This document shows, in pieces, positions 1-64,000 of a stretch of 64,000 nt of DNA (position 1 is its first letter; each line of letters begins with the position of its first letter). Made by a program: the position numbers and the translations under genes. This stretch comes from Bacteroidota bacterium (GTDB lineage Bacteria; Bacteroidota; Bacteroidia; 2-12-FULL-35-15). The DNA is taken from NCBI GenBank assembly GCA_947449315.1, contig CANFRC010000009.1, forward strand, positions 1 through 64,000. The letters run 5' to 3'. Below the pieces are notes generated by a model. It was not told the DNA's origin and did not search any database. It was given only the letters and a program-made list of their open reading frames with translations.

Positions 1-148
1 CAAAAACTAAAAATCATTGTACTAAAACAGTATGATTAAACTAAAAATGGTGGGGGCTCTTTCGTCCGATCTTGAGGGGGCTCTTTGCTCCGGTCAAGTG
101 GGGGCTCTTTCAAGCGATCTTGAGGGGGCTGTTTGGCTGAAATTTCCA
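1..148. mobile_element. Probable end of an IS21-like insertion sequence
   Basis: Four evenly spaced GGGGGCTCTTT-type repeats lie just inside what looks like an element end. Multiple repeated transposase-binding sites near the termini, and a terminal CA dinucleotide, are known features of the IS21 family. The repeats are followed by a CA at 147-148, which I take as the possible outer edge. No transposase (istA/istB) is inside the window, so the body of the element would lie to the left. Family assignment is inference from the repeat layout. Confidence 0.45.
52..134. repeat. Four direct repeats, exact 24-bp period
   Basis: The core GGGGGCTCTTT starts at 52, 76, 100 and, with one change (GGGGGCTGTTT), at 124. 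Units 1 and 3 share most of their spacer (ending CGATCTTGA); unit 2 has a different one. The 24-bp period keeps a reading frame open, so the repeat translates as an 8-residue repeat inside a 68-codon frame (32-238) that I do not regard as a gene. Confidence 0.95.
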
Positions 149-238
149 CTATTAGAAAACAGAGATTATGTAATCAAAAACAATTTATTTGTATCCTTGG
201 TAAACAACACCATTGCCCTGAGCCAAGAAAAAAAGTAA

Positions 239-575
239 ACAAAGCATAAAAGAAAAACAATTAATTAATACACTACTAAAAATAAAAAAATATCTCAATT
301 AGATTAGGAGATACCGGAGCGGATTTTATACCAGAATCCAGCGAAGGAAAAATTAATTTTTATGCTGCGAAAAGTTTAACATGGAACAATCTAATTAAAT
401 TGGTGTGAATTGCCATGGAATAAGACCTATCTCACTTCGATATCAGGGTTTATTTTTATAAAATAATTAGTAATAGTTCAGTTACAGGCGAAATGATAAT
501 AACTTAATTCCAATTAAAACGATTTTTCATACTAGATTATAATTATTACATTTACTACCCTAAAAAAGATCCTAA
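239..575. other. Gene-free stretch with possible gene remnant
   Basis: No credible complete gene is present. One stretch (286-408) reads as about 40 open codons ending in TGA but has no start codon. Its composition looks more coding than the very AT-rich flanks, so it may be the tail of a gene disrupted near the insertion-sequence end. This is weak evidence. The remainder is AT-rich leader sequence for the gene at 576. Confidence 0.3.
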
Positions 576-1664
576 ATGAAAAAACTGTTGCTTTTGTTAT
601 CTCTATCTTTTGGTTTACTCCATTCTTCTGGAGCTCAGAACATTGTAATCCCTGACTCTATCTTCAGAAACTACCTGATAACAAACCCTGCGATTAATAC
701 CAATAGTGATACATCCATCACCGTTGCTGAAGCTGCCGCTTTTACAGATACCATTGCTTTAGCGCATTATCATATTCATACTCTTGAAGGAATTCAGTAT
801 TTTATTAATATCAAAGGATTGGATTGCCAAGGGGAATGTTGCGGAATACATGGTCTATTAAGAGATTTGGATGTTACCAAATGCACAAAACTCAACTATT
901 TAAACTGCTACAATAATCTTATTCATTCCCTCGATTTAAGTCACAACCCTGATCTAGAGGTTTTGAATTCAGAAAGTAATCCCTTAAGCACATTGGATTT
1001 AAGTAACAATCCGTTGCTAAAAGAATTGTATTGTTCCTCAGACAGCCTCAGTAGCATCAACATTTCAGCAGCAGTGCAATTACAACATTTGCATTGCATG
1101 AATAACCAATTAACAAGTCTTGATGTTACTCATAACAACTTATTGAAAACACTCTATTGTTCATACAATCCATTGGTTACTATTAATGTTACTAATAATT
1201 TAAGTTTAGAGGAGTTCCTTTGTGTCAGCGATAACCTAAACAGCCTTGATGTTTCTAAAAATCTATTACTTGGCTATTTTTATTGCTATTCAAATCCTTC
1301 CTTAACAAGTATTTGTGTGAACAGTATTTCTGATGCTTCTAATTTTGAAACATTAACTGCATATGTCAAAGATTCAACTGCTTCCTGGTCGGAAGCTTGT
1401 AAAATAGCATGTATTAAAGACATCCAGACAGCACAAACCATTGTTGCGTCTCCAAATCCAAGTCATGGACAAATTAATTTTAATGGATTAAAAGGAGAGA
1501 ATACCATTGAGGTTTTTGATCTATCGGGACGATTGGTTTATAAAACAGTATCCAATGATACTTCTCTAAAAATTGATCTTTCCGGAAACGAGAATGGTTT
1601 ATACTCCTACAAGATTAGCGATATTCATTTGAATGCAGCGTTTGGGAAATTGATACTTCAATAA
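576..1664 (+). CDS. Secreted leucine-rich-repeat protein with T9SS type A sorting domain
   Basis: A cell-surface or secreted protein of 362 residues. A signal peptide of about 20 residues (hydrophobic core, ending GAQ) is followed by an N-terminal segment with an IPD-F-YL pattern and a short Asp/Thr-rich stretch. Roughly residues 90-270 are leucine-rich repeats of about 21 residues with recurring L-x-x-LDxSxN-xLL and YC elements. The last 75 residues, beginning at SPNPSHG, are a T9SS type A sorting domain, so the protein is expected to cross the outer membrane by that route. LRR proteins of this kind usually bind protein or sugar ligands; the ligand is unknown. A strong terminator follows the stop. 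It stands alone, just right of the insertion-sequence end. Confidence 0.88.
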   Translation: MKKLLLLLSLSFGLLHSSGAQNIVIPDSIFRNYLITNPAINTNSDTSITVAEAAAFTDTIALAHYHIHTLEGIQYFINIKGLDCQGECCGIHGLLRDLDVTKCTKLNYLNCYNNLIHSLDLSHNPDLEVLNSESNPLSTLDLSNNPLLKELYCSSDSLSSINISAAVQLQHLHCMNNQLTSLDVTHNNLLKTLYCSYNPLVTINVTNNLSLEEFLCVSDNLNSLDVSKNLLLGYFYCYSNPSLTSICVNSISDASNFETLTAYVKDSTASWSEACKIACIKDIQTAQTIVASPNPSHGQINFNGLKGENTIEVFDLSGRLVYKTVSNDTSLKIDLSGNENGLYSYKISDIHLNAAFGKLILQ

Positions 1665-1682
1665 TCTACATTTTAGTTACTG

Positions 1683-1718
1683 AAAGTCTCGCACCAAACA
1701 TTTTGGACGAGACTTTTT
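1683..1718 (+). terminator. Rho-independent terminator after the LRR gene
   Basis: Nine-bp perfect arms, AAAGTCTCG (1683-1691) and CGAGACTTT (1708-1716), continue into a T run. It sits 18 bp after the LRR stop and separates that gene from the transporter. Confidence 0.9.
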
Positions 1719-1764
1719 ATTTGAAATTCTTCTGTACTTTTATACTATAAAAAAAACAGCATAC

Positions 1765-3012
1765 ATGAATAAACATTCCGGAACAACCAATCCCTTCAAT
1801 ATTGTAGTTGTTGTTGCAGCTCTGGGCTACTTTGTCGATATATACGACCTGATTTTATTTGGAATTGTAAGACGCCCCAGTTTATTAGATATCGGTGTAC
1901 CCGAAGATCAATTAAAAAATGCGGGAATCTATCTGAATAATATGCAGATGATCGGGATGATGCTGGGTGGAATTGTGTGGGGTATGCTAGGTGATAAAAG
2001 AGGCCGCTTATCGGTTTTATTTTCAACCATTCTGCTTTATTCAATAGCCAATATTGCAAATGGTTTTGTTGGATATAGTTTTTTAGGAGGGAACAATCTT
2101 ACAGCATATGCCTGGCTACGTGTGATTGCTGGTTTCGGACTAGCAGGGGAATTAGGTATCGGAATTACATTGGTATCGGAAGTAATGACAAAAGAAACGC
2201 GCGCCTGGGGAACAACCTTAGTGGCCGGAGTTGGCGTATTGGGAGCTGTATTGGCTTATTTTGTTGCTAAATTTGGTTGGAGAGAAGCCTATTGGGTAGG
2301 TGGTGTCTTAGGATTATTATTATTAGGACTTCGTATTTATGTTCATGAATCGGGCATGTTTGCTAAAGTAAAAAGCTCAGCTGCAAAACGAGGTAGTTTC
2401 CTTAGCCTATTTACCAGTGGCAAAAAATTCTTAAAATACATCTGTTGCATATTAGTTGGTGTGCCCGTTTGGTATGCCATTGGAATTCTAATCTTTTTTG
2501 CAACAGAAATTGGAAAAGCCATTGGTGTTATAGGAACCATTGATACAGGTAAAACAATTATGTTTCATTATATTGGAGCTGCCATTGGTAGTATTCTGAT
2601 CGGTTATACAAGCCAGAAGCTTCAATCGAGAAAAAAAGCACTGATCATTTTTATTGTTTGTATGGGTATCCTGTGCGCTTATTACTTAACATCTTCAGGA
2701 CTTACACCGAACGGTTTCTATTTACTGATTTTCATTTTAGGAATCGCAATGGGATACTGGGCGCTATTTGTTACTGTTGCATCTGAACAATTTGGCACCA
2801 ATATTCGTTCTACGGTTACAACTACTGTCCCTAATTTTGTAAGAGGAACAACAGTAGTCATGACACTTTGGTGGAATTACATGTCAACAGGTATGGGGAT
2901 CATTCATTCTGCCATGATCGTTGGAGCTGTTGTTATTCCTTTGGCAATAATTGCAGTATTATACTTAAAGGAAAGCCACGGCAAAGATCTTGATTATTTA
3001 GAAATTGATTAA
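1765..3012 (+). CDS. MFS transporter
   Basis: Major facilitator superfamily permease of 415 residues with about 12 hydrophobic segments. The family's motif A between helices 2 and 3 is present as GDKRGR at residues 76-81. An Asp pair in the first helix (FVDIYDL) and charged residues in helix 4 (RVIAGFGLAGELG) resemble the sugar or metabolite:proton symporter branch. The substrate cannot be read from sequence. The ATG at 1765 follows a purine-rich leader. The next gene starts 1 bp after this stop, so the two are probably co-transcribed. Confidence 0.88.
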   Translation: MNKHSGTTNPFNIVVVVAALGYFVDIYDLILFGIVRRPSLLDIGVPEDQLKNAGIYLNNMQMIGMMLGGIVWGMLGDKRGRLSVLFSTILLYSIANIANGFVGYSFLGGNNLTAYAWLRVIAGFGLAGELGIGITLVSEVMTKETRAWGTTLVAGVGVLGAVLAYFVAKFGWREAYWVGGVLGLLLLGLRIYVHESGMFAKVKSSAAKRGSFLSLFTSGKKFLKYICCILVGVPVWYAIGILIFFATEIGKAIGVIGTIDTGKTIMFHYIGAAIGSILIGYTSQKLQSRKKALIIFIVCMGILCAYYLTSSGLTPNGFYLLIFILGIAMGYWALFVTVASEQFGTNIRSTVTTTVPNFVRGTTVVMTLWWNYMSTGMGIIHSAMIVGAVVIPLAIIAVLYLKESHGKDLDYLEID

Positions 3013-3013
3013 T

Positions 3014-3376
3014 ATGAGCAAAAAAACAGTCGTAATTGGAGCATCAATAAATCCGGAGCGTTATGGGTACAAAGCAACCGTTGCACTTCAAAATAAGCAA
3101 CATGAAGTAATTGCGCTTGGAATAAAAGAAGGTGAGATCAACGGCACAAAAATTCTATTAGGCCAACCAGAGATTAAAGAAGTAGATACTGTATCACTTT
3201 ATGTAGGACCGAAAAACCAAGCAGAATGGATGAATTATGTGATCGGATTAAAACCAAAACGTGTCATTTTTAATCCCGGAACAGAAAACGCTGAATTCGA
3301 AGAACTTCTTAAAAAAAATGATATTGAGCCAGTTGAAGCCTGCACGCTGGTGATGCTGTCAATCGGTAACTATTAA
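3014..3376 (+). CDS. CoA-binding domain protein (YccU-like)
   Basis: A small single-domain protein of 120 residues with the Rossmann-type CoA-binding fold: TVVIGAS near the N-terminus, a second strand at HEVIALG, and a VSLYVGP strand. It resembles stand-alone CoA-binding proteins such as YccU. A metabolic or regulatory role is unknown. I place the start at the ATG at 3014, one base after the transporter stop, rather than at an in-frame TTG at 3005 inside that stop region. It shares an operon with the MFS gene and ends at a clear terminator. Confidence 0.82.
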   Translation: MSKKTVVIGASINPERYGYKATVALQNKQHEVIALGIKEGEINGTKILLGQPEIKEVDTVSLYVGPKNQAEWMNYVIGLKPKRVIFNPGTENAEFEELLKKNDIEPVEACTLVMLSIGNY

Positions 3377-3384
3377 AATCAAAC

Positions 3385-3418
3385 AGCCTCACTCCGATTA
3401 TTCGGGGCGAGGCTTTTT
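3385..3418 (+). terminator. Terminator after the CoA-binding gene
   Basis: AGCCTC (3385-3390) pairs with GAGGCT (3409-3414), with a further CTCCGA/TCGGGG helix inside, followed by TTTT. It may also damp the convergent gene at 3446-3778. Confidence 0.85.
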
Positions 3419-3445
3419 GAAAATTTTAATCACAAACAATCTCTT

Positions 3446-3778
3446 TTATTTTTTACTATCTAATACTGCCGGTTGAGGAGCAATTTTTACTACCACATTT
3501 TTTCTAACAAGTTTAGTTTTTCTAACAGATACAGGTGGTGTTGACGTGTTGGAGGTTGAAGATGATGCAGTCGTAGTTTTTGAAGTTACCGAAGGCGCTG
3601 TTTGTTCTGTTTGGGATGCGTCTGAACCAGGTAATGTTTTTGTTCCCGGTTTTGAAGCTGGAGCAGCTGGTTCAACTCTTGAAGCTGGAGCTGTTTTAAT
3701 TACTTTTGAAGCATCTTGTGCAAATGTTGCTGTTGATATGAATCCAACCATCGCAACCAATAAACTTACTTTTTTCAT
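3446..3778 (-). CDS. Small secreted Ala/Pro/Ser/Thr-rich protein
   Basis: A 110-residue protein of unknown function. It has a clean signal peptide (basic start MKK, hydrophobic core, cleavage after TFAQ near residue 21). The rest is low complexity: Ala/Pro-rich, then Ser/Thr-rich, ending in a basic stretch (VRKTKLVRKNVVVK) and a short tail. It is predicted to be periplasmic or exported and largely disordered. No domain is recognised. A 94-codon frame on the opposite strand is a mirror of the repeated codons and is not called. Confidence 0.6.
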   Translation of the reverse strand: MKKVSLLVAMVGFISTATFAQDASKVIKTAPASRVEPAAPASKPGTKTLPGSDASQTEQTAPSVTSKTTTASSSTSNTSTPPVSVRKTKLVRKNVVVKIAPQPAVLDSKK

Positions 3779-3854
3779 ATTATTTGATTTTAGAATTATA
3801 CCTAACCACCAAACAATGTTGATGCCATAAATTAATTTTCTAGGTTAAAAAATG

Positions 3855-5042
3855 CTAATTGCTTTCAGAAATCGCTTCCAGAATGATTGTGCAGGCAAAA
3901 TGAATTTCTTCTTCTGAAATTGTTAATGGAGGTGCAATACGCATAGAATGAGAATTAAAAAGAAACCAATCAGTGATCACTCCTTTTTGAATACACCTAT
4001 CGATAATGGATTTGTTTTGTTCATAGCTGTCAAATTCAACAGCTAGTAATAAGCCTTTCCCATTAATCGATCTTATTTTTTGATGAACGAGTAGCTTTCT
4101 GAATAACTGCTCCTTTCCTCCTACACTGCTAATAAGATTCTCTTCAAATAAAACTCTTAATGACGCACAACTTGCAGCACATGAAACAGGATGACCGCCA
4201 AACGTTGTGATATGGCCCAAAATAGGATTATTCGTTAACGAGTTCATGATCTCTTTTGAAGAAATGAACGCACCAATTGGCATCCCTCCTCCCATTCCTT
4301 TCGCAATACAGAGAATATCTGGAAGTATCTCAAAGTGTTCAAAAGCAAAAAGTTTACCGGTCCTACCAAAACCACATTGTATCTCATCCAAAACCAACAA
4401 TGCTCCCACTTCTTTGCATCTTTCTTGTAATTTTTTAAGATAATCAATTGAAGGAACAACAGCACCTGCCTCCCCCTGAATTGTTTCTATCACCACACAA
4501 GCTGTTCGTTTTGTTATTTCTTTCAAATCGTTCATATCATTGAAACAAATCAGCTTTGTATCGGGCAGCAAAGGACGAAAAGCATTTTTAAATTCTTCAT
4601 TACCCATAATACTCAAACTGCCTTGTGTACTTCCATGATAGGCATTCTTAAAAGAAATAATCTCTGTTCTTCCTAAATACCGCTTGGCTAATTTCATTGC
4701 TCCTTCAATGGCTTCGCTGCCTGAATTAACAAAATAAACTGAACTTAAATCTGATGGAAGATGCTCTGCCAAAGCTTTTGCTAACTGTACTTGTGGACTT
4801 TGAATGTATTCGCCATACACCATTAGATGCATATATTTATCTACTTGATCTTTGATAGCTTGCACCACTTTGGGATGGCGGTGTCCGACATTACTGACAG
4901 AGATTCCTGAAATAAGATCGAGGTATTTTTTGCCGGAAGTATCAACTAAATAAACACCTTCAGCCTTTTCTATTTCTAAAGCCAAAGGTGTTTCAGAAGT
5001 TTGAGCGATATGATTTAAAAATAATTGTCTTTGTGAAAGCAT
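3855..5042 (-). CDS. Class III PLP-dependent aminotransferase (acetylornithine/ornithine type)
   Basis: A 395-residue fold-type I enzyme that would transfer an amino group from an omega-amine such as ornithine, acetylornithine or a related substrate to an oxo acid. Visible motifs are SGSEA (107-111, phosphate-binding loop), the LVLDE box with Asp219, and the Schiff-base Lys248 in IAKGMGGG. Length fits the ArgD/OAT/GABA-transaminase family; I cannot fix the substrate. The ATG at 5042 is chosen over an in-frame TTG at 5048. No arginine-biosynthesis gene is next to it. Confidence 0.88.
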   Translation of the reverse strand: MLSQRQLFLNHIAQTSETPLALEIEKAEGVYLVDTSGKKYLDLISGISVSNVGHRHPKVVQAIKDQVDKYMHLMVYGEYIQSPQVQLAKALAEHLPSDLSSVYFVNSGSEAIEGAMKLAKRYLGRTEIISFKNAYHGSTQGSLSIMGNEEFKNAFRPLLPDTKLICFNDMNDLKEITKRTACVVIETIQGEAGAVVPSIDYLKKLQERCKEVGALLVLDEIQCGFGRTGKLFAFEHFEILPDILCIAKGMGGGMPIGAFISSKEIMNSLTNNPILGHITTFGGHPVSCAASCASLRVLFEENLISSVGGKEQLFRKLLVHQKIRSINGKGLLLAVEFDSYEQNKSIIDRCIQKGVITDWFLFNSHSMRIAPPLTISEEEIHFACTIILEAISESN

Positions 5043-5045
5043 GAA

Positions 5046-5053
5046 CAAAAGTA
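5046..5053 (-). promoter_or_regulatory. Possible -7 element directly before the aminotransferase ATG
   Basis: TACTTTTG on the minus strand fits the Bacteroidota -7 consensus TAnnTTTG but ends only three bases before the ATG, so a transcript from it would be almost leaderless. No convincing -33 box is seen. Confidence 0.35.
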
Positions 5054-5229
5054 ATGATTCTATTTTAGAATTATTTTAGATTTATTATTTCTACAGAGAA
5101 CAAAAATATTTTTTTTCGCTTTCAAATAAGACAAACGCAAGGAGGTAGCTCCTTTTTAGTTATAATAGCTTTTATTAAACAGATAGGCAATTCTAAATTT
5201 TAATTATATTGCACAAACTAACACAGACG

Positions 5230-6603
5230 ATGCTCTACTCCTTTCTAAAAATATTAATGCGCATGACGATACGGGTCTTCTTCCGTTCGATTACCATTAA
5301 GAATCAAGAAGCCATCCCTAAAAAAGGACCATTGCTCGTTTTGGCGAATCATCCCAGTACTTTCCTAGATCCTATTGTTATTGCTTCTTTATTAAACCGA
5401 CAAGTATATTTTCTAGCAAAAGGTGAATTATTTAAATCGGGATTCGCGAAATGGTTTTTTCCTAAATTACGAATGATCCCCGTTTACAGAAAGCAAGATG
5501 ATCCTTCTCAAATGAGTAAGAATCAGGATACTTTTAAAAAATGTTTTGAGCATTTGGAAAAAGGTGGTGCCATCTTAATGTTCCCAGAGGGAATCAGTAT
5601 TACCGAGCGCAAGCTAAGACCCATAAAAACTGGCGCTTCCAGAATTGTTCTGGGTGCAGAAGCTAATAATGATTTTAAACTGAATTCATCCATCATCACC
5701 ATCGGATTGAATTATGCCAACCCTCACCAATTCAACAAAGACCTATTTATCAATATTGATAACCCTATCCACGTTTCCGATTATAAAAAAGTGTATGAAT
5801 CCGATAATTTTAAAGCTGCTGAAAACTTAACAGAAGAGATTAGAAAACGATTGGAGATGTTGATCATTGCTATAGAAGATGACAAGACAGATGAATTAGT
5901 AAAGAACATTGAAACATTGTATAAATACAAACTGACCAAGGATAATGGCTTTTCGAGAGACGATCTATTTGCCGATTTTACCTTGACAAAAAACATTGTG
6001 GAAAGTGTTCTGTATTTCAAACAAACACAACCAGAACATGTTAAAAGTTTGGGTACTCGAATAGAAGAATATTTTACAAATCTATCGAATGTAGGTATTA
6101 ACGATATTGATATCGCAAGAAGCACGAAGAACAGAAATTTTATGACCGGTAATTTAAAAGCTGTTGCCACTATAATTTTGGGTTTTCCATTTTATGTATA
6201 TGGATTAATAAACAATATTTTACCATTTGAGATCCCAAGTCTGATTGCAAAGAAGGCAAGTAAATCAATTGAATTCAGAGGCCCCATTGCTATGATAAGT
6301 GGAATGTTCCTGTTCATCATTTTTTACTCTGTGCAAATTTCGTGCTTCTGGAAGTTTACAAATAGTGAAGCATATACACTTCTTTATGCCTTGAGTTTGC
6401 CGCTATCAGGCATCTTCGGATATTGGTATTATCAGGTAGTAAGTAAGATTAGGAACAAGTGGTTGTTGCTAAGTAAGTTTTATAACAAAAGCGTACTTAT
6501 CTCTAAACTCATAAACGAACGCGAACAGTTAATCGCGGAGTTTGATAAGGCAAGAAATGAGTACGCTCAAGCTAGAACAAATCCTTTAACTACATCCAAG
6601 TAG
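5230..6603 (+). CDS. PlsC-family 1-acylglycerol-3-phosphate acyltransferase-like membrane protein
   Basis: A 457-residue acyltransferase that would esterify a lysophospholipid or related acceptor at the inner membrane. The catalytic H-x4-D box is HPSTFLD (41-47) and the acceptor-site FPEG is at 117-120. Beyond the usual 240-residue catalytic region it has a long, partly charged segment and then two or three membrane helices near 305-385, which makes it larger than a housekeeping PlsC. The ATG at 5230 is preferred to an in-frame TTG at 5209. Its 3' end overlaps the convergent gene at 6590 by 14 bp. The exact substrate is unknown. Confidence 0.85.
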   Translation: MLYSFLKILMRMTIRVFFRSITIKNQEAIPKKGPLLVLANHPSTFLDPIVIASLLNRQVYFLAKGELFKSGFAKWFFPKLRMIPVYRKQDDPSQMSKNQDTFKKCFEHLEKGGAILMFPEGISITERKLRPIKTGASRIVLGAEANNDFKLNSSIITIGLNYANPHQFNKDLFINIDNPIHVSDYKKVYESDNFKAAENLTEEIRKRLEMLIIAIEDDKTDELVKNIETLYKYKLTKDNGFSRDDLFADFTLTKNIVESVLYFKQTQPEHVKSLGTRIEEYFTNLSNVGINDIDIARSTKNRNFMTGNLKAVATIILGFPFYVYGLINNILPFEIPSLIAKKASKSIEFRGPIAMISGMFLFIIFYSVQISCFWKFTNSEAYTLLYALSLPLSGIFGYWYYQVVSKIRNKWLLLSKFYNKSVLISKLINEREQLIAEFDKARNEYAQARTNPLTTSK

Positions 6604-6985
6604 CCAAGAATTTTTTGAATTCATTTTTTAATTCAATGTAAAGAATCGGAAAGCGTTCCATTTTCTCATGCATTGTTTTATGATCCCCGAAAAGAACATG
6701 ATCAACTGCAACGGGGTGCATTTTCGCATATTTCGCTAACCATTGTTCGTGCACATTCACTTCATGATTCAAAATATCTAATTGCTCTTTTTGAATAATG
6801 AATTGATTTTGAAAATGCTCTACTTGTTTCCTCACTTCAGCAGCTGTATTTTTAGAAGCTACTTCTGCTAATCTTTTTTGATAAATCTTTAATTCATCAG
6901 CATAAAATTTAGCCTGTGAAGTCCATAATTGATGATCGAAATGTAAATCGTCGATGTGTTTCGTTTTTGATGCTGTTGTTGTCAT
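6590..6985 (-). CDS. Hypothetical coiled-coil protein
   Basis: A 131-residue cytoplasmic protein rich in charged residues and His. Roughly residues 25-85 form a likely coiled coil. There is no signal peptide and no catalytic motif. It ends convergently inside the last codons of the acyltransferase gene. A -7 element lies upstream at 7066-7073. Function unknown. Confidence 0.6.
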   Translation of the reverse strand: MTTTASKTKHIDDLHFDHQLWTSQAKFYADELKIYQKRLAEVASKNTAAEVRKQVEHFQNQFIIQKEQLDILNHEVNVHEQWLAKYAKMHPVAVDHVLFGDHKTMHEKMERFPILYIELKNEFKKFLATWM

Positions 6986-7468
6986 ATTGTTTTTATTAGA
7001 GGTTTGTTTTATGATGCTGTAAAACTATTCTAGTAATTTTTAAACAGTATTACATCTTTCCGAAACAAATTTACAGGTAATGCAAAAGAGGGGTAATGAT
7101 GGAAATCATTTAAACACATGATTTATGTCAGCATCAAAAACGCCACATACATTTTAAATACTTTTTTCTTTGAATTCCGGAAAACACGTCCCATGCATCC
7201 CAAAAAATACAGACGCATCCTGAGGATGAAAAAAGATTAAGGGATTTCATAAGCGAATTATTTTTAACTTTATCTAAGTATTTTTTTATGCTGTGTTAAG
7301 ACATACGTTTAAAGCATTGAAATAAAGGAGAAAAAAGGACAAGCGGTTTCGATGAGAAGGATGACTTTAATAGTAGAGAGATCCAATGATGACATCTTTC
7401 TTTACTGAATTAGCTTTCAGAAAAAAAAAAATTACAATTTATAAATACATCCATTAATAAGCAACAAC
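6986..7468. other. Intergenic region, 483 bp
   Basis: No gene is supported. It holds the probable promoter of the leftward coiled-coil gene (7066-7073), a small inverted repeat CATCC-tga-GGATG at 7216-7228, and the AT-rich leader of the pterin dehydratase gene at 7469. I saw no tRNA, riboswitch or terminator in it. Confidence 0.5.
7066..7073 (-). promoter_or_regulatory. -7 element for the gene ending at 6590
   Basis: TAAATTTG on the minus strand matches TAnnTTTG and lies about 80 bp before the start codon at 6985. No -33 box at 19 bp spacing. Confidence 0.4.
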
Positions 7469-7726
7469 ATGTGGAAAGAAGAAAACAACAAATTGAAGCG
7501 TGATTTTGAATTTACAAACTTCATTGAAGCATTTGGCTTTATGAGTAAAGTAGCATTGGTTGCTGAAAAAATGAATCACCATCCCGAATGGACCAATACT
7601 TACAATAAAGTATCAATTGCTTTGTACACCCACGATGAAGGCGATAGTGTTACCTCAAAGGATGAAAAACTGGCTTCCGAAATTGATAAATTATATACCG
7701 GAGGAAAAACTATTTTTAAAGGCTAA
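7469..7726 (+). CDS. phhB: Pterin-4a-carbinolamine dehydratase (4a-hydroxytetrahydrobiopterin dehydratase)
   Basis: An 85-residue protein that would dehydrate 4a-hydroxytetrahydrobiopterin in pterin recycling. The PCD signature is clear: HHPEW at residues 37-41, then an [10 protein letters not shown] segment with the third His at 55, and a C-terminal SxxDEKLA helix. It is slightly shorter than many homologues because the N-terminal extension is missing. No aromatic amino acid hydroxylase is nearby, so in this organism it may serve pterin metabolism in general. It is followed after 10 bp by the carboxypeptidase gene. Confidence 0.88.
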
Positions 7727-7736
7727 GTTCATCGGA

Positions 7737-9203
7737 ATGATAAAACGATCGTCACTATTTTTGTTATTTCTTTTTCAGATCGGCTTTTGCTATTCACAAA
7801 AAAACAAGCTGAATGCTGCCATCGATAATCTTAAAAAAGATGATGCACTAAGACATGCGGTATGGAGCGTTTGTGTGATGAACACAAAAAAAGATTCGGC
7901 CATCGTTGAATACAACAGTGCTATTAGTGTTGTTCCTGCAAGCACGATGAAAATTGTTACAACAGGTGCAGCACTTTCTATCCTTGGTAGTAATTTCAGA
8001 TTCGAAACCAAGATTCAATACGATGGTGTTTTTGATTCTATTAATGGAATTCTAAAAGGCAACCTATACATCACCGGTGGTGGCGATCCTTCATTAGAAT
8101 CAGAATTTTTCAGAGATAAAAAAGACAGCACAAGCATCGTTGAGAAGTGGGCTTTGCTTTTAAAATCACGTGGCATAAAAAAAATAGACGGTGCTGTGAT
8201 TGGTGATGCTAGCGTATTTGAAGACAACCTGGTTCCTACACAATGGATCTGGGGCGACATGGGGAATTATTTTGGAGCGGGGGCTTGCGGACTAACCTAT
8301 CACGATAATAAATACACGCTCTTATTTAAATCAGGTGCAGCAGGCAGTAAGACAACCATCAATAATACAATTCCAACTATTCCGGGAATGCAAATCAACA
8401 ATAATGTTACTTCAGGTGGTAGTGATGACAATGCTTTTATTTATGGTTCTATTTATTCCAACTACCGCATGGCAGAAGGGACTATTCCTGCCAACAAAAA
8501 CAATTATGAAGTAGAGGGCTCTATTCCTGACCCTGCACTTTTTTGTGCGCAATCATTGGAAGAAGCATTAAAAGCTAACAACATTACCATCACCGGAAAA
8601 GCAAATACAGTAAGAACCTTAAAAGAGCTGAGTACATATACCATTCCTGCTAAAAAAACATTCTTCACCAACTACTCTCCTTCGCTCGATAAAATTGTTT
8701 ACTGGACCAATTTAAAGAGTCTGAATTTATATGCTGAACATTTATTGAAATACATCTGTTACAAACGAACAGGATTGGGAAGTGAGACCGAAGGAACAAT
8801 GATTCTCACCAATTTCTGGAAGAGCAAAGGTGTTGATGTTAGCGGATTTTTCATGAATGATGGCTGTGGCTTAGCACGCGCGAATGTGATCACAACCAAG
8901 ACAGAAACGCAGATCTTGCGCTTGATGACACAAGACAAAAATTACAAAGCGTTTTATGAATCGTTACCTGTTGCCGGCAAATCGGGTTCAATGACTAACT
9001 TGTGCCAAGGCACCTGTGCAGAAAACAACATGCATGCAAAAACAGGTTACATTACCCGCGCAAGAGGGTATGCAGGTTATGTGAAAAATAAAAAAGGAGA
9101 ACTGCTTTGCTTTTCTTTGCTAGCGAATAATTACGACTGCACGCCTACCCAAATGAAAGTGAAGCTGGAGAAGATACTTGTTGCGATTGCAGAAACAGAG
9201 TAG
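7737..9203 (+). CDS. dacB: D-alanyl-D-alanine carboxypeptidase/endopeptidase (PBP4, peptidase S13)
   Basis: A 488-residue periplasmic penicillin-binding protein that trims or cleaves peptide cross-links in peptidoglycan. A signal peptide of about 20 residues (ending CYSQ) precedes the catalytic domain. The serine box is S69-T-M-K72, the second motif is SLN (in LKSLNLYAEHL), and the KTG box appears as HAKTGY near residue 440. Length and motif order fit the S13 family. The start is the ATG at 7737, ten bases after the phhB stop; upstream in-frame codons lie inside phhB. The two genes probably share a transcript. Confidence 0.93.
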   Translation: MIKRSSLFLLFLFQIGFCYSQKNKLNAAIDNLKKDDALRHAVWSVCVMNTKKDSAIVEYNSAISVVPASTMKIVTTGAALSILGSNFRFETKIQYDGVFDSINGILKGNLYITGGGDPSLESEFFRDKKDSTSIVEKWALLLKSRGIKKIDGAVIGDASVFEDNLVPTQWIWGDMGNYFGAGACGLTYHDNKYTLLFKSGAAGSKTTINNTIPTIPGMQINNNVTSGGSDDNAFIYGSIYSNYRMAEGTIPANKNNYEVEGSIPDPALFCAQSLEEALKANNITITGKANTVRTLKELSTYTIPAKKTFFTNYSPSLDKIVYWTNLKSLNLYAEHLLKYICYKRTGLGSETEGTMILTNFWKSKGVDVSGFFMNDGCGLARANVITTKTETQILRLMTQDKNYKAFYESLPVAGKSGSMTNLCQGTCAENNMHAKTGYITRARGYAGYVKNKKGELLCFSLLANNYDCTPTQMKVKLEKILVAIAETE

Positions 9204-9256
9204 TTCTCCATACATTTCTTTCTCTTTCGTTCAGAAATATGCGAACTAAAAATTTA

Positions 9257-10048
9257 TTACAACAATCCTTTCTGCCAAAGAGAACAAACATCCATTGTAA
9301 TGGCAACGCTAAAATGAATCGCCACACCTAACCAGATGCTTCTGCTTTTCAAGCTCAATGTTCCTAAAACAATTCCAGCAACAATAGCGGCAATTGTTTC
9401 CGGCAAAGGCTTTCCGAAATGAATCATGCAATACGGAATGGTCATCACAAAAACAGAATAATATCCGAACTGCTGTTTGGTGCCGTGAAGCATAAATCCT
9501 CTAAAAAAAAATTCCAGTGCAAAGAACTGAATGAAATACACTACTTCCCATATCAATAAATTAGGGTAAACAGATTCACCTTCTTTCATATCGTAGAAAG
9601 GATAACGCGCCTGAAAGCTTTCTGTGCGGGAGAAGAACAATACCAATGGGATCATCACACATAACATAATCGCATATACTTTATAATCTTTGAAAGCACC
9701 TTTTAAACTTAAACCGTAGGCTGCGAAATTTTCTTTGAATACAAATTTAATGAGGAGGAATGGCGGGATCACATAAAAGAAGATGACATTGCCTGCCCAA
9801 TAAATTAGTCGATACAATTCAGCATTGGCGTTGATGGTCATCACGTTTTTAAAGGTGTCGGAAAAATCAGTGAAGCCGCAATTTTTAAGAAAAGCGAATA
9901 CGAAATTATAATCGCCCAGGTACTTGATCATAGTAAGGGAAAAGGCCACAGTGATACAAATGAGCATCACCTTGCGATCAAGCTTCGCAGTTTTTTTTAC
10001 TTCTGCTTCAGCAGAATGAAAGGCGGTGGAAAATAGTTTATTGATCAA
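9257..10048 (-). CDS. CPBP-family intramembrane protease-like protein
   Basis: A 263-residue membrane protein with about six to eight hydrophobic segments and the C-terminal CPBP (CAAX protease and bacteriocin-processing) domain. The first motif, normally EExxxR, reads LEFFFR here, so the first glutamate is replaced by leucine. The second motif ends in His (YCMIH) and a third His follows in AIHFSVA. In this family the glutamates and histidines are thought to act at the active site, so activity is uncertain. The start overlaps the end of the upstream gene (10038) by 11 bp, indicating translational coupling. Confidence 0.8.
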   Translation of the reverse strand: MINKLFSTAFHSAEAEVKKTAKLDRKVMLICITVAFSLTMIKYLGDYNFVFAFLKNCGFTDFSDTFKNVMTINANAELYRLIYWAGNVIFFYVIPPFLLIKFVFKENFAAYGLSLKGAFKDYKVYAIMLCVMIPLVLFFSRTESFQARYPFYDMKEGESVYPNLLIWEVVYFIQFFALEFFFRGFMLHGTKQQFGYYSVFVMTIPYCMIHFGKPLPETIAAIVAGIVLGTLSLKSRSIWLGVAIHFSVAITMDVCSLWQKGLL

Positions 10049-10778
10049 GGCCCATGTTGTCGATCCAACCTTTGTAATAATCAGAAAGGAAATTCATTTG
10101 AGTACTGCCCGCATATCCGATTTTATTAGCCGTTTCCATTAATTTTATTTCATTGGGAAAGGGTAAATATTCACGGGTACGCAAGTCGAATAAAACATAT
10201 TCTGTTTCTGTATGCCCTGATTTTAATTGCTCCTCATCGTTCTTATTATCAATTTTTGCGATCATAAAATTCTCATCGAAAGCCATGATCGAAACATTTT
10301 TAAGGAACGTGCTGTCGCTGATATCACTGATCACATCACCTAAAGTACTACCAACATGATATCTAAAAGAGAGCGGATATACGAAAGGCAAGGTGGTTGT
10401 ATATTCGTCTTTATTTAATTTTGCACTTTCGTTGCTATAAAAATCGGTTGGCACCTTTACGCTTTCTCTGGTATATTTCTGAAGCGTATCCAAAAAATTC
10501 TGACGTTGTTCTTGGTAAAACCCATTGTTATCGCTATCGCCATTGCTCAACATATTCTGCTGAGAATAGGCAACTTCATCTTTCATGCGATTACCAACAC
10601 GTTTAACAAAGGTATAAATAGAGATGATCAAAAAAGTCATAGAAAAAATGAAACCAAGGCCCCACATCAATCCGTTCTTTGTTTTTCCTCCAGATAAAGC
10701 CAGTATTCCAAAAATAAGTGTAACAAGGGTTAGGATGCTCCCGAAAACAATTCCTATAATAACTACTGTAATGCTCAT
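10038..10778 (-). CDS. Hypothetical protein with two N-terminal membrane helices
   Basis: A 246-residue protein with two hydrophobic segments at about residues 3-28 and 38-60, then a soluble region of roughly 185 residues that ends in aromatic-rich YYKGWIDNMG. No known domain is recognised. It overlaps the CPBP gene by 11 bp and probably forms a two-gene unit with it, so the two products may work together at the membrane. Function unknown. Confidence 0.65.
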   Translation of the reverse strand: MSITVVIIGIVFGSILTLVTLIFGILALSGGKTKNGLMWGLGFIFSMTFLIISIYTFVKRVGNRMKDEVAYSQQNMLSNGDSDNNGFYQEQRQNFLDTLQKYTRESVKVPTDFYSNESAKLNKDEYTTTLPFVYPLSFRYHVGSTLGDVISDISDSTFLKNVSIMAFDENFMIAKIDNKNDEEQLKSGHTETEYVLFDLRTREYLPFPNEIKLMETANKIGYAGSTQMNFLSDYYKGWIDNMGLDQ

Positions 10779-10974
10779 AGTTTAAATTTTTTGACCAAAA
10801 ATACATCATTATTTCCATTTTGTAAAATTCAATGAAAGGCAGGGTTGAACATTATTAGTCAGCCAAATAAATTGATTTGAGATGAATTTTCAATAGTTTC
10901 AAAGAGTTTAGAAATCAATAATTATTTGATTTTCAAGGGAAGAAGCAAAAAATATGCTTTTTTTAAAGATAATG

Positions 10975-11005
10975 TTTGCTTGAATGAAAAATTCAGCTAT
11001 TTTTG
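10975..11005 (+). promoter_or_regulatory. Promoter of tRNA-Asp
   Basis: TTTG (10975-10978), 19 bp, then TATTTTTG (10998-11005): an exact match to the Bacteroidota TTTG-N19-TAnnTTTG promoter. The tRNA begins 42 bp downstream of the -7 element. Confidence 0.8.
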
Positions 11006-11047
11006 CAGTCCAATTCTGAAAAAAGTAATTTTTAAAGGGTTGTTGTA

Positions 11048-11121
11048 GGATCGGTAGTTCAGCTGGTTAGAATGCTGCCCTGTCACGGCAGAGGTCGCGG
11101 GTTCGAGTCCCGTCCGGTCCG
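11048..11121 (+). tRNA. tRNA-Asp (GTC)
   Basis: A 74-nt cloverleaf ending with the G discriminator. The acceptor stem GGATCGG pairs with CCGGTCC through one G-U pair. The anticodon GTC is at 11082-11084 in loop CTGTCAC, and the T arm contains GTTCGAG. The CCA end is not encoded. A strong hairpin follows directly, and the last nine bases around the 3' end are repeated at 14256-14264. Confidence 0.97.
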
Positions 11122-11122
11122 C
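11114..11122 (+). repeat. Left 9-bp direct repeat at tRNA 3' end (possible att site)
   Basis: CCGGTCCGC covers the last eight bases of tRNA-Asp plus one. The same nine bases occur at 14256-14264. This is the arrangement expected when an element integrates into a tRNA 3' end and rebuilds it. Confidence 0.5.
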
Positions 11123-11129
11123 TCGAAAT

Positions 11130-11173
11130 AACAAGAAGCCCTGCAAATCAATGATTTGCAGGGCTTCTTGTTT
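11130..11173 (+). terminator. Long perfect hairpin after tRNA-Asp
   Basis: Arms of 21 bp (11130-11150 and 11152-11172) are exactly complementary and close over a single base; TTT follows. It should terminate the tRNA transcript. A second hairpin of the same style lies at 14267-14316, just after the second copy of the tRNA end. Confidence 0.85.
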
Positions 11174-11256
11174 CAATTAGGTACAGTTTTAGGAAGAGTA
11201 TTTGAAAAAATCTAAGATTTATTACCTTTATTTTAAACGGAAAAGTTACATTTAAT

Positions 11257-11290
11257 GAGATATATACGAAACCAGTTTCGTATATATCTC
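11257..11290. repeat. 34-bp near-perfect palindrome
   Basis: Sixteen-bp perfect arms, 11257-11272 and 11275-11290, separated by CA; the sequence near the axis is CGAAAC-ca-GTTTCG. There is no T run, so it is not a simple terminator. It could be a dimeric operator, a cruciform or a recombination site. It lies in the gene-free stretch between tRNA-Asp and the T9SS gene. Confidence 0.75.
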
Positions 11291-11382
11291 AAAAAGACCG
11301 TCAAATGGGTTATATATGTTTAGTATTATTTCAAATAAAAATACTATTGCCCAACAAAAAATTGTAATCAATAAATAAATTC

Positions 11383-11418
11383 AAAAAACAGTTCCGTGGA
11401 AATGCGGAACTGTTTTTT
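11383..11418. terminator. Bidirectional terminator-like hairpin just before the gene at 11428
   Basis: Fourteen-bp arms (11383-11396 and 11405-11418) with an A run before and a T run after: AAAAAACAGTTCCG pairs with its complement. It ends nine bases before the ATG of the T9SS gene, which is an odd place unless transcription starts downstream or the hairpin controls that gene. Confidence 0.7.
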
Positions 11419-11427
11419 ATTTCAAAA

Positions 11428-13005
11428 ATGAGAAAAACTATATCTATATTATTCTGCATTATTTTTTTTCAAACTATGTATTTGCATTGTCAAACAAGCA
11501 CGTATTTAAAAAAATATCAAGTTTCTGTATCCTATGCAACAGGCTCATCTTATGTTAATATTGTTCAAAATAAAAAAATATTAACCGAATCGGGAACTGG
11601 TTTAATGCTGGTTGCAGAAATAAATGAATTAGGAGACACAATTAAAACCCAAAAAATTATTGCATTTACAGGTGGTATTGGTGGTAAATTAATCGAAGAT
11701 ATCGAAGCCAATTTATGGCTAAATGGTTCAAGAATAGGAGTTACACCTTATACACAATCTTTCTTAAGTAAATTAGATAATAGTTACAAACCTCTAACTG
11801 CAAAATTTTATTCTTCTCCGACAGGCCATTTAAGTATGGGTTTTAATTCTGCCATAGATACTACGTTTTTAGGAGTAGGATATATTACTCAGGGTGGATG
11901 GAATACGCCAATTGATATGGCTCTGATTAAAGTTGATAAAAATGGTGACACAATATGGTGTAAAAAATATGATGACGGAGGAAATTTATTAGTTGCCTCA
12001 TGCTCTCAAAATATTCCATTTTCAGGCGGCTCCTCATTGATTTTAGGGGCAACTAGAGCGATTGATACAGGGGATGTTGTTTTGTCAAAAGTAGATAATA
12101 GTGGAAATGTATTATGGTCAAAAGCATACGGAGGGAATGTTGATGAAGGGGCTACAATACTATACAGAAGCAATAATAGTTTTTATATTATGGGTGCATC
12201 TACTAGCTTTGATGGAGGGAATGTTAGTGATTTGCTAATAAAAACTGATACTTTAGGCAATTTAATTTGGGCAAAATCAATTTCTAGCATAAATGGTTTT
12301 GGTAATCAATATGGAATATATGAGCCTAGCAGAGGAGTATTTACTTTAACGGGAATATCAAACTATAGTACGACTAATTGGGGCTTTCTAGCTATGCAAA
12401 TTGACACCAATGGTGTTGTTGTGAACAATAAAAAATATGAGTTTAGTCCTGATAATGATTACGGTTTAAGTTTCGTAAAAATGAATGATGGTGGTTATTT
12501 ATTCACCCTAAGTGAATATAATAATAGCATACTCACTTACGATACAAAAATATTTAAAGCAGATAGTTTATTTAATAGTGGCTGTTTGCCAAATACTACA
12601 TTGAGTTTTACAACAACAGATGTCACTCCTTTAATGCACGTAAATACACTTTCAATGGTTGCTAGCCCACTATATATTGATGTAATTGACACGGTTACTT
12701 TTGGCTCTGGAAGAGGGTGTGTAATTTTACCTGAGTGTAACGGTTTTGTTGAAGTAGATGAATCAAAAGCGAATGAAAATGAATTCTTAATTTATCCAAA
12801 TCCTGCAAATAGTTTTATTGATATTGAAACTGAATTTAAAAATTATTCTATTTCTGTATTTGATAACATGGGTAAATTAATTTTGAAAGAAGAGACAAAT
12901 CAAAATGAAATTCGAATTGACATCTCATCTTTTTCTACCGGTATCTATTTTATTCAATTGCAAAGCAATCATAAATTGGTAAGCAAAAAGTTTATAAAAG
13001 AATAA
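11428..13005 (+). CDS. Secreted T9SS type A protein with repeated beta-strand domain
   Basis: A 525-residue exported protein. A signal peptide (hydrophobic to about residue 20) is followed by a long region with repeated strands of the form K-x-D-x-x-G-D/N-x-x-W-x-K-x-Y, a pattern of beta-propeller-like secreted proteins in Bacteroidota. The final 80 residues, from IYPNPANSF through ISVFDNMGKL to KFIKE, are a T9SS type A sorting domain. Function unknown. It is the largest gene in the insert between the two copies of the tRNA end, and its codons are AT-richer than those of neighbouring housekeeping genes. A terminator-like hairpin sits just before its start. Confidence 0.82.
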   Translation: MRKTISILFCIIFFQTMYLHCQTSTYLKKYQVSVSYATGSSYVNIVQNKKILTESGTGLMLVAEINELGDTIKTQKIIAFTGGIGGKLIEDIEANLWLNGSRIGVTPYTQSFLSKLDNSYKPLTAKFYSSPTGHLSMGFNSAIDTTFLGVGYITQGGWNTPIDMALIKVDKNGDTIWCKKYDDGGNLLVASCSQNIPFSGGSSLILGATRAIDTGDVVLSKVDNSGNVLWSKAYGGNVDEGATILYRSNNSFYIMGASTSFDGGNVSDLLIKTDTLGNLIWAKSISSINGFGNQYGIYEPSRGVFTLTGISNYSTTNWGFLAMQIDTNGVVVNNKKYEFSPDNDYGLSFVKMNDGGYLFTLSEYNNSILTYDTKIFKADSLFNSGCLPNTTLSFTTTDVTPLMHVNTLSMVASPLYIDVIDTVTFGSGRGCVILPECNGFVEVDESKANENEFLIYPNPANSFIDIETEFKNYSISVFDNMGKLILKEETNQNEIRIDISSFSTGIYFIQLQSNHKLVSKKFIKE

Positions 13006-13016
13006 ATAGGATTTTA

Positions 13017-13148
13017 CGACCTTTGTGTAAGTTCAATGGAAAACATTTTTGTGTTTTACGACCGTTATGTTATGAGAAATGTGGAACGACCGTTGTGGAA
13101 AGAGAAATAGTTGCGACCGTTGAATTCTTAACTTAAGACCTATGTGTA
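13017..13148. repeat. Degenerate CGACCGTT half-site repeats
   Basis: Related short blocks start at 13017 (CGACCTTTGTG), 13059 (CGACCGTTATG), 13087 (CGACCGTTGTG), 13114 (CGACCGTTG) and 13136 (AGACCTATGTG). The CCGTTATG core is shared with the right end of attC-like site A (13501-13508). Confidence 0.55.
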
Positions 13149-13367
13149 AAGACTGTTGTGATTTAGATTTAGTGCAGAATGAAAATTTAAGTTCTAATTT
13201 CACAGCTCAAGGTCAAGCACATTTAAAAACCGCAAAAGCAAACGCACATCCAAAGTTTTTAAATAAGCTTGCCCTTTTCTAGCGCAGAAAAAAAAGAGAA
13301 AAGCCTCCCCCAAAAAACAAAATTTTCTTTCCCTCGCTTCTCCGACACGCTGGGTAATCTTTGTAAC

Positions 13368-13511
13368 GCCCTAGTGTATAACACAGGGTTTATTCAATAG
13401 CGAAGTTTGTGCAAGTTTTTCAGTTCAATTCTTTTCATTAACTTTATCACCTAAGACAAGGCAGTGTTTTTTTATTTCGCTACTGAAATAAACCCTGAAA
13501 CCGTTATGGGC
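13368..13511. repeat. attC-like recombination site A
   Basis: A 144-bp imperfect palindrome. The outer boxes are ATAAC (13378-13382) with GTTAT (13503-13507), plus GCCC (13368-13371) with GGGC (13508-13511) across a 6-base bulge. The inner arms 13385-13404 and 13476-13496 pair over 19 bp with one mismatch and one unpaired extra base, as in integron attC sites. About 70 bases of unpaired sequence lie between. No integrase gene is in view. Confidence 0.5.
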
Positions 13512-13561
13512 AACCTTGAAATAAAACTTGACAAGTTGAAAATTAAAATCTATATTAGATT

Positions 13562-13840
13562 ATGCCCAAAATTGCAATTTATAAATTTCTAACTTTTTTT
13601 ATTTTCGCCTACGATGCGCTTAATGAGCCACCGCATTTGCATATTGTTAAAGAAAAAGGAAATCGACAACGTTCTGCGAAAATTTGGTTAGAAACTTTTA
13701 AGGTTGCTGAAACTGGAACACTAAACGAGAAGTAATTAAATCAAGCAATTAGTTTGATTAAAAAGAACCAAATAATACTTATTGACTCATTTAATAAGGT
13801 GAAAAATGGCCAAAAAATAAGTACTATAAAACTAAAATAA
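13562..13840 (+). pseudogene. DUF4160 family protein broken by one in-frame TAA
   Basis: The frame opens at ATG 13562 and reads 57 codons (MPKIAIYKF..., then EPPHLHIV, then AKIWLETFKVAETGTL) to TAA at 13733-13735. Reading on in the same frame gives LNQAISLIKKNQIILID and a lysine-rich tail, ending in TAA at 13838-13840. The whole frame matches the DUF4160 pattern (EPPHxHV, AKxWL, G-x-L-x-x-x-E-L) with the stop where the family usually has Glu, so a single GAA-to-TAA change explains it. The DUF2442 gene starts on the next base. DUF4160 and DUF2442 genes often occur as pairs. Confidence 0.75.
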
Positions 13841-14101
13841 ATGTCAACTACGCTTAAAAACACCAAAATTTGTATCGAAAAATTAAATTTCGATATCGTG
13901 GGGAAAATGTCACTGAAACTTGAAGATGGTCGTGTAATTATTGTTCCATTAAAATATTTTCCAGACATACAAAAGTTGCCGGTTGAAAAAAGAAAAAAAT
14001 ACACAATTGTTGACGACCGGACCATTCTTTTTTCTTATTCTGACTCTGTATATCATTTGGAGGATTTTATGGGATTAGAAAGCAAATGGCGAGAACGATA
14101 A
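13841..14101 (+). CDS. DUF2442 domain protein
   Basis: An 86-residue protein of the DUF2442 family, seen in the pattern of a strand pair around LKLEDGRVIIVPLKYFPDI, then an aromatic and basic stretch, and a C-terminal IHW/YHLED-like element (VYHLEDFMGL). These proteins usually accompany a DUF4160 partner, and some such pairs have been proposed as toxin-antitoxin modules; I see no direct evidence of that here. The start is immediately after the stop of the broken DUF4160 frame. The pair sits between two attC-like sites, consistent with a mobile cassette. Confidence 0.75.
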   Translation: MSTTLKNTKICIEKLNFDIVGKMSLKLEDGRVIIVPLKYFPDIQKLPVEKRKKYTIVDDRTILFSYSDSVYHLEDFMGLESKWRER

Positions 14102-14106
14102 GAAAG

Positions 14107-14244
14107 GCAGCTTATAACACGGGTTTGGCAAAAGTGACGGTTCAGTGCTCCGCAGACACATTTGTGGTTAATCAAAGTTTTGTTCTCCGCATCTACATTT
14201 GTGGTGAAAATCGCCACATCGCCAATCTGCAAAATGTTATGCGC
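14107..14244. repeat. attC-like recombination site B
   Basis: A second imperfect palindrome, beginning six bases after the DUF2442 stop. The outer boxes again are ATAAC (14114-14118) and GTTAT (14236-14240), with GC pairs outside them. Inner arms include TTGGC (14125-14129) with GCCAA (14221-14225) and GTG with CAC. It shares ATAACAC-GGGTTT and GTTATG-GCAA with site A, while the inner arms differ in sequence but stay partly complementary. Confidence 0.5.
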
Positions 14245-14255
14245 AATAGTGCGAA

Positions 14256-14264
14256 CCGGTCCGC
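14256..14264 (+). repeat. Right 9-bp copy of the tRNA-Asp 3' end
   Basis: CCGGTCCGC, identical to 11114-11122, placed 12 bases after attC-like site B and directly before a hairpin of the tRNA-terminator type. It is the expected right boundary of an insert at tRNA-Asp. Confidence 0.5.
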
Positions 14265-14266
14265 AA

Positions 14267-14316
14267 AAAACTAAAAAACCTAGTAAATCTAAAGATTTAC
14301 TAGGTTTTTTAGTTTT
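14267..14316. terminator. Long perfect hairpin, probable ancestral tRNA-Asp terminator
   Basis: Twenty-four-bp perfect arms (14267-14290 and 14293-14316) close over AA. It has A and T runs at the ends, so it can act in both directions, including for the leftward PhnA-like gene. Its position right after the second tRNA-end copy suggests it once followed tRNA-Asp. Confidence 0.75.
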
Positions 14317-14400
14317 AGGCATTCATCGAGTGCCTTTTATCTTAAACAATTGCAAAAAATAAATAGACGAATTGGTTATTCGTGATTAGAGATTTCTTGT

Positions 14401-14961
14401 CTACAAGGATTTCTTCACAAACTTTGTAAGAATAACAATTGTTTGATCATTGATCTTCCCTTCTATCTGATCTACATTGTCGTGTACCAATTTAATTTTC
14501 TTTACCACTGTTCCTTTAGATGCTGTGAAACTAGTTCCTTTCACATTCAACTGCTCTGTTAACACTACTGTGTCACCACTTTCCAATTTGTTTCCAAAAG
14601 CATCGGTATGAACTGCTGCTACTTCAAAAGCAGTCGTTGCCCATTGAATCACATTTTCATCCAAATCAACAGAGTTAATTAAGTTGTTCGCCCAATCTTC
14701 CGATTTGTATTGATACAATAAACGGTAGCTCAACGCTTGTACACTCGGCTCCGGATTCCATATACTGCCTTCTAAACAACGCCAATAAAACCCTGCATCT
14801 GTTTTTTCTAATGCGGCAAAACAGGTATCGCATAATGCTACCTGGTTAGCAATAGAATCATCGTTTTTAGGACTAACGGTATATGCATGTGTTGCAGAAT
14901 CTGCATTGCATAACTCACATAGTGCTGAATTTCTTTCTTTTAACTGAGTACTGATTGACAT
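14401..14961 (-). CDS. PhnA-like (YjdM) protein
   Basis: A 186-residue cytoplasmic protein. An N-terminal zinc-ribbon-like region has CELC (15-18) and CDTC (near 44-47). The C-terminal PhnA domain includes the DAFGNKLESGDTVVLTEQLNVKG stretch. The family is historically named after the alkylphosphonate operon, but no phosphonate genes are present and the true role is not established. The protein is longer than E. coli YjdM because of the middle segment around WNPEPSVQ. It lies between the tRNA-Asp insert and cphA. Confidence 0.82.
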   Translation of the reverse strand: MSISTQLKERNSALCELCNADSATHAYTVSPKNDDSIANQVALCDTCFAALEKTDAGFYWRCLEGSIWNPEPSVQALSYRLLYQYKSEDWANNLINSVDLDENVIQWATTAFEVAAVHTDAFGNKLESGDTVVLTEQLNVKGTSFTASKGTVVKKIKLVHDNVDQIEGKINDQTIVILTKFVKKSL

Positions 14962-15020
14962 AATTAGTGTTTTGTGTGAGCGACAAAAGTAGGATTAATT
15001 AAATAAAATAGATAGCTCCC

Positions 15021-17636
15021 TTATTGTTGTCTCTCTTTATCCAAATACGAATGCACCACTTCTATCGCGTTATCAATTACATCGCTTAAGGCAACAATGA
15101 ACGAACCTTGTTTTGCTATGCTGAATGCGTGATTCAAGGCTTCAATTTCTTTCGGCACATATTCATAGGATTTTTTTGTATCCACCTGATGAATTCCTTC
15201 TACCAACAGCTTAACAATATCATCTGCTTGTCGCCCTCTCAAAAATTTATCCTGACGAATGATGATGTGATCGAACATCTCTGCTGAGATTCTTCCCATC
15301 GCACGAATATCATCATCACGTCTATCTCCTGTTCCGGTAATGATACCTATCTTAGAAGAAGAATCGATAGTGGTTAAAAATTCTTTGATGCCCTGAAAAC
15401 CATCTGGATTATGAGCAAAATCGATCATCACTTTGTAATCTTTGAAATCGAAAATGTTCATTCGTCCCGGTGTTTGTGCAGCCGATGGTATGAATGTTTC
15501 CAAACTCGAAGCGATATCTTCTGTTGCAAATCCATAAACATACGTTGCTAAGGTAGCCGCCAATACATTCTGAATCATGAAGGAAACACGTCCACCAAAA
15601 GTCAAAGGCACATTGGCTACTTTTTGCACTCTAAATTTCCAATCGCCTTTTTTAATGGTGACAAACCCATTCTCATAGATGGCAGCAATACCGCCCTTTT
15701 TACAATGTTCAATGACAACAGGATTGTTTTCATCCATAGTAAAATACGCCACATTGCAATCTGCCTCTTGTCCAATGCTCACACAATGAATATTATCGGC
15801 ATTAATCACCGCATAGCCATCTCGCTTAACACTTCTTACCACAACGCCTTTTACTTTGGCCATGTCTTTCAACGTATGAATATCAGAAAGCCCCATGTGA
15901 TCTTCTTGGATGTTGGTCACAACCGCAACATCACATCTGCCAAAGCCTAAACCAGAGCGAAGAATCCCGCCACGTGCTGTTTCCAATACAGCAAATTCTA
16001 CGGTAGGATCTTTTAAGATAAACTCCGCACTCACCGGTCCGGTAGTATCTCCTTTTGTCAACATGGAATTACCGACATAAATACCATCACTGGTAGTGAA
16101 GCCTACTTTAAATCCATTATTTTTTACAATGTGAGAAATCAAACGAGTAGTTGTTGTTTTACCATTAGTTCCTGTGATTGCAATGATTGGTATGCGACAT
16201 GACTTTCCAGTTGGATACAACATATCAATGACAGGAGCAGCAACGTTACGCGGCAATCCTTTTGCAGGAGCAAGATGCATGCGGAATCCAGGAGCGGCAT
16301 TTACTTCCAACACCACACCACCTGTAGCTTCTAATGGCTCACTTAAATTCGATGCCATGATGTCGATACCACAGATATCTAATCCGATAACACGTGAGAT
16401 ACGTTCGCAGATAAAGATATTGTGAGGATGAACAATGTCGGTAATATCGGTCGATGTTCCACCAGTACTTAGATTAGCTGTGCCTTTTAAATAACACAGT
16501 TCATCTTTGTTTAATTTTGTTTCAAGCGTATAACCGCTTTTAGCAAGCTGCTCCATCGTTTCATGATCGATGCTTATTTCGGTCAAAACATTTTCATGAC
16601 CATACCCTCTGCGAGGGTCTAAATTTTCTTTGTCTATTAATTGTTGGATAGTTGATTTGCCATCGCCAATTACATGCGCGGGCTCACGCAAAGCGGCTGC
16701 TATAAAACGATTGTTGATGACAAGAATTCTGAAATCGAAACCTGTAATAAATTTCTCAATAATAATCCTTCTTGAATATTTTTTAGCATGTTCAAAAGCC
16801 GCAATAGCTTCTTCCATGGTCTTTACATTTATGGAAGCACCTTTGCCGTGATTTCCGTCAAGTGGTTTAAACACCAAAGGGAACCCCACATTTTTCACGG
16901 CATCTTCCAAGTCGTTCGGGTTGGAGATACATACTCCTTTTGCAACTGGAATAGCTGCATCTTTCAACATGCGTTTTGTTTCATCCTTGTTACTAGCCAG
17001 ATCCACCGCAATAGAACTTGTTCTGTCAGTCATGGTTGCTCTGAAACGCACTTGATTTTTTCCATAACCTAGCTGCACCAGCGATTCACCATTGATCCTG
17101 ATAAAAGGAATATCACGCGCTATGGCTTCATCAACAATAGATCCGGTACTTGGACCAAAACGAACACTCTCGCGTAACTCGCGCATGTGACGGATGTCGT
17201 TATCGATGTCGTAGGGTTCATTCGCAATCAACGCTTCCGCTATTTTAACTGCAACTTTTGCGGCATAAATACCAACCGCTTCTTCCATATAAGAAAATAC
17301 CACATGATATACACCCACAGTACCTGTGCTTCTTGTTCTTCCGTAACCGCATTCCATGCCTGCCAAACTTTGCAACTCTAAAGCAATGTGTTCAATCACA
17401 TGTCCCATCCAGGTACCTTCTTGAATACGGCTAAACAGCCCCCCTTCTTTTCCTTCGGAACAACGATGTGTAAATAAACTAGGCATTAACTGCTCGATAC
17501 GTTTGTCGAAACCGTCGATTTTGTTGGTAGGAAGCTCTTCCAAGCCTTCGATGTCCAACTTCATAACAATTAATTTTTTTCTATTAATGGACCAGAAATT
17601 AGGCCCGCGCATCACTTTTATTTCAATTATTTTCAT
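15021..17636 (-). CDS. cphA: Cyanophycin synthetase
   Basis: An 871-residue enzyme that polymerises Asp and Arg into cyanophycin using ATP. Three parts are visible: an N-terminal domain starting MKIIEIKVMRGPN (about 1-160), an ATP-grasp domain (about 165-480, with KPLDGNHGKG), and a Mur-ligase-like domain with the P-loop GTNGKTTTTR near residue 495. Length matches the family. The ATG at 17636 is chosen; a TTG three codons upstream is less likely. It is divergent from cyanophycinase, with 164 bp between their starts. Confidence 0.95.
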   Translation of the reverse strand: MKIIEIKVMRGPNFWSINRKKLIVMKLDIEGLEELPTNKIDGFDKRIEQLMPSLFTHRCSEGKEGGLFSRIQEGTWMGHVIEHIALELQSLAGMECGYGRTRSTGTVGVYHVVFSYMEEAVGIYAAKVAVKIAEALIANEPYDIDNDIRHMRELRESVRFGPSTGSIVDEAIARDIPFIRINGESLVQLGYGKNQVRFRATMTDRTSSIAVDLASNKDETKRMLKDAAIPVAKGVCISNPNDLEDAVKNVGFPLVFKPLDGNHGKGASINVKTMEEAIAAFEHAKKYSRRIIIEKFITGFDFRILVINNRFIAAALREPAHVIGDGKSTIQQLIDKENLDPRRGYGHENVLTEISIDHETMEQLAKSGYTLETKLNKDELCYLKGTANLSTGGTSTDITDIVHPHNIFICERISRVIGLDICGIDIMASNLSEPLEATGGVVLEVNAAPGFRMHLAPAKGLPRNVAAPVIDMLYPTGKSCRIPIIAITGTNGKTTTTRLISHIVKNNGFKVGFTTSDGIYVGNSMLTKGDTTGPVSAEFILKDPTVEFAVLETARGGILRSGLGFGRCDVAVVTNIQEDHMGLSDIHTLKDMAKVKGVVVRSVKRDGYAVINADNIHCVSIGQEADCNVAYFTMDENNPVVIEHCKKGGIAAIYENGFVTIKKGDWKFRVQKVANVPLTFGGRVSFMIQNVLAATLATYVYGFATEDIASSLETFIPSAAQTPGRMNIFDFKDYKVMIDFAHNPDGFQGIKEFLTTIDSSSKIGIITGTGDRRDDDIRAMGRISAEMFDHIIIRQDKFLRGRQADDIVKLLVEGIHQVDTKKSYEYVPKEIEALNHAFSIAKQGSFIVALSDVIDNAIEVVHSYLDKERQQ

Positions 17637-17774
17637 AGACGACAATAAGCTAGTACTGAGAGTTTTTATAATGTATTTTTTAAATGTAAGGCATGTTTTC
17701 TAAATAAACAACAGATTGTTTAAAATAATGGTATAATCTCTTTACAAAAAATTCAGTTTATAACAGAATAAAGA

Positions 17775-17782
17775 TAGTTTTG
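17775..17782 (+). promoter_or_regulatory. -7 element of cphB
   Basis: TAGTTTTG matches TAnnTTTG and lies 18 bp before the cphB ATG. The -33 box is not clear. The short divergent region to cphA could carry shared control. Confidence 0.55.
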
Positions 17783-17800
17783 TAATTCAAAATATCTATC

Positions 17801-18679
17801 ATGAGCGCACCAAAAGGAAAATTAATAATAATAGGAGGATCAGTTGATAAAGGCAGTTTTTTTCCTTCACCGGATAACCTTCCGAAGAGTTTAAAGTTTT
17901 TTGAAAAAGGAATTTTAAAACGTATCAGCGTTGAAGCAGATAAAGGCATTGCATCTCGCGTAGAAATTATTACAACGGCAAGTAGTATTCCTGTTGAGGT
18001 TGGGGAAGAATACATTGAAGCCTTCAAACAATTAAACATGTTGAATGTTGCTGTGCTGGATATTAAAACACGTGAAGAAGCAAACGACCCTAAAAATATT
18101 GAACGCTTGCAAAATGCAGATGTAGTAATGTTCACAGGCGGAGATCAATTGCGCCTTACTTCTATTTTTGGCGGCACTACATTTCATCATTTATTATTAG
18201 ATCGATACGAGAACGAAAACTTTATCATCTCCGGAACATCTGCAGGTGCTGCAGCCAGCTCCAACAACATGATCTACCAAGGAAGTAGTCACGGTGCTTT
18301 ATTAAAAGGTGAAGTAAAAATAACCGGAGGATTGGGGTTCATTAATAACGTAATTATTGATACGCACTTTGTAGAACGCGGCCGTATTGGTCGTTTATTA
18401 TATGCCTGCGCAAGCAATCCGATCAATGTAGGAATCGGTTTAGGAGAAGATACCGGCCTATTAATTACAAATGGAATTAACATGGAAGCCATCGGTTCAG
18501 GTCTTGTTATACTCGTAGATGGAACAAATATGCGTCATACAAACATTACAGATGTAGAAATGGGAGAACCTGTTTCTATTGACAATTTAACGGTTCATGT
18601 GATGTCTTACGGTGATCATTTTGATTTGAAGACTAAAAATTTATCATTACATGCCGGTAAGAAAAAAGAAAATGCATAG
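17801..18679 (+). CDS. cphB: Cyanophycinase (peptidase S51)
   Basis: A 292-residue serine exopeptidase that degrades cyanophycin to beta-Asp-Arg dipeptides. The catalytic serine is Ser147 in GTSAGA, with the preceding GGDQ at 113-116 and IIGGSVDKG at the N-terminus, all typical of the family. There is no signal peptide, so it acts in the cytoplasm on the internal reserve. It is transcribed away from cphA and ends at a strong terminator. Confidence 0.95.
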   Translation: MSAPKGKLIIIGGSVDKGSFFPSPDNLPKSLKFFEKGILKRISVEADKGIASRVEIITTASSIPVEVGEEYIEAFKQLNMLNVAVLDIKTREEANDPKNIERLQNADVVMFTGGDQLRLTSIFGGTTFHHLLLDRYENENFIISGTSAGAAASSNNMIYQGSSHGALLKGEVKITGGLGFINNVIIDTHFVERGRIGRLLYACASNPINVGIGLGEDTGLLITNGINMEAIGSGLVILVDGTNMRHTNITDVEMGEPVSIDNLTVHVMSYGDHFDLKTKNLSLHAGKKKENA

Positions 18680-18703
18680 TATTTAATGAGCAACTTTTTA
18701 ATC

Positions 18704-18739
18704 CGAAGAACTATTGGAAAGTAGTTCTTCGTTTTTTTT
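18704..18739 (+). terminator. Terminator of cphB
   Basis: CGAAGAACTA (18704-18713) pairs exactly with 18722-18731, followed by eight T residues. Confidence 0.93.
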
Positions 18740-18852
18740 GTAGCTATTTTTTTATGGAGCTAGGAATATCGCTACGACACAATGCAACCTCCGCCATCAT
18801 ACTTTTTATTAATAAAATTGGAACTGCAAATTTTTTATTATAAATTTAGGGT

Positions 18853-19131
18853 ATGAAAAAAATCTGCTTATCTCCACTATTTTTATTTCTGTTGGCGTGT
18901 CATCACCCATCTGCAGAAACAGAAACACTAGCTACAAAAGCGAGTCCTGCTGAAGTAAAAACGGCTGATTCCTTATCAAGGTGGACCAGAAATATTGTTA
19001 CTTATCCTACGAATGCTGTGAATTACACCGATCCTAACGGTGTCAAACAAGGCAAATGGGTGACGATTGTAGCGGGAAAGATTGTATTCACCGTAGAATA
19101 CAAAGATGGAAAAGTAGTAGAAGGCTGCTAA
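18853..19131 (+). CDS. Small lipoprotein with MORN-like tail
   Basis: A 92-residue putative lipoprotein. The lipobox is LLAC (Cys at about 16) after a short hydrophobic segment, so it is expected to be anchored in a membrane. The C-terminal half contains DPNGVKQGKWVTI and VEYKDGKVVEG, the pattern seen in YwqK/MORN-type repeat proteins. Function unknown. It ends 8 bp before the convergent isoaspartyl peptidase gene. Confidence 0.7.
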   Translation: MKKICLSPLFLFLLACHHPSAETETLATKASPAEVKTADSLSRWTRNIVTYPTNAVNYTDPNGVKQGKWVTIVAGKIVFTVEYKDGKVVEGC

Positions 19132-19138
19132 GCATCTA

Positions 19139-20080
19139 TTATTTATAAATTCCTATATAGAGTGCTTCATTTTGTTTTTTACTAGCACGGTACATTCCTT
19201 CTGAATTAAAAGATAATTCAATATTTCCTTTTGCATCCAAGGCAATCAAACCGCCTTCACCACCAATCTTTACTAGTTTATCCATCACCACCAAATCGCA
19301 GGCTTCTTTTAAGGATAATCCTTTGTATTCCATCAGACAGGAAATATCGAATGCTACCACCGAACGCATGAATAGCTCACCATGACCGGTACAAGAGATG
19401 GCACAAGTTTTATTATTCGCATACGTTCCAGCACCAATAATAGAGCTGTCTCCCACTCTTCCAAACTTTTTATTGGTCATGCCTCCGGTTGACGTACCGC
19501 CAGCTAAGTTGCCATGAACATCCAATGCCACACAACCTACTGTTCCGAATTTTTTTTCACCATTTTCAATTTTATCTTCTGTATGATCCAAGATCATTGT
19601 GTTCGATTCTTTTGCTTGTTGCAATTGATCGTAACGCATCTGAACAAAAAAATAATCGTCAGGTTCTATGGCTGCATTTACTTTTTTAGCAAAGTCCATC
19701 GCACCTTTCCCTGTCAGCATTACATGCTCCGACTGTTCCATTACAGCACGAGCCAGAGAGATCGGATTTTTTATATTTGATACACCTGCTACAGCACCTG
19801 CCATTAAATCTTTTCCATTCATAATAGAGGAATCTAATTCATGTGTTCCACTATTTGTAAACACCGCACCTTTTCCTGCATTGAACAAGGGATTATCTTC
19901 CAAAATTCTGATCGCAGATTCGACAGCATCCAAAGAAGTTCCTCCTGCTTTTAGGATTTCTTCTCCAGCAAGAATGGCATCTTCCAATCCTTTTTTATAA
20001 GCAGTTTCTTTTTCTGCTGTCATGGTGGATGGAAGAATCGTTCCTGCTCCACCGTGTATTGCTATCGAATAGTTGTTCAT
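19139..20080 (-). CDS. iaaA: Isoaspartyl peptidase / L-asparaginase (Ntn hydrolase)
   Basis: A 313-residue plant-type asparaginase that autocleaves and then hydrolyses beta-aspartyl dipeptides. The nucleophile Thr180 is in FGTVGCVALD, the cleavage point between the two subunits. IHGGAG at the N-terminus and GGTSTGGMTNK after the nucleophile are family hallmarks. There is no signal peptide, so it is cytoplasmic. Next to cphA and cphB it probably finishes cyanophycin breakdown by splitting beta-Asp-Arg into Asp and Arg; that link is inference from context. Confidence 0.93.
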   Translation of the reverse strand: MNNYSIAIHGGAGTILPSTMTAEKETAYKKGLEDAILAGEEILKAGGTSLDAVESAIRILEDNPLFNAGKGAVFTNSGTHELDSSIMNGKDLMAGAVAGVSNIKNPISLARAVMEQSEHVMLTGKGAMDFAKKVNAAIEPDDYFFVQMRYDQLQQAKESNTMILDHTEDKIENGEKKFGTVGCVALDVHGNLAGGTSTGGMTNKKFGRVGDSSIIGAGTYANNKTCAISCTGHGELFMRSVVAFDISCLMEYKGLSLKEACDLVVMDKLVKIGGEGGLIALDAKGNIELSFNSEGMYRASKKQNEALYIGIYK

Positions 20081-20291
20081 AAGGCTTTTTATTTGTGATT
20101 AAAATTAATGATTAATCTGACACTCAAAACAAGCAAAGAGAATTTGAATGGTAAGATTCCTATTTATTCCTTCGCTGCTATATGAAAGAATTATTTATTA
20201 TAACTAGTTTGACTTCAGAAAAAACAAAATTGTAGCTTGAGGAAATAACAGAACAATAAAAGAACCGAAAAAATTGAACTCTTATCCTCAA

Positions 20292-20323
20292 AAAAAAATT
20301 CTGCATTACTGCAGAATTTTTTT
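20292..20323 (-). terminator. Terminator of the S9 peptidase gene
   Basis: AATTCTGCA (20297-20305) pairs with TGCAGAATT (20310-20318) inside long A and T runs, 7 bp after the minus-strand stop at 20330. It can work in both directions. Confidence 0.88.
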
Positions 20324-20329
20324 ATTTTT

Positions 20330-22240
20330 TTATAATGTTTCTTTCAACCATTTATAAAATTCACGTTGCCAAACAAGACCATTCTGATCTTTCAACACCC
20401 AGTGATTTTCATTTGGAAAATAAAGCAATTTACTTTTAATACCTTGCAACTGTGCTGCCTGGAAAGCTCCTAATCCTTGTTCGATAGGCACACGAAAATC
20501 TTTTCCACCTTGAATAATTAAGATTGGTGTATCCCATTTTTTCACGTTGTTCACAGGATTGAATTCATCATACGATTTTTGTGCAGCATCATTATCCTTA
20601 TCCCAATATGCACCACCCAAATCCCAATTCACAAACCACAATTCTTCTGTTGTACCGTACATTGCTCTCCAATCGAAAATACCATCATGCGCAATGAATG
20701 TTTTAAAACGTTTTTCATGGATACCTGCTAAATAGTATACAGAGAAACCACCGTAGCTTGCTCCGATACAACCTAAACGAGCTTTATCGCAGAAAGGTTG
20801 TTTTGAAAAATCATCGATAGCGGATAAATAATCCTGCATATTTTGCCCACCATAATCTTTAGAGATCTCTTCGTTCCATTTCACTCCATGACCTGGCATA
20901 CCTCTTCTGTTTGGTGCTACAACAATATATCCATTCGCAGCCATGAGTTGAAAATTCCAACGGTACGAATAAAATTGAGTAAGGCCTGATTGCGGTCCGC
21001 CTTGACAATAAAGAAGTGTAGGGTATTTTTTCTTAGGATCGAAATTAGGAGGATAAATCACCCATTCCATCATTTGCTCTCCATCAGTAGTTTTCACATA
21101 ACGTTTTTCAAATTTACTCATGTTAATCTTTTTGTACTTCTCATCATTTACATGAGATAACTGTACCATCATTCCTGACATAAGATCAACGGTATACAAC
21201 TCCGCTGCATGATTCCAATCAGTTCTGGTCACTACCATTTTAAAACCTGATTGTCCTACGATTGATTGCACATCAAAATTTCCTCTGGAAATCTGTTTTA
21301 CGAGAGCAGGTTTCTTTGTTTCAATAGGATCGTTCACAGAGAACAGCTGAACCGTCCCGTCAATATCAGCAAGGAAATAAATCAATTTCCCATCTGTGCT
21401 CCATGAAAAACTGCTTACAGTACCATCCCAATCTTTTGTGATGTTTACTCTTCCTGTCGGCGCATTGATGATGATGTCATTTTTATCTGATTCATATCCA
21501 TCTCTTGCCATGCTTAACCAAGCCAGTTTTCCTGCTTTTGAAAAAGCTGGATTCACATCATACCCCATCATACCTTCCGACAAATTTGTTGTTTGCTTTG
21601 TAGCAATATCGTAAGAATAAATATCTGTATTTGTACTTACAGCGTACTCTTTACCAAATTTCTTTTTTGTAACATATATGACCTGTTTACCATCAGGGCT
21701 CCAGATAAAATCTTCGTCGCCACCGGATGGCTTTTGAGGACAATCATATGGCTCTTTTGCCATAATATCGATACTGTCAGAAACTTTAGAACCATTCATT
21801 GTATTGATAAAAACATGTCCGAATGATCCGTCTTCCCAAGTATCCCAGTGACGGTAGTTTAAGTCGTCATAAATCATTACATCCGATTTGGTGAGATCTG
21901 AATAAACATCTTTACCAAAAATCTTTTTCACCTTTACTTCGTTGGATGAGATACTCATTTTTCCATCGGCTGAAATTCGATCACTTGGAACAAGGTCGTT
22001 TGCATTTGCATTTTCAACAGCTTTTCCACCAACAATAGGTTGAATAAATACCTGTGTTGTTTTTTTATTGTCGGCAATGTTATACGTACGAACAGTGTAA
22101 ACAACAGATTTACCATCTTTTGTTATACCAGTAGCACTTAATTTACCCATCTGAAGAAGTCCTTCAGGAGTAAGGTTTTCTTGAGCATTCAAAGCGCATG
22201 TGAATACTAAAATTGAAAATGTAACTAAAAGTTTTTTCAT
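20330..22240 (-). CDS. S9-family prolyl oligopeptidase-type peptidase (DPP/acylaminoacyl type)
   Basis: A 636-residue exported serine peptidase. The signal peptide (MKKLL..., ending ALNAQ) leads to the periplasm. An N-terminal beta-propeller with WSPDGK and WSTDGK repeats is followed by the alpha/beta-hydrolase domain. The catalytic residues are Ser495 (GASYGG), Asp581 (GGKDFRV) and His613 (NENHWV). It resembles Bacteroidota periplasmic dipeptidyl peptidases that take dipeptides from the N-terminus of oligopeptides. A matching -7 element lies at 22292-22299. Confidence 0.92.
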   Translation of the reverse strand: MKKLLVTFSILVFTCALNAQENLTPEGLLQMGKLSATGITKDGKSVVYTVRTYNIADNKKTTQVFIQPIVGGKAVENANANDLVPSDRISADGKMSISSNEVKVKKIFGKDVYSDLTKSDVMIYDDLNYRHWDTWEDGSFGHVFINTMNGSKVSDSIDIMAKEPYDCPQKPSGGDEDFIWSPDGKQVIYVTKKKFGKEYAVSTNTDIYSYDIATKQTTNLSEGMMGYDVNPAFSKAGKLAWLSMARDGYESDKNDIIINAPTGRVNITKDWDGTVSSFSWSTDGKLIYFLADIDGTVQLFSVNDPIETKKPALVKQISRGNFDVQSIVGQSGFKMVVTRTDWNHAAELYTVDLMSGMMVQLSHVNDEKYKKINMSKFEKRYVKTTDGEQMMEWVIYPPNFDPKKKYPTLLYCQGGPQSGLTQFYSYRWNFQLMAANGYIVVAPNRRGMPGHGVKWNEEISKDYGGQNMQDYLSAIDDFSKQPFCDKARLGCIGASYGGFSVYYLAGIHEKRFKTFIAHDGIFDWRAMYGTTEELWFVNWDLGGAYWDKDNDAAQKSYDEFNPVNNVKKWDTPILIIQGGKDFRVPIEQGLGAFQAAQLQGIKSKLLYFPNENHWVLKDQNGLVWQREFYKWLKETL

Positions 22241-22291
22241 GGGTTCAGAGATTTTAGAATATCTAAAAAAATCAATTTTTCTTTAGGTTGC

Positions 22292-22299
22292 CAAAGATA
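22292..22299 (-). promoter_or_regulatory. -7 element of the S9 peptidase gene
   Basis: TATCTTTG on the minus strand, 51 bp before the ATG at 22240. No -33 box is obvious. Confidence 0.55.
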
Positions 22300-22370
22300 A
22301 TAGATTTTTGATAAAATGGAAAAGAAGATGGCAATACTATAGGATTAACACGAATTATTGTTGAATTCCT

Positions 22371-22378
22371 TATCTTTG
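22371..22378 (+). promoter_or_regulatory. -7 element, rightward, long leader
   Basis: TATCTTTG on the plus strand, 198 bp before the DUF3820 gene. It may drive that gene with a long leader or a short untranslated RNA. Confidence 0.4.
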
Positions 22379-22576
22379 CTTGGGTCTGAAATGAAGCGCT
22401 CAGAAAAAATTTATTCGCTTTCACGTTCCTATTTTATTTAGCAGATGCGTTAGATTAAAAAAAACGGCAATAGCAGAATGAAGAATTAGTTATTATCAAA
22501 AATATTGTAGTGGAGCATCGCTCATTTCAAAAATAAAAATATATTGAGGGAACAACTTTTTTAATATTAAAATTTA

Positions 22577-22804
22577 ATGACTGATAACAAAGCGGATCCT
22601 CAATTATTGCTTCATCTCGTATCCATGCAAATGCCATTTGGAAAATTCAAAGGACAACTTTTATGTAATCTTCCCGTCTCCTACCTCGAATGGTTTCAGC
22701 GAAAAGGATTTCCCGAAGGGAAACTTGGAATGTTGCTTCAAACTATGCTTGAAATCAAAATGAATGGATTAGAATATTTACTTGTTCCATTAAAGAAAAA
22801 ATAG
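22577..22804 (+). CDS. DUF3820 family protein
   Basis: A 75-residue cytoplasmic protein. The family pattern is clear: MPFGKFKGQLLCNLP, YLEWFQRKGFPEGKLG and MLEIKMNGLEYLL. Some members were described as virulence-linked factors in Pseudomonas, but the biochemical role is unknown. It is 31 bp ahead of the outer-membrane protein gene and may be co-transcribed. Confidence 0.85.
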   Translation: MTDNKADPQLLLHLVSMQMPFGKFKGQLLCNLPVSYLEWFQRKGFPEGKLGMLLQTMLEIKMNGLEYLLVPLKKK

Positions 22805-22835
22805 TTTTAACTTTGTTACACCTATAAAAAAAATT

Positions 22836-23750
22836 ATGCTACGTCGTTTGAAAATTTTCATTTCTTTCTTTTTACTCCTAAACAGTAGCATTGGTATTTC
22901 TCAAGACAATACGGATAATGATAACACTGAATCAGCTGGCAAGCAAAAACACTGGAAAATTGGAATGTATGTAGGATCCTATTTCGCTAATAAATACACA
23001 GCAAGCGCTTATGATGGATATGGCTATAATATAGATGGAATACGAAACAGCTCTTTTGAAACCAGTTACATGTATGAAAAAATAATCATGGAATATGGTG
23101 GATATAACGGTTATGGAACCGACCAAATAGCTGTAGCATTGAATGTGAATCATGGAGAATGGAATTTTACAAAAGACGATATGCCTATTAATATGCATTA
23201 TCGACCAGCATTTATATTCGGCATCAACGGTCGATATTCAGTTGATAAAGTAAACGCAATCGAATTAAATATGAATTTTGCAAAACTAACTGTCAACGGA
23301 AATTTCACCATCAGCACACTTCCTCCTCCCGGCTCAACACAGATCAACAATAGTATTCAGACATTCGGAATCATAGGAGGAGAACAACGCTTAATGACAC
23401 AATTAGGCTATTGCAGGATCCTTGGGAACAATGAAAATCTTAATTTTTTAGTGGAAGGCGGAATGAATATGACGTATGCAAGATTTTCTTCCAACCAGAT
23501 ATTGATAAACAATTTAAAGATCGACCTTACTGCTTTTTATGATAATCAAGGAGTTCAGGCGAACTACACTAGAAAGCCTGTTGGATTTGGATTAGGAGCT
23601 TATGCAGGTATCGGGCTTAACCTTTCTGCAAATGATGATTATACCATCCAGCTAGTTTACAATCCCTCGCTAGAAGGAATAAAAATTGTTTCGAATTCAA
23701 CATTAAAATGGCAGCATGCGATTGCATTGCGAGCATATTACAATTTCTAA
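22836..23750 (+). CDS. Putative outer-membrane beta-barrel protein
   Basis: A 304-residue exported protein. The signal peptide ends near GISQ (residue 23). The mature part alternates polar and hydrophobic residues and is rich in Gly, Tyr and Asn, and it ends HAIALRAYYNF, with the terminal Phe typical of outer-membrane barrels. No specific family is recognised. It may be a porin-like or structural barrel. Confidence 0.7.
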   Translation: MLRRLKIFISFFLLLNSSIGISQDNTDNDNTESAGKQKHWKIGMYVGSYFANKYTASAYDGYGYNIDGIRNSSFETSYMYEKIIMEYGGYNGYGTDQIAVALNVNHGEWNFTKDDMPINMHYRPAFIFGINGRYSVDKVNAIELNMNFAKLTVNGNFTISTLPPPGSTQINNSIQTFGIIGGEQRLMTQLGYCRILGNNENLNFLVEGGMNMTYARFSSNQILINNLKIDLTAFYDNQGVQANYTRKPVGFGLGAYAGIGLNLSANDDYTIQLVYNPSLEGIKIVSNSTLKWQHAIALRAYYNF

Positions 23751-23823
23751 GTTGATTATCATTCTTTCTCGAAACAATTCTTTCCATTTTTCGGAAATAA
23801 ACGAATTAATTACAATCCAATCT

Positions 23824-23831
23824 TATATTTG
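23824..23831 (+). promoter_or_regulatory. -7 element six bases before the M24 gene
   Basis: TATATTTG matches TAnnTTTG exactly and ends 6 bp before the ATG at 23838, so the transcript would start at or very near the start codon. Confidence 0.5.
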
Positions 23832-23837
23832 TAATCT

Positions 23838-24518
23838 ATGGATGACATTATTTTAAAACTTAAAGACGCACAGTTAAAAGCATGGCAACTGATTTCTGTT
23901 GCTGAGCAAAAAGGCTTTATTACCGCTGGTCAAACCGAGAAAGAGCTCAATGAGAATATCTATCAATTAGCAAAAGAACTTTTCGGCATAAAAAAATTCT
24001 GGCACAAACGTATTGTCCGCTCCGGAAAGAACACCTTATTCCCTTACAAAGAGAATCCAGAAAATTTAACATTTCAGAAAGATGATATTTTGTTTTTCGA
24101 TTTAGGTCCCGTTTTCGAAGATTGGGAAGCAGATATTGGCGACACCATTGTTTTAGGTGATGATCCTGCTAAAATTAAATTAAAAAAAGATGTAAAAGAG
24201 GCATTTGAGACCGGAAAAAATTATTTTAAAAGTCATCCTGGAATTACGGGTTCAGAATTGTATTCCTTTACATGTGCGTTGGCTAAAGAATACGGATGGA
24301 GCTACGGAAACGAACATTGTGGACATCTGATCGGGAATTTTCCACACGAACAATTATTAGGTGAAGAAATCAAAAATTACATTCACCCCGATAACATTCT
24401 TCCGATGAATACACCAGACAAATTCGGCAAACCAAGACACTGGATCTACGAAATTCATTTCATTGATAAAGAAAAACAAATAGGAGGATTTTTTGAGCAG
24501 CTGCTAACAATCGATTAG
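23838..24518 (+). CDS. M24-family metallopeptidase (aminopeptidase P-like fold)
   Basis: A 226-residue cytoplasmic protein with the pita-bread fold. All five metal ligands are in place: Asp88 (FFDLGP), Asp99 (EADIGD), His163 (HCGH), Glu205 (IYEIHF) and Glu220 (GGFFEQ). The 11-residue spacing of the two Asp residues matches methionine aminopeptidase and prolidase. It lacks the N-terminal creatinase domain of full-length aminopeptidase P. Substrate unknown; X-Pro dipeptides are a reasonable guess. It is convergent with the DUF58 gene, 2 bp apart. Confidence 0.87.
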   Translation: MDDIILKLKDAQLKAWQLISVAEQKGFITAGQTEKELNENIYQLAKELFGIKKFWHKRIVRSGKNTLFPYKENPENLTFQKDDILFFDLGPVFEDWEADIGDTIVLGDDPAKIKLKKDVKEAFETGKNYFKSHPGITGSELYSFTCALAKEYGWSYGNEHCGHLIGNFPHEQLLGEEIKNYIHPDNILPMNTPDKFGKPRHWIYEIHFIDKEKQIGGFFEQLLTID

Positions 24519-24520
24519 CA

Positions 24521-25471
24521 TTATATCAACTTGTTTCTTTTGATAAGATATGGCATCAGCACTTGTTCAAACCCTTCATGAATATCTGCCTCTACAAATT
24601 CTATTTTATATTGACCGCACTTAAGCATTAATTCCTTTTTATAAGCAGCCATTTGCGTTAAATAATTTTCTTTTACTTCATTCGGATTTAATTTCACTTC
24701 TTCTGCTGTCTCCATGTCTATAAAACGATATGGACGATTTTCAAAATCAAACTCAAGCTCCTTTTGTTTATCCACCACATGAAATAAGATCACTTCATGC
24801 TTGTTGTGTTTTAGATGCTGAAGCGCAGAGAACAATTCTTCGGAACCTGCTTGTCCGGCAGGCAGATTCGCTTTTGAATCCATCATATCACTAAAGATCA
24901 TCACCAACGAACGTCTGTGAATATTGTCCGCTATCTGATGCAACGCCTGAATAGCAGATGTCTGTTTATGCACCTTTACATCATGTGGCTGTATCATTTT
25001 CTCCAATTCATGATACAACATTTTATGATGAAGTGAGCTCGACTTGGCTGGTGTATGAAGCTCCAACGTTTCCGAAAAAATACTTAAACCAACAGCATCA
25101 CGCTGTCGCTTTAAAAGCTCGATCATTGCAGCAGCAGCGTAAACGGAGAATGTTATTTTATTCTGCTTTACACTTTTGCCATCAGGAATAGGGAAATACA
25201 TGGATGACGAATCGTCTATAATCAACTGGCAACGAAGATTGGTTTCCTCCTCGTATCGTTTGATAAATAATTTTTCGGTGCGACCAAATAATTTCCAATC
25301 GATATGCTTTGTCGATTCTCCTTTATTATACAAACGATGTTCTGCAAACTCAACACTAAAGCCATGGAAAGGGCTCTTGTGTAGACCGGTGATAAAACCT
25401 TCCACCACTTGTTTCGCAATCAACTCTAAATGAGTAAAAGGCTGTAAGGGTTGCTGATTGATCGTTTCCAA
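24521..25471 (-). CDS. DUF58 (vWA-like) protein with a palindrome-encoded insert
   Basis: A 316-residue protein of the DUF58 family, which usually pairs with a MoxR AAA ATPase. Visible features are HIDWKLFGRTEKLFIKRYEEE, then the vWA-like metal-binding start DDSSSM, and IFSDMMDS. A seven-residue LPAGQAG stretch (encoded near 24845-24866) interrupts the loop after SDMMDSKAN. No ATG exists at the N-terminus: TTG at 25471 (then ETINQQP) is chosen, because an upstream TTG at 25501 lies in the tail of the thioredoxin terminator. No moxR gene is adjacent. Confidence 0.83.
   Translation of the reverse strand: METINQQPLQPFTHLELIAKQVVEGFITGLHKSPFHGFSVEFAEHRLYNKGESTKHIDWKLFGRTEKLFIKRYEEETNLRCQLIIDDSSSMYFPIPDGKSVKQNKITFSVYAAAAMIELLKRQRDAVGLSIFSETLELHTPAKSSSLHHKMLYHELEKMIQPHDVKVHKQTSAIQALHQIADNIHRRSLVMIFSDMMDSKANLPAGQAGSEELFSALQHLKHNKHEVILFHVVDKQKELEFDFENRPYRFIDMETAEEVKLNPNEVKENYLTQMAAYKKELMLKCGQYKIEFVEADIHEGFEQVLMPYLIKRNKLI
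24847..24865. repeat. Small GC-rich palindrome inside the DUF58 gene
   Basis: CTGCTTG (24847-24853) and CAGGCAG (24859-24865) pair through one G-T, around TCCGG. It is much more GC-rich than the gene and is translated as LPAGQAG. I recall similar short inserts in other Bacteroidota proteins; this is memory, not a search. Confidence 0.6.
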
Positions 25472-25501
25472 ATGAATAATAATAAAGGTGACAAAAAACA
25501 A

Positions 25502-25530
25502 AAACAGTATACTTTTCTTGTATACTGTTT
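25502..25530 (-). terminator. Terminator of trxA
   Basis: AAACAGTATAC (25502-25512) pairs exactly with 25520-25530; on the minus strand it is followed by a T-rich run. It lies 20 bp after the thioredoxin stop. Confidence 0.9.
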
Positions 25531-25550
25531 ATAGTGCAATGTTTTAAGGA

Positions 25551-25868
25551 TTAAAGTAACGCTTTTAATTTAGCGTCTAATACTGCTTTGGGAACTGCTC
25601 CTACTTGTTTATCTACCACTTGTCCTCCTTTAAAGAAAAGGATAGTAGGGATATTACGAATACCAAACATAGCAGAGATATTTGCATTGTTGTCAACATT
25701 TACTTTACCAACAACTGCTGTATCGCCATAGTCTTTTGAAAGTTCTTCAACTACCGGTCCAACCATTCTACATGGTCCGCACCATTCAGCCCAAAAATCC
25801 AATAATACTGGTTTAGTTGACTTTGCTACTAACTCTTCAAAGTTAGCATCTGTGATTTCTATTGCCAT
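25551..25868 (-). CDS. trxA: Thioredoxin
   Basis: A 105-residue cytoplasmic disulfide reductase. The active site WCGPC has Cys30 and Cys33, with the cis-Pro in RNIPTILFF and the FKGGQ turn after it. Length is normal. It supplies electrons to ribonucleotide reductase and other reductases in the known pathway. It has its own promoter at 25926-25957 and its own terminator, so it is probably monocistronic. Confidence 0.97.
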   Translation of the reverse strand: MAIEITDANFEELVAKSTKPVLLDFWAEWCGPCRMVGPVVEELSKDYGDTAVVGKVNVDNNANISAMFGIRNIPTILFFKGGQVVDKQVGAVPKAVLDAKLKALL

Positions 25869-25925
25869 TTTTTTAAAAATTAAATTGTGAATTATAAATA
25901 CTAAATTTTTATTTCAATTGAACCA

Positions 25926-25957
25926 TAAAGATAGAATTGTAAGTCCATAATGACAAA
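25926..25957 (-). promoter_or_regulatory. Promoter of trxA
   Basis: On the minus strand, TTTG (25954-25957), 20 bp, then TATCTTTA (25926-25933), one base off the -7 consensus. It is 57 bp upstream of the trxA ATG. Confidence 0.6.
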
Positions 25958-26003
25958 CGATTTGCCAATTTGTTTTTTGTGACAGACTGACACTGTTTGT
26001 CTT

Positions 26004-29000
26004 TTAATTCAACTTATACTCTAGTCCATAGTCACTTAGCAGATCTAAAAGCTCATTGTTGGGATTTACCTTGATTTTTTTTGAAGGCATGACCACTGCA
26101 ATGTTTTCTTCAGGATCAAAGATTTTAAACTGAAGTGTGCAGTTTTTCGGCTGTACTTCAATATTCTTTGCAATGATCTCATTCACCTTTAAGATAAAGT
26201 CTTCATTTAACTCATTCAAATTAACAGTCAGGGTGATACTTCTTGCAAGTTTATCGCGTAATTCGGACAGCAACTGAATATTACTTACTTTAAACTCAAA
26301 ATTTCCTGAATTCCTGAAACGCTCAGAGATCTTACCTTTTACATACAAAAACAAACCATTAACCATATATGGTTTAAATTTCACGTAATCTTCTCCAAAA
26401 AAGGCTAATTCAGAAGATTCTTGATAATCCTCAATCGTAATCTTACCCCAAGGATTGCCAGTCTTTGTTACGCCATTGTGAACGTTTGTCACGATACCTC
26501 CAAAAACAAGATCTTTATTTTTATTTTCTTCTATTCTTTTTATATCTGACAAATTATGAAAACAGAATTTATCCATTTCTAATTTATACGTATCCAATGG
26601 ATGTCCGGATATAAAGAATCCGACAACCTCTTTTTCATTTTTCAGCTGCTCCAAATTATTCCAGGCCTCACATACCGGAATTTTAGGCTCAGGCATATCA
26701 ATAGCACTGTCTTCTCCAAATAAGGATACCTGAGATGAATTCACTCCATCTTGATGCGACGTTCCATAACGGATCACCCGCTCTAAAAAATTTCCATTAT
26801 CATTTCCTTCTGTAAAAAAATAGGTCGCACGGTGAATATCAAATGAATCCAAACCACCTGCATAGGCTAAGCTTTCAAACGTCTTTTTGTTTGCAGAACG
26901 AAGATTTATTCTTCTTACGAAATCGAAAATACTTTTGTATGGACCGTTTTCATTGCGTTCCTGAACAATAGACATAACAGCTGCCTCGCCTACTCCTTTT
27001 ACAGCACCCATTCCAAATCGAATCTGTCCATTTTTATTTACTGCAAATTGATATTGACTTTCATTTACATCAGGACCAAGAACAGGAACACCCATGCGCT
27101 TGCATTCATCCATGAAGAAGGTGATCTTATCGATATTACTTAAGTTGTGCGTTAAAACGGAAGACATGTATTCACCCGGATAATGCGCTTTTAAATAGGC
27201 AGTCTGAAATGCCACAAAGGCATAACACGTAGAGTGAGATTTGTTGAAGGCATACTGAGCAAACTTTTCCCAATCGGTCCAAATCTTTTCCAATTTATCT
27301 TTTGGCAAACCTTTAGCAGTTGCGCCTTCCATAAACTGGCCTTTCATTTTATCCAGTGTATAGCGATCTTTCTTACCCATCGCTTTTCGCAACACATCGG
27401 CATCACCTTTAGAAAAGCCTGCCAGCTTCTGAGAAAGCAACATCACCTGCTCCTGATAAACAGTAATACCATAAGTATCTGCAAGGAATTCTTCCATCTC
27501 TGGAAGGTCATACGTAATTGGCTCTTTGCCATTTTTACGCGCAATAAAATTGGGAATGTATTCGATCGGACCCGGGCGATACAATGCATTCATTGCTATC
27601 AGATCGGCAAATTTATCGGGTTTTAAATTGATTAAATGTTTTTGCATACCAGCACTTTCAAACTGGAAAGTACCATTGGTATCGCCATTCTGATAGAGCT
27701 CAAATGTTTTAGCATCATCCAGTGGAACATCATCGATCACAATATCAATACCATGATTTTCTTTTATCAAACGAAGTGCATCACGCATGATGGTCAAGGT
27801 TTTCAAACCAAGAAAATCCATCTTTATAACACCGGCATCTTCGATCACCCTGCCATCATATTGTGTAATCAACAATTCGGTTTCTTTCGAAGCAGAAACA
27901 GGAACAATATCTGTCAGATCCTTCGGAGCGATGATAATAGCGGAAGCATGAATTCCAGTGCCGCGCACAGATCCTTCCAATATTAATGCTTCTCTTAATA
28001 CATTTGCCTGCAAATCCTTTCCGGCAAGAATAGCACGTAACTTTTTTACATCTTCTAAATCTTCTTTTGTTAAGCCTTCCTTTGTTTCAAGACTTGCTTC
28101 GCCCGTCATTGGAGCTTTTAATACTCTTTTCAGCTCAATCCCTGGTTTGTCGGGAACCAATTTGGCAAGCATATTAGAATCCTGCAACGGAAGATCCATA
28201 ACACGTGCAACATCTTTGATACTCATCTTTGCAGCCATTGTGCCATAAGTAACAATTTGTGCAACCTGATTTTTCCCGTATTTATCAACCACATAATCAA
28301 TTACTTTCTGACGACCTTCATCATCAAAATCCGTATCAATATCGGGCATTGACTTACGGTCGGGATTCAGAAAACGTTCGAATAGTAAGTTGTATTTAAT
28401 AGGATCAATATTCGTTATGCCAATACAATACGCTACGGCAGAGCCTGCAGCGGAACCACGCCCAGGACCAATGAACACGCCAATATCGCGACCTGCTTTA
28501 ATGAAATCTGCCACAATTAAAAAGTACCCTGCAAAGCCCATGATGCGAATGGTATTCAACTCAAAATTCAAACGCTCTTCTACTTCTGGTGTAATATCGC
28601 GATAGCGCTCTTTCGCACCGGTAAATGTTAAATGGTGTAAATAATCATCCTGGGTTAAAAAAGTTGTCGGTATCTGAAAATTCGGTAACATGATGTCCTG
28701 CTTCAGTTTCAGCGGAACTATCTTATCAACGATTTCATTTGTATTGTCAATTGCTTCAGGCAGATCACTGAACAATTGTGTCATTTCTGAAGTCGTTTTA
28801 AAATAAAATTGGTCGTTATAAAACGCAAAACGTTTTCCTTTAGAAGAAGATGAATCATCATCTCCGAAATCCTTCATAATAGGCGTACTCTGCTTTTCAC
28901 CGGTATTGATACACAATAAAATATCGTGTGCATTGGAATCCTGCTGATCCACATAATGTGAATCGTTGGATGCGATCATTTTAACATTGTATTTCTTAGA

Positions 29001-29600
29001 CCATTTCACCAATATCTCATTTACCAGATTTTGATCGGGAATGTCATGTCGTTGCAACTCGATGTAATAATCCTCACCAAAAATATCCAACCACCATTTG
29101 AACTCTTTTTCACCAGCTTCTTCGCCATGCTTTAAAATGGTTCTGGGCACAGAAGCACCCAAACAACATGTTGTTGCAATCAATCCTTTGTGGTATTGCA
29201 ATACGAGCTCTTTATCAATACGCGGGTATTTTCCGTACAAACCCTCCATGTAACCTGCAGAACAAAGTTTCACAAGATTTTTGTAGCCTTCTGCATCTTT
29301 CGCTAATAGCAATTGGTGATATCGAACGTCTTTATCATCCTTTGTAAATTGGCGTTTGTGACGATTTTCTACCACATAAAATTCACAACCAACTATTGGT
29401 TTAATCTTATTTGGATTTTCTGGCGTATTGTGTTTAGCTGCTTCAGCAACAAATTTAAAAACACCAAACATGTTACCATGGTCGGTAATGGCAAGCGCAC
29501 GCATATTATCATTCACTGCTTTTTTATAAAGCGATGAAATATCTGCTGCACCATCCAACAAAGAAAATTGTGTATGTACGTGTAAGTGGGAGAAATTCAT
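26004..29600 (-). CDS. dnaE: DNA polymerase III alpha subunit
   Basis: The 1198-residue replicative polymerase. The N-terminal PHP domain starts SHLHVHTQFSLLDGA. The polymerase active site has GPGRGSAAGS (378-387) and the catalytic aspartates in PDIDTDF (419-425). A C-terminal OB-fold region follows (GGIVTNVHNGVTKTG...). Length is typical of Bacteroidota DnaE. It is transcribed leftward, between the stress-protein gene and trxA, without a clear terminator of its own. Antisense frames inside it are shadows. Confidence 0.97.
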   Translation of the reverse strand: MNFSHLHVHTQFSLLDGAADISSLYKKAVNDNMRALAITDHGNMFGVFKFVAEAAKHNTPENPNKIKPIVGCEFYVVENRHKRQFTKDDKDVRYHQLLLAKDAEGYKNLVKLCSAGYMEGLYGKYPRIDKELVLQYHKGLIATTCCLGASVPRTILKHGEEAGEKEFKWWLDIFGEDYYIELQRHDIPDQNLVNEILVKWSKKYNVKMIASNDSHYVDQQDSNAHDILLCINTGEKQSTPIMKDFGDDDSSSSKGKRFAFYNDQFYFKTTSEMTQLFSDLPEAIDNTNEIVDKIVPLKLKQDIMLPNFQIPTTFLTQDDYLHHLTFTGAKERYRDITPEVEERLNFELNTIRIMGFAGYFLIVADFIKAGRDIGVFIGPGRGSAAGSAVAYCIGITNIDPIKYNLLFERFLNPDRKSMPDIDTDFDDEGRQKVIDYVVDKYGKNQVAQIVTYGTMAAKMSIKDVARVMDLPLQDSNMLAKLVPDKPGIELKRVLKAPMTGEASLETKEGLTKEDLEDVKKLRAILAGKDLQANVLREALILEGSVRGTGIHASAIIIAPKDLTDIVPVSASKETELLITQYDGRVIEDAGVIKMDFLGLKTLTIMRDALRLIKENHGIDIVIDDVPLDDAKTFELYQNGDTNGTFQFESAGMQKHLINLKPDKFADLIAMNALYRPGPIEYIPNFIARKNGKEPITYDLPEMEEFLADTYGITVYQEQVMLLSQKLAGFSKGDADVLRKAMGKKDRYTLDKMKGQFMEGATAKGLPKDKLEKIWTDWEKFAQYAFNKSHSTCYAFVAFQTAYLKAHYPGEYMSSVLTHNLSNIDKITFFMDECKRMGVPVLGPDVNESQYQFAVNKNGQIRFGMGAVKGVGEAAVMSIVQERNENGPYKSIFDFVRRINLRSANKKTFESLAYAGGLDSFDIHRATYFFTEGNDNGNFLERVIRYGTSHQDGVNSSQVSLFGEDSAIDMPEPKIPVCEAWNNLEQLKNEKEVVGFFISGHPLDTYKLEMDKFCFHNLSDIKRIEENKNKDLVFGGIVTNVHNGVTKTGNPWGKITIEDYQESSELAFFGEDYVKFKPYMVNGLFLYVKGKISERFRNSGNFEFKVSNIQLLSELRDKLARSITLTVNLNELNEDFILKVNEIIAKNIEVQPKNCTLQFKIFDPEENIAVVMPSKKIKVNPNNELLDLLSDYGLEYKLN

Positions 29601-29751
29601 TGTTGTTTAGTTTACTCGTTACTATTTCATAAAAATGTGACATTTATTCATAAAACGAGATTGTAAATTTACTCAATTAAAGAGTAATTTTCTGCCAGTG
29701 TTAATAAGATTGGAAAAGTGCTGATTTTATTCTTGATCCGTATTTTGCAAA

Positions 29752-29783
29752 AAAAAACCTCCAAGATTTCGCAAGGAGGTTTT
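29752..29783 (-). terminator. Terminator of the universal stress protein gene
   Basis: AAAACCTCC and GGAGGTTTT arms (29754-29762 and 29775-29783) with T runs on the minus strand, 26 bp after the stop at 29809. Confidence 0.88.
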
Positions 29784-29808
29784 GAATAAAGAATACGATG
29801 TGTAATTC

Positions 29809-30633
29809 CTAGTAAGGATTAAATACGGTTGTATCTTTTCTTTCCATAGGACGGAAACTCAATACAGGAATGTCGCTTTCGTTGATGATACTCTGAGCTA
29901 CTGTTCCGATGAAGAATTCTTTTATGCTTAATTCTGCTTTGGTCATAATCAGTATCAAATCGGCACCAACTTCATGACCGTAGTCCATAACCATCTTAGG
30001 AATATCATCACCTCTGAGGGTTTTGATAGTACAACGTACATCCTGATCTTTAATGAATTTCCAAACCTGGTTAGAATAAGAAACCAGTTTGTTTTCTGCT
30101 TCTTCATCTTTTATAGTCAGGATGGAGATCACACGAATTTCTGCATTAAATATTTTAGCTAATTCAATGGCTTTATTTACCTTCTCACGAGTTTCTTTTG
30201 TTAAGTCAAGCGGCAACAAGATGGTATTGCAACCGTCGCGGTGAACTTTACCACGAATACTGATAACAGGGTGCTTTGATTCACGCACCATTTTGAATGC
30301 GTTCTTACCTATGATCTTACTTAAAGAAATCTTTGAAGATAATCCGATCATTACAAAAAGAGGGTTCAAAACATCCGCAACTTTATTGATTTCTTCGTAA
30401 ACATTTCCTTTACGAACCATTATTTCAACCGGTTGTCCCGATTTTGCAGCAGCTTCTTTTGCTAATTCATCTAATTTATTTTGTGAGAAAGGATGACTCC
30501 CTTCATCAACACTCAATAATATTATCTTTGAATTTGTTAATCTCGCAAGATTGTATGTTTGGCTTAAAGCAATGATTGTTTGCTCAGAAGAATCAATAGG
30601 AACTAAAATAGAATTTACTGCAGGTATAGACAT
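29809..30633 (-). CDS. Tandem-domain universal stress protein
   Basis: A 274-residue cytoplasmic protein with two Usp domains. The first starts SILVPIDSSEQT and the second NTILLPLDLTKET. The second ends with the GTVAQSIINESDIPVLSFR pattern, related to the nucleotide-binding G-x2-G-x9-G(S/T) loop but not complete. Such proteins are induced by stress in many bacteria; the target here is unknown. A -7 element TAATTTTG lies at 30661-30668. Confidence 0.88.
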   Translation of the reverse strand: MSIPAVNSILVPIDSSEQTIIALSQTYNLARLTNSKIILLSVDEGSHPFSQNKLDELAKEAAAKSGQPVEIMVRKGNVYEEINKVADVLNPLFVMIGLSSKISLSKIIGKNAFKMVRESKHPVISIRGKVHRDGCNTILLPLDLTKETREKVNKAIELAKIFNAEIRVISILTIKDEEAENKLVSYSNQVWKFIKDQDVRCTIKTLRGDDIPKMVMDYGHEVGADLILIMTKAELSIKEFFIGTVAQSIINESDIPVLSFRPMERKDTTVFNPY

Positions 30634-30660
30634 TGTATTAAGTTATTGTTAATTTTTTTA

Positions 30661-30668
30661 CAAAATTA
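30661..30668 (-). promoter_or_regulatory. -7 element of the universal stress protein gene
   Basis: TAATTTTG on the minus strand, 27 bp before the ATG at 30633. No -33 box at the expected spacing. Confidence 0.5.
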
Positions 30669-30961
30669 CGAATAAATCTCGTCTAATGAAATTTTTAGCT
30701 ATAAAAAAATGCTTTTCATCAGCCTATTTTCATTGTCAATAGAAGAAAAATTTCATCTCAATAAAAAAAGATTAAACCACATTTATAAAAAATAAAAAGG
30801 ATATCTAAAAATTTATATTGCAACGCATCGTCGCGCATGAAGCCTGCTGTAACTGTTGGAAAATGGCAAGTAATTCAAACACAAAAGTTCAATTATCTAT
30901 GTGGCAAAACCCTTTTAAAAGATTATTTATGACTAAAATGCTCAAAAAAGCAAGTAAAATG

Positions 30962-30992
30962 TTTGTCAATTAATGAAAAATACGTACTTTCG
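30962..30992 (+). promoter_or_regulatory. Promoter of rpsP
   Basis: TTTG (30962-30965), 19 bp, then TACTTTCG (30985-30992), one base off consensus. It lies 52 bp before the ATG, with exact spacing for the Bacteroidota primary sigma factor. Confidence 0.7.
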
Positions 30993-31044
30993 CCTTCCCA
31001 AAAATAAAAACGGGACATTTATTAATCATTAAAATCAAAAACAA

Positions 31045-31581
31045 ATGCCAGTAAAAATTAGATTACAACGCCAAGGTAAAAAAGCTTCTGCTTTTTTCCA
31101 CATTGTAATTGCGGATGGTCGTGCACCTCGAGACGGAAAGTTTATTGAGAAAATTGGTACGTACAACCCAACTACAAATCCTGCTACTATTAACCTTGAC
31201 AGCGACAAAGCGCTAGCTTGGATCAACAATGGAGCTCAACCGACTGATACTTGTCGTGCAATCCTTTCATACAAAGGTGTAATGTACAGAAATCACTTAC
31301 AAGGTGGAGTTACCAAAGGTGCTCTGACACAAGAACAAGCAGATGCAAAATACGCTAAATGGCTTACTGAAAAAGAAAACAAAGTAGTTACGAAAGTTGA
31401 CAAATTAGCAAATGCTAAAAAAGATGCTTACAAAAATCGTATGGCTGCTGAAGTAACTGCAAAAGATGCCAAAGCTGCAAAAATCATTGCTAAGAACACT
31501 CCTCCACCAGCTGAAGAAGTAGCTCCTGTTGTTGAAGAAGTTGCTACACCAGAAGCAGATGCTCCACAAGCTGAAGCATAG
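31045..31581 (+). CDS. rpsP: 30S ribosomal protein S16 with long C-terminal extension
   Basis: Ribosomal protein of 178 residues. Residues 1 to about 85 are the S16 core (MPVKIRLQRQGKK, FFHIVIADGRAPRDG, EKIGTYNP). The remainder is a Lys/Ala-rich helix and then an Ala/Glu/Pro/Val-rich acidic tail, so the protein is about twice the length of E. coli S16 (82 residues). Long S16 tails are usual in Bacteroidota. A strong terminator follows, so rimM is only partly linked to it. Confidence 0.96.
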   Translation: MPVKIRLQRQGKKASAFFHIVIADGRAPRDGKFIEKIGTYNPTTNPATINLDSDKALAWINNGAQPTDTCRAILSYKGVMYRNHLQGGVTKGALTQEQADAKYAKWLTEKENKVVTKVDKLANAKKDAYKNRMAAEVTAKDAKAAKIIAKNTPPPAEEVAPVVEEVATPEADAPQAEA

Positions 31582-31600
31582 GTAATGAAACGTATATTTT

Positions 31601-31633
31601 AAAAGGCATTCTTCTTTGAAGAATGCCTTTTTT
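31601..31633 (+). terminator. Terminator after rpsP
   Basis: Fourteen-bp perfect arms (31601-31614 and 31618-31631, AAAAGGCATTCTTC and its complement) around TTT, followed by more T. It ends 16 bp before the ATG of the next gene, so expression of that gene needs read-through or a promoter I could not see. Confidence 0.9.
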
Positions 31634-31648
31634 ATTAAACATGAAAAG

Positions 31649-32170
31649 ATGGAACACTTAAAATATCCTCAAGGAAAATTTGAATACGGAAAGACGTACA
31701 CTTCAGCCGATAATCAAAAACACATCGCCATCATTGAAAAATTCCCCAGCGAATTAAATACACTCGTTCATTCACTTCGTCCGGAACAATTAGAAAAAAG
31801 TTATCGTCCGGATGGTTGGAATGCAAAACAGATCATTAACCATATTGCAGACAGTCATATGAATGCTATGATCCGATTAAAATTAGCCCTAACAGAAGAT
31901 TCACCCACAATAAAACCATATCAACAAGACCTTTGGGCAAATCTGGAAGATGGTAAAAACACTCCTATTCAAACCTCTTTGAACATCATTGAAGGGGTTC
32001 ATCAACGCATGTCGATCTTATTAAAATCATTGACTGACATTGACCTACAACGGAAATACATTCACCCCGAATACAATAAAGAATTCAAATTGGATGAAAT
32101 GCTTGCGTTGTACGCTTGGCATGGTCGCCAACATTACGAACACCTTAAGATTATTAAGAATTTACAATAA
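31649..32170 (+). CDS. DinB/YfiT-family putative metal-dependent hydrolase
   Basis: A 173-residue cytoplasmic protein of the DinB-like four-helix family, closest in pattern to YfiT/BstA: YPQGKF near the N-terminus, then WNAKQIINHIADSHMNA and the last helix YAWHGRQHYEHL. The three His of the metal site are visible (NHIADSH and WHGRQH). Some relatives transfer bacillithiol; that role is not supported here. The ATG at 31649 is chosen; an upstream TTG at 31616 lies inside the rpsP terminator. It sits between rpsP and rimM. Confidence 0.85.
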   Translation: MEHLKYPQGKFEYGKTYTSADNQKHIAIIEKFPSELNTLVHSLRPEQLEKSYRPDGWNAKQIINHIADSHMNAMIRLKLALTEDSPTIKPYQQDLWANLEDGKNTPIQTSLNIIEGVHQRMSILLKSLTDIDLQRKYIHPEYNKEFKLDEMLALYAWHGRQHYEHLKIIKNLQ

Positions 32171-32176
32171 GGAATT

Positions 32177-32749
32177 ATGACCAAAAACGAATGTTTTAAT
32201 TTAGGATACATTGCCCGAAGAGTTGGAAATCATGGTGAACTTGCATTTGTATTGGACGTGGACAATCCTTCTAGGTACAATAAGTTAGAATCTGTATTTG
32301 TAGAACTTAATAATTCACTTGTCCCCTTCTTCATAAAAAAAATTCAAGTAAAAGGTAACAATGCAACTGTTTCCATTGAAGGAATAGACACCATTACCAA
32401 AGCGGAAGAACTTGTAAAAACAGGGCTCTTCCTACCATTAAGCTATTTACCATCTTTAAAAGGAAAGAAATTCTATTTCCATGAATTACCCGGTTTCACA
32501 GCTGTCGACAAGCGTTTTGGTGAAATAGGAATTGTAAAAGAGGTCTTAGACTTTCCCCAGCAAGCCATATTTAGTATCATGCGAGGCGATCAAGAGATTC
32601 TTGTTCCAGCAAAGGAAGATTTTATTGTTGCAATAAACCGCGAACAAAGAAGACTTGAGCTTGATGCTCCAGAAGGCTTGATCGATATTTATATCTCAGA
32701 CAAAGAGGAGGATGAATCCGAAAAAGAAACGGATGCAGGCGACCTCTAA
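32177..32749 (+). CDS. rimM: Ribosome maturation factor RimM
   Basis: A 190-residue factor that helps late 30S assembly and binds S19 in the known system. The N-terminal RimM fold has NLGYIARRVGNHGEL and the C-terminal PRC-barrel has PGFTAVDKRFGEIGIVKEV and ILVPAKEDFI. A Glu/Asp-rich tail ends the protein. It starts 6 bp after the YfiT-like gene and is probably in one unit with it; in many bacteria it directly follows rpsP. Confidence 0.93.
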   Translation: MTKNECFNLGYIARRVGNHGELAFVLDVDNPSRYNKLESVFVELNNSLVPFFIKKIQVKGNNATVSIEGIDTITKAEELVKTGLFLPLSYLPSLKGKKFYFHELPGFTAVDKRFGEIGIVKEVLDFPQQAIFSIMRGDQEILVPAKEDFIVAINREQRRLELDAPEGLIDIYISDKEEDESEKETDAGDL

Positions 32750-32844
32750 TTAAAATGTTAAAAGATTGCAATTCCAAAAAAAAAATTAACTTTATAGTAA
32801 GGTTAGAGTAAATGTTGAGTTAATCGCACGTTTTTTACTCCTTT

Positions 32845-33558
32845 ATGTCGAATCAAACATTCGTTTTTAAACAGTTCAAAATTGTACAAGATAAGTGCGC
32901 TATGAAAGTAGGCACTGATGCTGTTTTATTAGGCTCTTGGGTAAACGCTTCCAATGCAAAAACTATTTTAGATATTGGCACCGGCACAGGCATCATTTCA
33001 CTGATGCTGGCACAAAAATCGGGCGCCCGCATTGATGCTATTGATATTGATACCAATGCTTTTATTCAAGCATCAGAAAATGTAAATGATTGTGCCTGGA
33101 AAGACCGTATTGATGTTCATCATATTTCACTTCAGCAATTCACAAAAGAGAGCGATCACAAATATGATCTGATAGTGAGTAATCCTCCTTATTTTGTAGA
33201 TTCATCGAAAGCAATGGAGGAGTCGCGTACCAACGCTCGCCACACAGATCTTCTTCCGTTTGATCATCTTTTGGACGGGGTTTTGAAATTATTAAATAGT
33301 ACTGGAAAATTTTATGTGATACTGCCTACAAAAGAAAGTGAAACCTTTCGTCAGATGGCAGAAGACAATAAATTGTATTTAACAAAACTCACCAGAATAA
33401 TTACGCGGACGGATAAACCCGAAAAACGTGTGATGATGCGATTTGAATTTACACAACGTGCTTTTTCTGAAGATTCTCTTACTATTGAAAAAGATGAACG
33501 ACATTCCTATACCGATGCATATAAGGAATTGACAAAAGATTATTATTTAAGTTTTTAA
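32845..33558 (+). CDS. trmN6: tRNA1(Val) (adenine(37)-N6)-methyltransferase
   Basis: A 237-residue SAM-dependent methylase (YfiC family) that modifies A37 of tRNA1-Val in E. coli. The SAM loop is DIGTGTG (43-49) and the catalytic NPPY is at 113-116, typical for N6-adenine methylation. The N-terminal FKQFKIVQDKCAMKVGTDAVLLG is a family signature. It is about 95 bp downstream of rimM and convergent with the saccharopine dehydrogenase-like gene. Confidence 0.9.
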   Translation: MSNQTFVFKQFKIVQDKCAMKVGTDAVLLGSWVNASNAKTILDIGTGTGIISLMLAQKSGARIDAIDIDTNAFIQASENVNDCAWKDRIDVHHISLQQFTKESDHKYDLIVSNPPYFVDSSKAMEESRTNARHTDLLPFDHLLDGVLKLLNSTGKFYVILPTKESETFRQMAEDNKLYLTKLTRIITRTDKPEKRVMMRFEFTQRAFSEDSLTIEKDERHSYTDAYKELTKDYYLSF

Positions 33559-33605
33559 ACTTTGACTCCCAAAACACACGCATCATCCACTAGAAAAAAA
33601 TAGAA

Positions 33606-34931
33606 TTAACTTTCCTTTTCTTCGAATTTTACACCGTAATTCTCTAGCTCATTTAATACTGGTAAGTAAATTTCTTTTTTGGTAGGAATAATAACACCTC
33701 TAGCTGAGATTTTTCCTTGCAAGATCAATTTTGCTGCGATAGCCAAAGGAAGTCCTACTGTTTTTGCCATAGCAGTATATGTTTGATCGTCGCCTTTAAC
33801 AACTAGTGAAGAGGTTATTTTTTTTGCTTGACCATTTAGTGTATATTCAAATTGATGTTGCATGACAATCATATCTTTGTCATGTTCTTTCAACAACCAT
33901 TTTTCTTCAAGAAGATCTTGCAATATCTGAGCTGGAGTAGCATTTTTCACTTTGATTTTCTTATCTTCAAATACACCTAACCATTCGATTTTGTTCATCA
34001 CTTCTTCATTCATTTCAGCCCCCATGAATGTTGTCAATTTTTCTTTTGTAGATTGTTTTCCAACAGGCAAAAAAGATTCAAGCAATTGTTTATAGGTTAA
34101 GGTGTCGGAAGCTTCGATTTTATAAGAGTCGTCTGTTAATCCCAACTTCACAAACACATTCCATGCTTGGCAGTAGCCGGGCATACGCAATGTTCCGCGC
34201 AACATAGTTGGAATATTCTCGATACCATAAAACTTACGGTACGACAAGGAATCACGGTTAGCGTATGCATCAAATTTACCATGACCAAATACTTCAATTG
34301 TACAAATCTGAGTGAACAATCGATTGTATGGGATGTATTTATATTCCCCGTTTTCAATAAACTGCGCAGTTCCTTGCCCTGCCAATATGACGTTACGAGG
34401 ATTCCATGAAAATTTATATCCCCATGGATTGTCGTTGCATTCTGGTGCGACTAAACCACCACAAAACGATTGAAAAGATGTTAACTCCCCTCCTTGTTCA
34501 TGAATATGATCAATCACCTTCATAGCCGAAGCGTGATCAATACCAGGGTCCAAGCCGCTTTCATTCAAAAGGATGATTCCTTCTGATCTAGCTTCTGCAT
34601 CCAATTTCATCATCTCTTTAGAAACATATGAAGCTGTAGCAAGATGTTTTTTGAATCGAACACAATCACGTGCAACATTCATATGCATAGAAGCAGGCAA
34701 CATGGAAATAACCAAATCTGCTCGCTTAATTTCTTCTTCTCTTTGTTTGTCGTTAGTAATATCAAATGCAATGGCTCTCGAATTTGGATGATTTGCTGAT
34801 TTTTGTTTAACAAGATCGATTGCCACATCGCCAACAGTTATATTCCAATTCTCTTTTGATGAATTATCAAGTAAATACTTTATCAATGATGAAGCAGAAC
34901 GCCCTGCACCTATTACAAGAATATTTTTCAT
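33606..34931 (-). CDS. Saccharopine dehydrogenase family oxidoreductase
   Basis: A 441-residue NAD(P)-binding protein. The Rossmann loop is IGAGRSASS near the N-terminus, and later parts include LPASMHMNVARDCVRF and NESGLDPGIDH, both family features. It resembles saccharopine dehydrogenases and carboxynorspermidine synthases; the reaction (lysine degradation or polyamine synthesis) cannot be fixed from sequence. It stands alone with no lysine-pathway neighbours. Confidence 0.87.
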   Translation of the reverse strand: MKNILVIGAGRSASSLIKYLLDNSSKENWNITVGDVAIDLVKQKSANHPNSRAIAFDITNDKQREEEIKRADLVISMLPASMHMNVARDCVRFKKHLATASYVSKEMMKLDAEARSEGIILLNESGLDPGIDHASAMKVIDHIHEQGGELTSFQSFCGGLVAPECNDNPWGYKFSWNPRNVILAGQGTAQFIENGEYKYIPYNRLFTQICTIEVFGHGKFDAYANRDSLSYRKFYGIENIPTMLRGTLRMPGYCQAWNVFVKLGLTDDSYKIEASDTLTYKQLLESFLPVGKQSTKEKLTTFMGAEMNEEVMNKIEWLGVFEDKKIKVKNATPAQILQDLLEEKWLLKEHDKDMIVMQHQFEYTLNGQAKKITSSLVVKGDDQTYTAMAKTVGLPLAIAAKLILQGKISARGVIIPTKKEIYLPVLNELENYGVKFEEKES

Positions 34932-35020
34932 AGGAAATTAAAAAATTAGACTGCGAATATACTAAATCATGATACAATCAATTTAATAAAAAAAAATTGC
35001 TTTAGTTTTTTCTCCCCTTC

Positions 35021-35071
35021 TTTGTTTCTAGGCATCTTCTAGAACAAATCTTAAAGTGATATAGAACAAAT
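35021..35071. repeat. Repeated AGAACAAAT motifs upstream of a -7 element
   Basis: AGAACAAAT occurs at 35041-35049 and 35063-35071, 22 bp apart (about two helical turns). An inverted near-copy, TTTGTTTCTA, lies at 35021-35030. The spacing suggests a possible operator for the gene at 35141. Confidence 0.4.
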
Positions 35072-35074
35072 TAT

Positions 35075-35082
35075 TATATTTG
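35075..35082 (+). promoter_or_regulatory. -7 element of the DUF4476 gene
   Basis: TATATTTG, 58 bp before the ATG at 35141 and directly after the AGAACAAAT repeats, which would overlap the -33 region. Confidence 0.55.
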
Positions 35083-35140
35083 TTTTTTATATGGCATAGA
35101 ATTTGAAAACCAAGTCAACTAACATTATACGTTTAAAAAC

Positions 35141-36163
35141 ATGAAAACAACATTTACTACCCTTCTGCTTACATTAAGTATTATAATGTGCGGTTATTCT
35201 CAAAACAACAATCTAGTGATCTTTTCACAGGATGGTTTAAAGTTCACAGTGATATTAAATGGGATTCGTCAGAACGGAACACCTGAAACTAATGTAAAAG
35301 TAACTGGTTTGAATGCACCGAATTATAAAGTAAAAGTAATTTTTGCTAATAAGTTACCTGATCTTGATCAGAACGCCTTTTTAATGGATGGTGGAAATCC
35401 GACACAAAATACGGAGTACACTTATTCAGTTAAAAATGTGAAGGGGAAATACAAATTAAGGTTTCAAAGTGCTGCTCCCATTTCTGCATCTTCTGCTGTG
35501 GCTCCTCAGCAAATTATTGTCGGATACAGTCCTGTTGATGTTACTTCTATAAATACAAACACATCAACATCCGGAAATACAGTTAACACCAATATTAATT
35601 CTACGAATGTAAATACAACCACCACCACAACAACTAGTACTGTAGCAACAAATGCAACTATTGGCGGTAGTTCTGTTGGCATAAATATGAATGGCGTTGG
35701 ACTTGGAGTTGGTATCAATATCAATGTAACTGACCCAACAATGGGCAATACAACTGGAACAACAAATAGCACATCAACAACTACATATAGCACTACAACT
35801 GGCAGCAATACGAGCTCATTGAATAATAACAATACATATGTACTTCCGGGTTATAGCGGAGTGTATGGGTGCCCTTATCCAATGAGTCAAAGTGATTTTG
35901 AAAGTGCAAAAAAATCGATTGCGTCAAAAGGTTTTGATGATAGTAAATTAACGATTGCTAAACAGATTGTTGGAAGTAATTGTCTTTTGTGTTCTCAAAT
36001 AAAGGAACTGATGTTATTAATGAGCTTTGAGGAAAGCCGTTTGGACCTTGCAAAATTTGCATGGACACATAATCTTGACAGAGGAAACTACTACAAACTA
36101 AATGACGCCTTCACATTTGAATCATCTATTGATGAGTTAAACCAATACACTCAAAGTCATTAA
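35141..36163 (+). CDS. Secreted protein with Thr/Asn-rich middle and DUF4476 domain
   Basis: A 340-residue exported protein. Signal peptide to about residue 20 (ending CGYSQ). Residues 21-125 form a beta-rich domain, 130-230 are a Thr/Asn/Ser/Gly low-complexity linker, and the last 90 residues are DUF4476 (MSQSDFESAKKSIASKGFDDSKLTIAKQI, with a CLLCSQIKELM element). The domain is common in secreted Bacteroidota proteins; its function is unknown. The low-complexity stretch also creates a spurious antisense frame. A terminator follows. Confidence 0.83.
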   Translation: MKTTFTTLLLTLSIIMCGYSQNNNLVIFSQDGLKFTVILNGIRQNGTPETNVKVTGLNAPNYKVKVIFANKLPDLDQNAFLMDGGNPTQNTEYTYSVKNVKGKYKLRFQSAAPISASSAVAPQQIIVGYSPVDVTSINTNTSTSGNTVNTNINSTNVNTTTTTTTSTVATNATIGGSSVGINMNGVGLGVGININVTDPTMGNTTGTTNSTSTTTYSTTTGSNTSSLNNNNTYVLPGYSGVYGCPYPMSQSDFESAKKSIASKGFDDSKLTIAKQIVGSNCLLCSQIKELMLLMSFEESRLDLAKFAWTHNLDRGNYYKLNDAFTFESSIDELNQYTQSH

Positions 36164-36197
36164 TGTAAAAGGGCATTAACTTCTAAAAATACATTTT

Positions 36198-36237
36198 TAA
36201 AAAAGCGTTCCAAATCATTTTGGGATGCTTTTTTTTT
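36198..36237 (+). terminator. Terminator of the DUF4476 gene, abutting the next promoter
   Basis: GCGTTCC and GGGATGC arms (with G-T pairs) inside A and T runs. The T run continues into the -7 element TACCTTTG of the following gene. Confidence 0.7.
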
Positions 36238-36244
36238 ACCTTTG
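36237..36244 (+). promoter_or_regulatory. -7 element four bases before the DUF423 gene
   Basis: TACCTTTG matches TAnnTTTG and ends four bases before the ATG at 36249, pointing to a leaderless or almost leaderless transcript. Confidence 0.5.
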
Positions 36245-36248
36245 CTCC

Positions 36249-36653
36249 ATGAAAAAACAATTTTTAATATTTAGCGGATTTTCGGGAGCAATATCAGTCG
36301 CACTGGGTGCTATGGCTGCACATTTCCTTAAATCAAAAATTGAAACTGGTCTAATTACTGATGCGAACCTTTTGACGTTCGAGACAGCAGCCCGTTATCA
36401 AATGTATCACAGTGTCGTATTACTGGCTTTTGCTCTCTTCTCAGAAAAATTTGACTACAAAATGATCCATAAAGCAGGATACTGTTTCATGGCAGGTATA
36501 GTTTTATTTTCAGGCTCTTTGTATCTTTTGGCAACTGCTGGATTGATCGGTCTAACAGTTACTGGCTGGCTGGGACCAATCACACCTATCGGTGGATTGT
36601 TCTTTATTACTGGTTGGATTTTAATGGCTTTTGCAGGATTAAAAAAGAAATAA
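36249..36653 (+). CDS. DUF423 family membrane protein
   Basis: A 134-residue inner-membrane protein with about four helices. The family signature is present: FLIFSGFSGAISVALGAMAAHFLK, then FETAARYQMYHSVVLLAFAL and the GWLGPITPIGGL loop. Function unknown for the family. The ATG at 36249 is used; the eight codons upstream fall in a terminator and promoter. Confidence 0.9.
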   Translation: MKKQFLIFSGFSGAISVALGAMAAHFLKSKIETGLITDANLLTFETAARYQMYHSVVLLAFALFSEKFDYKMIHKAGYCFMAGIVLFSGSLYLLATAGLIGLTVTGWLGPITPIGGLFFITGWILMAFAGLKKK

Positions 36654-37096
36654 TCCAAAGAAAAAGCATGCTATAAAAAAAAATTGGATTCGAAAAAAAT
36701 GGCTGATGTGCACTATGCTTCAACTGTTTAAAATTGGGATCAAGAAACAAATCTGCCACTTTGCTGAGAAACTATGTCTTTCTATTACCGGTGAGAAATT
36801 AAAGTTTAAATACTTTATGGATTATGCTATGAAGAAATACACAGGTTTGTACAACTTGTATTGAAATCTGAACTGTTTGTCTGTTTAAAACTTATTATTT
36901 ATCAACAGGAAAGTTTAATAAACGGCTACACACAACCTATGTAACTACCTGAAAACAAAAATATTAACATTGTTTTTTCAAAAAAATATTATTTGTTTAA
37001 AAAACTAATTTCAACCTGCTTTAACAGCTTTTTAGCCTAATTTTCTTAATTTTATACTTTCATTTTTAAAAAAACTATTAAACTAAAAAATCAGAA
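36654..37096. other. Intergenic region, 443 bp, with a possible small ORF
   Basis: No clear gene is present. One small frame, 36706-36864 (52 codons, Lys/Cys/Tyr-rich), has an ATG and no recognised family; it might be chance. The rest is the long AT-rich leader of pckA. I see no terminator after the DUF423 gene. Confidence 0.3.
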
Positions 37097-38710
37097 ATGA
37101 ACGAATTTGGAATTAAAGCTAAAAGTGCAAGCGTTGCAAGTTTAGGCTTAGAGAATGTTCTTGCGGCATATTGGAATTTAAACGCAGCAGAACTTGTTGA
37201 AGAAACTTTAGTAAGAGGTGAAGGTGTATTAACAGATACTGGAGCATTAGCAGTTGATACAGGGGAATTTACGGGTCGATCACCCAAAGACAAATTTATT
37301 GTAGAAGACGCAAAAACAAAGGATTCAATTTGGTGGAGCGATGTCAACTTTAAATTTGATGCGAATAAATTTGATGCACTTTACAATCGCGTTTGCGCTT
37401 ACTTGTCGGGAAAAGAAGTTTATGTGCGAGACTCTTACGCATGCGCTGATGTTAATTACCGCTTAAACATTCGTGTTGTAACAGAATATCCTTGGTCGAA
37501 CTTATTTGCAAACAATTTATTCTTGCGTCCTACTCATGATGAAATCATGAACTTTAATCCTGAATGGACAATCGTTTGCGCTCCGGGTTTCAAAGCAAAC
37601 CCTGCAATTGACGGAACTAGACAACACAACTTCACCATCTTAAATATGACCAAAAAGGTTATTTTAATTGGTGGTTCAGCTTATACAGGAGAAATTAAAA
37701 AAGGAATTTTTTCTTTGTTGAATTATATTTTACCACACGAAAAAGGTGTTTTATCAATGCACTGCTCTGCTAACATTGGAAAAGATGGCGATACCGCTAT
37801 TTTCTTCGGTCTTTCAGGAACAGGAAAAACAACATTATCAGCTGATGAAAACAGAGGGTTAATTGGTGATGATGAGCACGGCTGGAGCGACAAAGGAGTG
37901 TTTAACTTCGAAGGAGGTTGCTACGCGAAATGTGTTGATTTAACAAAAGAAAAAGAGCCTGAAATATTTGGTGCTGTGAAATTCGGTTCGTTATTGGAAA
38001 ACATTGAATTCTTCGAAAACACTTCAACTGTTGATTTCAGTAATATTTCTAAAACAGAAAATACACGCGTTAGTTACCCGATTAACTTCATCAACAATGC
38101 TGTGGAGCCATCTGTAGGAAATATTCCAAAAAACATATTCTTTTTAACATGTGATGCTTATGGCGTATTACCTCCTATTTCCAAGTTAACACCCGGACAA
38201 GCAATGTATCACTTCATTTCAGGATACACTGCTAAAGTTGCTGGAACCGAAATGGGAATTACGGAGCCAACCTTAACTTTTTCTGCCTGTTTTGGAAAAG
38301 TATTCTTGCCTTTACATCCAACTAAATATGCCGAGTTATTAGGAAAAAAATTAAAGGAAAACAAAGTAAATGTTTGGTTGGTTAATACAGGTTGGTCTGG
38401 CGGAGCATTTGGTGTTGGTAGCCGTATGAAATTATCTTACACACGTTCTATGATTACTGCTGCTTTAACTGGTAAATTGGATAACATCAAATATGAAACA
38501 TTGCCAATCTTCGGATTGCAAATGCCAACAGAATGCGCTGATGTACCTGCAGACATCTTAAATCCTCGCAACACATGGAAAGATAAAGATTCATATGATG
38601 CAACGGCCAACAAATTAGCCGCATCCTTCATCAAAAATTTTGAACAATATGCAAGCGCAGCTAACGAAGAAATAATGGCTGCTGCGCCTAAGGCTGCTGT
38701 AAACGCTTAA
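37097..38710 (+). CDS. pckA: Phosphoenolpyruvate carboxykinase (ATP)
   Basis: A 537-residue gluconeogenic enzyme converting oxaloacetate and ATP to phosphoenolpyruvate, CO2 and ADP. The kinase P-loop is GLSGTGKTT (238-246) and is followed by the DDEHGW metal and nucleotide segment. The RSPKDKF motif at about 61-67 belongs to the oxaloacetate site. This motif set defines the ATP-dependent family. It has a long leader and its own terminator. Confidence 0.97.
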   Translation: MNEFGIKAKSASVASLGLENVLAAYWNLNAAELVEETLVRGEGVLTDTGALAVDTGEFTGRSPKDKFIVEDAKTKDSIWWSDVNFKFDANKFDALYNRVCAYLSGKEVYVRDSYACADVNYRLNIRVVTEYPWSNLFANNLFLRPTHDEIMNFNPEWTIVCAPGFKANPAIDGTRQHNFTILNMTKKVILIGGSAYTGEIKKGIFSLLNYILPHEKGVLSMHCSANIGKDGDTAIFFGLSGTGKTTLSADENRGLIGDDEHGWSDKGVFNFEGGCYAKCVDLTKEKEPEIFGAVKFGSLLENIEFFENTSTVDFSNISKTENTRVSYPINFINNAVEPSVGNIPKNIFFLTCDAYGVLPPISKLTPGQAMYHFISGYTAKVAGTEMGITEPTLTFSACFGKVFLPLHPTKYAELLGKKLKENKVNVWLVNTGWSGGAFGVGSRMKLSYTRSMITAALTGKLDNIKYETLPIFGLQMPTECADVPADILNPRNTWKDKDSYDATANKLAASFIKNFEQYASAANEEIMAAAPKAAVNA

Positions 38711-38760
38711 TTCCTGCTTGAGCCGGTTTTAAAAAAACAACGCACTATTAAATTATTTAT

Positions 38761-38795
38761 AAATGTGCCACCCGAAAGGTGGCACATTTATTTTT
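38761..38795 (+). terminator. Terminator of pckA
   Basis: Twelve-bp perfect arms (38761-38772 and 38778-38789, AAATGTGCCACC and its complement) around CGAAA, followed by a T-rich run. Confidence 0.93.
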
Positions 38796-38851
38796 TCTAC
38801 TTAAAAGAGAGCTAGGAGGATTATGGCGTATCGCCATTAGAAGGATTTCTT

Positions 38852-38859
38852 TACATTTG
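38852..38859 (+). promoter_or_regulatory. -7 element of rsmE
   Basis: TACATTTG, 16 bp before the rsmE ATG. No clear -33 box. Confidence 0.5.
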
Positions 38860-38875
38860 TATCTCACAAGTCAAT

Positions 38876-39583
38876 ATGCATTTATTCTACACACCCGATA
38901 TTTCATCCAATACATACTCTTTAAACGAAGAAGAGAGCAAACATGCCATTCGTGTATTAAGATTGAAGGTGGGCGACAAAATACAACTAATTGATGGTGT
39001 TGGTGGTTGGTATGAAGCCGAGATTATAGATGACAACCCCAAACGCTGCTCAGTATCCATTATCGAAACAAAAATGGAAGTTGGGAAACGGAATTGGAAT
39101 CTCCACATTGCCATTGCTCCTACTAAAAACATGGATCGGTTGGAATGGTTCGTTGAAAAAGCCACAGAAATTGGAATTGATGAAATTTCATTGCTCAATT
39201 GCAGCAACAGTGAACGTTCGATTGTCAAGACAGAACGATTGCAGAAAGTTGTTGTTGCAGCAGCGAAACAAAGTCTGAAAGCATATCTTCCAAAAATAAA
39301 TGAGATGAAGGATTATAAAAAATTCATCGCTGGAACAAACGATTTTAAGTGTCAAAAATTTATTGCACATTGCTATAAAACCTCTCTTACACATTTGAAA
39401 ACTGCATATTCAAAAGAAAAAAATGCAATGGTGTTGATTGGTCCAGAGGGTGATTTCTCTGTTGAAGAAGTGAAATATGCTCTGGAAAACGGTTTTACAG
39501 AAATAAGTTTGGGAGTAAGTCGTTTACGCACGGAAACGGCTGCGTTATATGCCTGTACTGCTCTAAATATTTTGAACGAGTAA
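38876..39583 (+). CDS. rsmE: 16S rRNA (uracil(1498)-N3)-methyltransferase
   Basis: A 235-residue SPOUT-fold methylase. The N-terminal PUA-like part has HLFYTPDI and SKHAIRVLRLKVGD. The knot region has VLIGPEGDFS and LGVSRLRTETAA, the SAM-binding motifs. It modifies U1498 of 16S rRNA in the known system. It converges on the TrmH-family gene; their stops are 1 bp apart, so two RNA methylases lie tail to tail. Confidence 0.95.
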   Translation: MHLFYTPDISSNTYSLNEEESKHAIRVLRLKVGDKIQLIDGVGGWYEAEIIDDNPKRCSVSIIETKMEVGKRNWNLHIAIAPTKNMDRLEWFVEKATEIGIDEISLLNCSNSERSIVKTERLQKVVVAAAKQSLKAYLPKINEMKDYKKFIAGTNDFKCQKFIAHCYKTSLTHLKTAYSKEKNAMVLIGPEGDFSVEEVKYALENGFTEISLGVSRLRTETAALYACTALNILNE

Positions 39584-39584
39584 T

Positions 39585-40352
39585 TTATCTTCTCCGAAAT
39601 TCAGAACAAATAATGGAAGTCGCAATAGCTGCATTCAGCGACTCAGCCTCACCACTACCCGATTTATAATGAGAAAAAGAAGGGATACTAATTTTATTAG
39701 TAATCAACTTTTGAATTTCTTCTGAAATCCCTTTCGACTCATTCCCAATCACAATAAGCCCTTCAGCAGACAGCTTTTCTGAATAGATATTATTACCTTC
39801 CAATAATGCGCCATAAATTGGTTGTTGGGGATTGGTTGTTTTTTGTTGCAGAAATTCTATTAGATCTAAATCGTAAACTTTTATTCTAGAAATAGATCCC
39901 ATTGAAGCCTGCACCACCTTAGGATTAAATGAATCGACTGTTTCATGGCTGCAAACAATGTTTTCGATACCAAACCAATCCGCTATTCGAATAATCGTAC
40001 CTAGATTGCCGGGATCTTTAATGTCATCCAAAACCAGTGTTAGCTTGCCTTTTAAATCATCTGAATTTAATTCGTATTTAGGAATCTCACAAACAGCAAG
40101 CACTTCATTAGCTGAAGAAAGAGCTGAAATCCTTTCTAATTCCGATTCTTTTATCTCGTAACGCTCTATCAAATTTGAGATGGAATGACTTCTTAAAAAC
40201 TCAGATGTTGCAAATAGTTGCTTGACAACAATTGGCGAGTTTAATAGTTCAGGGACAATCTTTGCACCTTCGGCAATAAATAAATTATGCTCTTCTCTGA
40301 ACTTTTTCTGTTTCAAAGAATTAACAAATTTGATCTGATTTTTAGAAAGCAT
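39585..40352 (-). CDS. TrmH/SpoU-family RNA 2'-O-methyltransferase
   Basis: A 255-residue SPOUT methylase. The three motifs are DPGNLGTIIR (SAM and catalytic Arg), VIGNESKGIS and SLNAAIATSI. An N-terminal substrate-binding part (FVNSLKQKKFREEHNLFIAEGAKIV) resembles RlmB-like proteins. The RNA target cannot be predicted; rRNA is most likely. Confidence 0.9.
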   Translation of the reverse strand: MLSKNQIKFVNSLKQKKFREEHNLFIAEGAKIVPELLNSPIVVKQLFATSEFLRSHSISNLIERYEIKESELERISALSSANEVLAVCEIPKYELNSDDLKGKLTLVLDDIKDPGNLGTIIRIADWFGIENIVCSHETVDSFNPKVVQASMGSISRIKVYDLDLIEFLQQKTTNPQQPIYGALLEGNNIYSEKLSAEGLIVIGNESKGISEEIQKLITNKISIPSFSHYKSGSGEAESLNAAIATSIICSEFRRR

Positions 40353-40427
40353 AAAACTTAACTATTTTTTGTAAGCACAAATGTAGTAATTTAGTAACCT
40401 TTACTACTATGCAATTAACATTATACT

Positions 40428-42893
40428 GTGAACAGAAAGCATAAAAACATACAGTTCCTTCTTATTGCCCTGCTACCGTTGGTGTTTTTTGCTTGTAACC
40501 CTACGCGCAAATTAGTGAAGGACGAATTCCTGCTTCAAAAAAATCATATCATTGACAAGGACACGAAGATCGATAAAAGCGAATTTGAGTCGTATATCAA
40601 ACAAAAACCAAACCGTAAGATCTTATTGGTATTCCGCTTTCATCTTTGGCTGCACAACTTAGCAAACGAAGACAAGATCAGAGAAAAAAGGATTCTTCAA
40701 GATAAAAAAGCTGAGGATAAAAATAACCGAAGAATTGCTAAAGGCAAAAAACCTAAAAAAAACGACAGACAATTATTTGGTGAATGGCTGTTGAATGTTA
40801 GTGAACCTCCTGTTATTTATGACACCTTGCTTGCACAAAAATCGGCTAAGCAAATAAAATTATTTATGAATAATAAAGGTTTTTTTGTTAGCTCAGTCAA
40901 GGATTCCGTTTATTATGGTAAAAGAAAAAAAGCTTCCGTTTATTATTTGATCAAAGCTGCAGCACCTTATAAAATAAATCTGGTTGACTATAAAATACCT
41001 GACGAACTATTAAACTATTATGTGACCTCAGACACAACCAACTGCTTGCTTCGTCATGGCAAAAATTACGATGTAGATGAAATGCAATTAGAACGGGAAC
41101 GGATTACTTCAGAGCTGAACAACAATGGATATTGGCTCTTCAACAAGGATTATGTTTATTATGAAATTGACAGCACAATTGGAAACAGAAAAGTTAACAT
41201 AACACTCGGGATAAAAAACTACGCTTATAAATATTCAGATAATTCCGACTCTATTGTTGAAAGACCTCATCAGCGATTTTATATCAATAACATTTATATA
41301 CAGCCAGATTTTGTATCAAAAAAAGTTGATGCAATTTCTGTAAAAGATACACTGAAGGTAGATGACAATTTTATAATTCATTCTAATAAATTACAATACA
41401 AAACTCGCGTATTATTAAATTCTATTTTCCTTCACAAAGGAGAATTATATCAGTTAAAAAATATTGAGGATACTTACAAACGCCTTTCTGAATTAAAAGC
41501 ATTTAAAACGATTAATATAAGTTTTACACCTGCAGCGAATGGGTATTTAGATTGCCATATTCAATTAAGTCCCATAGCCAAACAATCTGTTACTATTGAA
41601 ACAGAGGGAACAAACAAATCAGGTAACTTAGGGATTTCTGGAAGTCTAGTTTATCAGAATCGAAATCTTTTAAAAGGAGCAGAAGTTTTTGAACTTCGCT
41701 TAAAAGGGGGTATTGAAGCTCAACGATCTGCTACAGGAACAGCAGACCTTAATACTGTAACCCAATTTAACACCATTGAATTTGGTCCGGAAGCCAACCT
41801 GTATATTCCTCGTTTTATGATTCCTTTCCATGTAAATGAATCAAAAAAATCAAATCCGAAAACCACATTCACTAGTTCATTAAATTATCAAAGTCGATCG
41901 GCTTATACAAGATATATTTCCAATCTTTCATTTGCATACACTTGGAAAGAAACCGCTAAAAAAAGACATACCATCAGTCCGCTAGTGATCAATTTTGTAA
42001 AGGTTAATTTGTCATCTGACTTTTTATATACACTTCAAAACAATGTCCACAACCTCTATCTGTTAAACAGCTTCAGCAATCACCTTTCAACAAGTACACG
42101 GTATTCGTTTACATTTAATGAACAAGATATTAAAAAGGAAAAGAATTTCATCTATTTTAGGGTGAATGCAGAATCTTCCGGAAATTTATTAAGAGGCTTT
42201 TATGATCTTGTCAACTCCATGCATGAAAATACTTTCGCTAAAGATGCAGATGGCCACTATAAATTATTTGATGTGGTTTACTCTCAATATCTGAGGATTG
42301 ATGGTGATTTCCGCTATTATTTTAATTCAAACGAAATCAACAAAGTTGTTTTCAGAGTTGCGGCAGGAATCGGAAAACCGCTAATCAATTTCCCGACCTT
42401 GCCCTTTGAACGAAGTTTTTATAGCGGAGGGGCGAATGGTATTCGCGCATGGCAAGCCCGTACTTTGGGCCCCGGCTCATTTTACGATGATGCCACCAAC
42501 TCATTCGGCCAGGTTGGGGATGCCCAAATTGAAGGAAATGTCGAATATCGATTTAAGCTTTTAAAAATGCTGAAAGGGGCATTATTTATTGATGGAGGAA
42601 ATACCTGGTTAAGTAGAAAGGATGTAGCCCGTCCGGGTGGTGAATTTCAACTGGATCGTTTTTACAAAGAAATTGCACTAGGCTCGGGTATTGGATTAAG
42701 AGCAGATTTCAGCTTTTTTATTATCCGTTTCGACCTGGGTTTAAAGATACGTGACCCTAAATTCAGTGAAAATAACCGATGGGTGATTCAAAACCTTTTT
42801 GATGCCCACTGGAAAGCCCAATACAAAGAAACTAACGGCAATAGAAAATACGGATTTACTACCTTTAATATTGGTATTGGATACCCTTTCTAG
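40428..42893 (+). CDS. tamL: BamA/TamA-family outer-membrane lipoprotein (TamL-like)
   Basis: An 821-residue Omp85-family protein. The N-terminal lipobox is VFFAC (Cys23), which marks the Bacteroidota TamL type. A basic segment and POTRA-like domains follow (residues about 40-400), then a C-terminal 16-strand barrel with the conserved GGANGIRAW and RFDLGLKI elements and terminal Phe. In other Bacteroidota TamL partners a TamB-like protein, and is thought to help outer-membrane assembly. The start is GTG at 40428; a nearby ATG is out of frame. Confidence 0.9.
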   Translation: MNRKHKNIQFLLIALLPLVFFACNPTRKLVKDEFLLQKNHIIDKDTKIDKSEFESYIKQKPNRKILLVFRFHLWLHNLANEDKIREKRILQDKKAEDKNNRRIAKGKKPKKNDRQLFGEWLLNVSEPPVIYDTLLAQKSAKQIKLFMNNKGFFVSSVKDSVYYGKRKKASVYYLIKAAAPYKINLVDYKIPDELLNYYVTSDTTNCLLRHGKNYDVDEMQLERERITSELNNNGYWLFNKDYVYYEIDSTIGNRKVNITLGIKNYAYKYSDNSDSIVERPHQRFYINNIYIQPDFVSKKVDAISVKDTLKVDDNFIIHSNKLQYKTRVLLNSIFLHKGELYQLKNIEDTYKRLSELKAFKTINISFTPAANGYLDCHIQLSPIAKQSVTIETEGTNKSGNLGISGSLVYQNRNLLKGAEVFELRLKGGIEAQRSATGTADLNTVTQFNTIEFGPEANLYIPRFMIPFHVNESKKSNPKTTFTSSLNYQSRSAYTRYISNLSFAYTWKETAKKRHTISPLVINFVKVNLSSDFLYTLQNNVHNLYLLNSFSNHLSTSTRYSFTFNEQDIKKEKNFIYFRVNAESSGNLLRGFYDLVNSMHENTFAKDADGHYKLFDVVYSQYLRIDGDFRYYFNSNEINKVVFRVAAGIGKPLINFPTLPFERSFYSGGANGIRAWQARTLGPGSFYDDATNSFGQVGDAQIEGNVEYRFKLLKMLKGALFIDGGNTWLSRKDVARPGGEFQLDRFYKEIALGSGIGLRADFSFFIIRFDLGLKIRDPKFSENNRWVIQNLFDAHWKAQYKETNGNRKYGFTTFNIGIGYPF

Positions 42894-42946
42894 TATCAGA
42901 TTTTTCTGCTTTCAGACATTTCCTTTCACCAATAACTAAAAATTAG

Positions 42947-42954
42947 TAGATTTG
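42947..42954 (+). promoter_or_regulatory. -7 element of the aldolase gene
   Basis: TAGATTTG about 93 bp before the chosen ATG at 43048. A -33 box is not clear. Confidence 0.5.
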
Positions 42955-43047
42955 TCTTCCAAAATTTATAAACCATAATTTGTTTTGCAGATTGCTAATC
43001 AGTTGGCAATGCTAAAAACAGATAAAAAAAACAAAAACATTTACACG

Positions 43048-44106
43048 ATGGCAAACAAGAGAATTGAAGAATTGTTAGGTGCTAATGCTGATAGCCTACT
43101 GAATCACAATTGTAAAACCATTCCCAAAGAAAACATTCATCTGCCAAGTGCTGATTTTGTTGACCGCTTTTTTGTTCAGTCAAATCGCAGTCCACAGGTA
43201 TTACGCAGTTTAAACCAATTATACAATCATGGTCGACTTTCCGAAACCGGTTATATGAGTATATTACCAGTAGATCAAGGTATCGAACACAGTGCTGGCG
43301 CATCCTTTGCTCCCAACCCAATCTATTTTGATTCTGAAAATATTGTTAAACTAGCGGTGGAAGGAGGCTGTAATGCAGTGGCTTCTACTTTCGGTGTTTT
43401 AGCTTCAGTATCCCGAAAATACGCTCACAAGATTCCTTTTATCGTAAAATTAAATCACAACGAATTTTTAAGTTACCCAAACAAATATGACCAGATCATG
43501 TTTGGAACAGTTGAAGAAGCTTGGAATATGGGTGCTGTTGCTGTTGGTGCAACCATTTATTTTGGTTCACCTGAATCAGGTCGCCAGATTGTTGAAGTTG
43601 CAAAAGCATTTGCCCGCGCTCATGAATTAGGAATGGCAACTATTTTATGGTGCTACACCCGTAACAATGCCTTTAAAAAAGATGGAATTGATTATAGCAC
43701 AGCTACTGACTTATCTTCACAAGCAAACCATATCGGAGTAACAATCCAGGCAGATATCATTAAGCAAAAATTATCCGACAAAAATGGTGGTTATACAGCC
43801 TTGAATTATGGAAAAACACATCCAAAAGTATACTCTGAATTAACAACTGATCACCCCATCGATCTAAACCGTTATCAGGTAGCCAATTGCTACATGGGAA
43901 GAATGGGATTAATCAATTCAGGAGGAGAATCGAAAGGCGCATCTGATCTTGCAGAAGCTGTAATGACTGCTGTTATCAACAAACGTGCAGGTGGTCAAGG
44001 ATTAATATCTGGCCGCAAAGCTTTTCAAAAGCCTTTAAAAGAAGGAATAGAATTGCTAAATACCATTCAAGAAGTATACTTAGATAAGACGATTACTATT
44101 GCGTAG
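43048..44106 (+). CDS. fbaB: Class I fructose-bisphosphate aldolase (FbaB/DhnA type)
   Basis: A 352-residue aldolase that splits fructose 1,6-bisphosphate. It belongs to the bacterial class I DhnA family, seen in [21 protein letters not shown] and the phosphate-binding loop [13 protein letters not shown] choose ATG 43048 ([11 protein letters not shown]) because it matches the usual N-terminus; in-frame codons back to 42985 give an unlike extension. The Schiff-base lysine is not assigned. accD follows after 92 bp. Confidence 0.92.
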
Positions 44107-44198
44107 GCTATAATGACAATTTGATAATGCGGCATTGGGAAATATCCCAACACGCTGTTCTTCAAAACTTTTAATTTTTAAATTTTTAAATTAAAAAA

Positions 44199-45050
44199 AT
44201 GAGTTGGTTTAAACGAATAAAAAAGGGTATCACAACATCTACGATGGAGAAAAAAGAAACTCCTGAAGGTTTATGGTACAAATGCCCCTCATGTAAAAAA
44301 ATAACAAATACAACAGAACATGCTTTAAATAAGTATGTATGCCCGAACGAAGAATGCGCTTATCATGAGAAGATCGGTTCTGCAGAATACTTCGAAATTA
44401 TTTTCGATAACAATGAATTCAAAGAACTTAATGAAAACCTTACTGCTGGAGACCCTTTAGATTTTGTAGACACAAAAAAATATACAGATCGATTAGTTGA
44501 TTCGGTTAAAAAAACGCATCTCAAAGATGCTATCCGAACTGCACATGGCAAAGTAGAGGGCGAAGACCTTGTAATTGCTTGTATGGATTTCAGCTTTATT
44601 GGTGGTTCTATGGGATCTGTGGTAGGTGAAAAAATTGCAAGAGCATGTGATTACTGCATCGAAAAGAAGATCCCATTAATGATCATCTCAAAATCTGGTG
44701 GAGCTCGCATGATGGAAGCTGCCTTTTCATTGATGCAAATGGCTAAAACAGCTGCTAAATTATCATTGATGTCGGAGGCAAAAGTTCCTTATATCTCATT
44801 CTTAACTGACCCTACAACTGGTGGAGTTACAGCTTCGTATGCTATGTTAGGTGATTTAAATATTGCTGAACCAGGAGCATTAATAGGGTTTGCAGGTCCA
44901 AGGGTTGTAAAAGAAACCATAGGTAAAGACCTGCCAAAAGGCTTCCAAACATCTGAATTTGTGTTGGAACACGGATTCTTAGATAAAATAGTAATTCGTA
45001 AAGAGCTGAAAGCAAAATTGGCTCAATTGCTGAAGATGTTCAAGAATTAA
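44199..45050 (+). CDS. accD: Acetyl-CoA carboxylase carboxyltransferase subunit beta
   Basis: A 283-residue subunit that, with AccA, makes malonyl-CoA. The N-terminal zinc ribbon has Cys29 and Cys32 (CPSC) and Cys48 and Cys53 (CPNEEC). The crotonase-fold domain has [25 protein letters not shown] and the [10 protein letters not shown] loop. Length is normal. It is read in the same direction as fbaB and rpsO, but rpsO has its own promoter. Confidence 0.97.
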
Positions 45051-45059
45051 AGAAAATTA

Positions 45060-45089
45060 TTGCAGATTTAAAAAGAATATTTATCTTTG
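45060..45089 (+). promoter_or_regulatory. Promoter of rpsO
   Basis: TTG (45060-45062), 19 bp, then TATCTTTG (45082-45089), 35 bp before the ATG. An exact match to the Bacteroidota promoter. Confidence 0.78.
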
Positions 45090-45124
45090 CAATCCGAAAA
45101 TTAAAAAACAAAATACCAAATACA

Positions 45125-45394
45125 ATGTATTTAACAACAGAAATTAAGAAAGAAATATTCAAAAAACACGGTAAATCTGAAAAAGATACTGGTAACTCAG
45201 AAGGACAAATCGCTTTGTTTTCTCACAGAATTGACCACTTAACTGGACATTTGAAATCAAACAAAAAAGATTTTGGAACACAAAAATCACTTATTGCTTT
45301 AGTTGCAAAAAGACGTAGTTTATTAGATTATTTAAAATCTAACGACATTGAAAGATATCGTGCTATCGTTAAAAAACTTGACTTAAGAAAATAA
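45125..45394 (+). CDS. rpsO: 30S ribosomal protein S15
   Basis: The 89-residue ribosomal protein that binds the central domain of 16S rRNA. The pattern KDTGNSEGQIALFSHRI, HLKSNKKDF and the C-terminal LLDYLKSNDIERY are the family hallmarks. It is followed by a terminator and then pnp, the common rpsO-pnp order. Confidence 0.97.
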   Translation: MYLTTEIKKEIFKKHGKSEKDTGNSEGQIALFSHRIDHLTGHLKSNKKDFGTQKSLIALVAKRRSLLDYLKSNDIERYRAIVKKLDLRK

Positions 45395-45420
45395 GTTGAT
45401 TTATACAGATACATTTTTTC

Positions 45421-45454
45421 AAAAGGCATCACGCAAAACAGCATGATGCTTTTT
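45421..45454 (+). terminator. Terminator or attenuator between rpsO and pnp
   Basis: GCATCA (45426-45431) pairs with TGATGC (45444-45449), flanked by an A run and TTTTT. It lies in the 140-bp rpsO-pnp gap. Confidence 0.75.
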
Positions 45455-45534
45455 GTGTATATAAACATTAGGAAAACAAAACAATAAAAATAAATAAAGA
45501 GGTAAAGAAAACAATAAATTAAAACAAAAAAACT

Positions 45535-47682
45535 ATGTCACAAATTGGAATTACACACACATTTAAATTAGCGGATGGTCGCGAAATTTCACTAGAAACA
45601 GGAAAATTAGCGAAACAAGCCGATGGTTCTGTGGTGGTAAGAATGGGTGATACGATGTTGCTTGCAACAATCGTTTCAAACAAAGATGCAAAAGAAGGAA
45701 CAGATTTTCTACCATTATCTGTTGATTACCAAGAAAAATTCGCTGCAGCGGGTCGTTTCCCTGGAGGATTCTTCAAACGCGAAGCTAGAATATCTGATTA
45801 TGAAGTATTAATTTGCCGATTAGTTGACCGTGCCCTACGCCCACTATTCCCTGAAGATTATCACTCTGACACACAAGTGTTGATCTCTTTGATCTCTGGA
45901 GATAAAAATACAATGCCTGATGCATTAGCATGTTTAGCTGCTTCTGCTGCAATTTCAGTTTCTGACATCCCTTTTAACGGACCCGTTTCAGAAGTTCGTG
46001 TCGGAAAAGTTGATGGAAAATTAATGATCAACCCTTCTGTGGAAGATCTAGCAAAATCATCGCTTGATATGATCATTGCTGCTTCTGCAAAAGATATCAT
46101 GATGGTGGAAGGTGAAATGAATGAAATTTCTGAGGCAGAAATGCTTGAGGCTATTAAGTTCGGTCACGAAGCTATAAAATTACAAATAACTGCAATCAAC
46201 GAATTGGTTGCTAAAGTTGAAGCTGTAAAAGGCAAAATTGTAAAACGTGAATATTGCCACGAAACTAACGATGCAGAATTGGAAGCTCGTGTTCACAAAG
46301 CCCTTTATGATAAAGCATACGCGGTTGCTAAATTGCAAAACCCCAATAAAAAAGAACGTGGTGCGGCATTCAAAGCTGTGGTAAATGAGTTCTTAATTTC
46401 ATTGCCTGAAGAAGAAAGAAAATTAAAAGAAAGTCTGGTAAAAAAATATTATCATCATGTTGAATATGATGCTGTTCGTAGATTTGTATTGGACGAAAGA
46501 GCTCGTTTAGATGGTCGTAAAACCAACCAAATTCGCCCTATTTGGAGCGAAATTGGCTATTTGCCTTCTGCTCATGGTTCAGCTGTATTTACTCGTGGTG
46601 AAACTCAATCATTAACTTCAGTTACGTTAGGTACTAAATTAGATCTACAATCAATTGACAGGGCTTTGCACCAAGGACAAAACAATTTCATGTTACATTA
46701 TAACTTCCCTGCATTTTCTACAGGTGAAGTAAAACCTAACCGTGGTCCAGGAAGACGTGAAGTAGGACATGGTAACTTGGCTGAACGAGCGTTAAGAAAA
46801 GTACTTTCTCCCGAAAATCCATATACAGTTCGTATTGTTTCTGATATTTTAGAATCAAACGGATCCTCTTCTATGGCAACAGTTTGTGCCGGAACATTAG
46901 CATTGATGGATGCGGGTGTTAAAATCACAAAACCTGTTTCAGGAATTGCAATGGGATTAATTACTGATGATAAAGGTAAATACGCTATCCTTTCCGATAT
47001 TCTTGGTGATGAAGATCATTTGGGTGATATGGACTTTAAAGTTACAGGAACAAAGGACGGAATCACTGCTTGTCAGATGGATTTAAAAGTAGATGGTTTA
47101 CCATATGAAGTGATGGCTGAAGCTTTACAACAAGCGAAAGAAGGTCGTTTGCACATTTTAGGTGAAATGGCTAAAACCATTACAGCTCCTCGTGAAGACT
47201 ACAAACCTCATGCTCCGCGTATTGTGAAAATGGTTATTCCTAAAGAATTTATCGGTGCAATCATCGGACCTGGAGGAAAAATTATTCAAGAAATGCAACG
47301 TGAAACGGGTGCAACCATCGTAATTGAAGAAAAAGACGGAATGGGCCATATTGATATCGTAGCTGTTGATAAAGATAAAATTGATGCTGTATTAGCGAAG
47401 ATCAAAGGAATTGTAGCTCAACCAGAAGTTGGTGAAGTATACGAAGGGAAAGTAAAATCGATTATGGCTTTTGGTGCTTTCGTAGAATTTATGCCTGGTA
47501 AAGATGGTTTATTGCATATCTCGGAAGTAGGTCATTCAAGACTTGAAAGCATGGATGGCGTTTTAAAAGAAGGTGATAAGATACAAGTGAAATTGATTGG
47601 AGTTGATCCTAAAACAGGTAAATTCAAATTGTCTCGCAAAGCATTATTGCCAAAACCGGAGACTACTCCAGCTAGTAACTAA
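45535..47682 (+). CDS. pnp: Polyribonucleotide nucleotidyltransferase (PNPase)
   Basis: A 715-residue 3'-5' exoribonuclease using phosphate. Two RNase PH domains are visible ([21 protein letters not shown] and [17 protein letters not shown]), with an alpha-helical linker, then a KH domain ([17 protein letters not shown]) and a C-terminal S1 domain ([18 protein letters not shown]). Length is standard. It follows rpsO and ends at its own terminator. The leader carries an A-rich purine segment as a likely ribosome-binding region. Confidence 0.97.
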
Positions 47683-48005
47683 TAATACATTCATTAAAAA
47701 GAACTCTCATCGTATGATGAGAGTTTTTTTTTGCCTAAACGCACCCAACACACTTCTTTTTTGATGCTGATGGGTGAAGCTGAGTTAAGGATTATAACGC
47801 GATTGCTTACAAAAAAGGAAACGCTTTTGGTACTAACCAAAATTTGCTACACTTCCCTATCAGAAACACATTAAATCCACATCCAAACAAAAATTAAATC
47901 CATCGACAAAAAAAACATAATTATCTTTAAAAAAAAGTAATTTAGTTGAAACTTTTATAAAACATTATCGTATAGTTATTGGTTTAAAAAATTACACCCC
48001 AATTT
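47683..48005. other. Intergenic region between pnp and the sigma factor gene
   Basis: It holds the pnp terminator at its left end and a probable but imperfect promoter for the sigma gene near 47932 (TATCTTTA-like). No gene or RNA is supported. Confidence 0.45.
47702..47731 (+). terminator. Terminator of pnp
   Basis: AACTCTCATC (47702-47711) pairs exactly with GATGAGAGTT (47716-47725), followed by a long T run. Confidence 0.93.
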
Positions 48006-48875
48006 ATGAGACAGCTCAAGATATCGAAACAGGTTACAAACCGCGAAACAGCGTCATTAGACAAGTACCTTCAAGAAATAGGAAAAGTTGACCTAATTAC
48101 TGCTGATGAAGAAGTTGAATTAGCAAGAAAAATTCGCGCAGGAGACCAGTCGGCACTTGAGAAATTAACAAAAGCCAACTTACGTTTCGTTGTTTCTGTA
48201 TCTAAACAATACCAAAATCAAGGGTTAAGTCTCCCCGATTTAATAAACGAAGGAAATTTAGGGTTAATTAAAGCGGCACAACGTTTTGATGAAACGCGTG
48301 GTTTTAAATTCATTTCATACGCAGTATGGTGGATTCGTCAATCTATCTTGCAGGCTTTGGCAGAACAATCCCGAATTGTTCGTTTACCCCTGAATAAAAT
48401 CGGCTCTATCAATAAGATCAATAAAACATTCTCGAAACTAGAACAAGAATTCGAACGTGAACCAAGTGCTGCTGAAATTGCTACTATGCTTGAGATTTCT
48501 GAATCTGAAGTGAAAGAATCAATGAAAAATACAGGGCGACATGTATCCATGGATGCGCCATTAACCACTGGCGATGATAATGCCGGCAGCATGTATGATG
48601 TGATGCAGGCTGAAGATAGCCCTAGTCCAGAAAACGGATTATTAAATGAATCCTTACGCAGAGAAATCGAAAGAGCATTACATACATTGACTTCCCGCGA
48701 AGCAGATGTTGTTCGATTATATTTCGGATTAAGCGGAGAACATGCTATGACCTTAGAAGAAATTGGTGAAAAATTTGACCTTACTCGTGAACGCGTTCGT
48801 CAGATCAAAGAAAAAGCCATTCGCAGATTGAAACATACGTCTAGAAGTAAAATCCTAAAAACATATTTAGGGTAA
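48006..48875 (+). CDS. rpoD: Primary RNA polymerase sigma factor (SigA/RpoD type)
   Basis: A 289-residue vegetative sigma factor. Region 1.2 starts [15 protein letters not shown], region 2 holds [25 protein letters not shown] and WWIRQSI, and region 4 ends in a helix-turn-helix ([27 protein letters not shown]). Region 1.1 and the long non-conserved insert of E. coli RpoD are absent, as known for Bacteroidota. This factor explains the TTTG and TAnnTTTG promoter elements found across the window. Confidence 0.95.
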
Positions 48876-48890
48876 TTTTTTTTACTATAA

Positions 48891-48922
48891 AAAAAAGAGG
48901 AAATAATATTTCCTCTTTTTTT
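48891..48922. terminator. Terminator of the sigma factor gene
   Basis: AAAAAGAGGAAAT and its complement surround a short loop, with A and T runs at both sides, 16 bp after the stop. Confidence 0.88.
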
Positions 48923-49125
48923 ATACCCCTAATACAATTAAAGAATTATTTCCAGAAACACCCTCATTCGAAAAGAACGTATTGAAGATTATGTAATTGA
49001 AATAAAAATAAAAGTTCTAAAAAAATCGAAAGATTTATAAAACGTCTGGTTTATTATAATTTTAACACCTAAATCACAGAGAAATATATTTTTTCGTACA
49101 TTTATAACTCAAACAATACCAGCAT

Positions 49126-49779
49126 ATGAGTCATTTAATAGCACCTTCCATCCTATCAGCCGATTTTGCAAACATTCAACGAGATGTTGAAATGATCAAT
49201 GAAAGCAATGCTGATTGGATTCATGTCGATGTAATGGATGGCGTTTTTGTACCAAACATCTCGTTTGGTTTTCCGGTTCTTAAAGCCATTAAAAAGCATG
49301 CTAAAAAACCTTTAGATGTTCATTTAATGATAATGGATCCTGATAAATATTTACAAGCTTTTAAAGATGCAGGGGCCGATATATTGACTGTACATTATGA
49401 AGCCTGCACTCATTTACATAGAACTATCCAGGCGATCAAAGCATTAGGTATAAAAGCCGGAGTAGCAATTAACCCGCACACATCTGCAAACTTATTGATT
49501 GATATCATAGCAGACATTGATGTAGTTTTGGTAATGAGTGTAAATCCTGGATTTGGAGGACAGAAATTTATTGAAAATACGTATCACAAAATTGCAGCCA
49601 TACGGGATATTATCAGAGCAACAAAATCAAAGGCTATTATTGAAATTGATGGTGGTGTGGATATGAATAATTACAAAAAACTAATTGAATATGGGGCGAA
49701 TGCTCTCGTTGCAGGAAATACCGTTTTTTCTTCTTCTAACCCAAGTCAAACAATTACAGAATTAAAAAAAGAAATTTAA
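49126..49779 (+). CDS. rpe: Ribulose-phosphate 3-epimerase
   Basis: A 217-residue TIM-barrel enzyme of the pentose phosphate pathway. Motifs are APSILSADF at the N-terminus, HVDVMDGVFVPNISFG (metal ligands), HLMI, VLVMSVNPGFGGQKF and EIDGGVD. Length is standard. It is followed by a small secreted-protein gene after 38 bp. Confidence 0.97.
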   Translation: MSHLIAPSILSADFANIQRDVEMINESNADWIHVDVMDGVFVPNISFGFPVLKAIKKHAKKPLDVHLMIMDPDKYLQAFKDAGADILTVHYEACTHLHRTIQAIKALGIKAGVAINPHTSANLLIDIIADIDVVLVMSVNPGFGGQKFIENTYHKIAAIRDIIRATKSKAIIEIDGGVDMNNYKKLIEYGANALVAGNTVFSSSNPSQTITELKKEI

Positions 49780-49817
49780 AAACACCAATTAACTATTAAT
49801 TAAAAAAATAATCATCC

Positions 49818-50234
49818 ATGAAAAAGTTACTTCCGTTTTTATTGATCCTAATAACATTTACTTCTTCAGGCCAAACAAATGGCCAAACAGCAAAAGTCGT
49901 TGCTAAACCAAAATTAAGTGCTTCAGATATTATGATGTGCGATAAAGAATGGCACGCTGTCTCTATTATTGAGTGGGCTGTTGAGCAAAAGCCAGGTGAA
50001 AAAAATGTAAATGACATGTTGAAATTATCACAAGATGGTACTTATACTTTGATCTTATTTGGTACTGCAAAATCAGGAACTTGGACAAAAGTTGGACAAT
50101 ACATTTATTTTGTGGATACAACTACAAAAGAAAAATTTAATTATAAAGTAGTCAGCGTAGAAGAAAAAAAGTTAAAAATAGATTACAGAGATCCTGACGA
50201 AACACATACCATTTTTATGATGGAACCTAAATAA
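49818..50234 (+). CDS. Small secreted lipocalin-like protein
   Basis: A 138-residue exported protein. The signal peptide ends near SSGQ (residue 19). The rest looks like a small beta barrel: EWHAVSI, then LSQDGTYTL and GTWTKVGQYIYF, a pattern of lipocalin-like domains. Function unknown. It ends 6 bp before a bidirectional terminator shared with tRNA-Leu. Confidence 0.7.
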   Translation: MKKLLPFLLILITFTSSGQTNGQTAKVVAKPKLSASDIMMCDKEWHAVSIIEWAVEQKPGEKNVNDMLKLSQDGTYTLILFGTAKSGTWTKVGQYIYFVDTTTKEKFNYKVVSVEEKKLKIDYRDPDETHTIFMMEPK

Positions 50235-50269
50235 AAAAAACTCCCGAATGATCTTCGGGAGTTTTTTTT
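50232..50269. terminator. Bidirectional terminator
   Basis: CTCCCGAA (50241-50248) pairs with TTCGGGAG (50254-50261) with A and T runs on both sides. It serves the rightward small gene and the leftward tRNA-Leu. Confidence 0.93.
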
Positions 50270-50294
50270 AAACTAATTTTTGAATTTGTAAATG

Positions 50295-50374
50295 TGTCCG
50301 GGAGGAGATTCGAACTCCCACGGTTTCCCGCCACCCCCTCAAGGTGGTGCGTCTGCCAATTTCGCCACCCGGAC
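50295..50374 (-). tRNA. tRNA-Leu (GAG)
   Basis: Read leftward: acceptor GTCCGGG pairs with CCCGGAC, D arm GCGAAATTGGCAGACGC, anticodon stem CCACC and GGTGG around loop TTGAGGG (anticodon GAG), a long variable arm of the class II type, and T arm GTTCGAATC. The 3' CCA is not encoded. A -7 element lies just upstream. Confidence 0.95.
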
Positions 50375-50384
50375 GTTGATATCA

Positions 50385-50392
50385 CAAAGATA
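50385..50392 (-). promoter_or_regulatory. -7 element of tRNA-Leu
   Basis: TATCTTTG on the minus strand, 10 bp before the tRNA 5' end. TTTG lies 22 bp further upstream, 3 bp more than ideal. Confidence 0.6.
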
Positions 50393-50467
50393 ATTTTTTT
50401 ATTAGTAAATGGCACAAACAAAGACGATGCATTTTTGTTACTTTTATAGAAATTAAACTCACACAAA

Positions 50468-51454
50468 ATGGAATACAGAAGATTAGGAAAATCTGGCTTA
50501 CAAGTAAGTGCATTATCTTTTGGATCATGGGTAACTTTTGCAAACCAGATAGGTGACAACATTGCTGAAGAATGCATGAAAGTAGCTTATGATAACGGTG
50601 TTAACTTTTTTGATAACGCTGAAGCATATGCAAGCGGTAAATCAGAAATTGTAATGGGAAATATTCTAAAAAAAATGAATTGGGATCGCTCGAGCTATGT
50701 ACTTTCAAGTAAGGTATTTTGGGGAGGTAAACTTCCTAATCAGATAGGATTAAGTCGCAAGCACGTAATGGAAGCTTGTCATAATGCTTTGAAACGATTA
50801 CAAGTTGATTATCTGGATCTTTATTATTGTCATCGGCCGGATAAAAACACACCAATAGAAGAAACTGTAAGAGCGATGGATACCCTTATTCAGCAAGGAA
50901 AAGTTTTATATTGGGGAACCAGTGAATGGAGTGCTCAGGAAATAATGGAAGCGTATGGTATCGCCCGACAATACAATTTAACGCCACCAACTATGGAGCA
51001 ACCGCAATATAATATGTTTCACCGTGAACGTTTCGAGAATGAATATGCCCGCCTCTATTCTGAAATTGGTTTAGGAACAACAATTTGGTCGCCGCTTGCA
51101 TCAGGTCTTTTAACAGGTAAATACAACGACGGGATGCCAAAAGATACTCGACTGCAACTGGAAAAAATGGAATGGTTGAAGGAATCTACTCTTGGAGAAG
51201 ACGGCAAAATAAAAATTGAAAAGACAAAAAAACTAAGTTTATTAGCCGAAGATTTAGGAACTAATTTACCGCGATTAGCTCTTGCTTGGTGCCTTAAAAA
51301 CAAAAATGTGAGCACTGTTATTACAGGAGCTTCAAAAGTAGAACAACTAAAAGATAATTTATTAGCGATGGAAGTGGTTGAAAAAATAACAGAAGAAGTG
51401 ATGATCAAAATAGAAGCTATCTTAAACAATAAACCAAAACCACCTGTTTATTAA
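50468..51454 (+). CDS. Aldo/keto reductase
   Basis: A 328-residue NADPH-dependent oxidoreductase of the TIM-barrel AKR family. The catalytic tetrad is Asp49, Tyr54, Lys82 and His122 (YYCHRPD). YLDLYYCHRPD and LPRLALAWCLKNKNVSTVITGAS are family signatures resembling potassium-channel beta-subunit and YghZ-type reductases. Substrate unknown. Its last four bases overlap the end of the convergent transporter gene. Confidence 0.9.
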   Translation: MEYRRLGKSGLQVSALSFGSWVTFANQIGDNIAEECMKVAYDNGVNFFDNAEAYASGKSEIVMGNILKKMNWDRSSYVLSSKVFWGGKLPNQIGLSRKHVMEACHNALKRLQVDYLDLYYCHRPDKNTPIEETVRAMDTLIQQGKVLYWGTSEWSAQEIMEAYGIARQYNLTPPTMEQPQYNMFHRERFENEYARLYSEIGLGTTIWSPLASGLLTGKYNDGMPKDTRLQLEKMEWLKESTLGEDGKIKIEKTKKLSLLAEDLGTNLPRLALAWCLKNKNVSTVITGASKVEQLKDNLLAMEVVEKITEEVMIKIEAILNNKPKPPVY

Positions 51455-52440
51455 AGTCGGTGCTTACGATCCGGCAACATATTTTCTAAGTTCCAAATTA
51501 ATTGTTTTACAAATACACCCTTACGGACAGAACAATCCTTTCTAGGACAAATAGGACAAGATAAAGGAAGACAAGGATCCGCGTGAATAAAAAATTCTAC
51601 CTCACCTTCTAGTTTATCAGTAATCAAATTTTCAACTGCTGTTACTTCAGCATGTGATGCTTCGAGATTGTCATACCAAGGCAATGTAATATGAGCATCA
51701 ATATGTAAATGAGATCCATATTTTAGAACCCGCAGATTATGCATATCTATCCATTTCTCACGTCTATTACTGTTAAGTATCTCAACAACCGTATTCAATT
51801 GTTCGTAATCAGCTTCATCGAGTAAATTATTTACAGACTCCTTCAATAATTTGTAACCGGTAACAAAAATATAAACACCGAAAAAAATAGCAATAAGATT
51901 ATCCAGCCAATAGATCTTAGTATAATAAATTATTATTAAACCAATTATCAACCCAATGCTGGAAACGGTATCGGTCATCAAATGCTTACCGTCCGCAACC
52001 ATTAAAGATGAATTGTGGGATTTTCCTTTTTTGATGAGGAAAGTCCCCATAAAATAATTTGCCACCCCTGCAAAAATTGAAATAAAAACACCTATATCAA
52101 CAGATTCAATCGCTTTAGGGTGAAAAAAGCCCATGATCGATTTAATAAAAATGGCGCCACCGGCAATGATGATCAACCCCCCTTCTATACCAACAGCCAA
52201 ATATTCAATTTTACCATGACCATAAGGATGGTTTTCATCCTTTGGTTGAGCCGCATAATAAACACTAAAAAGTGCGAAAGAACCTGCGACCACATTAATG
52301 ATACTTTCAAGCGCATCGGTTAATATTGCATTTGAATGCGTAATGATATACGCAACGAATTTAACACCCATGATCAGAATACTGAAAATCAGCATCAACC
52401 GCATTGTTTTTATTTTGAACAAATTACTTTCAGAAATCAT
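51451..52440 (-). CDS. Cation diffusion facilitator (CDF) transporter
   Basis: A 329-residue membrane protein with six helices, exporting divalent metals such as Zn, Mn or Fe. The Asp-containing helices ALIL-type TDALES and ADGKHLMTD match the family metal site; YGHGKIEYL is also typical. A C-terminal cytosolic domain has His and a Cys cluster (CLPLSCPICPRKDC), which is unusual and may sense metal. Metal identity is unknown. Confidence 0.9.
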   Translation of the reverse strand: MISESNLFKIKTMRLMLIFSILIMGVKFVAYIITHSNAILTDALESIINVVAGSFALFSVYYAAQPKDENHPYGHGKIEYLAVGIEGGLIIIAGGAIFIKSIMGFFHPKAIESVDIGVFISIFAGVANYFMGTFLIKKGKSHNSSLMVADGKHLMTDTVSSIGLIIGLIIIYYTKIYWLDNLIAIFFGVYIFVTGYKLLKESVNNLLDEADYEQLNTVVEILNSNRREKWIDMHNLRVLKYGSHLHIDAHITLPWYDNLEASHAEVTAVENLITDKLEGEVEFFIHADPCLPLSCPICPRKDCSVRKGVFVKQLIWNLENMLPDRKHRL

Positions 52441-52624
52441 TCTGTAAATTTAAGGAATAAGTATCGAAGATGCTATGACATAAAAGATAATTCTATAGGC
52501 CTCATCAAAAACGATAAAATTTTATTTATTAAAACTATTCAGATTATATAAATTTTCAAATCACAACATTCGTATCTTCGTAAAATTAGATTCTAAAATG
52601 TAGTCGAATTAAAGTAGAATATAC

Positions 52625-53701
52625 ATGAACACATTCTTCAAAGATCTTAAAGTTATAGAATTAGCAAATGTTTTAGCAGGCCCTGCAGTAGGAATGTTTT
52701 TCGCTGAGCTGGGCGCAGAAGTTATAAAAGTAGAAAACCTGATCACAAAAGGCGATATTACGAGAAGTTGGAAGCTCCCTTCAGAAAACCAAAACTCATC
52801 TATTTCCGCCTATTATTCCTCCATCAATTGGAATAAGAAAAATCTAGCTATAGATCTCAATAAACAAAATGAAAAACAAAAAATTTATGATTTAATTAAA
52901 GATGCAGATATCGTTATTTCAAATTATAAGCCCGGGGATGATGTTAAATTAGGAATGGATTATGAAACCTTAAAAAAACTTAATCAAAAACTGATTTATG
53001 CACAAATAACAGGTTTTGGTAATGATAGTAACAGAACCGCTTACGATCTGGTTTTACAAGCAGAAACAGGTTTTATGTTCATGAATGGGACTAAAGAGAG
53101 CGGACCGATAAAAATGCCTGTTGCATTGATCGATATATTGGCTGCTCATCAACTGAAAGAAGGGATTTTAATTGCCTTGATAAAAAAATTAAAAACAGGA
53201 AAAGGGTCAAAGGTTTCTGTTTCATTATTTGATTCTGCCATAGCATCACTCGCAAATCAAGCGAGTAATTGGCTTATGGCTGACCATAACCAACAAGCAA
53301 GCGGATCTTTGCATCCAAATATTGCTCCTTATGGAGAACTATTTACCACGGCAGATAAAAAAATGATTGTGTTGGCAATTGGAAATAACAAACAATTTGA
53401 ACAGTTATGTTTTTTACTAAATATAGAAAAAGACACATTATCTTCCAACTTTTCGGAAAACACAGACAGGGTAAAAAACAGGGTTCAACTTTATAAAATT
53501 TTACAAAATGCAATTGCGAATTTTTCATCAGCACAATTAATGTCAGATTTTATTACACATAATATTCCAGCAGGAATCATTAAATCAGTGAAAGAAGTTT
53601 TTGAAGATGATAAGGCGAAATCTTTGATATTAAGCGAACAAGATGAAAATTTGGTGGTAAGTAAAAGAGTGAAAACAGCTATTTTCAATATAAATAACTA
53701 A
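52625..53701 (+). CDS. CaiB/BaiF-family CoA transferase
   Basis: A 358-residue class III CoA transferase. The N-terminal pattern VIELANVLAGPAVGMFFAELGAEVIKVE is diagnostic, and YDLVLQAETGFM follows, with IDILAAHQ later near the catalytic Asp region. The acyl donor and acceptor are unknown. It is about 40 residues shorter than formyl-CoA transferase. It lies between the CDF gene and the septum protein, each read in the opposite direction. Confidence 0.88.
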   Translation: MNTFFKDLKVIELANVLAGPAVGMFFAELGAEVIKVENLITKGDITRSWKLPSENQNSSISAYYSSINWNKKNLAIDLNKQNEKQKIYDLIKDADIVISNYKPGDDVKLGMDYETLKKLNQKLIYAQITGFGNDSNRTAYDLVLQAETGFMFMNGTKESGPIKMPVALIDILAAHQLKEGILIALIKKLKTGKGSKVSVSLFDSAIASLANQASNWLMADHNQQASGSLHPNIAPYGELFTTADKKMIVLAIGNNKQFEQLCFLLNIEKDTLSSNFSENTDRVKNRVQLYKILQNAIANFSSAQLMSDFITHNIPAGIIKSVKEVFEDDKAKSLILSEQDENLVVSKRVKTAIFNINN

Positions 53702-53801
53702 TAACAAACTAGATTTTTTAAAAAAATATTTCCATTCAATTTACCATTCTTGTTCCAGAAAAAAAATAGGCTAAAAACTACTAGTCGTTTGAAAAAGTGA
53801 G

Positions 53802-54128
53802 TTATTTTTTTTCTTCTACCAAAACAAAGATCTCTTCATTGTCTCGCTTCATGAGGTATTTTTCTCTTGCAAACTTTTCTAGAGTTTTTGGATTGGTATA
53901 TAATTCATTGATAACAGAAGTGATACCAAAGATCTCTTTTGCATAATAATTTCTTTCTTCTTGCAATTGTTTTACTTGCTTTCTAAATTCTATTTGTGTT
54001 TTTAAGTCGTTCTTATCAAAAAAAACTACCCAAACGAATAATGTGGTAATTGTTAAAAAATACTTATTCTTAAATATGGAAAATACTTTCTTCATTTTTT
54101 CAATTAATTTAGACAAAAATAACTTCAT
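53802..54128 (-). CDS. Septum formation initiator (FtsB/DivIC-like)
   Basis: A roughly 108-residue bitopic protein. A short cytoplasmic part, a membrane helix (YFLTITTLFVWVVFF), and a coiled coil (KTQIEFRKQVKQLQEERNYYAKEI) make the FtsB/DivIC plan, and the end EKFAREKYLMKRDNEEIFVL matches family sequences. It would join the FtsL-FtsB complex at the division site. I use ATG 54128; ATG 54095 is also possible, and a TTG at 54137 is less likely. Confidence 0.83.
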   Translation of the reverse strand: MKLFLSKLIEKMKKVFSIFKNKYFLTITTLFVWVVFFDKNDLKTQIEFRKQVKQLQEERNYYAKEIFGITSVINELYTNPKTLEKFAREKYLMKRDNEEIFVLVEEKK

Positions 54129-54182
54129 TTCAGCCAAAATATCAACTTAATAAAATACGTTATCAACTAAAAAATTAACAAT

Positions 54183-54926
54183 GTGCTAAGACAACTCGTT
54201 ATTTTTATAGGCTTACTCTTCTGTTTTCAATTGCCAGCGCAGAGTTTCAAGGCCGAACAGCAAAAATATGCTCGTGTAAAAACCGCTTATTCTGAAAAGT
54301 GGGAAAGTTTAAAAGCTGAAATTGATAAGAAAGGCATCAATAAAGATGGATTTGAGATGTTCATCCGTGTTTTCAAGAATGAAAAAATTCTTGAGGTATG
54401 GCTGAAATCAAAAGACCAGCAGGAATACAAACTTTTTAAAACGTATAATATCTGTGCATCTTCGGGAGTTCTTGGCCCTAAACGACAGCAAGGGGATGCA
54501 CAGGTGCCGGAAGGGTTTTACAACGTTGCTTCATACAACCCATACAGCAGTTATTATTTATCTTTAGGACTAAGTTATCCAAACACGAGTGATAAAATAA
54601 TTGGCAAAAGGAATTTAGGTGGCGATATCATGATCCACGGTAATTGTGTTACTATTGGTTGTATACCATTAACAGACAACTCTATCAAAGAAGTATATGT
54701 AATGGCGGTTGAGGCTCGCAATAAAGGAGAACAAAACATCCCTGTTCATATTTTCCCTACTAAAATGGATGAAAAAAGAATGATCTTTTTATACAATGAG
54801 TCGGATGAGAATACAGCATTAATGAATTTTTGGAAAAATATAAAGACCGGCTATGATTATTTTGAAAAAAATAAGAACTTGCCTAGAGTAACTACTAATA
54901 AGGTAGGGAAATACATTTTTAACTAG
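54183..54926 (+). CDS. L,D-transpeptidase family protein (YafK-like)
   Basis: A 247-residue exported YkuD-domain enzyme that would make or cleave peptidoglycan cross-links through a cysteine. The signal peptide ends near LPAQ (residue 20). The catalytic motif is HGN-x4-GC, with His152 and Cys160 (IHGNCVTIGC), resembling YafK rather than the large ErfK group. The start is GTG at 54183; an ATG two bases earlier runs into a stop at once. It is divergent from the septum protein, which is a suggestive cell-wall pairing. Confidence 0.87.
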   Translation: MLRQLVIFIGLLFCFQLPAQSFKAEQQKYARVKTAYSEKWESLKAEIDKKGINKDGFEMFIRVFKNEKILEVWLKSKDQQEYKLFKTYNICASSGVLGPKRQQGDAQVPEGFYNVASYNPYSSYYLSLGLSYPNTSDKIIGKRNLGGDIMIHGNCVTIGCIPLTDNSIKEVYVMAVEARNKGEQNIPVHIFPTKMDEKRMIFLYNESDENTALMNFWKNIKTGYDYFEKNKNLPRVTTNKVGKYIFN

Positions 54927-55131
54927 GAAGTTTAGCTATCCTGTACATGTAGTGCTTGCTCGTTGGCAATACAGCAGCATATTTTTATAATAATCCGGTT
55001 TTTTGAGAAAAAAATCCTTGTTCCAAAAACCAAGTCATTTTCTTCAGCCTTGTTTTTCAATTTTGTACTTGACGATCATTGATAAATACAATTTCAGTCT
55101 CTAAATCTTTAACAAATATTAAATTAATTGA

Positions 55132-55139
55132 TAATTTTG
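55132..55139 (+). promoter_or_regulatory. -7 element of the gene at 55160
   Basis: TAATTTTG, 20 bp before the ATG. It lies inside the TTG-initiated extension, which is one reason to reject that start. Confidence 0.5.
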
Positions 55140-55159
55140 TTTCTCAATTAATTATTAAA

Positions 55160-55699
55160 ATGGAATATATAGGTAAACGTATCAGCATCAAAAGAGATGA
55201 TAAAGGAATGAGTATTGTAATTCTTTCAACTGCTGATAAGGTAAAAAAGATTCTACTTTTTTGTTGGTTTTTTCTTTGGACGTTAAGTGGTGTCATTGTA
55301 CTTTCTCAATACTTTTTAATTCATGATCAGCAAACACGAGCAGCTCTAATCGTATGGTTGGGCTTTTGGGCTTATTTTGAATACAAGACCTTTAAAGCTG
55401 TTATGTGGAGGAGTTTTGGTGTTGAAAAGATAAAATTACGAGATGGTAAATTCTTATATAAAAAAGATGTCTCCGGAAAAGGAAAAATAAACGCCTATAA
55501 TTTTGATTTTATAAAGGATGTAAGAATAATTGAGCAGAAAAATAATTCTTTTTTTGAAAATTTGAACAACTCCTATTGGGTAATTGCAGGTGAAAAGATA
55601 GCATTTGATTATGAAGGAAAAGAAGTGAAATTAGCTCTTCAGTTGGACGAAGCTGATACAAAAGCATTATTCAAAGTAATCAAAGCCAAGATAAAATAG
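55160..55699 (+). CDS. Hypothetical protein with two membrane helices
   Basis: A 179-residue protein with two hydrophobic segments near residues 33-53 and 62-80, then a soluble C-terminal part with alternating strands (KIKLRDGKFLYKK, GEKIAFDYEGKEVKLALQL). It looks like a PH-domain-like membrane protein but I cannot prove that. I start it at ATG 55160 (MEYIGKRISIK). Convergent with the GNAT gene. Confidence 0.65.
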   Translation: MEYIGKRISIKRDDKGMSIVILSTADKVKKILLFCWFFLWTLSGVIVLSQYFLIHDQQTRAALIVWLGFWAYFEYKTFKAVMWRSFGVEKIKLRDGKFLYKKDVSGKGKINAYNFDFIKDVRIIEQKNNSFFENLNNSYWVIAGEKIAFDYEGKEVKLALQLDEADTKALFKVIKAKIK

Positions 55700-55716
55700 A
55701 ATCTGAAACAAGAATT

Positions 55717-56163
55717 TCATTTGAATTCTTTGATCATAAGATAATGCTGGATTTGATTCCACATTAAGAAGCTTTTTTCTTTTATTGAATAATTACATTT
55801 TTTGTAAAAGTCGATAGCATTTTCTCTAGCTTGAAGGATCATTGAGGAAGCGCCTTCATTTTGAGCTTTCAATTCTGCATATTCAATTAATCTTCGTCCT
55901 ATACCCAAGCCTTGTGAATCCTTTTTAACAGCCATAAATCGCAACTGTGCTTCTGTATGGGAGTTAAATTGCAAACGGCATACACCAAGTACAGAATTGT
56001 TTTCATCAATAGCCATAAGATGAATGGATGTATTTTCATTTTCATCCTTTTCACTGCCCAATGGTTGATTCCATGGTTTGCGAAGGACTTCATATCGAAG
56101 AAAAAAATAAGCCTCAAACTCTTTTGGAGTTTGAGGCTCAATAATACGTATGGGTTGTTTCAT
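55717..56163 (-). CDS. GNAT family N-acetyltransferase
   Basis: A 148-residue acetyl-CoA-dependent transferase. Motif A is seen in LRFMAVKKDSQGLGIGRRLIEYAE, with the acetyl-CoA loop QGLGIG, and the later FYKKCNYSIKEKSFLMW is typical. Acceptor unknown. The start is ATG 56163 (MKQPIRII), 8 bp after the stop of the upstream outer-membrane protein gene, so the two form one unit. Confidence 0.87.
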   Translation of the reverse strand: MKQPIRIIEPQTPKEFEAYFFLRYEVLRKPWNQPLGSEKDENENTSIHLMAIDENNSVLGVCRLQFNSHTEAQLRFMAVKKDSQGLGIGRRLIEYAELKAQNEGASSMILQARENAIDFYKKCNYSIKEKSFLMWNQIQHYLMIKEFK

Positions 56164-56170
56164 AATAATC

Positions 56171-57148
56171 CTAGTATCTAAAACGCATTCTTTGTTTTTT
56201 AGGAATTTTATATGAAAAAGTAACATTTAAGAACATATAGGCATCTTTATGTTGGGAATGCCCTCTCACTTCACCTGCAGCCGTTTGGTAACCATTTCCG
56301 TCAATACCTGCGGGAAGATTACTAAGAGATGGGTCTGCGAGATCGGCAGCCATGTCGCCACGAGCGGCTCTTAATTTATTATTGTCATAATAAACACCGC
56401 TTACATCATCAATATAGTCGGTAAATGTCTTACGCATTCCTACTTCTACCCCGACAGACCAATATCTGTTAATCGCCTCTTTTACTCCTATACCGTATGG
56501 GATACAAAAAGCAACTCTAGAATACTTCGCTTTTTGTCCTGGTAATCCTTGACCTTCTGTACCTAATGGTTGAAGATTTTCCCAACTACCATAGTAGAAA
56601 GCTTTTGGATTAAAATAAAATCCTCCGACCCCTAAAAATAGATAGGCCTGAAAGTCGTAGGACTTAAATCCTCTCGCATTTTTAATTTTGTATCGGGCAC
56701 CTTGTTGTTCTCTTGTAAGAAAAAATTCACCTTGCAATGATAATTCGAAGATATTTGATTTGAAACTAAGATTTCTATTTTGACGATAAGGTTCCTTCGT
56801 TAATTTATCGGATCCTTTAACTAATTCATAATACAAGCCACCTTTAATAGCAAAATGGTTGTTTAATTTAAAACGTCCCGCAATTTGTGCTGAAGGTGCG
56901 GTTGCTTTTATTTCAAGATCTCTTACAAAAAAAGTTCCTGTTTGATTTGCTCCTCCTAATTCGCCAAGAAAATTAGATGCGCCAACTCCTAATATTAATT
57001 CAGGACGAGGGTTGTTCTTTCTTCGATAGAAGCTACTTGTGCTAGTTTTAAACCTTTTTGCACGAAAATGCCTATATTGAGCAGACGAAATAAAAGGCGA
57101 AATAACTAATAGTAATAGTATTAATTTTTTAAGCATCTTTTTAAGCAT
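56171..57148 (-). CDS. Outer-membrane beta-barrel protein (DUF6089-like)
   Basis: A 325-residue exported protein. The signal peptide (MLKKMLKK then a hydrophobic core, ending SSAQY) is followed by a barrel with PELILGVGASNFLGELGG at the start and a C-terminus of YMFLNVTFSYKI. The pattern fits the DUF6089/outer-membrane family common in Bacteroidota. Start at ATG 57148; a -7 element at 57169-57176 excludes starts further upstream. Function unknown. Confidence 0.82.
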   Translation of the reverse strand: MLKKMLKKLILLLLVISPFISSAQYRHFRAKRFKTSTSSFYRRKNNPRPELILGVGASNFLGELGGANQTGTFFVRDLEIKATAPSAQIAGRFKLNNHFAIKGGLYYELVKGSDKLTKEPYRQNRNLSFKSNIFELSLQGEFFLTREQQGARYKIKNARGFKSYDFQAYLFLGVGGFYFNPKAFYYGSWENLQPLGTEGQGLPGQKAKYSRVAFCIPYGIGVKEAINRYWSVGVEVGMRKTFTDYIDDVSGVYYDNNKLRAARGDMAADLADPSLSNLPAGIDGNGYQTAAGEVRGHSQHKDAYMFLNVTFSYKIPKKQRMRFRY

Positions 57149-57168
57149 TTTTTCTTTAGAGATAATAG

Positions 57169-57176
57169 CAAATATA
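57169..57176 (-). promoter_or_regulatory. -7 element of the outer-membrane protein gene
   Basis: TATATTTG on the minus strand, 20 bp before the ATG at 57148. Confidence 0.6.
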
Positions 57177-57184
57177 ATAAACAA

Positions 57185-57570
57185 ATATAGAAAATAAATT
57201 TACAATAATCAAGTTTTTTCATGTTTATAACACAATTCGTAATTTAATACCTAAATAAATGCCAAAACACCGATTTAATCACTTGGCAAAGTTCGGTTTT
57301 AAAAAAAAGAAAATCAAATCACAATTTGGTCATTTTTAAGGAGTCGAAGGAAGTTAGTGAGAGTAAATAATGTAGTTCTAGCTTGCGTTTAAAACTCATT
57401 CTGCTATTCGATCGGGTAAGCGCAATAAAACATAAAGGACCCGAATTCCAATCACCTATGCGAAAGAAGCGTGCATGATCTACACCACAAATGTTTGTTC
57501 TGGAAATTATTGCAGAATTACTTGGCCACATTTCTGCTCCTCCGATATTTTAACACGCGTATTTACTAGC
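57185..57570. other. Intergenic region with an orphan open frame
   Basis: No recognised gene. A frame on the minus strand (57319-57531, 70 codons) starts with ATG and its composition is visibly more balanced than the AT-rich intergenic sequence around it, with a Ser/Arg/Leu-rich product (TRSNSRMSFKRKLELHYLL). It may be a repeated-element remnant. I do not call it a gene. Confidence 0.3.
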
Positions 57571-59136
57571 CTATCCGTTATATTCACCAAATACATTGCG
57601 CATCACATCAGCAATTTCGCCCAAAGTAGCATATTCTTCAGCGGCATTCAGAATAACTGGCATCAAATTAACTTCTGCACGCGCACTTTCATCTAATTTT
57701 TTCAAAACCAATTCCACCTTTTCATTATCCCGTTCGGCTTTCACTTGATTGATTTTATCAATCTGCAACTGACGAATAGAATCATCTACAGTAAAAATAT
57801 CTTTTAATGGCACCTCTTCACTTGCAAATTTATTCACGCCAACGATCACTTTTTCCCCTGATTGGATATCTCTTTGGTATTTATAGGCCGATGCAGCAAT
57901 CTCGTTTTGCATATATCCTTGCTCGATTGCATCAACAGAACCTCCCATCGCATCAATTTTTTTGATGTAATCCCAAGCAGCTTCCTCTATTTCATTGGTC
58001 AAAGCTTCCACAAAATAAGATCCAGCCAATGGATCAACAGTGTCAACGACTCCACTTTCGAAACCAATGATCTGCTGCGTTCTTAATGCAATTCGAGCTG
58101 CTTCCTCTGTCGGCAAAGCAATCGCCTCATCAAATCCATTGGTATGCAAACTCTGTGTTCCACCTAATACAGCAGACAACGCTTGAATAGTTACCCTTGG
58201 AATATTATTCTGAGGCTGCTGGGCTGTTAATGTTGAACCACCTGTTTGCGTATGAAAACGAAGCATCTGAGCTCGAGGATCTGTGGCTCCTAACTCCTTG
58301 GTTATTTTTGCCCACATTCTTCTTGCTGCTCTGAACTTCGCCACCTCTTCAAACATGTTATTGTGCGCGTTAAAAAAGAAAGATAATCTCTTAGCAAAAA
58401 CATTGATATCCAATCCTTTATCTATTGCAGCCTTAAGGTATGCTTTACCATTTGAAAGGGTAAATGCAAGCTCTTGAACGGCTGTTGAACCCGCTTCACG
58501 AATATGGTAACCCGATATGGAAATTGTATTCCATTTTGGCACTTCTTTACTGCAGTATTCAAAAATATCAGTAATTATTCGCATGCTTGGTTTAGGAGGA
58601 TAAATATATGTTCCTCGGGCAGCATACTCCTTTAAAATATCATTCTGAATGGTACCTGAAATTTTCTTCAGGTCAGCACCTTGCTTTTTCGCCAATGCGA
58701 TATACATCGACAACAATATAGATGCAGTTGAATTGATGGTCATGGAAGTCGTGATATCTTCCAATTTGATCTTATCAAATAATATTTCAATGTCTCTTAG
58801 GGAATCGATTGCTACTCCAGCTTTTCCTACCTCTCCATCAGCAAAGTCATGATTACTATCGTATCCAATCTGGGTCGGAAGGTCGAATGCTACCGATAAT
58901 CCTGTCGTTCCATTGTTAAGCAAATAATGGTACCGTTTGTTGGATTCTTCTGCGGTAGAAAAACCTGCATATTGACGCATTGTCCAGAGTTTACTCCGAT
59001 ACATCGTTGCCTGAACTCCTCTGGTAAAAGGATATTCACCCGGTTGCTCATCAGCAACATCTATTTTTTGATATACTCTTCTAATTTCAATGTCTGAATC
59101 AGTTAAAAATTTTGCTTTACGCTCTTTTTCTTCCAT
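57571..59136 (-). CDS. Methylmalonyl-CoA mutase family catalytic subunit (no B12 domain)
   Basis: A 521-residue acyl-CoA mutase large subunit. Motifs include [47 protein letters not shown] and [13 protein letters not shown], all near substrate and B12 in known mutases. It ends at the catalytic TIM barrel without the C-terminal cobalamin-binding domain (about 130 residues), so it needs a separate small subunit, as in archaeal and some bacterial enzymes. The substrate may be methylmalonyl-, isobutyryl- or another acyl-CoA. The upstream gene is 3 bp away. Confidence 0.88.
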
Positions 59137-59139
59137 AAC

Positions 59140-59658
59140 TTAAAACTCTTTGCCTATTTCTTTTTTAATAAAATCGATTGCTGATTTTGTCGGTAACTCT
59201 GACAATTGTGAAGAAACACCTATAACTGCCTGCGCCAGCTCCATTGCTGAAGCATCAGGTGCAACCCGAGTAGCTGCGACATTCACCAGCTTAATGGTTT
59301 CTTCTTTGGATCGTACTAATATTTCCCATGACTTATTACTCATGTAGATTTGTTGCGATAAATTATGCTCAAATTCACTCCTGATCGTTTTTAATAATTC
59401 GCCCTGAAAATTAGCTGCAGTGCCTACTTTTGTCATTCGCATTACCATACTGTTTGGGTTGATGCGCTCTAAGAAAAGAATAACACGCTCATAAGCCTGC
59501 AAACGTATAGGTGTAATAATAGTTTGATTCGCTAATTTTAGATCCACCACTCTTTTACGACTCTCATGCTCCAAAAAGTTTTTTACCAAGTAATAAGCTG
59601 TAAGAAAAACAATTGCCGCTGGCAATAGAATCTTAACTAATTCAAACATATAATCCAT
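59140..59658 (-). CDS. Hypothetical membrane-anchored protein upstream of the mutase
   Basis: A 172-residue protein with one N-terminal hydrophobic helix (LLPAAIVFLTAYYLV) and a long helical, soluble rest (ERVILFLERINPNSMVMRM, EFEHNLSQQIYMSNKSWEILVRSKEETIKLV). No family recognised. The start is ATG 59658 rather than TTG 59694. It lies 3 bp before the mutase gene, so the two are co-transcribed and a helper role is possible but unproven. Confidence 0.65.
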   Translation of the reverse strand: MDYMFELVKILLPAAIVFLTAYYLVKNFLEHESRKRVVDLKLANQTIITPIRLQAYERVILFLERINPNSMVMRMTKVGTAANFQGELLKTIRSEFEHNLSQQIYMSNKSWEILVRSKEETIKLVNVAATRVAPDASAMELAQAVIGVSSQLSELPTKSAIDFIKKEIGKEF

Positions 59659-59842
59659 AGTAGATACTGAATTTAAGTTTATTTTTTCTGTCAATTAAAA
59701 AAGGTTTAAATAAAATAATGCTATGTTTGTTGCTTATTGACATCGAATATTTATTAAACCAATCTAAATTTGTTGCTAAATATCGTAATTTAGAATTAAT
59801 TATCTACTGCAATATTAAAATCTATTTTAAAAATTACCCTAA

Positions 59843-61327
59843 ATGAAAAAAGCCAGTTTAATCTTATTGATTGTTATTATTCAAGTTTCTGCTTTTGCAA
59901 CCCATATTGTAGGTGGAGATATTACATTAAAGTCGCTGGGGTCCAATAACTTTCAAGTTACACTTCGCTTTTATCGTGATTGTTCAAGTGGAACAGCTGC
60001 TTTTGACAACCCTATTACACTAGGAGTATACGACAAACTTACAAATGCTGAAGCTTTCCAATTTAATTTACCGCTTATTTCAACCCAAATTCTTGCGCTT
60101 GGAGATACCTGTTTTACTCCTACAAACTTGTGTGTTGAAGAAGGTGTATTTTTGGATACAATCAACATTCCTAATAACATAAACGGTTATTACATAAGCT
60201 GGCAACGCTGCTGCAGAAACAACATCATTCTAAATATTGTTTTACCTGGCGATGCAGGAATGGTTTTTTATACTGAAATCCCTAACCCTGCCATCGGCAA
60301 TTCCACACCCGTTTTTGGATCCTATCCCAATGCATACCTGTGCAATTCCCAACCAAATATTCAAAACTTTTCAGCCATCGATGCTGATGGAGATTCTCTT
60401 GTATATTCACTAAGCACTCCTTTGAATGGCAACGCTTCTGCTGTTACACCAATCCCTACGCCGTCATCTGGACCTTACAGCTTAATTACTTGGCAAACAC
60501 CTTACAGTGCTTCTGATATGATAGGAGGCACTCCCGTTTTATCCATTAACTCATCCACCGGGATCCTAACAGCAAATCCCGTTACCTTGGGAATTTTTGT
60601 TTTTGCAGTAACAGTTGAGGAATTCAGATCCGGAATAAAAATTGGAGAAATCAGAAGAGACATCCAATATCAAGTTATACCTTGTAATACAAATCAAGCG
60701 CCTGTATTTACTTCACCTTCCACTAACCCAACAACCTATTCAATCGTTGCAGGTGATTCTATTTGCATACCAGTAAAAGCAAATGATATCAATTCCGATT
60801 GGGTTGGATTAAGTGCCTCATCCGAACTATTTATCAATCCAACAACCTCCTCAAACACTAGTTTTGCTTCTGACAGTGCCATTGCAAACGTTCAGTCAAC
60901 CTTGTGTTTCGAATCTACTTGCGCAGATATCCGTGATACTCCCTATAAAGTTATATTTTATGCACGTGATTATTCTTGTTATGGAACAAATACAGTCACT
61001 AACATTATTTATATTAACGTTTTGTCACCTTTAGAAGGTCAACTGGATAAAATAATTCCTAATATTTTCACTCCAAATAACGATGGGAATAACGACTTTT
61101 TTAAAGTGAATGCTAAAAACATCAATTATTGTTTTGATGCCTTCAAAATATCCGTATACAATCGTTGGGGACAATTAGAATTTGAATCCGACGACTTTCA
61201 TTTTAAATGGGATGGAAAAAACAAACAAGGAATGGCACAATCTGATGGTGTTTATTATTATACCATTGAAGGTAATTTTAAAAATAATAGTTTTAACTAC
61301 AAAGGGAATTTACAACTCATAAGATAA
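59843..61327 (+). CDS. Secreted protein with gliding-motility-associated T9SS type B domain
   Basis: A 494-residue exported protein. The signal peptide ends near SAFA (residue 19), and the mature protein starts THIVGGDITLKSLG, a pattern common in Bacteroidota surface proteins. Middle parts are beta-rich, with FSAIDADGDSLVYSLS and a WQTPYSASDM segment. The last 90 residues, from IPNIFTPNNDGNNDFF to YYTIEGNF and KGNLQLIR, are the CHU_C/gliding-motility T9SS type B sorting domain. Many Cys residues suggest disulfides. Function unknown. Confidence 0.87.
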   Translation: MKKASLILLIVIIQVSAFATHIVGGDITLKSLGSNNFQVTLRFYRDCSSGTAAFDNPITLGVYDKLTNAEAFQFNLPLISTQILALGDTCFTPTNLCVEEGVFLDTINIPNNINGYYISWQRCCRNNIILNIVLPGDAGMVFYTEIPNPAIGNSTPVFGSYPNAYLCNSQPNIQNFSAIDADGDSLVYSLSTPLNGNASAVTPIPTPSSGPYSLITWQTPYSASDMIGGTPVLSINSSTGILTANPVTLGIFVFAVTVEEFRSGIKIGEIRRDIQYQVIPCNTNQAPVFTSPSTNPTTYSIVAGDSICIPVKANDINSDWVGLSASSELFINPTTSSNTSFASDSAIANVQSTLCFESTCADIRDTPYKVIFYARDYSCYGTNTVTNIIYINVLSPLEGQLDKIIPNIFTPNNDGNNDFFKVNAKNINYCFDAFKISVYNRWGQLEFESDDFHFKWDGKNKQGMAQSDGVYYYTIEGNFKNNSFNYKGNLQLIR

Positions 61328-61519
61328 ACAAAAACGTATAAAGCGCGTTTAAAGCATAATTAAAGATATTTAAACGATTGGGAATACGAAAGTGAATCCC
61401 AGCATTAAACTATTTATGAAAATAATGTGAATCCCTCATTGGGTTTTTATTTTTTAACTTATTTTCCCTTAAAAAACGACAACTTGGCTTAATTAACATT
61501 TTAGATGATACAATTTTAG

Positions 61520-61527
61520 TAGATTTG
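61520..61527 (+). promoter_or_regulatory. -7 element of the aminotransferase gene at 61551
   Basis: TAGATTTG, 23 bp before the ATG. It overlaps upstream in-frame codons and so supports the ATG at 61551. Confidence 0.55.
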
Positions 61528-61550
61528 TGCTCTCTAAACTAGAATTAATT

Positions 61551-62744
61551 ATGAGCAAATTATCTGATAGAATAAATAATTTAGCGGAATCACAAACACT
61601 TGCAATGGCTAAAAAAAGTCGTGAATTGCAATCTCAAGGAAAAGATATCATCAGCCTTAGTATAGGTGAGCCCGATTTTAACACTCCTGATTTTATTAAA
61701 GAAGCTGCTAAACGCGCTATTGATAATAACATTACCCGATACTCCCCTGTTGCAGGATACCCTGATCTGCGAAAAGCTATTTCTGAAAAATTTAAACGTG
61801 ATAACAATTTGTCCTATACTCCTGAACAAATTGTTGTCTCTACAGGTGCAAAACAGTCAATTGCTAATATCATTTTGAGTATGGTAAACCCTGGCGAAGA
61901 GGTGATTGTTCCTGTTCCATATTGGGTAAGCTATATCGAAACTATAAAACTTGCAGAAGGTATTCCTGTTACCATTCCTACTACTGTGGAATCTAATTTC
62001 AAGATCACACCTGAACAACTAAAAAAAGCGATCACTTCTAAAACAAAAATGATTGTTTTTAGTACTCCTTGTAATCCAAGTGGTTCTGTATATAACAAAG
62101 AGGAATTAAAAGCTTTAGCGGAAGTGATCATTCAGTTTCCTGACATTTATATTATTTCAGATGAGATTTATGAATACATTAATTTTATTGGGAAACACGA
62201 GAGTATTGCTCAATTTGACTTTATATACGATCGAGTAATAACTGTAAATGGAATGTCGAAAGGATTTGCCATGACGGGTTGGAGGATTGGATATATTGGA
62301 GCTCCGCTTTGGATTTCTCAAGCCTGCGAAAAAATGCAAGGTCAATTTACTTCCGGAACATCCTCTATTTCTCAAATGGCTGCTTTAGAAGCTGCAAAAG
62401 CAGACCCTTCTGTTACTTTTGAGATGCGCGAAGCATTTAAAAAACGAAGAGATTTAGTTTTAGGTCTTTTAAATGAGATCCCTGGATTAAAAACCAATAC
62501 ACCTGATGGCGCCTTTTATATTTTCCCAGATATCTCTTCTTATTTTGGAAAATCATATAACATGTACCAGATAAAAAACTCAAATGATTTGAGTATGTTC
62601 TTATTGGAAGAAGGAAATATCGCACTTGTTTCCGGAGATGCTTTCGGTGACGACAATTGCATTCGGTTTTCATATGCAACTTCCGAGAAAATATTAATAG
62701 AAGCAGTAAAAAGAATAAAAGAAGCATTAGCAAAATTAAAATAA
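61551..62744 (+). CDS. Class I PLP-dependent aminotransferase (aspartate type)
   Basis: A 397-residue fold-type I aminotransferase, close in pattern to bacterial aspartate aminotransferase AspB: SIGEPDFNTPDFIKEAA, YSPVAGYPDLRKAI, the CNPSGSVY strand, and the PLP lysine in SKGFAMTGWRIGY. Likely reaction is aspartate with 2-oxoglutarate, though specificity is inferred. Its stop overlaps the start of the next gene (TAATG), so translation is coupled. Confidence 0.92.
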   Translation: MSKLSDRINNLAESQTLAMAKKSRELQSQGKDIISLSIGEPDFNTPDFIKEAAKRAIDNNITRYSPVAGYPDLRKAISEKFKRDNNLSYTPEQIVVSTGAKQSIANIILSMVNPGEEVIVPVPYWVSYIETIKLAEGIPVTIPTTVESNFKITPEQLKKAITSKTKMIVFSTPCNPSGSVYNKEELKALAEVIIQFPDIYIISDEIYEYINFIGKHESIAQFDFIYDRVITVNGMSKGFAMTGWRIGYIGAPLWISQACEKMQGQFTSGTSSISQMAALEAAKADPSVTFEMREAFKKRRDLVLGLLNEIPGLKTNTPDGAFYIFPDISSYFGKSYNMYQIKNSNDLSMFLLEEGNIALVSGDAFGDDNCIRFSYATSEKILIEAVKRIKEALAKLK

Positions 62745-63730
62745 TGTCGATACAGGAACTATTCAGATCTTTTAATAAACTAAATGTATTGATCATTGGA
62801 GATGTAATGATTGATGCTTACATGTGGGGAAATGTAAATAGAATTTCACCGGAAGCTCCAGTGCCTATTGTAGCTGTCAACAAAAGAGAAAACAGATTAG
62901 GGGGTGCAGCAAATGTAGCTTTAAATATTCAGGCTATGGGTGCTAATCCTATATTGTGCTCTGTAATAGGCGATGACGATGCTGCTAAATTATTCCACTC
63001 CCTTTTAAAAGATCAAAAATTATCTTCTAAAGGCATCATCAATAGTAAAAAACGTATCACCACAGTAAAAACACGCGTTATCAGCAATAACCATCAAATG
63101 ATTCGCGTAGATGAAGAAATTGAAACAGCTATCAACGAGAAAGATGTGGAAGCACTTTTATCTCAAATAAAAAAATTGATCATATCAGAAAAAATTGATG
63201 TCATCATTTTTGAGGATTATGATAAAGGCTGCATCACAGAAGATGTAATAAAAAAAATAATTGCATTAGCGAAACAAAAAAACATTCCAACTGTTGTAGA
63301 TCCTAAGAAGAAAAACTTTTTAGCTTACCAAGGAGTAAGTTTATTTAAGCCCAATTTAAAAGAATTGAAAGAAGGCTTGAAAATTGAATTCGATCATACT
63401 AAAATAAAAGAGTTGGATAAAATTGTTGATGCTTTTATCAGAAAACAAAACATTACAACAGCGCTTATCACACTTTCAGAAAAAGGTGTATATACGCACA
63501 GTGCAAAAACAAAGGCCTTAGTGCCCGCACACATACGAGACATAACTGATGTTTCAGGTGCTGGCGACACTGTGGTTAGTGTTGCAGCGCTTTGCCTTGC
63601 ACTTAAACTTTCACCCGTAACTACTGCAACACTTGCCAATTTAGCAGGTGGATTAGTTTGTGAAAAAGTTGGTGTTGTGCCAATCGATAAGAAACAATTG
63701 CTGGAAGAAGCAGTAAGACTAAAACTTTAA
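62744..63730 (+). CDS. rfaE1: D-glycero-beta-D-manno-heptose-7-phosphate kinase (RfaE1-like)
   Basis: A 328-residue PfkB-family sugar kinase. Features are IIGDVMIDAYMWG, RLGGAANVALN (substrate), KPNLKELKEG and the DVSGAGDTVVSVAAL catalytic motif with the Asp. It corresponds to the N-terminal half of HldE and lacks the nucleotidyltransferase half, so a separate RfaE2 is expected. It makes ADP-heptose precursor for lipopolysaccharide in known systems. Its ATG overlaps the stop of the preceding gene by one base. Confidence 0.85.
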   Translation: MSIQELFRSFNKLNVLIIGDVMIDAYMWGNVNRISPEAPVPIVAVNKRENRLGGAANVALNIQAMGANPILCSVIGDDDAAKLFHSLLKDQKLSSKGIINSKKRITTVKTRVISNNHQMIRVDEEIETAINEKDVEALLSQIKKLIISEKIDVIIFEDYDKGCITEDVIKKIIALAKQKNIPTVVDPKKKNFLAYQGVSLFKPNLKELKEGLKIEFDHTKIKELDKIVDAFIRKQNITTALITLSEKGVYTHSAKTKALVPAHIRDITDVSGAGDTVVSVAALCLALKLSPVTTATLANLAGGLVCEKVGVVPIDKKQLLEEAVRLKL

Positions 63731-63731
63731 G

Positions 63732-64000
63732 ATGAGCCAGATGGTAACCCCCTATAAAGATCAAACAACGAGCAAAAAGGAACAAGTTGCTACCATGTTT
63801 AATAACATTGCTCCGAAATACGATTTCTTAAACCAACTGCTATCTTTAGGCATTCACAAAGGCTGGAGAAAAAAAGCGATTCAATTATTAAAAGAGTTAC
63901 AACCAAAAACAATTTTAGATATTGCTACAGGAACAGGAGACTTTGCCATTGAAGCACTGAAACTGAATCCAGAGCATGTTGTTGGGGTTGACATTTCGGA
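63732..64000 (+). CDS. ubiE: Demethylmenaquinone methyltransferase (UbiE/MenG), 5' part only
   Basis: The gene runs off the window edge; 89 codons are visible. The start MSQMVTPYKDQ is followed by VATMFNNIAPKYDFLNQLLSLGIHKGWRKKAI, the family signature, and the SAM loop ILDIATGTGDFA. It makes menaquinone by C-methylation; Bacteroidota use menaquinone in respiration. It starts 1 bp after the heptose kinase stop, so three genes from 61551 form one unit. Confidence 0.92.
   Translation, partial: MSQMVTPYKDQTTSKKEQVATMFNNIAPKYDFLNQLLSLGIHKGWRKKAIQLLKELQPKTILDIATGTGDFAIEALKLNPEHVVGVDIS

Follow-up and report, generated by a model that had tools for sequence, protein, structure and literature searches.

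The locus and its palindrome

The window (the whole stretch of DNA analysed, 64,000 nt) is taken from contig CANFRC010000009.1 of the Bacteroidota bacterium assembly GCA_947449315.1. It contains an ORF for a DUF58/VWA-like protein that matches Pfam PF01882 (DUF58, E 1.1e-31), in which residues 213-219 of the 326-aa translation read LPAGQAG. The first-pass annotation had taken these seven residues for the in-frame translation of a palindrome; the palindrome is indeed present, and its host is confirmed as a DUF58 gene. The features, in window coordinates, are:

24521-25501, minus strand: host gene, DUF58/VWA-like protein, 326 aa from the first TTG (ORF list, Pfam)
24846-24866, plus strand: inserted 21-bp palindrome CCTGCTTGTCCGGCAGGCAGA, as read from the letters; the minus strand gives LPAGQAG; 28 of the 30 loci read are shorter by exactly these 21 bp
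24847-24853, plus strand: left hairpin arm, 7 bp long in the window copy (8 bp in the consensus), from folding
24859-24865, plus strand: right arm of the hairpin, from folding
24867, plus strand: first target base 3' of the insert, T (flank counts)

The ORF is listed from the TTG at 25501, and the start methionine of its homologues aligns with the second TTG (25469-25471), which by this alignment is the likelier start. No function was found for the DUF58 protein, and region 24000-26000 gave no Rfam match.

The window copy is a slightly mutated version of the family consensus CCTGCCTGTCCGGCAGGCAGG. It is predicted to fold into a hairpin of 7 bp closing a loop of 5 bases (-4.2 kcal/mol, z -1.4, with 19 of 200 shuffles folding as well), and the consensus into an 8-bp hairpin (-8.8, z -4.0, matched by none of 200 shuffles). 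A 20-mer pattern allowing up to 3 mismatches matches the window once and none of 100 shuffles, which is more than chance. The earlier description of a GC-rich insert in an AT-rich gene is fair, but the contrast is modest, with a GC fraction of 0.44 in the 100-bp block holding the palindrome and 0.27-0.42 in blocks elsewhere in the gene. Its placement in an exposed loop is not demonstrated: the AlphaFold2 model, which shows LPAGQAG as a coil linking a strand to a helix, is too poor (mean pLDDT 38) to place a loop.

Copies in the same genome

Because the window copy is mutated, a search with its exact 17-mer returns a single place in its own genome. The 20-base pattern with up to 3 mismatches returns six distinct places, the window site included, and its reversal none. 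All six lie inside ORFs of at least 268 aa, which their translations identify as DUF58, PheT, LepA, HldD, a methyltransferase and a GFO/IDH-type oxidoreductase, the identities of PheT, LepA and HldD being confirmed by solved homologues. These unrelated genes keep their frame and read the element as LPAGQAG, PACPAGR or ACLPDRQ, in agreement with the proposal of a mobile mini-repeat that tolerates coding positions. The methyltransferase-like gene (L006, contig C4 142181-142201) holds the element together with what reads as a degraded tandem second copy, SLSDRQACLPDRQ; the methyltransferase-like gene of genome G017 (L030) holds one element, at a different position.

Occupied and empty sites

A protein search with DUF58 covered 59 genomes including the window's own (G000), all of which matched, and 30 loci, the own locus among them, were read. 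The site is filled in G000 and G003, at the same base, and empty elsewhere, so that the reading as an insertion holds. Comparisons were made for four genes, with 30 loci fetched per gene out of 59 or 36 genomes searched; the own locus included, filled sites number 2 for DUF58, 2 for HldD, 1 for LepA and 1 for PheT. In all four the site spans 36 nt in empty alleles and 57 nt in filled ones, and the inserted 21 bp are CCTGCCTGTCCGGCAGGCAGG on either strand, exactly in LepA and PheT and with 1-2 changes in the HldD and DUF58 copies of G000. No target-site duplication is seen at the four genes, where filled minus empty equals the 21 bp of the element, a difference that could hide one base in the end letters. 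The AspRS of a relative (G035, L031) bears a similar insert, and HMMER alignments show solved homologues of PheT, LepA, HldD and AspRS to lack 6-8 residues at the site or close by.

Several insertions are shared at the same base by pairs of genomes: DUF58 by G000 and G003, HldD by G000 and G033, an oxidoreductase by G000 and G001, and another gene by G003 and G011. A genus tree was built from 27 of the 30 genomes in which three or more of the four genes were present (G008, G023 and G030 were excluded once a branch of length 6 had appeared). On this tree neither the DUF58 nor the HldD carriers are sisters, and two changes are needed for each gene. Grouping the carriers as one clade is rejected on the concatenation (p-AU 5e-6 for DUF58, 5e-19 for HldD); on the gene trees it is rejected for DUF58 (0.005) and not rejected at 0.05 for HldD (0.074). 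Such same-base recurrence in non-sisters is not predicted by rare random insertion. Either few sites tolerate the element and are hit repeatedly, or exact losses or recombination have occurred. Across the four shared sites the element is identical in 77 of 84 bases and the flanks in 951 of 1200; this higher conservation could reflect constraint on the sequence itself.

Distribution across genomes, phyla and viruses

Allowing up to one mismatch, the 17-mer is found in 21 of 59 genomes and the 21-mer in 22 of 395 genomes of the phylum; both counts include the own genome, and the backward controls gave no match. The suspicion that such palindromes occur in Bacteroidota is correct as to presence there and too narrow as to range. 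The exact 21-mer, taking one genome per species, occurs in at least 117 stretches, and among the matches listed the record titles name Bacteroidota, Omnitrophota, Patescibacteria, Nitrospirota, Elusimicrobia, Margulisiibacteriota/WOR-1, Thermodesulfobacteriota, Chloroflexi, Verrucomicrobiales and Betaproteobacteria. Most of the 117 listed records are titled as MAGs. Carriers with isolate titles include Salegentibacter R32, Muricauda NBRC 101325, Ferruginibacter paludis, Subsaximicrobium wynnwilliamsii and Pedobacter changchengzhani, and the complete chromosome CP075895 carries the exact 21-mer. Polaribacter sp. IC066 and Chitinophagaceae LGM1 are further isolates with the element.

Copy number was surveyed in 42 genomes from 44 of the 117 listed loci, which were picked as carriers, and ranges from 1 to 30 per genome (reversed pattern, 0). 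In G474, 17 of 30 copies share a GGTAGG variant, as copying from a source would give. G349 has 23 copies on a single contig.

The exact 21-mer is also present in nine IMG/VR viral contigs (control, 0). One of them, IMGVR_UViG_3300044606_000228 (L365, L371), has three exact copies, one of which lies between repeat-like flanks just 5' of an ORF. In Mucilaginibacter RYN_323 (L101, L107, L151) and viral contig L368 the element occupies the same place within another repeat (ccctctaaa / tctcccccggt-ggggagac), and may therefore be carried along by that repeat.

Reading frames and selection on the protein

Flanks and frames were counted for 120 copies in the 117 listed loci, with ORFs of 100 aa or more. 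By this count ORFs hold 75 of the 120 copies, where random positions would fall in them 83% of the time, and the other 45 lie outside; the element is thus depleted in genes but tolerated there. Among the 75, the frame giving LPAGQA is used by 37 (1 in 6 expected, p 7e-11), and it is the sole frame free of arginine, cysteine and charge. No in-frame stop occurs in 129 copies in ORFs, which is weak evidence because 110 of them have the consensus sequence, in which none of the six frames contains a stop. The recurrent variants GGTAGG, TGACC and TATCC create a stop in one frame; eight copies in ORFs are of a variant able to give a stop, and none has one, where about one would be expected. A stop-free design as a special adaptation is weakly supported: shuffling the same 21 letters leaves all six frames open in 61% of cases, and hairpins built from the same arm letters stay open in 53%, compared with 4.5% of random 21-mers of 36% GC.

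Insertion target

The base 3' of the element is a pyrimidine in 113 of the 120 listed copies (C 78, T 35, G 5, A 2), and likewise in all six copies of the own genome; the base on the 5' side is T in only 10 of 120. For a de-duplicated count, copies with the same near flanks were dropped, leaving 117; here ORFs run from stop to stop, so that ORF counts differ from those of the 120-copy set. The pyrimidine follows 74 of the 80 copies located in ORFs and 36 of the 37 others, and is therefore not a coding effect. No flanking tetranucleotide is conserved among the 120 listed copies.

Insertion into other hairpins was assessed at 80 of the 117 listed loci, with sites having a second copy-like sequence in the flanks left out, which gave 78 sites. 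Six insertion points fall within a stem of at least 7 bp, compared with 1.4% of random positions (p 0.001, for a threshold chosen after seeing 5 to 9); the other 72 lie outside any hairpin of 7 bp or more, which counts against a mobile hairpin as the explanation.

Search for a mobilizing enzyme

Y1/RAYT transposases are the known movers of REPs, a link discussed in PMC3733652, and are the best candidate family. Three family searches over 14, 11 and 16 genomes (G349 in two) gave 88 Y1 loci, not every match being included. A copy of the element at up to 1 mismatch lies within about 1.5 kb on either side in 1 of these 88 loci, versus 0.91 expected by chance placement, a figure that rests on copy numbers from the 17-mer and 21-mer searches and on rounded genome sizes. 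Y1 matches are present in 15 of 16 carrier genomes of one family search, and absent from the copy-bearing G000, G011, G241 and G476 (the last with 30 copies), some genomes being incomplete. With no excess of copies at the 88 loci and no Y1 match in the own genome, Y1/RAYT is not supported as the mover, and the search yielded no mobilizing gene.

Weaker copies, with 3 and 4 mismatches, lie near two Y1 genes of G349 and by reading are located in the next gene or within a different repeat; the Y1 genes of this genome (L261, L267) adjoin palindromes of their own, AACCCAATTTCTTAAAGAAATTGGGTT and GTAGCCTCAACCTTTAGGTTGAGG, unrelated to the element. A further hint, in which a copy lies some 310 bp away from the single Y1 match of G049 (L045), reads as an insertion in a hairpin repeat found more than once next to the gene. 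Among the loci with two or more copies, one stretch (viral contig L371) was read for an autonomous element bounded by such copies, and no transposase stood out by eye.

Comparison with known repeats

Rickettsia palindromic elements (RPEs) are Rickettsia-specific palindromic repeats of 105-146 bp that lie, and are kept, in frame in conserved protein genes (PMC2229807). The present element resembles them in being a palindrome added in frame to conserved genes and missing from the homologues, but measures 21 bp (seven codons) in all four genes and occurs across phyla. REPs are 20-40 bp long and mostly intergenic, with intragenic examples in O. terrae, R. conorii and others (PMC3733652). The element is like the GTAG- and CGTC-tagged REPs in size, hairpin and intragenic copies, but more than half of its listed copies, and all six in the own genome, lie in ORFs; the flanks of the 120 show no conserved tetranucleotide such as GTAG or CGTC (GTAG occurs only inside a variant stem), and copies are no commoner at the 88 Y1/RAYT loci read than chance placement gives.

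Bacterial MITEs (Correia/NEMIS, RUP, ERIC) are likewise small non-autonomous repeats, but are longer (70-300 bp; PMC3733652) and are tabulated with target duplication (PMC2229807), of which the element shows none beyond the one base that its end letters could conceal; it therefore differs from a classical DDE-moved MITE.

We conclude that the element shares its kind, protein-coding palindromic repeats, with intragenic REPs and RPEs, and not its family, because length, tag, Y1 link and cross-phylum identity differ. Its codon-sized length, missing tag tetranucleotide and spread over phyla set it apart, coding palindromes as such being already known from Rickettsia RPEs and intragenic REPs. Ogata (2005) and Suyama (2005) reportedly described palindromic repeats with coding potential in Wolbachia and Methanocaldococcus, a likeness drawn from titles cited in PMC2229807. 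Similar peptides presumably occur in proteins of candidate-phyla genomes. In the open-licence PMC literature no paper was found for the LPAGQAG peptide or the DNA strings of the element, which is also named in no title or abstract start found there on REPs or RPEs.

Interpretation and alternatives

The best overall explanation, to which we assign a probability of about 0.7, is that LPAGQAG is the translation of a non-autonomous mobile 21-bp palindrome, and to this extent the first-pass interpretation is supported as largely right. Neither of the two outcomes that the annotation named as refuting it, seven residues in every homologue or a palindrome without further copies, holds. The comparison of filled and empty sequences indicates that the element almost certainly spreads by insertion, and an enzyme acting in trans quite probably moves it. 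The element would copy itself to new places with the aid of this enzyme, adding at each site a whole number of codons without a visible target duplication, and selection on the protein would then retain the insertions that the fold tolerates. Movement would most likely proceed as a single-stranded hairpin, a route suggested by the absence of target duplication, the oriented one-base target preference and some excess within other hairpins; a single-strand step as such we put at slightly under even odds. Insertion without target duplication fits HUH chemistry, and with an oriented one-base target this leads us to favour an HUH-like or other single-strand enzyme as the mover. A more specific formulation is tentative and rather easier to doubt than the single-strand step: that this hairpin, among the smallest mobile DNAs, inserts 5' of a pyrimidine without target duplication, is moved by neither a Y1/RAYT nor a target-duplicating transposase, crosses phyla, and does well in genes because it is seven codons long and free of stops in six frames.

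Old inherited insertions, made patchy by repeated exact loss through excision or recombination with empty alleles, would account for the same-base insertions in DUF58, HldD, the oxidoreductase and one more gene. This reading is unlikely: it requires several exact losses, two changes are needed for DUF58 and for HldD, a single carrier clade is rejected in all but the HldD gene tree, and the other phyla are left unexplained by it alone. A little less likely again is an ordinary REP moved by a Y1/RAYT (HUH) transposase that was lost or missed in some genomes. REPs of like size exist, also within genes (PMC3733652), and most carrier genomes of one search have a Y1 match, but copies are no more frequent at Y1 loci than chance placement predicts, the Y1 genes of G349 carry different palindromes, four copy-bearing genomes have no Y1 match, and the flanks are without a conserved tetranucleotide. 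The missing target duplication would suit such HUH chemistry.

If the palindrome were no selfish element but a protein- or DNA-binding site that is maintained (an uptake sequence, a terminator or a nucleoid site), this would explain the identical sequence across phyla, the slightly higher conservation of the element than of its flanks at the four shared sites and the 45 copies outside called ORFs. This reading is nevertheless improbable, given the presence in so few genomes of the phylum, the irregular copy number, the essential-type genes hit and the four mapped sites empty in nearly all relatives read. Least probable by far is an assembly or contamination artefact of metagenome bins: the prevalence of MAG titles would suit it, but copies occur in strain-titled records and in a complete chromosome, in-frame placement is seen, and orthologous sites are found in separate bins.

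The element supplies many natural, exactly bounded seven-residue insertions in important proteins (tRNA synthetases, LepA), and with them a ready means of testing for insertion-tolerant loops; the identical 21-mer across phyla points to a broad-range mobilizing activity, of which the literature searched gave no description. Stretches reading LPAGQAG, ACLPDRQ or PACPAGR become recognizable as possibly element-derived, which bears on annotation and alignment.

Related palindromes

Tandem pairs of the element occur. Several genomes also contain palindromes that are related to it yet distinct, such as CCTGCCCGTCTGGCAGGCGGG and CCCGCCTGCCGGACGGGCAGG (L098, L200, L208), and these may represent sister families.
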